Source of the DNA: Clostridia bacterium
GTDB lineage: Bacteria > Bacillota > Clostridia > UMGS1883
Length of the DNA: 38,013 nt
Assembly: GCA_017505525.1 (NCBI GenBank)
Contig: JAFVPB010000022.1
Location: 1-38,013, forward strand
Direction of reading: 5' to 3'
Part shown: positions 1-38,013 of the stretch, one piece after another
Position numbering within the stretch: position 1 is the stretch's first letter
Layout of the letters: each line of letters starts with the position of its first letter
Position numbers and translations under genes: made by a program
The notes under the pieces: generated by a model
What the model was told of the DNA's origin: nothing
The model's input: the letters and a program-made list of their open reading frames with translations, nothing else
Database searches by the model: none

Positions 1-190
1 GATGAGGTGGCAATATATAAATTATAGAGCTTAATAAACACCTCATCAGTCTCGCCTTGCTCGACAGCTTCCCCTCAAGGGGAAGCCTGCAAAAAATAAC
101 CCATTTATGGGTAGCAAGTAAAAAATGCATGGCTGGCAGGTCAACCCCAAAACGCACTTGTGCGTTGCCAGTAGCATTAGGGCTATGCCC
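1..190. repeat. dispersed intergenic repeat with nested hairpins
   Basis: No gene is seen in the first 244 bases. Positions 1-9 (GATGAGGTG) are the inverse of 39-47 (CACCTCATC). Positions 67-74 and 79-86 form a perfect 8-bp hairpin (GCTTCCCC, loop TCAA, GGGGAAGC). Positions 124-178 can fold into a long interrupted stem: AATGC/GCATT, CTGGCA/TGCCAG, and a terminal AACGCAC-TT-GTGCGTT hairpin at 151-166. From memory, a CTCATCAGTCTCGC-type stretch followed by the CCCC/GGGG hairpin is a common intergenic repeat in gut Clostridia; that is recollection, not a search. The element may continue left of the window. An open frame at 57-248 lies wholly inside these hairpins and is not taken as a gene. Confidence 0.6.
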
Positions 191-193
191 GAA

Positions 194-221
194 AAGGAAA
201 AACCACCCGCTATGCGGGTGG
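194..221 (-). terminator. glyA rho-independent terminator
   Basis: Read on the minus strand, the bases just past the glyA stop form an 8-bp GC-rich stem (CCACCCGC, loop ATA, GCGGGTGG) followed by TTTTTCCTTTT. This is a classic intrinsic terminator about 25 bases after the stop codon. Confidence 0.85.
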
Positions 222-244
222 ATAATTATTATCTTGGCTATTAA

Positions 245-1480
245 TTAATAAATCGGATATTTTTCGCAGATTGCAGAAACCTCTTCGATAATATTAGCTT
301 TGTTTGCTTCGAAATCTGTTGCAGTAAGCTTAAGCCACTTTGCAATAAGCTTCATTTCTTCTTCCTTGAAACCACGTGATGTAACTGCAGGTGTACCAAC
401 ACGGATACCGCTTGTTACAAAAGGACTCTGTGGGTCATCAGGAATAGCATTCTTATTAACTGTGATATGAACATCATCAAGTAAGTGTTCAAATTCTTTA
501 CCTGTTATATCGAATGGTCTTAAATCTAAAAGCATAAGGTGGTTATCAGTATCGCCTGAAACTATATTAAAGCCTTCTTCTTTAAGTGATGTGCAAAGCA
601 CTTTTGCATTTTTAACTACCTGATTCTGATAAGCCTTGAATTCATCTGTTAAAGCTTCGCCAAGAGCAACTGCCTTAGCTGCGATTATATGCATAAGAGG
701 ACCGCCCTGAACACCGGGGAATATAGCTTTATCTATTTGCTTCGCATACTGCTCTTTGCAAAGAATCATACCACCGCGGGGACCACGAAGTGTTTTATGA
801 GTTGTTGTTGTAACAACATCTGCGTAGGGAACAGGGTTTGGGTGAAGTCCTGCTGCAACAAGACCAGCAATGTGAGCCATATCAACCATAAGGATTGCTC
901 CAACTTCATCTGCAACCTTTCTGAATGCTTCAAAATCAATAGTTCTTGAATAAGCACTTGCACCAGCAACAATAAGCTTAGGCTTGCATTCAAGTGCAAT
1001 ACTTCTCATCTTATCATAGTCGATAAGACCTGTTTCGCTATCTACTCCATAGGGAACAATGTTAAAATATTTACCGCTTACGTTTACAGGAGAACCATGA
1101 GAAAGATGACCGCCATGAGCAAGATTCATACCCATAACTGTATCGCCCGGCTGAAGGAAAGCAAAGAATGTTGCAAAGTTTGCATTTGCACCACTATGTG
1201 GCTGTACGTTTGCATGCTCTGCACCGAAAAGCTTTTTGGCGCGTTCAATTGCCAAAGTTTCAACCTCGTCAACATGGATGCATCCGCCGTAGTAACGTTT
1301 TCCGCTATATCCTTCGGCATATTTATTTGTAAGTACTCCGCCCGCTGCAAGAAGAACTGCCTTCGAAACAATATTTTCAGAAGCAATAAGCTCAACATTG
1401 TGGCGCTGACGCAGAAGCTCGCGGTTGCAGGCTTCAAATACTTCACTGTCGAAATTTACAAGTTCATCAAAAAAATTCAT
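245..1480 (-). CDS. glyA: serine hydroxymethyltransferase
   Basis: A PLP enzyme that interconverts serine plus tetrahydrofolate with glycine plus 5,10-methylene-THF, the main one-carbon source; cytoplasmic. The 411 aa match the usual bacterial length. The N-terminus carries [10 protein letters not shown], the middle has the PLP-lysine block [14 protein letters not shown], and the C-terminal third has the [14 protein letters not shown] substrate-binding stretch. The start is set by GAGGAGGT seven bases upstream. It is transcribed alone from a promoter at 1514-1542 and ends at an intrinsic terminator, back to back with dtd. Nothing unusual is seen in the protein. Confidence 0.97.
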
Positions 1481-1513
1481 TAGTTATACCTCCTCAATAT
1501 TTCTCTATCATAT

Positions 1514-1542
1514 ATTATATATCATAGGTAAATGTTTTGCAA
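1514..1542 (-). promoter_or_regulatory. glyA promoter
   Basis: On the minus strand: TTGCAA (1537-1542), 17-nt spacer, TATAAT (1514-1519), about 34 bases before the glyA start. The spacing is ideal for sigma-A. Confidence 0.75.
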
Positions 1543-1557
1543 GTAAAATATTATTTA

Positions 1558-1586
1558 TTGACAAAAATTGCTTTTAGGTATACGAT
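1558..1586 (+). promoter_or_regulatory. dtd promoter
   Basis: TTGACA (1558-1563), 17-nt spacer, TACGAT (1581-1586), divergent from the glyA promoter. A small hairpin (GCATTC-GT-GAATGC, 1607-1620) falls in the presumed leader. Confidence 0.65.
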
Positions 1587-1666
1587 TATAATAATTTGGT
1601 GTAGGTGCATTCGTGAATGCCTTCTATAAAGAATTATCTTTTGCATAAAAATAAAGGAGAATTAAA

Positions 1667-2116
1667 ATGCGTGCAGTAGTACAAAGGGTGAATTGGGCAT
1701 CTGTAAAAGTAGAGGGGAATATTATTGGCAAGATAGATAGAGGACTTTTGGTGTTCCTTGGAGTTTGTGATGATGACACAAAGGAAGATTTGGTGTATCT
1801 TGCTGATAAAATAACAGGGCTTAGAATTTTTGAAGATGAAAATGGAAAGATGAATTTAAGTTTGGAAGATATTAAAGGAGAAATATTAATCGTTTCTCAG
1901 TTCACTCTTTTTGGAGATTGCAGAAAAGGGAAGAGACCTAGTTTTTCCCAAGCGGGAAATCCTGCTTATGCTGAAAAAATATATGAGGAGTTTATTTCCT
2001 ATATAAATAAGAAGAACTTTAATACACAAAAAGGTGTTTTTGGTGCCGATATGAAGGTTGAACTTTTAAATGATGGACCGGTAACAATGCTTTTAGATAG
2101 CAAGAAGCTATTTTAA
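1667..2116 (+). CDS. dtd: D-aminoacyl-tRNA deacylase
   Basis: Hydrolyses D-amino acids mis-attached to tRNA, and in many bacteria glycine on tRNA-Ala; cytoplasmic homodimer. The 149 aa are the family length. It shows the two signature motifs of the DTD fold: SQFTLFGD in the middle and the Gly-Pro motif NDGPVTMLL at the C-terminus, where the GP pair lines the chiral pocket. The start ATG has AAGGAG upstream. It stands alone between its own promoter and an inverted-repeat element. With leuS, the AlaX-type protein and aspS it is one of several tRNA charging or editing genes in the window. Confidence 0.95.
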
Positions 2117-2307
2117 TGCAGAATGTGGAGTTCGGAATGCGGAGTGATTGTTAAATCTCTCCGCGATTTTATTTTTTATAGTAGAACGGAAGAATGTAAA
2201 TCGGGAGATTTATGAACGCCCCCTACAAGAAAAGAGAATTTTAAATAAAAAAAGAAAACCACTAGGTTTTCTGCCTTCATTTTGCATTCCGAATTCAACA
2301 TTCCGCA
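2117..2307. repeat. 191-bp inverted-repeat (MITE-like) element
   Basis: The left arm (2117-2143) and right arm (about 2284-2307) are inverted copies matching at about 21 of 24 positions around GCATTCCGAA...ACATTC. A second inverted pair lies inside: TAAATCTC...GATTT at 2152-2170 against AAATCGGGAGATTTA near 2197-2212. A hairpin AGAAAACC-ACTA-GGTTTTCT lies at 2253-2272. There is no coding capacity, and the left arm begins directly after the dtd stop. The architecture resembles a non-autonomous mobile repeat; the right half also supplies terminator hairpins for tsf. Confidence 0.55.
2253..2272 (-). terminator. second terminator-like hairpin downstream of tsf
   Basis: On the minus strand AGAAAACC-TAGT-GGTTTTCT is followed directly by a run of T (TTTTTTATTT). 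It lies about 85 bases past the tsf stop inside the inverted-repeat element and would back up the proximal terminator. Confidence 0.55.
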
Positions 2308-2316
2308 TTTTGAATT

Positions 2317-2346
2317 AAAAAAGAGCAGTGAAAACTGCTCTTTTTT
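2317..2346 (-). terminator. tsf terminator (bidirectional)
   Basis: GAGCAGT-GAAA-ACTGCTC flanked by six A and six T, so it can terminate on both strands. It lies 12 bases past the tsf stop. Confidence 0.85.
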
Positions 2347-2357
2347 AATTCAATCAA

Positions 2358-3254
2358 TTATTTAATCATTGATGCAACTTCATCAGCGAAGTTTTCTTCT
2401 TTCTTTTCAAGACCTTCGCCCTTTTCAAATCTTACGAAGTTAATAAGCTTAACTCCCTTAGATTCAAGGTAAGCACCAACCTTGAAATCACCGTTCTTAA
2501 CGAATTCCTGCTGAAGTAAGCAGTTCTGTTCGTAGAACTTGTTGATTTTACCGCCAAGCATTTTTTCAAGAATGTTTTCTGGCTTGCTTGCGTTTTTAGG
2601 ATCTTCCTTCATCTGAGCAAGGATAATGTTCTTTTCCTTTTCAAGATCTTCTGCAGGAACTGTTTCCTGAGAAAGATATAAAGGATTGATAGCAGCTATC
2701 TGCATTGCTGCATCTCTTGCTGCTTCGTAAGCATCTGCGTCTGCAAGGCTTGCTTCTGCTTCAACAAGAACACCAATTCTGCCACCACCGTGTGTGTATG
2801 AGCAAACATTACCTTCAATTCTTGCGAATCTTCTGAGGTTCATGTTTTCACCGATTTTAGCAATTAATGCTGTTAATGCATCGCCAACATTTCCTTCTGC
2901 ATTGTATTCAAGGGCTTTTAATGCATCAACATCAGATGGATTCTTTTCTGCAACAATTTCAGCAACCTTAGAAACAAATGCCTGGAATTCGTCGTTCTTT
3001 GCAACGAAATCTGTTTCAGAGTTAACTTCTACAAGTACGCCAACTTTGTTATCAGGAGTGATATAAGCTTTAACAATACCTTCTGAAGCAATTCTGCCTG
3101 ATTTCTTCTGTGCTGTAGCAAGGCCTTTTTCTCTTAAAAAGTCGATAGCCTTGTCCATATCTCCGCCGCATTCTGAAAGAGCTTTCTTACAATCCATCAT
3201 GCCGCAGCCTGTTTTTTCTCTTAATTCTTTAACGTCCTGAGCTGTAAAGTTCAT
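2358..3254 (-). CDS. tsf: elongation factor Ts
   Basis: Nucleotide exchange factor that releases GDP from EF-Tu. The N-terminal UBA-like domain (about residues 1-55) has the signature [12 protein letters not shown] and the [11 protein letters not shown] stretch. The EF-Ts core follows, with [11 protein letters not shown] near residue 80, the segment that contacts EF-Tu. At 298 aa it is normal for Firmicutes. It follows rpsB by about 20 bases in the usual rpsB-tsf order and shares its promoter. An upstream GAGAGGAAG provides the ribosome binding site. Confidence 0.97.
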
Positions 3255-3274
3255 AATCTATCTTCCTCTCGTAA

Positions 3275-4009
3275 TTATTCAAGTGTGATGCTTACTTCTT
3301 CTTCAGCTTCTTCAACAGTTTCCATTTTGCCTTCGCGTCCTTCGATAACAGCGTTAGCAATTGTAGAAACAACAAGCTTTACTGCACGGATAGCATCGTC
3401 GTTGCCGGGGATAACATAGTCAACATCTTCGGGATCGCAGTTTGTATCAACAATTGCAACGATCGGAATGTTGAGCTTCTTAGCTTCAGCAATAGCGATT
3501 CTTTCTTTTCTTGGGTCAACAACGAAAAGAGCTGCAGGAGCCTTCTTTAAGTTCTTGATACCGCCAAGGTACTTTTCAAGCTTTTCCATTTCGCCGCGAA
3601 GACCGATAACTTCCTTCTTGGGGAGAAGATCGAATGTTCCGTCTTCTTCCATTTTGTGAAGCTGAGAAAGTCTTTCAATTCTCTTTTTAATTGTTTTGAA
3701 GTTTGTAAGCATACCGCCAAGCCATCTTGCATCAACGAAATGCATACCAACACGCTCTGCTTCTTCCTTAATTGTTTCCTGAGCCTGCTTCTTTGTTCCA
3801 ACGAAGAGAATTTCTCCGCCATCCTGAGCTACTTCACGAATGAAATCGTAAGCTTCCTCAATTTTTTTAACTGTCTTCTGAAGGTCGATGATATAGATAC
3901 CGTTACGTTCGGTAAATATATACTCCGCCATTTTAGGGTTCCATCTTCTTGTCTGATGACCGAAGTGAACACCTGCCTCCAAAAGCTGTTTCATAGAAAT
4001 AACTGACAT
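3275..4009 (-). CDS. rpsB: 30S ribosomal protein S2
   Basis: Small-subunit protein S2, needed for S1 and mRNA docking. The N-terminus [20 protein letters not shown] is the family signature. [10 protein letters not shown] and the [21 protein letters not shown] block follow, then the acidic C-terminal tail. The start was placed at 4009 rather than an in-frame ATG at 4024 because the sequence GGAGG right after the upper ATG is the ribosome binding site for the lower one. That gives 244 aa, the family length. First gene of the rpsB-tsf operon, divergent from rplU. Confidence 0.96.
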
Positions 4010-4150
4010 GTAAAACACCTCCATTTTATTTAGTTTTTACCACCGCGCCCATGTCAAAAAGCGATGCGGCAGCACCTCCATCGTCGTCAATATGTACGCC
4101 AATCCCATAGGGCACATGGCGCCACTCGGACAATGTGTGTATTTTTGTGC
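4010..4150 (-). promoter_or_regulatory. rpsB 5' leader, candidate autoregulatory RNA
   Basis: About 140 bases separate the presumed transcription start from the rpsB ribosome binding site. On the minus strand this RNA contains complementary blocks, such as GTGGCGCCATGTGCCC with GGGATTGGCGTAC and GATG...GCATC. Such long leaders before ribosomal protein operons often bind the encoded protein; I cannot assign it to a known S2 leader family from the sequence alone. The stretch holds no convincing ORF. Confidence 0.4.
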
Positions 4151-4156
4151 CATATT

Positions 4157-4185
4157 ATGATACCACAACATTTAAAGTAATGCAA
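4157..4185 (-). promoter_or_regulatory. rpsB-tsf promoter
   Basis: On the minus strand: TTGCAT (4180-4185), 17-nt spacer, TATCAT (4157-4162). Confidence 0.6.
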
Positions 4186-4236
4186 GTGTTTTTTATAAAA
4201 AAATAGAAAAAATATGAAAAAAAGTGTTATTTTTGC

Positions 4237-4265
4237 TTGACAGCGTGCCCAAGTTGTGCTAATAT
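4237..4265 (+). promoter_or_regulatory. rplU operon promoter
   Basis: TTGACA (4237-4242), 17-nt spacer, TAATAT (4260-4265). A strong consensus promoter, as expected for a ribosomal protein operon. Confidence 0.8.
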
Positions 4266-4332
4266 TATGAGGTAACCGCGTAGAAAAGGTCTTAAAAGCG
4301 TAAGCTGCCTTAATAGCGAGTCTGTAAAAACA
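4266..4332 (+). ncRNA. ribosomal protein L21 leader
   Basis: The short leader between the promoter and rplU holds AAGGTCTTAAAAGCGTAAGC, then TGCCTTAATAGCGAG, TCTGT-AAAA-ACAGG and the ribosome binding site. This conserved block just before rplU looks like the Firmicutes L21 leader motif, thought to let L21 or a partner control its own operon. Identification rests on remembered conserved segments and position, not on a covariance search. The TCTGT/ACAGG stem overlaps the ribosome binding site. Confidence 0.65.
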
Positions 4333-4345
4333 GGAGGTGCGACAA

Positions 4346-4657
4346 ATGTATGCAGTAATTAAAACCGGCGGCAAGCAGTATCAGGTTAAGGAAGGCGACA
4401 TCCTTTTCATCGAAAAGATTGAAGGAGAAAACGGCGCTGAACTTACATTTGATGAAGTTCTTGCAATCGGAGACGAAGGAAAATTTACACCTGGTACACC
4501 AGTTGTTGAAGGTGCAAGTGTAAATGCTAAGATTCTTAGCCAGACTAAGGGCAAGAAGATTATTGTTTTCAAAATGAAGCCTAAAAAGGGCTACAGAAAC
4601 AAGAACGGCCATCGTCAGCCTTATACTAAGGTTGAAATCACAAAGATCAACGCTTAA
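4346..4657 (+). CDS. rplU: 50S ribosomal protein L21
   Basis: Large-subunit protein that binds 23S rRNA near L20. [18 protein letters not shown] is the family N-terminus, and the C-terminal [15 protein letters not shown] is the rRNA-binding signature. The start is the ATG at 4346 after GGAGG (4333-4337); a GTG nine bases earlier overlaps that site and is rejected. It has 103 aa. First gene of rplU-prp-rpmA, with prp only two bases downstream. Confidence 0.96.
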
Positions 4658-4659
4658 TT

Positions 4660-4968
4660 ATGATTGAGTTTAAAACGGTTAAAAATACCGAAGGTCAAAT
4701 CATAAAATTCGTTGTCAGCGGGCACTCGGGCTATGGAGAAGAAGGCACAGATATTGTTTGTGCATCTGTTTCATCAGCAGTGTGGCTCACTGTAAATGGA
4801 ATTGAAGCGCAGAATCTTGGAGAGCTTGATTATAAATCGAGCGATGGTTTTGTGGAATGCACTATATATAATAGGAAAGATAGTGCAGATGCGTTGCTCA
4901 AAAGCCTTGAATTATTCATTCTTGAGCTTTCGGGGCAATATAAAGAAAATATCAAGGTAACATATTAA
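4660..4968 (+). CDS. prp: ribosomal-processing cysteine protease Prp
   Basis: Removes the N-terminal extension of ribosomal protein L27 in Firmicutes and relatives. The 102 aa have the catalytic pair at the expected places: His22 in SGHSGYGEEG and Cys34 in DIVCASVSSAV. It sits between rplU and rpmA, the universal context for this protease (older name YsxB), and its substrate is the next gene. The substrate keeps a matching cleavage site, so the pair is likely functional. Confidence 0.93.
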   Translation: MIEFKTVKNTEGQIIKFVVSGHSGYGEEGTDIVCASVSSAVWLTVNGIEAQNLGELDYKSSDGFVECTIYNRKDSADALLKSLELFILELSGQYKENIKVTY

Positions 4969-5004
4969 GTTACTTATTCAAAGAAACGAGAGGAGTGAAA
5001 CATA

Positions 5005-5283
5005 ATGTTCGCATTAAATATTCAGTTGTTCGCTCATAAAAAGGGTGTTGGTTCTACAAAGAACGGCCGCGACAGTGAGTCTAAGCGTCTTGGCGCAAAG
5101 CGTGCTGACGGTCAGAAAGTACTTGCGGGAAACATTCTTGTTCGTCAGAGAGGAACAAAAATTCACCCCGGTATCAACGTTGGTATTGGCAGTGATGATA
5201 CCTTGTATGCTCTTGTTGACGGTAAGGTTAAATTCGAGCGTAAGGGCAAAGATAAGAAGCAGGTTAGTGTATATACTGCGTAA
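5005..5283 (+). CDS. rpmA: 50S ribosomal protein L27 with cleavable N-terminus
   Basis: L27 reaches the peptidyl transferase centre with its N-terminus. This protein starts [18 protein letters not shown]. The part up to NIQLF matches the Firmicutes extension, and Prp is expected to cut between Phe and Ala to expose AHKKGVGST. The rest ([27 protein letters not shown]) is canonical. It has 92 aa before processing. GAGAGGAGTG precedes the start. A terminator follows 10 bases after the stop, so the operon ends here. Confidence 0.96.
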
Positions 5284-5292
5284 ATGCAATAT

Positions 5293-5326
5293 AAAAGCTC
5301 GGATTTTATCCGAGCTTTTTGTTGTT
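5293..5326 (+). terminator. rplU-prp-rpmA terminator
   Basis: AAAGCTCGGAT-TTT-ATCCGAGCTTT followed by TTGTTGTTTT, directly after rpmA. The obg gene starts about 35 bases later, so read-through or an unseen promoter must serve it. Confidence 0.8.
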
Positions 5327-5355
5327 TTAAAGATTTTTTATTATGAGGTAGATAT

Positions 5356-6621
5356 ATGTTTGCAGATACGGCAAGAATAACTGTAAAAGCAGGAAATGGC
5401 GGAAACGGTTTGGTTTCGTTTCATCGTGAAAAATATGTGCCCGACGGCGGTCCCGATGGCGGAGATGGCGGCAGAGGCGGAAATATAGTTTTTAAAGCAG
5501 ATAAAACCCTTACAACGCTTATAGACTTTGCACACAAGAAAGTGTTTACTGCAAAGAACGGCGAAGATGGCAGAGCACGTAACAGCTTTGGTAAAAAGGG
5601 AGAAGATTTGTATATCTATGTGCCAGTTGGAACCGTTATTAAAGATGCAAAAACTCTCAGGGTTATGAAAGACCTCTCGGAAAACGGAGAAGAATTTATA
5701 GCTGCACGCGGCGGCAACGGCGGATGGGGAAATGTGCATTTTGCCACTGCAACACGCCAAACGCCGAAGTTTGCAAAAGACGGCATAAAGGGGCAGGAGC
5801 GCGAGCTTATACTGGAACTAAAGCTTATAGCTGATGTTGGTTTGGCAGGATTTCCGAATGTGGGAAAATCAACGCTTCTTGCAAGCGTTAGTGCGGCACG
5901 CCCGAAAATTGCAAACTATCATTTCACAACGCTCGAGCCTAACCTTGGTGTTGTAAGTATTGGAGAGGGTAAGAGCTTTGTTATGGCAGATATTCCCGGT
6001 CTTATAGAGGGAGCTCATGAAGGAGTGGGCCTTGGTCATGAATTTTTAAGGCATATCGAAAGAACACGCCTTTTGATTCACGTGGTAGATGTTTCGGGAA
6101 TTGAGGGCAGAAACCCTATTGATGACTTTGAAAAAATTAATTCCGAACTTGAGCTTTATAGCCAGAATTTAGCTTCTCGCCCTATGGTTGTTGCAGCTAA
6201 TAAAACAGATATTATAATGGATGAAGCTCTTTTAGAGGAATTTCGAGAATATATAAATAAGAAGGGATTAAAGCTTTTTGAAATAAGTGCGGCGGCACAC
6301 AAGGGTGTGCGCGAATTGATGAATTATGTTTCAAAAGAGCTTGACAATCTTGAGCCTGTTGAACTTTACGAGGCAGACTTTGTTGAAGAAGATTTTGAAG
6401 AAGAGCCCTTCGAGGTGCGCATTGAAAACGGAGTTTATGTGGTTGAAGGTCCGTATATAGAAAAGCTTCTTCGCCACTGTAACTTTGATGATGCGGAAAG
6501 CATGCAGTATTTCCAGATAGCTCTCAGGCGTAAGGGCGTTATAGATGCTCTTTGCGAAAAAGGTTGCGGTGAGGGCGATCCTGTGAGAATGTATGAACTT
6601 GAATTTGATTATACGGAGTAA
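5356..6621 (+). CDS. obgE: Obg-family GTPase
   Basis: GTPase for late 50S assembly and stress signalling. Three domains appear in order. The Gly-rich Obg fold (about 1-157) includes FHREKYVPDGGPDGGDGGRG. The G domain has P-loop GFPNVGKSTLL, switch and G3 in DIPGLIEGAHEGVGLGHEF, and NKTD. A C-terminal OCT domain (about 345-421) starts near FEVRIENGVYVVEGP. At 421 aa it is full length. It heads the cluster obg-yhbY-nadD-yqeK-rsfS-leuS, in which genes overlap or lie only a few bases apart. Confidence 0.96.
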   Translation: MFADTARITVKAGNGGNGLVSFHREKYVPDGGPDGGDGGRGGNIVFKADKTLTTLIDFAHKKVFTAKNGEDGRARNSFGKKGEDLYIYVPVGTVIKDAKTLRVMKDLSENGEEFIAARGGNGGWGNVHFATATRQTPKFAKDGIKGQERELILELKLIADVGLAGFPNVGKSTLLASVSAARPKIANYHFTTLEPNLGVVSIGEGKSFVMADIPGLIEGAHEGVGLGHEFLRHIERTRLLIHVVDVSGIEGRNPIDDFEKINSELELYSQNLASRPMVVAANKTDIIMDEALLEEFREYINKKGLKLFEISAAAHKGVRELMNYVSKELDNLEPVELYEADFVEEDFEEEPFEVRIENGVYVVEGPYIEKLLRHCNFDDAESMQYFQIALRRKGVIDALCEKGCGEGDPVRMYELEFDYTE

Positions 6622-6625
6622 AATT

Positions 6626-6919
6626 ATGTTAACATCAAAACAGCGCGCATATCTGCGCGGATTGGCAAACACAAAAAATGCTATTTTCCAGATAGGAAAA
6701 GGCGGCGTAACAGATGAGATTGTATCACAGCTCAGAGTTGCTCTTGAAAAGCGCGAATTAATTAAGGTAACAGTGCTTGAAACTGCATTTATGACGCCAA
6801 GGGAGGCATGCACCATTGTTTGTGAAAAAATAGGTGCCGAAGCAGTACAGTGCATAGGAAACAAATTTGTTATATACAAGGAATCACGCGATAATAAGGA
6901 AATTATTCTTCCGAGGTAA
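6626..6919 (+). CDS. yhbY: YhbY-family RNA-binding protein (CRM domain)
   Basis: A single CRM domain of 97 aa, linked in other bacteria to 50S precursor binding. MLTSKQRAYLRGLA is the family start and FQIGKGGVTDEIV contains the conserved G-K-G-G loop. KVTVLETAF and KFVIYKESR cover the later strands. The start ATG at 6626 is chosen over one inside obg at 6593 because GGAG lies 8 bases upstream and the family begins here. It lies four bases after obg and five before nadD, consistent with a ribosome-assembly operon. Confidence 0.92.
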   Translation: MLTSKQRAYLRGLANTKNAIFQIGKGGVTDEIVSQLRVALEKRELIKVTVLETAFMTPREACTIVCEKIGAEAVQCIGNKFVIYKESRDNKEIILPR

Positions 6920-6924
6920 CAGTT

Positions 6925-7509
6925 ATGAGAATTGGTCTTTTTGGTGGCGCATTTAATCCCATACATCTTGGGCACGTTAAGATTGCAAAAGAAGCAATAC
7001 GGCAAATGAGCCTCGACAAGCTTATAGTAATTCCTACAGGGAATGCTCCGCATAAAAAAGAAACTGAAATTTCAAGAGAGCACAGATTCAATATGGCAAA
7101 GCTTGCCTTTAAAGATGATGATAAAATAGAGGTAAGTGATTATGAATTAAATCGGGAGGAAATATCCTACAGTGCTGATACGGTTGAGCATTTTAAAAAG
7201 CTTTATCCCAATGACGAGTTCTTTTTCATAATCGGAGATGATTCCTATAATAATCTTTCTTCGTGGCGCGAGCCTCAAAGAATACTCAATGCGAGTACAC
7301 TTTTGGTTTTCGACAGAGATGGAGCAGAAATTCTTCCTCCCGCAGTGAAAATCAATATGGAAAGAATAGAAATATCCTCAAGTGAAATAAGGGATAATAT
7401 ATATACAGGAAAAGATTTTATAAATTTATTGCCAAAAAGTGTTTTTAATTATATAATAGAGAATAACTTATACAAAAGGACAGAGGGGATTCGCTTTGAC
7501 GGAAAGTGA
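6925..7509 (+). CDS. nadD: nicotinate-nucleotide adenylyltransferase
   Basis: Adenylates nicotinate mononucleotide with ATP to deaminoNAD, a late step shared by NAD synthesis and salvage. The N-terminus has the nucleotidyltransferase motif GGAFNPIHLGH; the C-terminal ISSSEIRD matches the ISSTxIR motif. The 194 aa are normal. Its 3' end overlaps yqeK by 14 bases. It supplies the step after nadC, which is encoded about 11 kb away here. Confidence 0.96.
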   Translation: MRIGLFGGAFNPIHLGHVKIAKEAIRQMSLDKLIVIPTGNAPHKKETEISREHRFNMAKLAFKDDDKIEVSDYELNREEISYSADTVEHFKKLYPNDEFFFIIGDDSYNNLSSWREPQRILNASTLLVFDRDGAEILPPAVKINMERIEISSSEIRDNIYTGKDFINLLPKSVFNYIIENNLYKRTEGIRFDGK

Positions 7510-8080
7510 GATAATTAAAAAACTTAAAGAAACACAAAAAGAAAGAAGATTTAATCACACACTGGGTGTTGCAGATGAAGCTGAACGCTTAGCCGATAAA
7601 TTCGGAGTAGATAAGAAAAAGGCGAGATTAACTGCACTGCTTCACGATTGTGCAAAAAATCTTGACGAAAAATCCGGGGAGGATTTTGTCGAGCTTTGTG
7701 AAAAGTACGGCGTTATCCCTGATGTTTATGCAAAAAAAGAAAGAGCGTTGATTCACGCTTTTCTGGGTGCAGCGGTAGCAAAAGCGGAATATGGGATTGA
7801 AGACAAGGAAATACTTAATGCCATATATTTTCATACAACTGCACGTGCAAATATGTCGCCCCTTGAAAAGCTTATATATATAGCCGACATGACAGAACCG
7901 GGCCGCACAATTCCGCAATCGGCGGAAATACGCGACCTTGTTGAAAAAGATGTTGATGAAGCGCTTATTTATGCGATAGGATGCTCGATTAAGCACGTTA
8001 TTAAAAAAGGTACGTTAGTACATCCTGATTCGATTCACGCATTAAATTATTTAATAGAGCACAGGAGGAAAAAGATTTGA
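7496..8080 (+). CDS. yqeK: HD-domain hydrolase YqeK (likely Ap4A hydrolase)
   Basis: HD-superfamily metal phosphohydrolase of 194 aa. Members of this family in Firmicutes cleave diadenosine tetraphosphate symmetrically. Visible metal ligands are RFNHTLGV (His), LLHDCAKN (His-Asp) and ALIHAFLGA, followed by IYFHTT and ADMTEPGR. The start is TTG at 7496, inside nadD, chosen because GAGGGG lies eight bases upstream and no ATG fits. The stop overlaps the rsfS start (TTGA). The cluster position between nadD and rsfS is the standard Firmicutes arrangement. Confidence 0.92.
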   Translation: MTESEIIKKLKETQKERRFNHTLGVADEAERLADKFGVDKKKARLTALLHDCAKNLDEKSGEDFVELCEKYGVIPDVYAKKERALIHAFLGAAVAKAEYGIEDKEILNAIYFHTTARANMSPLEKLIYIADMTEPGRTIPQSAEIRDLVEKDVDEALIYAIGCSIKHVIKKGTLVHPDSIHALNYLIEHRRKKI

Positions 8081-8433
8081 CACAGATAGAAAAAGTACAC
8101 AAGCTTGTAGAAATTCTTGATATGAAAAAAGCTACAGATATTATTGCTCTTAATCTTAACGGGGCAACAATTATTGCCGATTATTTTGTAATATGTACGG
8201 CTCGCTCAAATCCTCAGATGCATGCTCTGTTTGAAGCAGCAAGCGAGGGAATGCTTGCACTGGGTTGCGAGATTGACCACAGCGAGGGAACAAGAAACCC
8301 CGATTGGGCACTCATTGATTTCGGTGGAGTTATTCTCCATATTTTCAGCTCGCAGATGCGTGATTTCTACGGTCTTGATAATTTATGGGCAGATGCTACA
8401 AAAGTAGATATAAAAACAATTGATGAAGTTTGA
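8077..8433 (+). CDS. rsfS: ribosomal silencing factor RsfS
   Basis: Binds L14 on the 50S subunit and blocks 30S joining under starvation. The 118 aa show ADYFVICTARSNPQM, HSEGTRNPDWALIDFGGVI and LHIFSSQMRDFYGLDNLW, the conserved RsfS/Iojap core. The start is TTG, overlapping the yqeK stop by four bases, with AGGAGGAAA just upstream. Two consecutive TTG starts joined by overlap suggest translational coupling at modest level. Confidence 0.94.
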   Translation: MTQIEKVHKLVEILDMKKATDIIALNLNGATIIADYFVICTARSNPQMHALFEAASEGMLALGCEIDHSEGTRNPDWALIDFGGVILHIFSSQMRDFYGLDNLWADATKVDIKTIDEV

Positions 8434-8457
8434 TTATTTCAGAAAGGAAAAGTAATC

Positions 8458-10860
8458 ATGGAATATAATTTTAAAAGTATTGAACAAAAATGGCAGAAAT
8501 ACTGGGAAGACAACAATTCTTTCAAGGCAGAAAACAATTCTGAAAAGCCTAAATTCTATGCACTTGTAGAATTCCCTTATCCATCGGGCAGCGGCATGCA
8601 CGTTGGTCATATCAAGGCATATTCAGGCCTTGAGGTTGTTTCAAGAAAGAGAAGACTTGAGGGATACAATGTTCTTTTTCCAATAGGATTTGATGCATAC
8701 GGTCTTCCAACTGAAAACACTGCTATTAAAACGGGCGTTCATCCAAGAACAGTTACAGATAATAATATAGTTAAGTTTACAAGCCAGCTTAAAAGGGTTG
8801 GTTTCTCTTTCGACTGGTCGAGAGTGGTAGATACAACTGATGAAAACTATTATAAGTGGACACAGTGGATTTTCCTTAAAATGTTTGAAAACGGGCTTGT
8901 TTTCCGCGATACCACTCTTGTAAACTATTGCCCGAGCTGTAAGGTTGTGCTTTCAAATGAAGATTCACAGGGCGGAAAGTGCGATATCTGCCACAGCGAT
9001 ATAGTTCAGAAAACCAAAGAGGTTTGGTACTTAAGAATTACTGAATACGCTGATAAGCTTTTGGAGGGTCTTGAAACCGTTGATTATCTTCCGAATGTTA
9101 AGCTTCAGCAGAAAAACTGGATTGGTAAATCAGAGGGTGCTTTTGTTAACTTCTCAATAAAGGAAAATGATGAAAAGCTTCGTGTGTACACCACTCGTCC
9201 CGATACTCTCTACGGCGTTACATTTATGGTTATTGCTCCTGAGCATCCGATTATTGAAAAATACAAGGATTCAATTAAAAACTTTGATGCTCTTGAAGAA
9301 TATAAAAAGGAATGCGCCAAGAAGAGCGAGTTTGAACGCACTCAGCTTGTAAAGGATAAAACAGGCGTAAAGATAGACGGTATTACTGCAATTAATCCCA
9401 TCACTGAAAAGGAAATTCCTGTTTATATTTCCGACTATGTTATGATGGGCTACGGCACAGGTGCTATTATGGCTGTGCCTGCTCACGACACGCGCGACTA
9501 TGAATTTGCACAGAAATTCGGTATTGATATTATCGAAGTTATAAAAGGCGGAGATATTTCAAAAGAAGCATACACAGGCGATGGCGAAATGGTAAATTCA
9601 GGTGTGCTTAACGGAATAAAAACAAAGCAGGAAGCAATCAGTAAAATGATTGAAATTCTTAAAGAAAAGGGATGCGGAGAAAAAGGCCTTCAGTATAAAA
9701 TGAAAGACTGGGCATTCAACCGCCAGAGATATTGGGGAGAACCAATCCCGATTGTTCACTGCCCATCTTGCGGAATTGTTCCCGTACCTTATGAAGAACT
9801 TCCTTTAAGACTTCCTCCTGTAGATAATTTCGAGCCTGGCTCGGATGGAGAAAGTCCTCTTGCAAAAATTGAATCGTTCGTTAACTGCACTTGCCCCAAA
9901 TGTGGCGGCAAAGCAAGAAGAGAAACAGATACAATGCCTCAGTGGGCAGGTTCATCATGGTATTTCCTCCGTTATTGCGATCCTAACAATGATAAGGAAT
10001 TTGCATCTGCGGAAGCACTTAAATACTGGATGAATGTCGATTGGTATAACGGCGGTATGGAGCACGTTACAAGGCATATGATTTATTCGCGCTTCTGGCA
10101 TAAGTTCCTCTACGATTTAGGTCTTGTTCCAACAAGTGAGCCTTATGCAAAGAGAACTGCACAAGGACTTATTTTAGGGCCTGACGGCGAGAAGATGAGT
10201 AAGAGTAAAGGTAATGTTGTTGACCCTAATGATGTGGTTGACGTATATGGTGCCGATGTTTTAAGAGCATATGTTCTTTTCATGGGCGACTACGAGCAGG
10301 CAGCTCCGTGGAATGAAAGCAGTATGAAAGGATGTAAGCGCTTCCTCGACAGAGTGTGGGAACTTCACACAAAGCTTGTTGACGGAGATACCTACAGTGA
10401 AGAGCTTACAAGCATTATGCATAAAACAATCAAAAAGGTTACAAACGACATTGAGAGTATGAAATTCAACACAGCTATTGCTGCTCTTATGACTTTGGTT
10501 AATAAGATTTATGAGGTTGGCAGAATTAATAAAGCTGAGTATAAAGCTCTTCTTACTCTTCTTAATCCGTTTGCTCCTCATATGACGGAAGAATTATATA
10601 GCGAACTTTTCGGCACAATTCTTTCTGATGGAAACTGGGTAAACTATGACGAGGCGCTTTGCGTTGATTCAACAATTGAAATCGTAGTTCAGCTTAACGG
10701 AAGAGTAAAAACAAAGATGGTTGTTGATGCTAATCTTTCACGCGAAGAAATGGAAAAAGAAGCAATGGAAAACAGCGATGTTAAAGCTTTGATTGAGGGA
10801 AAAGAAATTGTTAAAGTAATCGTTGTCCCAGGCAAGCTTGTAAATATTGTTATTAAATAA
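8458..10860 (+). CDS. leuS: leucyl-tRNA synthetase
   Basis: Class I synthetase that charges tRNA-Leu, with post-transfer editing. The HIGH motif is FPYPSGSGMHVGH near residue 45, the zinc-type cysteines are in CPSC...CDIC (about 160-180), the CP1 editing domain follows with TTRPDTLYGVTF and MAVPAHDTRDYEF, and KMSKS is in DGEKMSKSKGN near residue 580. The anticodon-binding and C-terminal domains are present. At 800 aa it is full length. It follows rsfS by 24 bases with AGAAAGGAAA upstream. No T-box is seen before it, in contrast to aspS. Confidence 0.97.
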   Translation: MEYNFKSIEQKWQKYWEDNNSFKAENNSEKPKFYALVEFPYPSGSGMHVGHIKAYSGLEVVSRKRRLEGYNVLFPIGFDAYGLPTENTAIKTGVHPRTVTDNNIVKFTSQLKRVGFSFDWSRVVDTTDENYYKWTQWIFLKMFENGLVFRDTTLVNYCPSCKVVLSNEDSQGGKCDICHSDIVQKTKEVWYLRITEYADKLLEGLETVDYLPNVKLQQKNWIGKSEGAFVNFSIKENDEKLRVYTTRPDTLYGVTFMVIAPEHPIIEKYKDSIKNFDALEEYKKECAKKSEFERTQLVKDKTGVKIDGITAINPITEKEIPVYISDYVMMGYGTGAIMAVPAHDTRDYEFAQKFGIDIIEVIKGGDISKEAYTGDGEMVNSGVLNGIKTKQEAISKMIEILKEKGCGEKGLQYKMKDWAFNRQRYWGEPIPIVHCPSCGIVPVPYEELPLRLPPVDNFEPGSDGESPLAKIESFVNCTCPKCGGKARRETDTMPQWAGSSWYFLRYCDPNNDKEFASAEALKYWMNVDWYNGGMEHVTRHMIYSRFWHKFLYDLGLVPTSEPYAKRTAQGLILGPDGEKMSKSKGNVVDPNDVVDVYGADVLRAYVLFMGDYEQAAPWNESSMKGCKRFLDRVWELHTKLVDGDTYSEELTSIMHKTIKKVTNDIESMKFNTAIAALMTLVNKIYEVGRINKAEYKALLTLLNPFAPHMTEELYSELFGTILSDGNWVNYDEALCVDSTIEIVVQLNGRVKTKMVVDANLSREEMEKEAMENSDVKALIEGKEIVKVIVVPGKLVNIVIK

Positions 10861-10886
10861 GTTTCTGGTGTTTGAAAGGAGAAACT

Positions 10887-12383
10887 ATGAATTATACAAG
10901 TACACGCGACATAAATATAAGTGTAAAAAGCTCGGAAGCTATAGCAAAGGGACTTTCCTTTGAGGGAGGGTTGTTTATTCCCGAAAGCATACCCAAGATA
11001 TCACTTACAAATATTAAATATATGGCGGAAATGAGCTATAGGGAAAGAGCAAAAGAAATTCTTGGCAGATTCTTAACGGATTTTACTGATGAAGAATTAA
11101 ATAAGTGTATTAATTCGGCATATACTAAGGAAAAGTTTGAAACAGATGCAATTGCACCTGTTTATAAAATGAATGCAAATCAATATATTCTTGAATTATG
11201 GCACGGACCAACATGTGCATTTAAGGATATGGCGCTTCAGATACTTCCTCATTTGATGAATGTATCTGTTAAAAAGCAGGGGCTTGAGCGCGAAACAGTT
11301 ATTCTTGTCGCTACAAGCGGTGATACAGGCAAGGCGGCTCTTGAGGGCTTTCGCGATGTTGAGGGAACAAAAATCATAGTTTTTTATCCTGAAGACGGTG
11401 TAAGCAGCATTCAAAGGCTTCAGATGTGCACTCAGGCTGGCTCAAACGTTTTTGTAGGTGCAGTTAACGGAAACTTTGACGATGCACAGAGTGGCGTTAA
11501 GAAAATATTTACAGATAAAGAATATGAAAAAGAGCTTGAAAAGAAGGGTAAAGCACTTTCTTCGGCAAACTCAATCAACTGGGGAAGACTCGTTCCTCAG
11601 ATTGTTTACTATTTCTCGGCTTACTGCGATATGCTTAAGGCAGAAGAAATTCAACCCGGAGAAGAGATTAACGTTTGCGTGCCCACAGGTAACTTTGGAA
11701 ATATCCTTGCGGCATACTATGCAAAATGTATGGGACTTCCCATTAAAAAGCTTATTTGCGCATCTAACAAGAATAACGTACTTACAGATTTTATAAATAC
11801 GGGAGTTTACAACAGAAACAGAGATTTTTATTTAACTTCTTCACCATCGATGGATATACTTATTTCATCAAACCTTGAAAGATTATTATATATGATTTCT
11901 CAAGACAGTGCAGAGGTTGCAGAGTATATGAGAAAACTTACCGAAGACGGAAAATATGAAGTTTCGCCCAAAATTAAAACTACAGTAAGCGAAAACTTCT
12001 ATGGTGGATATGCCGACGAAGAAAAATGCAGCGGTGCTATAAAGAATTCTTATGAAAAATATGGCTATGTGATAGATACACACACTGCCGTTGCAGTAAG
12101 CGTTCACGATGATTATGTAAAGAACACGGGAGACAACACAAAGACAGTTATAGCTTCAACTGCAAGCCCGTTTAAATTTAACGGCGACGTTTTAGCTTCG
12201 CTTGAATCCAAAGAAGGAATTCAGGATCTCGACGAATTCAGACTTCTCGAGCGTCTCAGCGAAAAATATGACTTGCGTATTCCAAAATCACTTGCAGACC
12301 TTGAAGAAAAGGAAGTAAGATTTGAAATGGTATGCGATAAAAACCAGATGAGAGCAGTAATCAGCGAATTTCTTATGAACTAA
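10887..12383 (+). CDS. thrC: threonine synthase
   Basis: PLP enzyme that converts O-phosphohomoserine to threonine. The 498 aa belong to the longer threonine synthase type, with an N-terminal YTSTRD...FEGGLFIPE block typical of that type. The PLP lysine is in GPTCAFKDMALQ near residue 109. The phosphate-binding loop is ATSGDTGKAA, and VPTGNFGNILAAYYAK follows in the C-terminal half. The start ATG at 10887 is preceded by AAAGGAG. It lies 26 bases after leuS and could be read from it. A structured repeat begins directly after its stop. Confidence 0.95.
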   Translation: MNYTSTRDINISVKSSEAIAKGLSFEGGLFIPESIPKISLTNIKYMAEMSYRERAKEILGRFLTDFTDEELNKCINSAYTKEKFETDAIAPVYKMNANQYILELWHGPTCAFKDMALQILPHLMNVSVKKQGLERETVILVATSGDTGKAALEGFRDVEGTKIIVFYPEDGVSSIQRLQMCTQAGSNVFVGAVNGNFDDAQSGVKKIFTDKEYEKELEKKGKALSSANSINWGRLVPQIVYYFSAYCDMLKAEEIQPGEEINVCVPTGNFGNILAAYYAKCMGLPIKKLICASNKNNVLTDFINTGVYNRNRDFYLTSSPSMDILISSNLERLLYMISQDSAEVAEYMRKLTEDGKYEVSPKIKTTVSENFYGGYADEEKCSGAIKNSYEKYGYVIDTHTAVAVSVHDDYVKNTGDNTKTVIASTASPFKFNGDVLASLESKEGIQDLDEFRLLERLSEKYDLRIPKSLADLEEKEVRFEMVCDKNQMRAVISEFLMN

Positions 12384-12543
12384 ACGGGGATATTTAAATT
12401 CTCCAGAACACAAAAAGGCAGTATAAATACAAAATAAGATAGTTGATAAATATTAGAATATTTTATTCGGTTGAAAAATCTCTTTTAATTAGATTTTTCC
12501 TTATAAAGAAGCCTTTTTGTTACGAACAAACTTCGCCTCTCGC
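12384..12543. repeat. structured repeat, copy 1
   Basis: Matches the sequence at 37752-37911. Shared blocks are GGGATRTTTAAATTCTCCAG at the left, an AATCTCTTTT...ATTTTTC-type block in the middle, and TACGAACAAACTTCGCCTCT at the right. The arms ACAAAAAGGC (12410-12419) and GCCTTTTTGT (12511-12520) pair perfectly over a 91-nt interior; the second copy has 90 nt. The outer base pair is A-T here and G-C in the other copy, a compensatory change. No ORF. It starts right after the thrC stop. Confidence 0.65.
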
Positions 12544-12651
12544 GGTATCTATATACCGCTTCGGGTAACCCAAGCTTTGCTTGGCTCAGTTTGTACGTTC
12601 TGAAAAATTTCTCCAATCCCCTCAAACGGGGATGTTTAATTTCTCCAAATT
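12544..12651. other. hairpin-rich intergenic tail of copy 1
   Basis: Continues the 317-bp gene-free gap after thrC. It has hairpins GCGGTAT...ATACCGC at about 12542-12559 and CCAAGC-TTT-GCTTGG (about 12569-12583), then a partial second copy of the repeat's left end (GGGGATGTTTAATTT, 12628-12642). That same 15-mer occurs at 18521-18535. No coding region is supported. Confidence 0.45.
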
Positions 12652-12692
12652 ACAAAAGGGTGCAAAAAACTCTGTTTTTTACACCCCTTTGT
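12652..12692 (-). terminator. terminator of the DUF1540 gene
   Basis: Near-perfect stem of about 15 bp: AAAGGGTGCAAAAAA, loop CTCTG, TTTTTTACACCCCTTT. It lies directly past the stop of the minus-strand DUF1540 gene and could stop transcription from both sides. Confidence 0.75.
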
Positions 12693-12699
12693 TTTAATG

Positions 12700-12879
12700 T
12701 TAGTTACAACATTCGCGTTTATCAAATGTTTCGCAGTCTGTCTGACAGGCATCTGTGGCGTTATGTCCGCCAACCTTGATGCTACCTGCAAGGCATTCAT
12801 CGTTTTCTGTGTGATGAACACAAGCAGTTACAACACATTTAACACCGCTGATAGGCCTTTGTGAATTAGAATTTGTCAT
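12700..12879 (-). CDS. DUF1540-containing Cys-rich small protein
   Basis: A 59-aa protein of unknown function. The sequence ISGVKCVVTACVHH, then ECLAGSIKVGG, then TDCETF matches the DUF1540 pattern of small Cys-rich proteins common in Clostridia and Bacilli. It has seven cysteines, ending in a Cys-Cys pair near the C-terminus, which could bind a metal. The start was set at 12879, where AGAAAGG lies about 12 bases upstream; a longer open frame reaching 13023 would run across the promoter region and is not believed. Divergent from the phosphoesterase gene, with its own terminator. Confidence 0.8.
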   Translation of the reverse strand: MTNSNSQRPISGVKCVVTACVHHTENDECLAGSIKVGGHNATDACQTDCETFDKRECCN

Positions 12880-12946
12880 TTTATAAACAGCCTTTCTGCC
12901 CACAAAAAATAAAAACGCGCTTATCTGTGGGCGAATAAGGCGAAAT

Positions 12947-12962
12947 GTAACCCTGTGGTTAC
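12947..12962. promoter_or_regulatory. perfect palindrome between divergent genes
   Basis: GTAACC-CTGT-GGTTAC lies between the DUF1540 gene and the phosphoesterase gene. A second inverted pair, GCCCACA/TGTGGGC, flanks the DUF1540 side (about 12898-12932). The position suits a shared operator or leader hairpin; no regulator is identified. Confidence 0.35.
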
Positions 12963-13007
12963 AATAAAAGTATTTGAAAAAAATAATTTTTTTATGCGGA
13001 GAAGAAT

Positions 13008-13679
13008 ATGGCAATTTTTGCATTAAGCGATCTGCATCTTCCTTTGGGCGTTGAAAAGCCTATGGATATTTTTGGCGGGAGATGGGACGACTACGTAAAA
13101 AAAATTGAATATGAATGGAACAATGCGGTTAAAGAGGATGATTTTGTTATAATAAACGGTGATTTCAGTTGGGCAACATATCTTGAAGAAGCGCTCAACG
13201 ATTTTAAATTCCTTGATTCTCTTCCGGGAGCAAAGCTTATTTCAAAAGGTAATCACGATTATTGGTGGTCTACCAAGAAAAAAATGGGCGAGTTTTTAGA
13301 AGCAAACGACATAAGAAAAATTTCTTTTTTACAGAATAATGCATTTTTGTGTGATGGTGTTGCCGTTTGCGGTGCGAGAGGGTGGATACTTCCAACCGAT
13401 AAAGCTTTTAAAAAAGAAGATGAAAAAATATATAACCGCGAACTTATGCGATTTGAAACATCGCTGAAAGCGGCAAAAGAGCTCTCCGATACCGTGATAG
13501 CCACGCTCCACTATCCGCCTGATAATAAATTTATGGAGATTGCTAATCGCTATGGAGCATATAAAGTTGTGTTTGGTCATCTTCATGGAAGAAGGGCAGA
13601 GGACTACACTTCGTCGTTTGAAAACGCACTGCTTGTATCGGCAGATTTCCTTAGATTTAAGCCAATTAAGATAATTTAA
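13008..13679 (+). CDS. calcineurin-like metallophosphoesterase
   Basis: Dinuclear metal phosphoesterase of 223 aa. The motifs are in order: DLHLP (residues 7-11), INGDFSW, KGNHDYWW and FGHLHG, covering the usual metal-ligand set. The substrate cannot be read from the sequence. The family includes cytosolic nucleotide or phosphodiester hydrolases, and no signal peptide is present. GGAGAAG precedes the ATG. It has no clear operon partner; tig has its own promoter downstream. Confidence 0.9.
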   Translation: MAIFALSDLHLPLGVEKPMDIFGGRWDDYVKKIEYEWNNAVKEDDFVIINGDFSWATYLEEALNDFKFLDSLPGAKLISKGNHDYWWSTKKKMGEFLEANDIRKISFLQNNAFLCDGVAVCGARGWILPTDKAFKKEDEKIYNRELMRFETSLKAAKELSDTVIATLHYPPDNKFMEIANRYGAYKVVFGHLHGRRAEDYTSSFENALLVSADFLRFKPIKII

Positions 13680-13699
13680 AAGAAATATTAAAAAAACAC

Positions 13700-13728
13700 T
13701 TGCAAATATTGGTAATATATGATATAAC
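13700..13728 (+). promoter_or_regulatory. tig promoter and leader stem
   Basis: TTGCAA (13700-13705), 17-nt spacer, TATAAC (13723-13728). In the leader, AAACACG-AATGAG-CGTGTTT (13764-13783), extended by an outer AGTC/GACT pairing (13753-13787), forms a hairpin just before AGGAGG of tig. Confidence 0.65.
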
Positions 13729-13808
13729 TATTAGCTGATATAGTATGAGAATAGTCAGATAAAAAACACGAATGAGCGTGTTTGACTAAACAATAGGAGG
13801 AAACAAAT

Positions 13809-15347
13809 ATGAAGGTATTAAAAGTTGAACAGCGTGAAGACAAGAGAATGTATCTCGAAATTGAGGTGGAAAGCGCTGAATTCGAAAAAGCTATGGAAAA
13901 AAGCTACAAGAAGAATGTTAAGCAGATTAACATTCCCGGATTCAGAAAGGGTAAGGCTCCAAGAAAGATTATCGAAAAGTTCTACACAGAGGCAATTTTC
14001 TATGACGACGCTATAAACTTTGTAGTTCCTGATGCATATGATGAAGCTATACAGGAAAAAAATATAGAAGCTGTAGAAATGCCCGAAATCGACATTGTTA
14101 AGCTTGAAAAGGGCGAGAATTTTGTATTCAGCGCACTTGTTACAGTTCGTCCCGAGGTTACTTTAGGCGAATATAAGGGAATAAGCGCACAGAAAGATGT
14201 TAATACTGTAACTGAGGAAGAAGTTGAAGGCGAAATCAAGAGAATGCAGGATAATGCAGCTCGCGTTACAACTGTTGAAGAAGGCACACTTGAAATGGGC
14301 GACAAGGTTGACCTTGACTTTGAAGGCTCGGTTGACGGTGTAGCATTCGAAGGCGGCAAGGGCGAGCACTATAGCCTTGTTCTTGGTTCAAACAGCTTTA
14401 TTCCAGGATTTGAAGAGCAGATTGCAGGAAAAACAATCGGCGAAGAATTCGACGTAAATGTTACATTCCCTGAAGAGTATCATGCAGAAGACCTTAAGGG
14501 TAAGGCTGCAGTATTCAAGTGTAAAGTTCACAGCGCAGAAAAGAAAGAACTTCCCGAGCTTGATGATGAATTTGCAAAGGACGTAAGCGAATTTGATACT
14601 CTTGCAGAGCTTCGTGCAGATGCAAAGGCAAAGCTTGAAAAGGGTAAAGAAGCAGAAGCTAACCGTAAGTTTGAGGATGCAGTTGTTGATGTTGTAGTTG
14701 AAAATGCAACAGTTGAAATCCCCGAATGCATGATTAAGCAGCAGATTGATAACCAGATTCAGGATATCTCTTATCGTTTGCAGAGCCAGGGTATGCCTCT
14801 TGAACAGTACTTACAGTTCACAGGCATGACAATGGATGGTCTTCGCGAACAGCTTAAGGAAACTGCTGAAAAGACTGTTAAGACTCAGCTTGTTCTTGCT
14901 GAAATTTCAAAGGCAGAAGCAATTGAAGTAACAGAAGAAGATGTTGAAGCAGAATACAAGAAGATGGCTGATATGTACAGCATGGAAGTTGAAAAGGTTA
15001 AGGAGCTTATGGCTGCAAACGCAGAAGCATTAAAGGGCGACCTTAAGATTCACAAGACAATCGATATGCTTGTAGCAAATGCAAAGGCAACAAAGGCTAA
15101 GAAGCCTGCGGCAAAGAAAGCAGCTGCTAAGGAAGAAAAGGCTGAAGACGGCGAAAAGAAGCCTGCAGCAAAGAAGACAACAACTACAAAGAAAACAACT
15201 ACAACAAAGAAGGCTGCTGAAGCAAAGGAAACTGCTGAAAAGAAGCCTGCAGCAAAGAAAACAACAACCACAAAAACAACAACCACAAAAGCAACAACAG
15301 CTAAAAAGACAACTACAAAAAAAGCCGCTGACAAGGAAGATAAATAA
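13809..15347 (+). CDS. tig: trigger factor with Lys/Ala/Thr-rich tail
   Basis: Ribosome-bound chaperone and peptidyl-prolyl isomerase. The N-terminal ribosome-binding domain has the signature GFRKGKAPRKIIEKFY near residue 45. The FKBP-type PPIase domain runs from about 157 to 245 (GDKVDLDFEGSVDG, NSFIPGFEEQIAG). The helical C-terminal arms run to about 425. An 87-residue tail then follows (426-512), built of Lys, Ala, Thr, Pro and some acidic residues, with KKPAAKK repeated three times and TTTT-KK runs. Trigger factors usually stop near 430-450 aa. The tail resembles histone-H1-like basic repeats. The start follows AGGAGG. Confidence 0.95.
   Translation: MKVLKVEQREDKRMYLEIEVESAEFEKAMEKSYKKNVKQINIPGFRKGKAPRKIIEKFYTEAIFYDDAINFVVPDAYDEAIQEKNIEAVEMPEIDIVKLEKGENFVFSALVTVRPEVTLGEYKGISAQKDVNTVTEEEVEGEIKRMQDNAARVTTVEEGTLEMGDKVDLDFEGSVDGVAFEGGKGEHYSLVLGSNSFIPGFEEQIAGKTIGEEFDVNVTFPEEYHAEDLKGKAAVFKCKVHSAEKKELPELDDEFAKDVSEFDTLAELRADAKAKLEKGKEAEANRKFEDAVVDVVVENATVEIPECMIKQQIDNQIQDISYRLQSQGMPLEQYLQFTGMTMDGLREQLKETAEKTVKTQLVLAEISKAEAIEVTEEDVEAEYKKMADMYSMEVEKVKELMAANAEALKGDLKIHKTIDMLVANAKATKAKKPAAKKAAAKEEKAEDGEKKPAAKKTTTTKKTTTTKKAAEAKETAEKKPAAKKTTTTKTTTTKATTAKKTTTKKAADKEDK
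15086..15346 (+). repeat. low-complexity repeat coding the Tig tail
   Basis: Codons for Lys, Ala and Thr repeat with long ACA/ACT/AAG/AAA runs. The block AAGAAGCCTGC-GCAAAGAA occurs three times (from about 15100, 15157 and 15241). The reading frame stays open and the stop is clean. Repeat-driven length change between strains is likely here. Confidence 0.8.
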
Positions 15348-15397
15348 GGTTTATACAACTTGACAGTCCGAAAGGAAAATTTAAGGGGGTAAATTAA

Positions 15398-15982
15398 GTG
15401 AGCTTAGTTCCATACGTTATTGAACAGACAAATCAGGGAGAGCGCTCCTACGATATTTTCTCTCGTCTTTTAAAAGACAGAATAATCTTTTTCGGCGAGG
15501 AGGTAAACGATGCTACTGCAAGTATAATAGTTGCACAGATGTTATTCCTCGAAAGTGAAGACCCCGATAAGGATATTATGCTTTATATCAATAGTCCCGG
15601 CGGAAGCATCACAGCGGGAATGGCAATTTACGATACTATGAACTACATCAAGTGCGATGTATCTACAATTTGCGTAGGTATGGCGGCAAGTATGGGTGCG
15701 TTCTTGTTATCAGCAGGTGCAAAGGGAAAAAGATTTGCTCTTCCAAACAGTGAAATTATGATACATCAGCCTCTCGGCGGAATGCAGGGGCAGGCAACGG
15801 ATATTAAAATCCATGCCGACAGAATTCTTCGTATGAAGGATAAACTTAATAAAATCCTCAGCGAAAATACAAACCGTCCTCTCGAGGAAATCGTGCGTGA
15901 TACCGAGCGCGACAACTTTATGTCGGCTCAGGAGGCGCTTGATTACGGCTTGATAGACAAAATTATCACTAATGCAAAATAA
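15398..15982 (+). CDS. clpP: ATP-dependent Clp protease, proteolytic subunit
   Basis: Serine protease that forms the double heptameric barrel with ClpX or other Clp ATPases. [27 protein letters not shown] is represented at the N-terminus. The catalytic Ser is in [14 protein letters not shown], His in MIHQPLGG, and Asp in the following ERD stretch. The 194 aa are normal. The start is GTG at 15398 behind AAGGGGG. It lies 50 bases after tig in the common tig-clpP-clpX order. Confidence 0.97.
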
Positions 15983-15993
15983 TAATTAAAACA

Positions 15994-16027
15994 CACAAGA
16001 GGCTGTGGCATACCGCAGCCTCTTGTG
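15994..16027 (+). other. 15-bp stem-loop between clpP and clpX
   Basis: CACAAGAGGCTGTGG, loop CATA, CCGCAGCCTCTTGTG: 15 pairs with one G-U. No T run follows, so it is not a normal terminator. It ends eight bases before the clpX ribosome binding site. Confidence 0.75.
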
Positions 16028-16050
16028 AATGCTTGGGAGGATTGATTAAT

Positions 16051-17301
16051 TTGCAGAAAAACGACGAAAATAACATTAAATGCTCGTTCTGCGGAAAGGC
16101 AAGCCAGGAGGTTGAACGCCTTATTGCAGGACCTGGAGTTTATATATGCGATGAATGTATAGAGGTTTGCATGGATATTCTTGAGGGCGACTATGATAAA
16201 GTTCCCAACCAGGAAGAAAGCAGCAATACGCCTTTTAAAACACCTGTTCCAAAGGAAATCAAGGATGTGCTCGATGATTATGTAATTGGGCAGAGTGCGG
16301 CAAAAAGAAGCCTTGCTGTAGCAGTGTATAACCACTATAAAAGAATTAATGCAAAGCCTAAGGAAGATGATGTTGAGCTCCAGAAGAGTAATATATTAAT
16401 GATAGGACCAACAGGCAGTGGTAAAACACTTCTTGCTCAAACTCTTGCAAAGGTGCTTGAGGTTCCTTTTGCTATTGCCGATGCAACAAGCCTTACTGAG
16501 GCAGGCTACGTTGGAGAAGACGTTGAAAACATACTCTTAAAGCTTATTCAGGCTGCAGATTACGATATAAAAAAGGCAGAACGCGGAATTATTTATATCG
16601 ATGAAATAGATAAAATTACAAAAAAGAGCGAAAACGTTTCTATCACACGTGATGTCAGCGGTGAGGGTGTTCAGCAGGCGCTTTTAAAAATTCTTGAGGG
16701 AACGGTTGCATCAGTTCCTCCGCAGGGCGGAAGAAAGCATCCGCATCAGGAATTTTATCAGATAGATACCACAAACATTCTTTTCATATGCGGCGGAGCT
16801 TTTTCAGGTCTTGAAAAGATAATTGAAAAGCGCATAGGAAAGCAGGGAGTAGGCTTCGGTGCTGATGTAAAGAGTAAAACAGAGCGCAGCGTGGGAGAAA
16901 CTTTCCACAGTGTTGAACCTCAGGACTTACTTAAATTTGGTCTTATTCCCGAGCTTGTGGGCAGAGTGCCTGTTGTGGTAACTCTTGATTCGCTTAATGA
17001 AGAGGCGCTTAAGCAAATACTCACACAGCCTAAGAATGCTCTTATAAAACAGTATAAGCGCTTGTTTGAAATCGACGGGGTTGACCTTGAAATCACAGAA
17101 GACGCCCTTGACTATATCGCAAAAAAAGCTATCGAGCGTGAAACAGGCGCAAGAGGACTTCGTGCGATAGTTGAAAAAACGCTTTCAGATGCTATGTATG
17201 AAATTCCATCTGATGAAACTGTTAAAAAAGCAATTTTCACAAAAGAAACATTTGAAGGGAAAGAGCCTTTCCTTATCAGAGAAGGCGAAGAAACGGCATA
17301 A
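16051..17301 (+). CDS. clpX: ATP-dependent Clp protease, ATPase subunit ClpX
   Basis: AAA+ unfoldase that feeds substrates to ClpP. The N-terminal zinc-binding domain has CSFCGK and CDECIEVC (residues about 11-40). Walker A is GPTGSGKT, the pore loop is in [11 protein letters not shown], Walker B is [10 protein letters not shown], and sensor/arginine regions are in [11 protein letters not shown] and [10 protein letters not shown]. The start is taken as TTG at 16051, ten bases after GGGAGG; an in-frame TTG at 16033 overlaps that site. This gives 416 aa, the usual length. A strong stem-loop separates it from clpP. Confidence 0.96.
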
Positions 17302-17304
17302 AAA

Positions 17305-18495
17305 ATGAGTTATAAAATCACAAAGATATGTTGTTATACAGGTTACATTACGCAAGCGGTGGCAATTAATTTTGCTCCGCTTCTCTTTGTAACCTTTCAG
17401 AATACTTTTAATATCAGCTATGCTCTTATAGGAACGCTTGTCCTTATTAATTTTCTGGTTCAGCTAGGAACTGATATTATATCGGTTTTCTTTCTTGATA
17501 AAATTGGTTTCAGGGTAAGTGCAGTGCTTTCACAGATTTTTGCCGCAACAGGACTTATGCTCCTTAGTGTGCTTCCGTATATTCTGCCGAATGCATTTTT
17601 AGGAATATGTATTGCAACGACGATATATTCTGTTGGTGCAGGTCTTATCGAGGTTGTAATTAACCCTATAATGGCATCAATTCCATCAGGGGGAAAGGGA
17701 CTTGTTTTTCTGCACTCGTTCTACTGTTGGGGGCAGCTTTTTGTTGTGCTTTTAACCACGCTTGCATTAAAAGTGTTTGGTGCATCTTCGTGGGTATACA
17801 TATCTCCAATATGGGGGTTAATTCCTCTTATAAATGGTATAATATTTTTAAAAGCACCAATTGCACCGCCTGAAAGTGAAGGAAAAACAGAAAATGGTGT
17901 TGGCCTTTTAAAGAATAGCCTTTTTATATGCCTTGCAGTTTTGATGGTTTGCGCAGGCGCAAGCGAGCTGGCAATGGGGCAGTGGGCATCAATCTTTGCA
18001 CAAAATGCGCTTGGAATTGATAAGCTTACGGGTGATTTGCTTGGCCCGTGTCTGTTTGCATTTTTTATGGGGATAGGAAGAACTGTTTTTGGGATTAAGG
18101 GAGATAACCTTAATTATAAAAAGCATATGATTATATGCGGCGTGCTTTGTATTTTTTGCTATGTGGCGGCTGCACTTTCAAAAAATCCGTATATTGCACT
18201 TTTGGGATGTGCTTTTTGCGGATATGCTGTAAGCATTCTGTGGCCGGGAACGGTTGACCTTGCATCTAGGATTTTCCCGAACGGCAGCGGAGCAATGTAT
18301 AGTATGATTGCAATTTTCGGAGATGTTGGCTGTTCAATCGGGCCATTTCTTACGGGAATTATTGCATCACTTAAAATTTTTGGAAGTAACGCACTTAGAG
18401 CAGGTCTTTTGTTAAATATAATATATCCGCTTGTTTATATTCTGATAATAGTTAAAAAAAGGGGAATATATAAGGAAAAGAAAGAACTGTCTTGA
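17305..18495 (+). CDS. major facilitator superfamily transporter
   Basis: A 396-aa integral membrane protein with about 12 hydrophobic segments, for example AINFAPLLFVTF, LIGTLVLINFLVQLG, GICIATTIYSVGAGLIE and AGLLLNIIYPLVYILIIV. A loop after the sixth segment (APPESEGKTENG) fits the MFS two-half layout. EVVINPIM and GDVGCSIGPFLTGIIA suggest a sugar or small-solute MFS of the FucP-like type, but the substrate is not recognisable. It starts four bases after clpX, so it is probably co-transcribed. Its 3' end overlaps the nadA promoter. Confidence 0.8.
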   Translation: MSYKITKICCYTGYITQAVAINFAPLLFVTFQNTFNISYALIGTLVLINFLVQLGTDIISVFFLDKIGFRVSAVLSQIFAATGLMLLSVLPYILPNAFLGICIATTIYSVGAGLIEVVINPIMASIPSGGKGLVFLHSFYCWGQLFVVLLTTLALKVFGASSWVYISPIWGLIPLINGIIFLKAPIAPPESEGKTENGVGLLKNSLFICLAVLMVCAGASELAMGQWASIFAQNALGIDKLTGDLLGPCLFAFFMGIGRTVFGIKGDNLNYKKHMIICGVLCIFCYVAAALSKNPYIALLGCAFCGYAVSILWPGTVDLASRIFPNGSGAMYSMIAIFGDVGCSIGPFLTGIIASLKIFGSNALRAGLLLNIIYPLVYILIIVKKRGIYKEKKELS

Positions 18496-18520
18496 CAGAT
18501 GTATATACATATGGTAGAAT
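18487..18520 (+). promoter_or_regulatory. nadABC-niaR promoter with palindromic operator candidate
   Basis: TTGACA (18492-18497), 17-nt spacer, TAGAAT (18515-18520). The -35 box lies inside a perfect palindrome CTGTC-TT-GACAG (18487-18498), and a second palindrome ATGTATATACAT (18499-18510) fills the spacer. Because the operon encodes a NiaR-type repressor, these are good candidates for its operator. Confidence 0.65.
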
Positions 18521-18556
18521 GGGGATGTTTAATTTAAGCATCCTCATTTTTTATTT
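18521..18556 (+). terminator. terminator or attenuator before nadA
   Basis: GGGGATG and CATCCTC form a short stem around TTTAATTTAAG, followed by ATTTTTTATTT. It begins at the expected nadA transcription start, so it could end the clpX-MFS transcript or attenuate nadA. Confidence 0.5.
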
Positions 18557-18572
18557 GTAAAGGTAAGATATT

Positions 18573-19472
18573 ATGACAGAGAAAATCAAAAAATTAAAAG
18601 AAGAAAAAAATGCAGTTATTCTTGCGCACTACTATGTACCCGCAGAGGTGCAGGCTGTGGCAGATTATATAGGCGATTCGTATTATCTCAGCAAAAAAGC
18701 AAAGGAAACGAAAGCTGATATTATAGTTTTCTGCGGGGTTAGATTTATGGGGGAGAGTGCCGTAATTCTCAATCCCGATAAAAAAGTGCTTATGCCCGAT
18801 TTGAATGCAGATTGTGCTATGGCGCATATGGTAACGGAAGAGAAAATAAAGGAAATGAGAAGTAAATACGAAGATTTAGCCGTAGTATGCTATATTAATT
18901 CCACTGCAAAAATCAAGGCGCTTTGTGATGTGTGCGTAACCTCATCAAACGCTGTAAAAATAGTGGAAAAACTTCCTAATAAAAACATTTTCTTTGTTCC
19001 TGATAAAAATCTTGGAAGCTTTGTGAAAAAGCAGGTAAAAGATAAAAATATTATTTTAAACGATGGCTATTGCCCTGTGCATGCCGAAATAACGGAAAAT
19101 GATGTGATTTCAAGTAAAGAAAAACATCCGAATGCAAAATTTCTTGTTCATCCCGAATGTGAAGAGGCTGTAGTGAAGCTTTCTGACTTTACGGGAAGCA
19201 CTGCAGATATAATAAATTATGTTTCACAAAGTGAAGATAAAGAATTTTTAATCGGTACGGAAGACGGTGTTTTCTATGAACTTGAAAAAGAAAATCCCGA
19301 TAAAAAATTCTATACCGTTCGTGAAAAACAGGTTTGCTTTGATATGAAGCTTGTTAATCTGGAAAAGCTTTACGATATACTAAAATACGAAAAGAACGAA
19401 ATTAAACTTGATCAAGAGATAATAAACGCTGCCACGAAACCGCTGGAGCGTATGCTGGAGCTGACGAAATAA
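18573..19472 (+). CDS. nadA: quinolinate synthase A
   Basis: A 4Fe-4S enzyme that condenses iminoaspartate from NadB with dihydroxyacetone phosphate to give quinolinate. AVILAHYYVPAEVQAVADYIGDS is represented at the N-terminus, followed by FCGVRFMGESA, NSTAKIKALCDVCVTSSNA and FLVHPECEEAV. The three expected cluster Cys positions fit Cys in CGVRFM/DADC-type blocks, HPEC and the late ...KQVCFDM. The 299 aa are normal for the Firmicutes form. It is one base before nadB. Confidence 0.95.
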   Translation: MTEKIKKLKEEKNAVILAHYYVPAEVQAVADYIGDSYYLSKKAKETKADIIVFCGVRFMGESAVILNPDKKVLMPDLNADCAMAHMVTEEKIKEMRSKYEDLAVVCYINSTAKIKALCDVCVTSSNAVKIVEKLPNKNIFFVPDKNLGSFVKKQVKDKNIILNDGYCPVHAEITENDVISSKEKHPNAKFLVHPECEEAVVKLSDFTGSTADIINYVSQSEDKEFLIGTEDGVFYELEKENPDKKFYTVREKQVCFDMKLVNLEKLYDILKYEKNEIKLDQEIINAATKPLERMLELTK

Positions 19473-19473
19473 T

Positions 19474-20754
19474 ATGAAAACTAATGTTTTAATAGCAGGA
19501 TGCGGATGTGCAGGTCTTTATTGTGCACTTAATCTGCCGAAGAATTTAAACGTAACAATAATCACAAAATCAGATGAGGAAAGCAGTGATTCATTCCTTG
19601 CACAAGGTGGAATGTGTGTGCAGAGAGATGATGAAGATTTCGAATGCTTCCTTGAAGATACTATGCGTGCAGGGCACTATGAAAACGATAAGAAATCTGT
19701 AGAGCTTATGATTGAAAACTCCCGCGATGTGCTTGCGGATTTAGTAAGTTTCGGGGCAGAGTTTAATAAAAATGAAGATGGAACTCTTGCCTACACGCGT
19801 GAGGGCGCTCACAGCCAGAAGAGAATAGTTTTCCGTGAAGATGCCACAGGCAAGGAAATCACTTTAACTCTTTTAAAAGAATCTAAAAAACGAAGCAATA
19901 TACAGATTTTAGAATACACAACGCTCCTTGATATTATTGAAAAAGATGAAAAATGTATTGGTGCAGTTATAAGAACAAAAGACGGAGAAGTTGAAACCGT
20001 TGAAGCAGACTACACTGTTTTGGCTACAGGCGGTGTGGGCGGAATTTACGAGCATTCAACAAACTTCCGCCATCTTACGGCAGATGCTATTGCAATAAGT
20101 GCAAGGCACAATATAAAGCTTCGTGATATAACGTATGTGCAGATTCATCCCACCACTTTTTATTCAAATGAAGACAGAAGCTTTTTAATTTCTGAATCGG
20201 TAAGGGGAGAGGGTGCAGTTCTCCGCGATAAAAACGGAAACCGCTTCACCAACGAGCTATCTCCGCGCGATGTTTTAACAAAAGCTATAAAAGAGCAGAT
20301 GAAAAAAGACGGCACAGAATTTGTGTGGGAGGATTTAACAACCATAGATAATAAAACTCTTAACGAGCATTTTCCTAATATTCTTGCGCACTGCAAAGAA
20401 AACGGATACGATGCTACGCGCGAGTGGATCCCCGTTGTTCCTGCCCAGCACTATTTTATGGGCGGTGTGTGGGTTAATTATGAAAGCAAAACCTCGCTTG
20501 ATAAGCTCTATGCAGTGGGAGAAACAGCCTGCAACGGAGTTCATGGTAAAAATCGCCTGGCAAGTAATTCGCTTCTGGAAAGCTTAGTTTTCAGCAAGCG
20601 TGCAGCAAAGGATATAGAGAAAAACTATGAATTTGAAAATTCATATGGGGAATATATTAAAACTCTTGGGCTCGAAGAATATAAAGATGCTGAAAAGCTT
20701 GAAGAAGAATACAAAAATATAGCAAAAAATATAATCAGAGAGGGAAATAAATAA
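19474..20754 (+). CDS. nadB: L-aspartate oxidase (short form)
   Basis: FAD enzyme that oxidises L-aspartate to iminoaspartate. The dinucleotide-binding motif is IAGCGCAGLYCAL, with DSFLAQGGMC next. Active-site regions HSQKRIVFREDATG, HPTTFY, RGEGAVLRDKNGNRF and VPAQHYFMGGVWV are present, ending in HGKNRLASNSLLESLVF. The protein has 426 aa, about 100 fewer than E. coli NadB, because the C-terminal helical domain is largely missing. Under anaerobic life fumarate rather than oxygen is the likely electron acceptor. It is tightly packed between nadA and nadC. Confidence 0.94.
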   Translation: MKTNVLIAGCGCAGLYCALNLPKNLNVTIITKSDEESSDSFLAQGGMCVQRDDEDFECFLEDTMRAGHYENDKKSVELMIENSRDVLADLVSFGAEFNKNEDGTLAYTREGAHSQKRIVFREDATGKEITLTLLKESKKRSNIQILEYTTLLDIIEKDEKCIGAVIRTKDGEVETVEADYTVLATGGVGGIYEHSTNFRHLTADAIAISARHNIKLRDITYVQIHPTTFYSNEDRSFLISESVRGEGAVLRDKNGNRFTNELSPRDVLTKAIKEQMKKDGTEFVWEDLTTIDNKTLNEHFPNILAHCKENGYDATREWIPVVPAQHYFMGGVWVNYESKTSLDKLYAVGETACNGVHGKNRLASNSLLESLVFSKRAAKDIEKNYEFENSYGEYIKTLGLEEYKDAEKLEEEYKNIAKNIIREGNK

Positions 20755-20755
20755 T

Positions 20756-21610
20756 ATGTTTGATGAAGCAACACTTAAATTAAATGCCGACCCACTTATT
20801 TTAAGCGCTCTTCGTGAAGATGTAACAAGCGAAGATGTTTCGGCAAATGCAATAATGCGCGAAAACCAGATTGGAGAAGCCGAGCTTATCTGTAAGGAAG
20901 ACGGTGTTATCTGCGGAATGCAGATTTTTGAAAGAGTTTTTAAACTTTTAGACGAAAAAACAGAAATAGAATTTTTTGTGCGTGATGGAGAAATTGTTAA
21001 AAACGGGCAGCTTCTTGCAAAGGTAAGGGGCGAAATCCGCACAATTTTATGCGGCGAACGCACAGCGCTGAATTATCTTCAAAGAATGAGTGGCGTTGCA
21101 ACCTACACAAAAAGTGTGGCAAAGCTTTTAGAGGGAACAAAAACCACACTTCTCGACACAAGAAAAACAACGCCGAATAACCGCCTTTTTGAAAAATACT
21201 CCGTTAGAATCGGTGGGGGTAAAAACCACCGCTATAATCTTTCTGATGGTGTGCTTTTAAAGGATAACCACATTGGCGCAGCGGGAAGCGTAACTGAAGC
21301 AATCCGTATGGCAAAAGAATATGCACCTTTTGTTCGCAAGATTGAAGTTGAAGTGGAAACTCTTGATATGGTGCGCGAAGCAGTAGAGGCAAAAGCCGAT
21401 ATAATAATGCTTGATAATATGACAACTGACGAAATCAAAGAAGCAATTAAAATTATAGATGGCAAAGCCGAAATCGAGGTTTCGGGAAACGTTACAAGAG
21501 AAAACATCGAGCGATTAACTTCTCTGGGAGTTGATTATATTTCAAGCGGTGCACTCACGCATTCAGCACCCATTTTAGATGTTTCGCTGAAAAATCTTCA
21601 CGTTGTATAA
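20756..21610 (+). CDS. nadC: quinolinate phosphoribosyltransferase
   Basis: Decarboxylates quinolinate and couples it to PRPP, giving nicotinate mononucleotide. The N-terminal domain includes ALREDVTSEDVSANA. The barrel has ERTALNYLQRMSGVATYT, LLDTRKTTPNNRLFEKYSV, GGGKNHRYNLSDGVLLKDNH and EVEVETLDMV. All the phosphate and quinolinate contacts expected from the family can be found in these blocks. The 284 aa are normal. It starts one base after nadB. NadD for the next step is encoded upstream in this window. Confidence 0.96.
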   Translation: MFDEATLKLNADPLILSALREDVTSEDVSANAIMRENQIGEAELICKEDGVICGMQIFERVFKLLDEKTEIEFFVRDGEIVKNGQLLAKVRGEIRTILCGERTALNYLQRMSGVATYTKSVAKLLEGTKTTLLDTRKTTPNNRLFEKYSVRIGGGKNHRYNLSDGVLLKDNHIGAAGSVTEAIRMAKEYAPFVRKIEVEVETLDMVREAVEAKADIIMLDNMTTDEIKEAIKIIDGKAEIEVSGNVTRENIERLTSLGVDYISSGALTHSAPILDVSLKNLHVV

Positions 21611-21641
21611 ATTAAGATGTTAGTAAGGATGGTAGAATTTT

Positions 21642-22184
21642 ATGAACGCAAACGAGCGCAGAGTTAAAATTCTGGAATTATTAAAAAAAGAAGACAGACC
21701 GTTAAGCGGAACTGAAATTGCAAAGGTATTCTCACTCAGCCGTCAGGTAATAGTGCAGGATATTGCAATTTTACGTGCAAACGGAGAGAATATTGTTTCT
21801 GTTCACAGCGGATATGTGCTTCAAAAAAATGATGAAAAAACCCGTGTGTTTAAAATTCATCACACTGATGAACAGGTGGAGGATGAATTAAACCTTATTG
21901 TTGATTTGGGCGGAAAAGTGGAAGATGTTTTCGTGTATCACAAGGTTTATGGTGTGGTTAAAGCACCGATGAATGTGAAAAGCCGCCGCGATGTTTTAGA
22001 ATATATGAGTGATATGAAATCGGGAAAATCAACTCTTTTGAAGAATATCACCTCGAACTATCACTATCACACCGTTTCGGCAGAGGATTCAAAAACGCTT
22101 GAAATTATACAAAATGCTCTTTACGAGAAAGGATTTCTTGCAAAACTTCAGGAATACGAACCTCTTGATTTCAGTAATCAATAA
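21642..22184 (+). CDS. niaR: NiaR-type NAD biosynthesis repressor
   Basis: Transcription repressor that senses niacin. The N-terminal winged HTH of the HTH_11 type (residues about 5-60) includes PLSGTEIAKVFSLSRQVIVQDI. The C-terminal 3H domain has the conserved histidines in KIHHTDE, VYHKVYG and NYHYHTVSAED, the ligand- or metal-binding set. The 180 aa are normal. It follows nadC by 31 bases in the same operon, so it likely regulates itself with nadABC through the palindromes at 18487-18510. Confidence 0.92.
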   Translation: MNANERRVKILELLKKEDRPLSGTEIAKVFSLSRQVIVQDIAILRANGENIVSVHSGYVLQKNDEKTRVFKIHHTDEQVEDELNLIVDLGGKVEDVFVYHKVYGVVKAPMNVKSRRDVLEYMSDMKSGKSTLLKNITSNYHYHTVSAEDSKTLEIIQNALYEKGFLAKLQEYEPLDFSNQ

Positions 22185-22220
22185 AGTATTCTAAAGCGGA
22201 ATGTAACCGACTTATAGCGG

Positions 22221-22249
22221 TTGACAGCTTTTGTATGTTTTGCTATAAT
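22221..22249 (+). promoter_or_regulatory. uxuA promoter (perfect consensus)
   Basis: TTGACA (22221-22226), 17-nt spacer, TATAAT (22244-22249). Both hexamers are exact sigma-A consensus, which for a catabolic operon suggests control by a repressor not encoded in the window. Confidence 0.85.
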
Positions 22250-22304
22250 AATTCTGGTATGTAAAGAATTAAATATTTTAAATAAATGAAAAAGGAATGA
22301 TACT

Positions 22305-23345
22305 ATGAAGATGACCTTCAGATGGTACGGGAAAGATGACCCCGTAACACTTGAAAAAATTCGTCAGATTCCTTGCGTATCGGACATTACAACTGCCGTT
22401 TACAAAACGGTTGGAGAAGTGTGGACCGATGAGGAATTAGCGGATATTAAAAACGAGTGCAACTCCCACGGTCTCACGATGGAAGTTATCGAAAGTATTC
22501 CTGTGCACGAGGATATAAAGCTCGGCAGAGGCAGATACAAAGAATACATAGAAATATTTAAGGAAAATATCCGCAAGGTTAGTAAAGCGGGAGTAAAATG
22601 TGTTTGCTACAATTTTATGCCTGTTTTCGACTGGACACGTTCTAATCTTGAATGGGTAAACGAGGATAAGTCGACCTCACTTGTTTACCATGTTGAAGAT
22701 GTTAGCAAGATGGACCCCACAAAGCTCACACTTCCTGGCTGGGATTCATCATATTCTCCCGAAGAGGTTTCAGGCTTAATCGAAGCATATAAAGAAATCG
22801 GGGAAGAGGGTCTGTGGAAAAACCTTGAATACTTTATAAAGGAAATTATGCCTGTTGCCATCGAATGCGATGTTAATATGGCGATTCATCCCGATGATCC
22901 GCCGTGGAGCATTTTTGGAATTCCGCGTATCATCACAAACGAAAAGAATATCGACAGATTCTTAAGCCTCTATGATGATACACATCACGGACTCACACTT
23001 TGCAGCGGTTCGCTCGGCTGCACACACACAAATGACTACACAGCTATGGTTAAAAAATACTGCAAGATGGGAAGAATCCATTTTGCACATATCAGAAATA
23101 TAAAAATACTTTCTGATGGTTCTTTTGAAGAATCAGGCCACTACACACCTTGCGGCAGTCTCGATGTAGCTGAAATCTTAAAGGCATATTACGAAGGCGG
23201 ATTCAAAGGCTACATCCGTCCCGACCACGGAAGAATGATTTGGGGCGAAACAGGAAAACCAGGCTATGGTCTTTACGACAGAGCTCTCGGTGCAATGTAT
23301 ATCGCGGGTATTTGGGAAGCACTTGAGAAAGAAGGTAACAAATAA
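22305..23345 (+). CDS. uxuA: D-mannonate dehydratase
   Basis: Converts D-mannonate to 2-keto-3-deoxygluconate in the glucuronate (hexuronate) pathway; Fe or Mn dependent TIM barrel. MTFRWYGKDDPVTLEKIRQIP is represented at the N-terminus. YNFMPVFDWTR, AIHPDDPPWSIFGIPRI, LTLCSGSLG, HFAHIRNI and GYIRPDHGR hold the metal and active-site residues. The 346 aa are normal for the Firmicutes form. The stop overlaps the start of the mannonate oxidoreductase gene by one base, and the two catalyse consecutive steps. Confidence 0.95.
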   Translation: MKMTFRWYGKDDPVTLEKIRQIPCVSDITTAVYKTVGEVWTDEELADIKNECNSHGLTMEVIESIPVHEDIKLGRGRYKEYIEIFKENIRKVSKAGVKCVCYNFMPVFDWTRSNLEWVNEDKSTSLVYHVEDVSKMDPTKLTLPGWDSSYSPEEVSGLIEAYKEIGEEGLWKNLEYFIKEIMPVAIECDVNMAIHPDDPPWSIFGIPRIITNEKNIDRFLSLYDDTHHGLTLCSGSLGCTHTNDYTAMVKKYCKMGRIHFAHIRNIKILSDGSFEESGHYTPCGSLDVAEILKAYYEGGFKGYIRPDHGRMIWGETGKPGYGLYDRALGAMYIAGIWEALEKEGNK

Positions 23346-24202
23346 TGAAACTCCCTTTTGATACGGATTTAAAAGATAAGGTTTGCGTTGTAACAGGTGG
23401 CGGCGGTGTGCTTTGCGGTATGTTTGCCAAGGCCATTGCTTCTTGTGGCGCTAAGGTTGCAATTCTCGATTTAAGAGAAGAAGCAGCAAAAGCCGTTGCT
23501 GAAGAAATTACAAAAGATGGTGGAATTGCAAAAGGTTATGCGGCTAACGTTTTAAAAAGCGAAGAAATGAAAGCAGTTCGCGATGCAGTTTTAAAGGATT
23601 TCGGAACATGCGATATTCTTATTAATGGTGCAGGAGGAAACAACCCCCGCGGAACAACAACCAAAGAATATCTTGATTTTGAAGACCTTGAAAACACTAA
23701 GGAAGAGATTAAAACATTTTTCGACCTTGACCCCGACGGAGTAAGCTTTGTATTTAACCTTAATTTCCTTGGCACACTTATTCCAACACAGATTTTTGCG
23801 CGTGATATGGCAGAAAAGAAGTGCGGAAATATTATTAATATTTCTTCAATGAATGCGTTCACACCTCTTACAAAAATTCCTGCCTACAGTGGTGCAAAGG
23901 CTGCTATTTCAAACTTCACGCAGTGGCTTGCAGTTCATTTTTCACGCGTTGGAATCCGCGTGAATGCAATAGCTCCCGGATTTTTCTCAACAAGCCAGAA
24001 CAGAGCTCTTTTATTCAATGAAGACGGTACTCCCACAGCTCGTACAGGTAAAATCCTTGCAGCAACTCCTATGAACCGTTTTGGCGAAGCAGAAGAGCTT
24101 ATAGGCACGCTTTTATACCTTGTGAATGAAGATGCATCAGGCTTTGTCGATGGTGTTGTAATTCCCGTTGACGGTGGCTTCTCAGCTTACAGTGGTGTGT
24201 GA
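23345..24202 (+). CDS. uxuB: SDR-family D-mannonate oxidoreductase
   Basis: Short-chain dehydrogenase that most likely interconverts fructuronate and mannonate with NAD(P)H. The Rossmann motif is VVTGGGGVLCGMF, the NAG-type motif is INGAGGNNPRG, the catalytic Ser-Tyr-Lys set is in NISSMNAFTP and PAYSGAKAA, and APGFFST follows. The 285 aa and the long insertion FEDLENTKEEIKTFFDLDPD fit the D-mannonate oxidoreductase subgroup of the SDR family rather than the larger E. coli UxuB type. Function is inferred mostly from its tight coupling with uxuA. Confidence 0.82.
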   Translation: MKLPFDTDLKDKVCVVTGGGGVLCGMFAKAIASCGAKVAILDLREEAAKAVAEEITKDGGIAKGYAANVLKSEEMKAVRDAVLKDFGTCDILINGAGGNNPRGTTTKEYLDFEDLENTKEEIKTFFDLDPDGVSFVFNLNFLGTLIPTQIFARDMAEKKCGNIINISSMNAFTPLTKIPAYSGAKAAISNFTQWLAVHFSRVGIRVNAIAPGFFSTSQNRALLFNEDGTPTARTGKILAATPMNRFGEAEELIGTLLYLVNEDASGFVDGVVIPVDGGFSAYSGV

Positions 24203-24228
24203 TAAATTGGATTGAATAAATAACAGTA

Positions 24229-24260
24229 AATAAACCTCTCAACTGAGAGGTTTATTTTTA
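24229..24260 (+). terminator. uxuA-SDR terminator
   Basis: TAAACCTCTC, loop AACT, GAGAGGTTTA, then TTTTTAATCTT. A 10-bp intrinsic terminator 27 bases after the SDR stop. Confidence 0.85.
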
Positions 24261-24304
24261 ATCTTATTATTGGTAAAATCGCAAAAATTTCGAGAGCTTT
24301 TTGG

Positions 24305-24333
24305 TTGACAGAGATTTGTTTGTTTTATATAAT
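24305..24333 (+). promoter_or_regulatory. MFS-1150-aa gene promoter (perfect consensus)
   Basis: TTGACA (24305-24310), 17-nt spacer, TATAAT (24328-24333). It is the same exact consensus as the uxuA promoter, which supports joint control of the two transcription units. Confidence 0.85.
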
Positions 24334-24370
24334 TAAGAAAATCGTATTAAAAGTGAAAGAAGGATTTTTA

Positions 24371-25570
24371 ATGGGTAAATTACGAAGCAGATGCACACAA
24401 AAAACTGTAATATGGCTTTGTTGGCTTGTTTATGCTATAGCTTATCTTGGAAGGTATAGCTACAATGCGAATATAAGTATGATAATGGATGACTATAATA
24501 TAAGCCACGCCACAGCAGGCCTTGTTACAACATGTTTCTTTTTTGCCTACGGCATAGGGCAGGTAATAAACGGCTTTATGTGTAAAAAATATAATAAAAC
24601 ATACCTTTTCCCATTGGTTCTTATTTCAGCTGCAATTATAAATCTTCTTACGTTTGTTGTTCCGTTTTCGTTTTTTAAATATATGTGGCTTTTAAACGGA
24701 ATACTGCAGTCGTGCTTATGGCCATCGATAATAAACGTTTTAAGCGATAACATTGAATCGAAAAATATGGAAAGTGCCCTTTTTATAATGGGAATAACAG
24801 CCACAGCGGGCACGGTTTTTGCTTATGGAAGCAGTGCATTTTTTGCGTGGATTGGAAACTACAGATATATGTTTGTCTTTGCTGCAGTGGCAATGATTCT
24901 TATAGGGGTATTATGGTTTCTTCTTTTTAATAATAAGCCAATAAATATTGAAAAAGAAACTTTAAAAAATGAAGATAAAACTAAATTTCATATATCGGCA
25001 GTCGGTGCTTTGTTTATAGCTATGGCATTGTTTGCCGTTGTTGATAATCTTGTTAAAGACGGAATAAACACTTGGGTACCTGCAATTTTAACGGAAAAAT
25101 ATAGTATGAAAGACGAGCTTTCGATTCTTTCAACCATTGTTTTGCCGATTTTAGGTATGCTTGGGGCAACCATTTCTGTTGAACTAAACAAATACATAAA
25201 AAACTTTGTTTCGCTTACCACTTTGTTTTTTGCGGCATCAACCATCTGTATTTTACTTATAATTACACTTGGAAGCCTTGGACCGTTATTTATGCTTGTG
25301 TGCTTTGGTATAGTGATGTGTATGATGCACGCGGTAAATAATATAATTACCTCAATTGTTCCTCTTAAAATGAGAGGCAGTATTAACCCTGGAAAAGCTG
25401 CGGGAATTTTAAATGGATTTTGCTATCTTGGAAGCACGATAAGTTCAAGCGGACTTGGACTTATTGCGGATATCGGCGGATGGGAAATGGTGTTTAAATC
25501 TCTGTTTGTATTAAGCGTGGCATGCACAGTTTTCGGTGCTTTATTTGCAGTGAGAAAAAGAGTTAACTGA
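24371..25570 (+). CDS. MFS transporter, OPA/hexuronate type
   Basis: A 399-aa membrane protein with about 12 transmembrane segments. The N-terminal RYSYNANISMIMDDYNIS and the TM2 region FFFAYGIGQVINGF with following CKKYNKTY resemble the organophosphate/hexuronate branch of the MFS. PGKAAGILNGFCYLGSTIS in TM10-11 is also typical of that branch. The start at 24371 is preceded by AAGGA, and the longer frame to 24305 would cover the promoter. The gene for a 1150-aa protein follows 15 bases later. A role in importing a uronic-acid-containing sugar is inferred from context; the substrate is unknown. Confidence 0.82.
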   Translation: MGKLRSRCTQKTVIWLCWLVYAIAYLGRYSYNANISMIMDDYNISHATAGLVTTCFFFAYGIGQVINGFMCKKYNKTYLFPLVLISAAIINLLTFVVPFSFFKYMWLLNGILQSCLWPSIINVLSDNIESKNMESALFIMGITATAGTVFAYGSSAFFAWIGNYRYMFVFAAVAMILIGVLWFLLFNNKPINIEKETLKNEDKTKFHISAVGALFIAMALFAVVDNLVKDGINTWVPAILTEKYSMKDELSILSTIVLPILGMLGATISVELNKYIKNFVSLTTLFFAASTICILLIITLGSLGPLFMLVCFGIVMCMMHAVNNIITSIVPLKMRGSINPGKAAGILNGFCYLGSTISSSGLGLIADIGGWEMVFKSLFVLSVACTVFGALFAVRKRVN

Positions 25571-25585
25571 TACGGAGGAAAAACA

Positions 25586-28500
25586 ATGTATAGCCTTTAT
25601 GATAACTTTGTTTCGTGCAATGAAAATAAACAGCCTTATTCCGTAAGGGCGGAAAGGCACACTTTTATCGATAATATGTCGGCATGGGTGGAGGATGGAT
25701 GCTTTAATATGGCATCAATAGGAAACGTGTATATTCTTAATACCCCTGTTTTCACAAAGGGAAGCTTCCGCACAGATTTTAAAATCACATATATGGAGGA
25801 AATCCCCCCGAAATTTACGGTTTTCTTTGCCTATGATGAAAAGACGCGTAAGGGAAAAGGAATAAAGTTTTTCTACGACCTTGATGAAACCGTTAAAATA
25901 TCGCTTGTTGATATAGATTGCAGTTTGCGCCAAATAGAAAAAACTATTGAATATACAAAGAAAAACGCAATAAAGGAAGATACTTTCTATCCGTTTTTAC
26001 TGAATGTCGAAAACAAAAAAGCATTCGGCTCGGTTGCAGGGTTTGAATTTTCTTTTGATGTGGAAAGCACAAAGGGAAGAGTTGCTGTCGAACGTGATAA
26101 CTTTATCGGCGAGCTTAAGCTTGATAGCGTTGCTTTTTCAAGTGATGAAGAATTTAAGCGAAAAACTCTGATGGAAAAGGTTTCTGCCGATATCCCACTT
26201 GTAAACGGCGGAGATATGCCATACCGCGTAAGCTGGGAAATAGATAGAATCGATGAAAAATGCTATCTTACTGCCACTCTCGATGGGGGCACAAGAACGC
26301 GCGAGGTTAACCGCGACGACAGGCCCGGTCAGTACGTAGCAGAACAGGACTGGATGGATACCCCATACGTTGGAATAGGAACTAAAGGCGGGGTTTACCA
26401 TACGTATAAAATGGCAGACGGAGAAAAAGCATTTATCGACCCCAATATTTACTGGGATTGCCAGAAAGCCTTTTTTGGCGATACCGAGCTTCCTATTATA
26501 AACACATATCTAATTCCCGAAAGTTTAGTGAATGATGAAATCGAGCTGATTTTCGGCTATGAAAATCTTTCGTGCTCGGGTTATGCGCCGCAGCAGGGAG
26601 CAAGCGAATTCAGATTTGCAAAAGACGGAAAACTTTTATATTCGGGTGCACCGCTTGACGGACGCGATATTTTCGAGCTTTATTCAAGCGAAAATAAATA
26701 TGCAATGAATTTTATACCTGATGATTGCTACAAAAGGGAAGACGTTGTAAACCATATTAAATACAACCACTACTTTGATGTGGATGAAAATATTGAGTTC
26801 ACTTATGTTTTTAAAACCCGTAAAGATACCGATTTTCTTGAATTTAAAGCAGAGATACTAAATGTTTTTGAATCACAGGTTTTAGAAACGATAACGCCTG
26901 TTATCAGAAAAGAAAAAGGAGATTACGGCTATAACGTTGTAAAGGCAGAATTTAAGGCATCGAAAATGAAAGTGGGAGTTTACAAAACGGCTCTTAACGT
27001 GAAATACGGCGGAAAAGATTATGCGCGCGATATAAAGGCGTTTGAGGTATATAATAAGGACACTGATGAAAACCCTGTTATAGCAAGCGGACTCCCCGTT
27101 CAGTTCTCGATGCCGAACGAACAGAAATGGCTGATGAGAAACGCTTTCGACCTTTGGAATCCTATGCCATCTTGTGATATAGCGCACTACTATAGTTGCG
27201 TTACCGATACACCGATTGAGGCGCAGACAAGAAAAACGTGGCTTCTCACAAAGAAATTCAAAAGGCAGTGGTTCGCGTGGATTTCTTCAAGAACGTGTAA
27301 GGACTGGAGCCTTGATAAGTATACCGACGTGGTAAAAAACTGCGATTATCTTTTTAATTCAATTAATGAAGAAGTTTTAGATTTAAGCCAAAGCACGCTT
27401 TTCCCGATAAGGCAAGACCATTTCGATTACCCCAACTTTATGATGAGGGAAGAGCAGAGAGTTGCAATACTTGATAATTTCCTTCGTGATAATCCTGAAA
27501 TTGCAGAAAAGCTCGATTACAAACCTGGTATGAAATTCACTTTCGACCACTTTGTAAACCTTATGAAGTCTTACCATAGCGAATGGATAGACTATCAGAA
27601 CAAGGCAGGACTCGATATTATACGGGAGCACAATAAAATGATTGAAAAGATTAATCCCGAGGTTAAGCGTGCCGTTTACGGACCTGTTAACGTTTATGTT
27701 ACACCAACACTTACAAACCATTCTATTAAAGCTTACGGCAACAGTGATGCCGATGCTTTGTCGGATGAGGTGTTTACGGGATTTTCAGTGTTTGAAGATT
27801 ATCCGTATGCTTGCTCTTATCAAACGTATAAGGGAGCATTCTGCCTGATGACAATACTTCTTCACTCTCCGCGCCTTACGGTTTATCCCGAGCAGTACAG
27901 CGGAAGCAGGGGAGGGTGTATCGACGGAGCAGTTAAATTTGCCCACGCGCCTATGGGGGCATACGGTATGGAGGACTACTATAATTCAACGCACGCGTTT
28001 GAATATGTGTTTAACACTCCCTACAAACTTAAAGATGGCTTCCATTACTGGAATACCTATGGCTTTCACAGAGGAGCATCATCTCATATGCATCAGCTTG
28101 TGCGCGACTGGAGATATGCAGTGGAGAATAAACCTAAAAAGCCTCTTCGCACAACTGCATTTCTTGCTGAGTATTCTGATTGTGAGGATGAGTTTAAAAT
28201 ATACACTGTCGACAGTTCGAAAAGCTATTGCAAAATGATGAACAGAAGCGAAATGGGGCATGGAGTGTTCTTTGAATGTACAAGAGAATCAGGTCTTTCG
28301 TGCGGGTTTGGTATTAAATACGAATCTCTTGCTAATCTAAAAAGTGACGAGTGCGACCTTATCGTGCTTCCCGGTCTTAAAAATGCACCGCCAGAGGCAG
28401 TGGGCGAAATCCGCCGTCTTTATAACGAGGGCGTAAACCTTATAGCATTTTCAGATGTTACAGGGTTAGAGGACATATTTGGGGTTAAGCATATCGAAAA

Positions 28501-29038
28501 GAAAACACGTATAAACGAAATTATATATAATGGCGAAACAGAATATGTGCGTGAAGAAGATGCACTTTTAATGTATGAACCAGATGGCGCAGAGGTTGTG
28601 ATGAAAACAGATAAAAACGAGCCTGTTATTTTCTCAAATGGAAGATGCGCGCTTGTGAATGCTGATGTAACAAACCTTGGCGAATCTGATTCAAGAGATA
28701 TGTGCCACGCAAAATCGCTTCACGTTGTAGGTTCTCTTATAAGAAAAGCTTTGTCAGAGATTGCCTCTCGTCTTTCTTCACCGATAGTTAAAGGTGAAAA
28801 CGTGGGAACAACGCTTTTTGAAACGGAAGATGGCAGAACAATGCTTCTTGCAATCGACTACACTCCATTTGATAATGCCGAGCATAATATAAAAGAGGCA
28901 GTTATCACAGTAAACGGCAATATAGCAAAAGAAGCAAAGAGCGAAAGAGAGTTATTCGTGGGAAAAAAGAACGGATATGTGAAAGAATTAAGGTTTGATA
29001 TTAAGCCTCATGAATTTGTGTTTGTGGAACTTATATAA
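25586..29038 (+). CDS. 1150-aa unassigned protein, possible glycoside hydrolase
   Basis: I do not recognise the family. There is no signal peptide, so it should be cytoplasmic. By eye it has beta-rich N-terminal regions (about 1-510), an aromatic-rich central part (about 520-860) that could be a TIM barrel, with KRAVYGPVNVYVT near 693 and VYPEQYSGSRGG near 766, then an alpha/beta segment near 915-960 (CDLIVLPGLKNAPPEAVGEI, EGVNLIAFSDVTG) that resembles the amidotransferase-like domain following the barrel in GH42 beta-galactosidases, and a C-terminal beta domain (about 1080-1150). It is co-transcribed with the MFS gene and next to uxuA, so hydrolysis of an imported glycoside or uronide is a reasonable guess. 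Catalytic acids are not identified. GGAGG precedes the start. Confidence 0.5.
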   Translation: MYSLYDNFVSCNENKQPYSVRAERHTFIDNMSAWVEDGCFNMASIGNVYILNTPVFTKGSFRTDFKITYMEEIPPKFTVFFAYDEKTRKGKGIKFFYDLDETVKISLVDIDCSLRQIEKTIEYTKKNAIKEDTFYPFLLNVENKKAFGSVAGFEFSFDVESTKGRVAVERDNFIGELKLDSVAFSSDEEFKRKTLMEKVSADIPLVNGGDMPYRVSWEIDRIDEKCYLTATLDGGTRTREVNRDDRPGQYVAEQDWMDTPYVGIGTKGGVYHTYKMADGEKAFIDPNIYWDCQKAFFGDTELPIINTYLIPESLVNDEIELIFGYENLSCSGYAPQQGASEFRFAKDGKLLYSGAPLDGRDIFELYSSENKYAMNFIPDDCYKREDVVNHIKYNHYFDVDENIEFTYVFKTRKDTDFLEFKAEILNVFESQVLETITPVIRKEKGDYGYNVVKAEFKASKMKVGVYKTALNVKYGGKDYARDIKAFEVYNKDTDENPVIASGLPVQFSMPNEQKWLMRNAFDLWNPMPSCDIAHYYSCVTDTPIEAQTRKTWLLTKKFKRQWFAWISSRTCKDWSLDKYTDVVKNCDYLFNSINEEVLDLSQSTLFPIRQDHFDYPNFMMREEQRVAILDNFLRDNPEIAEKLDYKPGMKFTFDHFVNLMKSYHSEWIDYQNKAGLDIIREHNKMIEKINPEVKRAVYGPVNVYVTPTLTNHSIKAYGNSDADALSDEVFTGFSVFEDYPYACSYQTYKGAFCLMTILLHSPRLTVYPEQYSGSRGGCIDGAVKFAHAPMGAYGMEDYYNSTHAFEYVFNTPYKLKDGFHYWNTYGFHRGASSHMHQLVRDWRYAVENKPKKPLRTTAFLAEYSDCEDEFKIYTVDSSKSYCKMMNRSEMGHGVFFECTRESGLSCGFGIKYESLANLKSDECDLIVLPGLKNAPPEAVGEIRRLYNEGVNLIAFSDVTGLEDIFGVKHIEKKTRINEIIYNGETEYVREEDALLMYEPDGAEVVMKTDKNEPVIFSNGRCALVNADVTNLGESDSRDMCHAKSLHVVGSLIRKALSEIASRLSSPIVKGENVGTTLFETEDGRTMLLAIDYTPFDNAEHNIKEAVITVNGNIAKEAKSERELFVGKKNGYVKELRFDIKPHEFVFVELI

Positions 29039-29082
29039 ATAGAATGGGTAAAATAAATCCTACGAATTTCCAAAAAAATTTA

Positions 29083-29111
29083 TTGACTTTTTTGATGCAA
29101 TATTGTATTAT
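29083..29111 (+). promoter_or_regulatory. aspS::gatC operon promoter
   Basis: TTGACT (29083-29088), 17-nt spacer, TATTAT (29106-29111), about 7 bases before the first strand of the T-box stem I. Confidence 0.8.
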
Positions 29112-29117
29112 ATATTA

Positions 29118-29330
29118 ATGAAGACTCTGCCTTTTTGGAAAGCCCGGTAGGGAGTATGCGTCGTGGACTGAAAGCGCATTCGGGTAAGTAGTAGGTATGG
29201 GAACGCTTCACTATATAAAATTTAATTTTAAAAGTGGAATCTTAAAGATTCAATGCGGGTGGCACCGCGGGCTGATTATTGTTTGCTCGTCCCGGGAATA
29301 TTATATATATTCCCGGGACTTTTATTTTTA
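29118..29330 (+). promoter_or_regulatory. T-box riboswitch, specifier GAAC (Asn, possibly Asn and Glu)
   Basis: A T-box leader sits between the promoter and aspS. TGAAG (29119-29123) pairs with CTTCA (29206-29210) to close stem I; TGCC/GGTA closes the specifier loop above it. AGTA lies in the upper part (29154-29157). The 3' side of the specifier loop reads TGGGAACG, which puts AAC (Asn) followed by G in the codon position. The overlapping GAA (Glu) is also available. The T-box core GGGTGGCACCGCGG is at 29257-29270. The terminator is GTCCCGGGAATA...TATTCCCGGGAC (29289-29319) with a T-rich tail. Uncharged tRNA should favour the antiterminator and expression of the transamidation genes. Confidence 0.92.
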
Positions 29331-29348
29331 TTTTTGGAGGTAAGTGTT

Positions 29349-31427
29349 ATGTACAGAACTCTATTTTGTAACGACATTCGTGAAGAACACATCGGAAAAA
29401 CCGTTAAGCTTGCAGGCTGGGTTGATGTTGTTCGTGATCACGGCGGTGTTATTTTTGTGGATATCCGCGACTATACGGGTGTTACACAGGCTGTAATCCA
29501 TAACGAAGAATTATTGAAAAATGTAAACAAGGAAACTGTTATTTCCGTAAGCGGTACTGTAGAAAAGCGCGACGCGGAAACAGTTAACGATAAAATTGCA
29601 ACAGGAAATGTGGAATTAATGGTTGATGAGCTTACAGTTCTTGGAAGAAGCAAGAATATGCTTCCTTTCGATGTGAGAAGTTCGCGCCAGAGTAAGGACG
29701 AATTAAGGCTTAAATACCGTTATTTAGACCTTAGAAATCCCAAGAATCACGAAAATCTTGTTATGCGTTCAAGAATTATCGGCCATTTAAGAAAGAAAAT
29801 GGAAGAAAAGAATTTCCTTGAAATGCAAACACCTATCCTTACGGCTTCTTCACCGGAAGGTGCGCGTGATTTCCTTGTGCCAAGCCGTAAGCATCCGGGC
29901 AAGTTCTATGCACTTCCTCAGGCACCCCAGCAGTTTAAGCAGCTTTTAATGGTATCAGGATTCGACAGATACTTCCAGGTTGCACCTTGCTTCCGTGATG
30001 AAGATGCAAGGGCAGACCGTTCTCCCGGTGAATTCTATCAGCTCGACTTTGAAATGGCTTTTTCTACTCAGGAAGAAGTTTTAGATGTATGTGAAGACGT
30101 TGTACACGACACATTCGTTAAATTCTCGGATAAAAAGGTTACGCCAAAGCCTTTCCGCCGTATTACCTATGCCGATGCTATGATGTATTACGGTTCGGAT
30201 AAGCCCGACCTTCGTAACCCTCTTATTATCTGCGATTTAACTGAGTTTTTCGCTTGTGTTGATTTCCCCGCATTCAAGGGCCGTCCTGTGCGCGGTATTG
30301 TGGCAAACTGTGCAGGTAAGTCAAAGAAATTCTTTGAAGATTCTTTAAAATATGCTATGAGTGATGAAGTAGGCCTTGGCGGTCTTGGTTATATTACTCT
30401 TAAAGAGGGAGTGTTCGCAGGCCCTATCGCAAAGTTCTTAAGCGAAGACCAGAAGAAAGAAATTATATCCCTTACAAAAGTTAAAGAGGGAGAAACACTT
30501 TTCTTCATCTGCGACGAAAAGAAGAACGACACAGAAAAGAAAGCAGGTCTTATCCGTTCGTACCTTGCACGTCCTGACCAGCTCGACCTTATAAAAGACG
30601 ATGCATTTGAATTCTGCTTCGTTGTTGATTTCCCGATGTATGAAATCGATGAGGAAACTGGCGACACAATCTTTACACACAACCCATTCTCTATGCCTCA
30701 GGGAGGAATGGATTCGCTTATAAATAAAGAACCTACAGAGGTACTTGCATATCAGTACGACCTTGTTTGTAACGGTATAGAGCTTGCTTCCGGTGCCGTT
30801 AGAAACCATGATACGGAAATTATGAAAAAGGCGTTTAGGATTGCAGGATACGATGAAGAAGAGCTTAAAAAGCGCTTTAACGCACTCTATAATGCATTCC
30901 AGTATGGTGCACCACCACACGCAGGTATGGCACCAGGTATCGACCGTATGGTAATGCTCCTTACAGACGAAGAGAAAATTCTTGATGTTATTGCATTCCC
31001 CTTAAACGGTAATGCACAGGACCTTCTCCTCGGTGCACCGGGCGAAGTTACAAATCAGCAGCTTGAAGATGTTCACCTTCTTGGAAGCGGCAGTGCACTT
31101 GCTCAAAGAGGCACTCAAAGTGCATCTTCAGGAAGCAAGAATCAGGGCAAACGCTCAACTTTCTCTAATGCTCAGCAGTTAAATCAGCTTGCACTTACAG
31201 AAAAGGAAGAAGAGGTTGTTGAAAAGATTTTTGCTGATATGCATAAAAACGAAGAAATTCTTAAAAACTGCAACACAGAAAACGTTTCCGAAATGGTACA
31301 CGTTATGCAAATGACAAATGTGCTTCGTGAGGACGAACGCAAGCAGCCTTTCTCAAGAGAAAGCTTGCTTGAGGGTGCTCCGGCACGTAACGAAGATAGC
31401 TGGCAAGTGCCAAGACTTGTAAAGTGA
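29349..31427 (+). CDS. aspS: aspartyl-tRNA synthetase fused to GatC
   Basis: A 692-aa fusion. Residues 1 to about 578 are a bacterial AspRS: OB-fold anticodon domain (GKTVKLAGWVDVVRDHGGV), class II motif 2 around CFRDEDARADRSPGEFYQLD, GAD-type insertion, and motif 3 GMAPGIDRMVMLL. A Ser/Gly/Gln-rich linker follows (about 579-605), then a full GatC domain (about 606-692): LNQLALTEKEEEVVEKIF, HVMQMTNVLREDE and SLLEGAPARNEDSWQVP. No separate gatC exists in the window. With the Asn-type T-box and gatA/gatB next, this AspRS is expected to be non-discriminating and to charge tRNA-Asn with Asp. The true start is 29349, after GGAGG; a longer open frame from 29253 runs into the T-box. Confidence 0.93.
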   Translation: MYRTLFCNDIREEHIGKTVKLAGWVDVVRDHGGVIFVDIRDYTGVTQAVIHNEELLKNVNKETVISVSGTVEKRDAETVNDKIATGNVELMVDELTVLGRSKNMLPFDVRSSRQSKDELRLKYRYLDLRNPKNHENLVMRSRIIGHLRKKMEEKNFLEMQTPILTASSPEGARDFLVPSRKHPGKFYALPQAPQQFKQLLMVSGFDRYFQVAPCFRDEDARADRSPGEFYQLDFEMAFSTQEEVLDVCEDVVHDTFVKFSDKKVTPKPFRRITYADAMMYYGSDKPDLRNPLIICDLTEFFACVDFPAFKGRPVRGIVANCAGKSKKFFEDSLKYAMSDEVGLGGLGYITLKEGVFAGPIAKFLSEDQKKEIISLTKVKEGETLFFICDEKKNDTEKKAGLIRSYLARPDQLDLIKDDAFEFCFVVDFPMYEIDEETGDTIFTHNPFSMPQGGMDSLINKEPTEVLAYQYDLVCNGIELASGAVRNHDTEIMKKAFRIAGYDEEELKKRFNALYNAFQYGAPPHAGMAPGIDRMVMLLTDEEKILDVIAFPLNGNAQDLLLGAPGEVTNQQLEDVHLLGSGSALAQRGTQSASSGSKNQGKRSTFSNAQQLNQLALTEKEEEVVEKIFADMHKNEEILKNCNTENVSEMVHVMQMTNVLREDERKQPFSRESLLEGAPARNEDSWQVPRLVK

Positions 31428-31438
31428 GGTGTAGCGTG

Positions 31439-32623
31439 ATGAAATATTATATGGAAGAAATTAATAAAAACGGAAACATAGCCGTTGACGATACTATTTT
31501 AGTTAAAGGCGCAGTAAGTGCGGCAGGATCATATATGCTCGATGGATTCAAGCCACTCTTCAGCGCAGAGGCAGTAACACGCCTTGAAGAAAAAGGCTAT
31601 AGCGTTAAAGGTAAAACACACGTTGGCGAATTCGGCCTTGATTTAGTAGGAGAATTTTCCTACTATGCAGAAAAAACAGAAAAATTATATGGCGCAGCAG
31701 CAGAAGCCGTTAAAGATGGCGATGTTGTAGCAGCTTTAGGCGTAGACGTAAACGGAACAACTCGCAGAGCAGCAGCTCTTTCGGGCGTGGATTTCCTTAA
31801 GCCAACCTATGGTACAGTTTCACGCTATGGAATAATATCAACTGCAGCATCGGGCGAGCAACTTGGTGTTTATGCAAAAGATGCAGATAAGATAAAGGAA
31901 ATTGCAGAAATTATTTCGGGGCACGATGAAAAAGATGGCACAAGTCTTCCTGAAAAGACGTATGCTTATTCAATTAATGAAAGCATAAGCGGAAAGCGCG
32001 TTTGCGTTATTAAAGAGCTTATCGATAAATGCGACGAAGGTGTTAAAGCAAACACTAAGGCATATATAGAAAAGCTTAAGGCTTTAGGCGCTCAGGTTGA
32101 AGAAATTTCATCTGATTTATTTAAAACTGCAAATACTGCATGGCAGATTTTAATGTCGGCAGAAACCTGCAACAACGTTTCTCGTTATGATGGTGTTAAA
32201 TATGGCCATCGCAGTGAAACATATAAAAATATTGATGAACTTTACGTAAATTCAAGAAGTGAAGGATTTAATTTCCTCACAAAGGCAGTTATACTCTACG
32301 GTTCAGATGTTCTTTCAAAGAACCGCTACAACGATTGCTACGATAAATCGCTTCGCGTGCGTCGCGTAGTATATGATGAATTTAAAAAGCTTATGGAAAA
32401 ATACGACTGTGTTTTAACTCCTGTTTTAAGTAAAGCAGAGTATGAAGCATACGATATTTACGAAGCATTTGGTAAGGTTTTTGAAGAAAGTGAATTCACT
32501 TCGATTGCAAACCTTATAGGCGTTCCTGCTCTTATAAGCGACGGTGTTCAGTTTATAGGAAATCACTTTGGCGAAAGCACACTTTTAAGCATTGCACATT
32601 CAGTTGAAAAGGAGGGTAAATAA
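31439..32623 (+). CDS. gatA: GatA homologue lacking the amidase active site
   Basis: Amidase-signature protein clearly related to GatA (LKPTYGTVSRYGIIS, RYDGVKYGHRSE, SRSEGFN, ANLIGVPAL). It has 394 aa against about 485, because the usual first 60 or so residues are absent. By hand alignment the three catalytic residues are replaced: Lys of the IKDNI motif is Asp17 (IAVDDTI), the cis-Ser of GGSSGGS is Leu83 with the whole Gly/Ser loop changed and about nine residues deleted before it, and the Ser of GSDTGGS is Thr107 (GVDVNGT). The reading frame is otherwise clean and conserved, so this looks like a selected pseudoenzyme rather than decay. It begins 11 bases after the aspS::gatC stop, leaving no room for a missing N-terminus. 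Confidence 0.85.
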   Translation: MKYYMEEINKNGNIAVDDTILVKGAVSAAGSYMLDGFKPLFSAEAVTRLEEKGYSVKGKTHVGEFGLDLVGEFSYYAEKTEKLYGAAAEAVKDGDVVAALGVDVNGTTRRAAALSGVDFLKPTYGTVSRYGIISTAASGEQLGVYAKDADKIKEIAEIISGHDEKDGTSLPEKTYAYSINESISGKRVCVIKELIDKCDEGVKANTKAYIEKLKALGAQVEEISSDLFKTANTAWQILMSAETCNNVSRYDGVKYGHRSETYKNIDELYVNSRSEGFNFLTKAVILYGSDVLSKNRYNDCYDKSLRVRRVVYDEFKKLMEKYDCVLTPVLSKAEYEAYDIYEAFGKVFEESEFTSIANLIGVPALISDGVQFIGNHFGESTLLSIAHSVEKEGK

Positions 32624-32634
32624 TATGAATTACG

Positions 32635-34043
32635 AGCTTGTTATTGGTCTTGAAACTCACGTTGAATTAAGCACAGAATCGAAAATTTTCTGTTCGTGCG
32701 GCGGTCACAGTGCGGCTAACGAGCCTAATGATTGTGTTTGCCCTGCGTGCTCGGGTATGCCGGGTATGCTTCCCGTAATGAATAAAAAGGTGGTAGAGCT
32801 TGCAGTTACTGCAGGATTAATGCTTAACTGTGAAATCAGCCGCTACACAACTTTTGATAAGAAAAACTACTATTATCCCGACCTTCCGTGTGCTTATCAG
32901 ATTACACAGCTTAATCACCCGATTTGCACAAACGGCACAGTTCATCTTAAAACCTCAAAAGGGGAGAGAGATGTAAGAATCAAGCAGATTCATATGGAAG
33001 AAGATGCAGGTAAGCTTGTTCACAGCGGAAACTTCTCGTACGTTGATTTCAACCGTACAAGTGTGCCGCTTATCGAAATTGTTACTCAGCCTGATTTCCG
33101 CAGTGCAGAAGAGGTTGTTACCTATCTTTCAAAGCTTAAATCAATGTTCCGCTCGGGCGGAATTTCCGAATGTGAAGAGGGAGCAATGCGTTGCGACGTT
33201 AATATTTCAGTTCGCCCTGAGGGTAGCGAGGAATTTGGCGTTCGTACAGAAATTAAGAATATGAGTTCGTTTGAAGCTATTGAAAAAGCTATTAACTACG
33301 AAGCTCAGCGCCATATTGATGCACTCGAATACGAAACGGAAGAGCTTGTTCAGGAAACAAGAAGATTTGACGATGCAAGCGGAAAAACATTTGCTATGCG
33401 TAACAAGGAAACAGAGGCAGACTACCGCTATTTCCCCGATGCAAACCTTATGCCTATTATTATCGACGACGAGTGGCTTGAAGAAATTAAAAAGAACAAG
33501 CCTGTAGCAATCGACGATAAAGCAGATAAATACCGTGAAGAGGGAATTTCCGAAAAAGAAATCGATATGATTCTTCAAAGCCAGAAAATAGGAACTCTTC
33601 TTGATGAAACAATAGCACTCGGTTGCAATCCAAAGGATACTGCAGCATGGATTCTTACCGACTGTGCAGGTATTCTTCGTAAAGATGGAAAGACTATGGA
33701 AGACCTTTCGGTTACTCCCGAAAAGCTTTCTTCTATTATTAAAATGGTTGAAAGCGGAAGCATTAACCGTAATGCAGGTAAGAAAATTCTTATTGCAGTA
33801 GTAGAAAGCAATGTCGACCCTGTTGAATACTGCAAAGCCCAGGGGCTTGACAAAAAGGTTGATACAGCAGCAATCGGTGCCGTGCTTGATAGCGTGCTCG
33901 CTGCAAATGAGCAGGCAGTAGCCGACTACAAAGGTGGTAAGGTTAAGGCATTCCAGGCGCTTTTCGGTGCTTGTATGCGCGAGCTTAAAGGCGCAGGCGA
34001 TCCGCAGATGATTAAAGAGGCACTTGAAGAAAAACTTAAATAA
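32635..34043 (+). CDS. gatB: Asp-tRNA(Asn)/Glu-tRNA(Gln) amidotransferase subunit B
   Basis: Phosphorylates the side chain of Asp or Glu on tRNA and transfers ammonia to it. MNYELVIGLETHVELST starts the kinase/cradle domain. The zinc site is FCSCGG...CVCPACSGMPG. YYYPDLPCAYQITQ, VRIKQIHMEEDAGK, DFNRTSVPLIEIVT, RCDVNISVRP, RTEIKNMSSF and DYRYFPDANL are conserved active-site blocks. The C-terminal helical and YqeY-like tail domains are present (about 300-470). It appears fully intact, in contrast to its GatA partner. The start at 32635 is taken where the family begins, after GGAGG (the open frame from 32592 overlaps gatA). Confidence 0.95.
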
Positions 34044-34048
34044 TGTAT

Positions 34049-34087
34049 AAAGCCTTCCCAATGGGAAGGCTTTAGTCGCTTTTTTGA
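34049..34087 (+). terminator. gatB downstream terminator
   Basis: AAAGCCTTCCC-AAT-GGGAAGGCTTT (34049-34073), then AGTCGCTTTTTTG. The T run begins a few bases away from the stem, so termination may be partial and the next genes may be read through; no promoter is obvious before them. Confidence 0.7.
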
Positions 34088-34118
34088 AAATCAGAATAGT
34101 ACAACACAGAGGTAAACT

Positions 34119-35147
34119 ATGAAAGAAATATTAATAATTCCTGTTGGAGGAACTATCTGCACATCGATGAGCACCGAGGGAACATTGAAGATAGACGGAA
34201 AAGCGGGGGGCTTACTCGTGGAAAACTATCTTAAAAGCGATTCTCCGTACACAGATGACGTGAACTTTACTCTGGCGGAAAATCTTTATATTCTCAGCGA
34301 GAATATGACGGTTGAAAAATGGAACTTAATAATTGAAGCTTATAGAAAGTATACCTGTCAAAAAGTGTATGACGGAGTTATAATTGCTCATGGAACAGAT
34401 AGCTTAGCATATAGTGCGGCGCTGTTTTCAGTTGTTCTTGAAAATACAAAAACGCCCGTATTCTTTGTTTCGAGTAATGAAAGACTTGAAAGCGCGCGTG
34501 CAAACGGAAACGATAATTTCCGTTGTGCGGTAGAGTGCATCGCAGAAAATATTACGCCTGATGTTTATGTGCCGTATAAGAATTTATCGGATGGGAAAAT
34601 GCTTTTGCACCGTGGAAGAACTATAGAACAGTGCAAAAACTATTCGGAAGATTTTTACAGCCGCGGAAGTATCGATATTTCAGAGGTATCAGATTTAAGC
34701 ACGATTGAAAAAAGGGTAAGTAAAAACAGTGTTTCCATTTACGGAGATTGGCTTCTTAAAAACTGCGTTCTGATGATAGAACCTTACGTTGGCGTAAATT
34801 ACGATGCATATGATTATTCTAAATTTTCAGCAGTGCTTCACGGAACGTATCACTCAGGAACGGCTTGCAGTGAAAAAAGTAAGCATTGGGACAGCTACGG
34901 AAGAAACTCTGTGCTTCATATGATAGATATGTGTATTGATAAAGATATAGATGTTTATTTTTCTCCTGCAAGGTTAGTTGGCGAACTTTACGAAACTGTT
35001 CCAACTATTAAAAATCACAGGACAGGCGAGGCTGATGTGAATTTTATGTATGGAGAAACGAAAGAATATATCTATGCAAAGCTTGTTGTGGCATATTCGG
35101 TTTTTAATGATAAAGAAAAAATAAAGAGTTTTATGGAAGTGAAATAA
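34119..35147 (+). CDS. divergent asparaginase / GatD-like protein
   Basis: A 342-aa member of the asparaginase-glutaminase fold. The nucleophile Thr is in PVGGTI (Thr12), SENMTVEKW matches the SSNMTPEDW block, the second triad pair is in AHGTDS (Thr93-Asp94), and ESARANGNDNF matches the DGPxNL region. The usual catalytic Lys, aligned without gaps against the AnsA RGNRTTK block, falls on Glu170 in RGRTIEQ. The activity is therefore uncertain. It may be an asparaginase with altered chemistry, an amide-binding protein, or an ammonia source for the GatB complex encoded just upstream. It starts 75 bases after gatB, behind a leaky-looking terminator, and ends one base before the AlaX gene. Confidence 0.8.
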   Translation: MKEILIIPVGGTICTSMSTEGTLKIDGKAGGLLVENYLKSDSPYTDDVNFTLAENLYILSENMTVEKWNLIIEAYRKYTCQKVYDGVIIAHGTDSLAYSAALFSVVLENTKTPVFFVSSNERLESARANGNDNFRCAVECIAENITPDVYVPYKNLSDGKMLLHRGRTIEQCKNYSEDFYSRGSIDISEVSDLSTIEKRVSKNSVSIYGDWLLKNCVLMIEPYVGVNYDAYDYSKFSAVLHGTYHSGTACSEKSKHWDSYGRNSVLHMIDMCIDKDIDVYFSPARLVGELYETVPTIKNHRTGEADVNFMYGETKEYIYAKLVVAYSVFNDKEKIKSFMEVK

Positions 35148-35148
35148 A

Positions 35149-36312
35149 ATGACAAAAAGATTGTATGAAGAAAATTCATATATTAAAGAATTTGAAGCCA
35201 TCGTTATATCGTGTGAAAAAGACGAAGATTATTATAATGTTGTGCTTAATCAAACGGCGTTTTTCCCCGAGGGTGGCGGACAAAAGAGTGATGTTGGATG
35301 CTTGGATGATAGCAAGGTAGTGGAAGTTATCGCTAAAGATGACCATATCATTCACAAAACCACAAAGCCTTTTGAAGCAGAAAGCATAGTCAAGGGAAAG
35401 GTGGACTTTGAAGTTCGCTATAAAAGAATGCAAAACCACACGGCAGAGCATATGGTTTCGGGAATAGTGCACTCGCTCTATGGCTACACAAATGTTGGTT
35501 TTCATATGAGCGAAAACAGTATGCGCGTTGATTTTGATGGGGAATTAAAAAAAGAAGATATTGAAAAGGTAGAGCTTTTAGCTAATAAAGCCGTTTGGGA
35601 AAATCTTGATGTATCTGTTCTTTTCCCAAGTGCACAGGAAGCAGAAAAAATTGACTACAGAAGCAAGCTTGAAATTCTTTTTGGATTGCGTCTTGTGAAA
35701 ATCGGCGACCTCGATTGTTGCGCCTGCTGTGCACCGCATGTTAACAAAACAGGCGAGGTTGGATTAATCAAGATAATTGATTTTACACCTTATAAAAAAG
35801 GCACAAGAATAGAAATGGTTGCAGGAATTGATGCCTTTTATGACTATACAAAAATAAATAATGAAAACAAAAAGCTTATGGGAGCTTTATCAGCACCAAG
35901 AAATGCTCTTTTCGATGCCGTAAATCATTTGAGTGAAACCATAGCGCTTCTTACAAGAGAGAAAAACATTCTTTCAAAAGAGCTGGCTCTTTACAAGTTA
36001 AACCTTATTGCAATCAATAATAATGCTTATGCCTTTGGCGAAGGTTTTTCACACGATGATTTAAGATATGCTTCAAACAAGTTTGTGGAAGAGGGAAGAG
36101 ATATTTGTGTGCTTTTCTCGAAAATGGAAAGCGGGGAGTATTCTTATGTGGTTAACAGTAATAACATAGATGTAACTCCTATGGTTAAAACGATGAATGA
36201 AGCATTTTCCGGTCGCGGAGGAGGAAAAGGAAGCTATGCACAGGGAAAAATTTCTGCGGATGAAAAGATGATTGAAGATTACATTAAAAATGCACTTAAA
36301 GAGTGGAAATAA
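35149..36312 (+). CDS. AlaX-type alanyl-tRNA editing protein
   Basis: A free-standing homologue of the AlaRS editing domain, expected to clear Ser or Gly from tRNA-Ala. QTAFFPEGGGQKSD begins the editing fold. The zinc ligands are HTAEH (residues about 98-102) and the late CCACCAPH, giving the HxxxH...CxxxH pattern. The C-terminal half (about 245-387) has a coiled region and then GRGGGKGSYAQGK, which marks a DHHA1 domain, so this is the long AlaX form. Its one-base spacing from the asparaginase-like gene shows co-transcription. Both deal with amino acid or aminoacyl-tRNA quality, which fits the preceding transamidation operon. Confidence 0.88.
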   Translation: MTKRLYEENSYIKEFEAIVISCEKDEDYYNVVLNQTAFFPEGGGQKSDVGCLDDSKVVEVIAKDDHIIHKTTKPFEAESIVKGKVDFEVRYKRMQNHTAEHMVSGIVHSLYGYTNVGFHMSENSMRVDFDGELKKEDIEKVELLANKAVWENLDVSVLFPSAQEAEKIDYRSKLEILFGLRLVKIGDLDCCACCAPHVNKTGEVGLIKIIDFTPYKKGTRIEMVAGIDAFYDYTKINNENKKLMGALSAPRNALFDAVNHLSETIALLTREKNILSKELALYKLNLIAINNNAYAFGEGFSHDDLRYASNKFVEEGRDICVLFSKMESGEYSYVVNSNNIDVTPMVKTMNEAFSGRGGGKGSYAQGKISADEKMIEDYIKNALKEWK

Positions 36313-36326
36313 GTGCCGATTATTCC

Positions 36327-36355
36327 TTGACTTTGGTGGGGAAATTTGCTACAAT
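36327..36355 (+). promoter_or_regulatory. promoter of the ceramidase-like gene
   Basis: TTGACT (36327-36332), 17-nt spacer, TACAAT (36350-36355), about 45 bases before the start. Confidence 0.7.
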
Positions 36356-36400
36356 TACAATGAAAATAATTAGAAAATATAAAAAATGGGAGATGCAGTT

Positions 36401-37744
36401 ATGTCTAATTTAAAAGTTGGTTTCGCAAGAGTGGATGTTACACCTCAGATGGGTACACCAATAGCAGGCTATTTCAAAGAACGCTATGCTGAAGCCGTTC
36501 TTGATGCACTTGAAGTAAATGCAGTTGCAATTGATGTGAATGGAAAGAAAGTTGTTTTACTTTCAGTTGACCATTGCGGACTTAAGATTGGAGCAATTAC
36601 ATATTTTAAGGGTTTAATCAAAGAAGCTACAGGTCTTAGTGAAGATTGTATTATTATATCTGTTACACACACACATACAGGTCCTATAACCGAGATGGAC
36701 AGCAAGAATGTTCTTGTTCAGAAGTATGTGGAATTTTTAGGTACCAGAATCAGAGATTGTGCTATGTTTGCACTCAACGATTTAAAGGATGCAAAAATGG
36801 GTTGGAAAGTAGGAAGCGCTCCCAATGTTGCGTTTGTTCGCCGTTTCAGAATGAAAGATGGTAAGGTCAGAACAAATCCCGGAATTGGTAACCCCGATAT
36901 TTTAGCTCCTATCGGCGATGTTGATGAAAGAGTTAATGTTCTCCGTTTCGACCGCGAGGGTGCAGAAAGCGTTGTTATTATAAACTTTGGTAACCATCCC
37001 GATGTTGTTGGCGGATGCAAAATTTCAGCAGACTGGCCGGGATTTGCAAGAAGAATTTTTGAAAGAAGTATTCCCGGTGTAAAGAGTATGTTTATTAACG
37101 GTGCTCAGGGCGATGTAAACCACGTTAACGTTAATGCAACACTTGGTGAGCTTAACGACCTTGAAAACGATTTCGACGATGTTTTAAGAGGTTACGGACA
37201 TGCGCGCCACATTGGTAACGTTGTTGCAGGTGCAGTAATGCAGGTGTTCGACAAGGTTAACTATGTTGATGTAGATGAATTAAAGGTTGTTGAAAAAACA
37301 ATCAGCGTTCCATCAAATATGCCTGATCCAAAGGATATGCCCCTTGCACATAAATATAACGACCTTCATAATGCAGGTAAAGACGAAGAAATTCCATTCA
37401 AAGCTATGGAGCTTACAACTGTTGTGGCAGAGGCAGGCCGTATGGTACGCCTTGAAAACGGCCCCGACCATTTCGATATGAAGATAACAGGTGTTGCCCT
37501 TGGAAATATTGCATTCATCACAATTCCCGGTGAAGGCTTCACCTATATGGGACGCGCCCTTAAAGAAGCAAAAGGCTGGGATTTAGTTCTTCCTTGCATA
37601 TTAACGAATGGTTCTTACGGATATTTCCCAACTCAGGAAGCTTACGACGAGGGTGGATATGAAGCCAGAAGTTCAAACTTCAAGGCAGGTGTTGCTGAAC
37701 TTTTTGTTAAAGAGGGTACAGAGCTTTTAGACAGCTTAAGATAA
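36401..37744 (+). CDS. neutral/alkaline ceramidase N-terminal-domain-like hydrolase
   Basis: A 447-aa zinc hydrolase-like protein. GFARVDVTPQMGTPIAGY is the family start. SVTHTHTGP holds the metal-binding histidines, and NFGNHPDVVGG, SADWPGFARR and NGAQGDVNHV are the later conserved blocks. Only the N-terminal catalytic-type domain is present, without the C-terminal domain of secreted ceramidases, and no signal peptide is visible. It therefore probably acts on a cytoplasmic substrate other than ceramide; the substrate is unknown. The start at 36401 has GGGAGA at the right distance; the in-frame ATG at 36386 overlaps that site. Transcribed alone. Confidence 0.75.
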   Translation: MSNLKVGFARVDVTPQMGTPIAGYFKERYAEAVLDALEVNAVAIDVNGKKVVLLSVDHCGLKIGAITYFKGLIKEATGLSEDCIIISVTHTHTGPITEMDSKNVLVQKYVEFLGTRIRDCAMFALNDLKDAKMGWKVGSAPNVAFVRRFRMKDGKVRTNPGIGNPDILAPIGDVDERVNVLRFDREGAESVVIINFGNHPDVVGGCKISADWPGFARRIFERSIPGVKSMFINGAQGDVNHVNVNATLGELNDLENDFDDVLRGYGHARHIGNVVAGAVMQVFDKVNYVDVDELKVVEKTISVPSNMPDPKDMPLAHKYNDLHNAGKDEEIPFKAMELTTVVAEAGRMVRLENGPDHFDMKITGVALGNIAFITIPGEGFTYMGRALKEAKGWDLVLPCILTNGSYGYFPTQEAYDEGGYEARSSNFKAGVAELFVKEGTELLDSLR

Positions 37745-37751
37745 AATAATA

Positions 37752-37911
37752 AAGGGATGTTTAAATTCTCCAGAACGCAAAAAGTCAAAAATTATAAGGC
37801 TTGAAACAGGTATGAAAATAAAACCTTTGTGTTTTAGGATGAAATATCTCTGTTTTCGATTTTTCTTTATAATTAAGCCTTTTTGCTACGAACAAACTTC
37901 GCCTCTCGCGC
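37752..37911. repeat. structured repeat, copy 2
   Basis: Second copy of the element at 12384-12543, starting seven bases after the ceramidase-like stop. The arms are GCAAAAAGTC (37777-37786) and GCCTTTTTGC (37877-37886), with one mismatch, over a 90-nt interior. The right block TACGAACAAACTTCGCCTCT is identical in both copies. No ORF. Confidence 0.65.
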
Positions 37912-38013
37912 GTCGCAAGGCTCGCTAAGGTTTAAGTTTTAATAAAACTTAAACTTGCCGCTCGTTTGCTCCTTTCCCCCTTAAAGTCTTGCGACTTTCG
38001 GGGACCCCGAAAA
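37912..38013. other. gene-free window end with long hairpin
   Basis: Downstream of copy 2 the sequence differs from that after copy 1. It contains a long inverted repeat GTTTAAGTTTT...AAAACTTAAAC (about 37930-37955). At the edge there is AAAGTC-TTGC-GACTTT and a CGGGG/CCCCG pair. No coding region is supported; the element may continue past the window. Confidence 0.45.

Follow-up and report, generated by a model that had tools for sequence, protein, structure and literature searches.

A conserved GatCAB operon of Clostridia encodes a GatA that has lost its glutaminase residues

The amidotransferase route to Asn-tRNA is known as a glutamine-based chemistry in which an ammonia tunnel provides the coupling. 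An operon on contig JAFVPB010000022.1 of a member of the Clostridia (a stretch of 38,013 nucleotides, referred to here as the window) raises the question of how this route could operate with a GatA that appears to have lost its active site. The genes concerned are as follows.

29349 to 31427, + strand: aspS::gatC fusion (aspartyl-tRNA synthetase [AspRS] with a C-terminal GatC), assigned by profile scores
31439 to 32623, + strand: gatA pseudoamidase, 394 aa, assigned by alignments to solved GatA structures and by a 12-genome family
32625 to 34043, + strand: gatB, motifs intact (565 bits; cut-off, 338)
34119 to 35147, + strand: asparaginase/GatD-like protein, 342 aa, assigned by profile search, clade, and signature
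35149 to 36312, + strand: AlaX-like alanyl-tRNA editing protein (HTAEH and CCAPH zinc motifs)

The GatCAB gene set (i.e., gatC, gatA, and gatB encoded together, with intact GatB motifs) is thus present in the window. The fusion gene scored 738 bits against the aspS equivalog and 50.7 bits against the gatC model TIGR00135 (cut-off, 47.1), and its product is likely a nondiscriminating AspRS.

The gatA gene is a single uninterrupted open reading frame that starts at the ATG at position 31439. Homology to the amidase fold was evident (PF01425, 167 bits; solved GatAs, E value of about 1e-56), and the score against the gatA equivalog TIGR00132 (253 bits) was below the curated cut-off (481 bits). We aligned the protein with the GatAs of S. 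aureus (2df4 chain A), T. maritima, and A. aeolicus. The alignments began at residues 63 to 77 of the solved chains; therefore, about 60 N-terminal residues are missing from the window GatA. The functional positions were occupied as follows (all by alignment).

31487 to 31489, + strand: Asp17 codon at the position of the catalytic Lys79
31685 to 31690, + strand: Leu83/Tyr84 in place of the cis-Ser loop (GGSSGGS)
31757 to 31759, + strand: Thr107 codon at the position of the nucleophile Ser178
32288 to 32290, + strand: Val284 codon at the position of Arg358, which binds the glutamine carboxylate
32489 to 32491, + strand: Ser351 codon at the position of Asp425, which binds glutamine

The catalytic set of Lys, cis-Ser, and Ser is therefore missing. 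The loop carrying cis-Ser154 is either deleted or replaced by KLYGAAA, the exact position of the gap being uncertain. Also missing is a C-terminal loop, SVPCG..LPIG, some 10 residues long. Given the replacement of Arg358 and Asp425, the glutamine-binding residues are also lost. In yeast GatFAB, the glutamine-holding residues next to S154, cis-S130, and K52 are D418 and R334 (PMC4027206); guided by the alignment, we take these two to be D425 and R358 here. These results upheld the original prediction, which had claimed a clean frame, the absence of about 60 N-terminal residues, Asp17 and Thr107 at the Lys and Ser positions, and the loss of the cis-Ser loop around Leu83. No Lys-Ser-Ser triad at shifted positions was found in the alignments, and neither a second intact gatA nor any other amidase-family gene was detected in the genome carrying the window (G000; a draft, 95.4% complete). 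The residue losses are shown directly; that this GatA should neither bind nor hydrolyze glutamine is inferred from sequence alone, glutamine-dependent amidation being a matter for biochemistry. Single-sequence AlphaFold models were uninformative (mean pLDDT of 37 for GatA and 32 for the asparaginase-like protein).

The same loss was shared by homologs, as the original prediction had asked. Such GatAs (referred to here as dead GatAs) were encoded in 12 of 391 genomes of the class, between aspS/gatC and gatB, with 46 to 72% identity to the window GatA. They matched the window GatA at E values of 1e-70 or lower, and intact GatAs of its own family matched at 8e-65 or weaker. In an alignment that also included eight live GatAs, the Lys position was Asp in 11 of the 12 dead GatAs and Glu in the other one, the cis-Ser loop was missing from all 12, and neither Arg358 nor Asp425 was retained in any of them; the nucleophile position varied (T, A, S, or F), with Ser kept in three. 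All five residues were retained in the eight live GatAs. Losses shared among 12 genomes at positions kept in live GatAs do not arise by chance. Among the closest pairs, dN/dS of gatA was about 0.07 to 0.16, with dS near saturation. Dead gatA is thus under purifying selection and not decaying; its wide sharing together with the low dN/dS ruled out a pseudogene. The GatBs from these operons formed a single clade (100/100 support) in which G306 was outermost, followed by G123, and the GatB motifs GLETH, HMEEDAGK, RCDVN, and RTEIKN were conserved throughout it. In the full-text literature that we searched, which mostly excluded subscription papers, no GatCAB whose GatA is dead was described, which supports novelty only weakly.

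What, then, would a GatCAB with such a GatA be for? We looked for asparaginyl-tRNA synthetase (AsnRS) and for other amidase-family genes in 10 of the 12 dead-GatA genomes. No genome contained an AsnRS above the cut-off or another amidase-family gene (0/10 for both). A protein of G078 with partial similarity to AsnRS was rejected as a candidate, being an archaeal-type AspRS according to NCBIfam. Because the dead-GatA genomes are drafts, some only 65 to 80% complete, any single absence is weak. The mirror pattern was observed in the genus of the window, in which six other species have AsnRS and neither GatA nor GatB. Glutaminyl-tRNA synthetase (GlnRS) exceeded the cut-off in the genome of the window and in seven other dead-GatA genomes and was partial in G153; it was not seen in G202, G274, or G290. 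Since the genome of the window has GlnRS, tRNA(Asn) is the gap to be filled. The one tRNA-Asn that we read, adjoining the operon in G123 (i.e., not from the genome of the window), has U1 and A72; a U1-A72 pair has been reported as required for bacterial GatCAB (PMC4206432). Given the lack of both an intact amidase-family gene and AsnRS in the 10 genomes, these bacteria probably obtain Asn-tRNA through the complex. We consider it very likely that GatA is dead and that the complex is nevertheless functional and supplies Asn-tRNA, a joint claim that rests on neither structure nor biochemistry.

The original prediction had also asked whether the loss is always linked to the aspS::gatC fusion. It is not: in G123 and G306, GatA is dead and a stop splits aspS and gatC into two genes, and in genomes of the same family the fusion also adjoins a live GatA. 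A GatA can therefore be dead without the fusion and live with it. In the two outermost members (L107:779-2806 and L143:457-2559), a single in-frame stop alone divides aspS from gatC, suggesting that the fusion arose later in the clade through loss of the stop.

The operon moves horizontally between families. Its AspRS was 85 to 93% identical between genomes of different families (73 to 76% for G123), above the identity of the housekeeping AspRSs of the same pairs (mostly 61 to 67%; 77% for G202 with G160). No carrier of the operon was found in plasmid and viral collections. The genome of the window has a second, ordinary AspRS on contig C56, which is 86% identical to the AspRS of its genus. 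An archaeal-type AspRS (L129:1492-2826; contig C48) is present in the dead-GatA genome G078, in which no ordinary bacterial AspRS was seen besides that of the operon. The window is not a contaminant of its bin, a possibility ruled out by a tetranucleotide signature nearest that of the other G000 contigs and by the housekeeping genes that the contig carries (rpsB, tsf, leuS, tig, clpP, and clpX). Of the other genes, the AlaX-like gene also lies close to the operon in G202, G078, and G182. A gene at positions 25586 to 29038 encodes a 1,150-residue protein without a Pfam match at 1e-5; it adjoins a transporter and a D-mannonate dehydratase and perhaps encodes a sugar-degrading enzyme.

We propose that the operon encodes a glutaminase-free, tRNA-dependent amidotransferase that would produce Asn-tRNA(Asn). 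The AspRS::GatC fusion would load tRNA(Asn) with Asp, and GatB would phosphorylate and then amidate the Asp on tRNA(Asn). GatA would be a structural subunit, probably joining GatB and GatC and lining the path of ammonia. The ammonia would not come from hydrolysis of glutamine by GatA; free ammonium would reach GatB from solution, perhaps via the side of GatA that lacks the active-site loops. That the complex assembles, that tRNA(Asn) is its substrate, and that ammonium is its donor are all inferences. Free ammonium as the main donor is an inference that we favor only slightly, and the complete scheme (i.e., a glutaminase-free complex fed by free ammonium) is as likely to fail as to hold.

Three known systems bear on this proposal. 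Bacterial GatCAB with a nondiscriminating AspRS has the same genes (GatB and GatC being clearly homologous) and the same order of reactions; unlike it, the window system has a GatA without, as judged by its residues, glutamine binding or hydrolysis, without the N-terminal segment, and without two active-site loops. In archaeal GatDE, a kinase-amidase of the GatB/GatE type is likewise encoded with an asparaginase-family protein near GatD. However, the window system retains GatA and GatC, its GatB scores as GatB and not as GatE, its GatD-like protein lacks both the N-terminal domain and the catalytic Lys, and its predicted substrate is tRNA(Asn), in contrast to the Glu-tRNA(Gln) of GatDE. Yeast mitochondrial GatFAB can amidate using NH4Cl, and truncation of GatF weakens its glutaminase while NH4Cl use is retained or raised (PMC4027206). 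This is a precedent for ammonium-fed amidation, although the truncation is a laboratory change in an accessory subunit and the yeast GatA keeps its triad.

The strongest rival to free ammonium is supply by the asparaginase/GatD-like protein, which would hydrolyze glutamine or asparagine and feed GatB, with the dead GatA as an adaptor. The complex would then be a bacterial counterpart to archaeal GatDE, with an asparaginase-type protein replacing the amidase. Several observations favor this rival. Archaeal GatDs ranked first among solved structures in the profile search. The gene lies directly 3' of gatB in the window and in seven genomes in all, and 5' of aspS in two (G182 and G290). Ten orthologs, all from dead-GatA genomes, form a clade (100/99 support) that is present in 10 of the 12 dead-GatA genomes and in none of the 379 others; because these genes move together, the nominal P value (3e-18) makes the evidence look stronger than it is. 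Thr12, Ser60, Thr93, and Asp94 are invariant in eight aligned orthologs. Such conservation of a neighbor suggests a dedicated partner instead of free ammonium.

Against this rival, the active site of type I asparaginases and GatD is incomplete: although Thr12, Thr93, and Asp94 are present, the position of the catalytic Lys holds Gln171 in the window protein and Gln in 10 of 10 orthologs, followed directly by a clade-specific Cys. (Thr168 was rejected as the Lys position, since a wider alignment with true asparaginases gave Gln171.) The match to GatD begins at about GatD residue 93, the N-terminal part being missing, and the protein has diverged faster than GatA or GatB (median identity of 52% versus 68 and 79%, respectively). 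No clade member was seen in G274, the gene is unlinked to the operon in G160, and in G306 the only such protein belongs to a related group. In a wider asparaginase-like subfamily of the class (relatives L075 to L096), the two Thr residues and the Asp are kept and the catalytic Lys is missing, mostly with an H-S/C-G/A motif close to the C terminus. Compared with free ammonium, supply by the GatD-like protein is better supported by genomics and less well by chemistry; we lean mildly against it, and whether the protein has enzyme activity is open. The original prediction had offered two sources of ammonia, free ammonium or another amidase. Both are still in play, and this gene, which that prediction did not mention, is the best candidate for the second. 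A bolder reading is also possible, namely, a mixed-type amidotransferase with GatA as a scaffold and a Lys-less, GatD-like ammonia supply, encoded by a mobile operon that replaces asparaginyl-tRNA synthetase.

It is unlikely that another glutaminase or glutamine amidotransferase subunit of the host docks on GatB or GatA. Our genome-wide search covered the amidase family alone and does not exclude such a protein; however, the operon contains no such gene, and only the asparaginase-like gene is shared often enough among the neighborhoods. The view that we are looking at an assembly artifact or at a remnant, decaying or dispensable, with AsnRS missed, draws on the draft state of the genome and on the presence of AsnRS in relatives of the genus, but it is very unlikely given the sharing of the dead protein by 12 genomes, the low dN/dS, the placement of the contig by signature and housekeeping genes, and the lack of AsnRS in all 10 genomes searched.

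The reading of this GatA as dead has thus survived the sequence checks, and the nitrogen for protein asparagine would have to derive from a source other than the GatA subunit. These bacteria seemingly rely on amidation for the asparagine of their proteins after losing the glutamine half of the system, which makes the dead GatA a natural test of the roles of GatA beyond hydrolysis. The operon points to an ammonia-fed or partner-swapped making of a core aminoacyl-tRNA, by a central system that passes between families and apparently substitutes for AsnRS.
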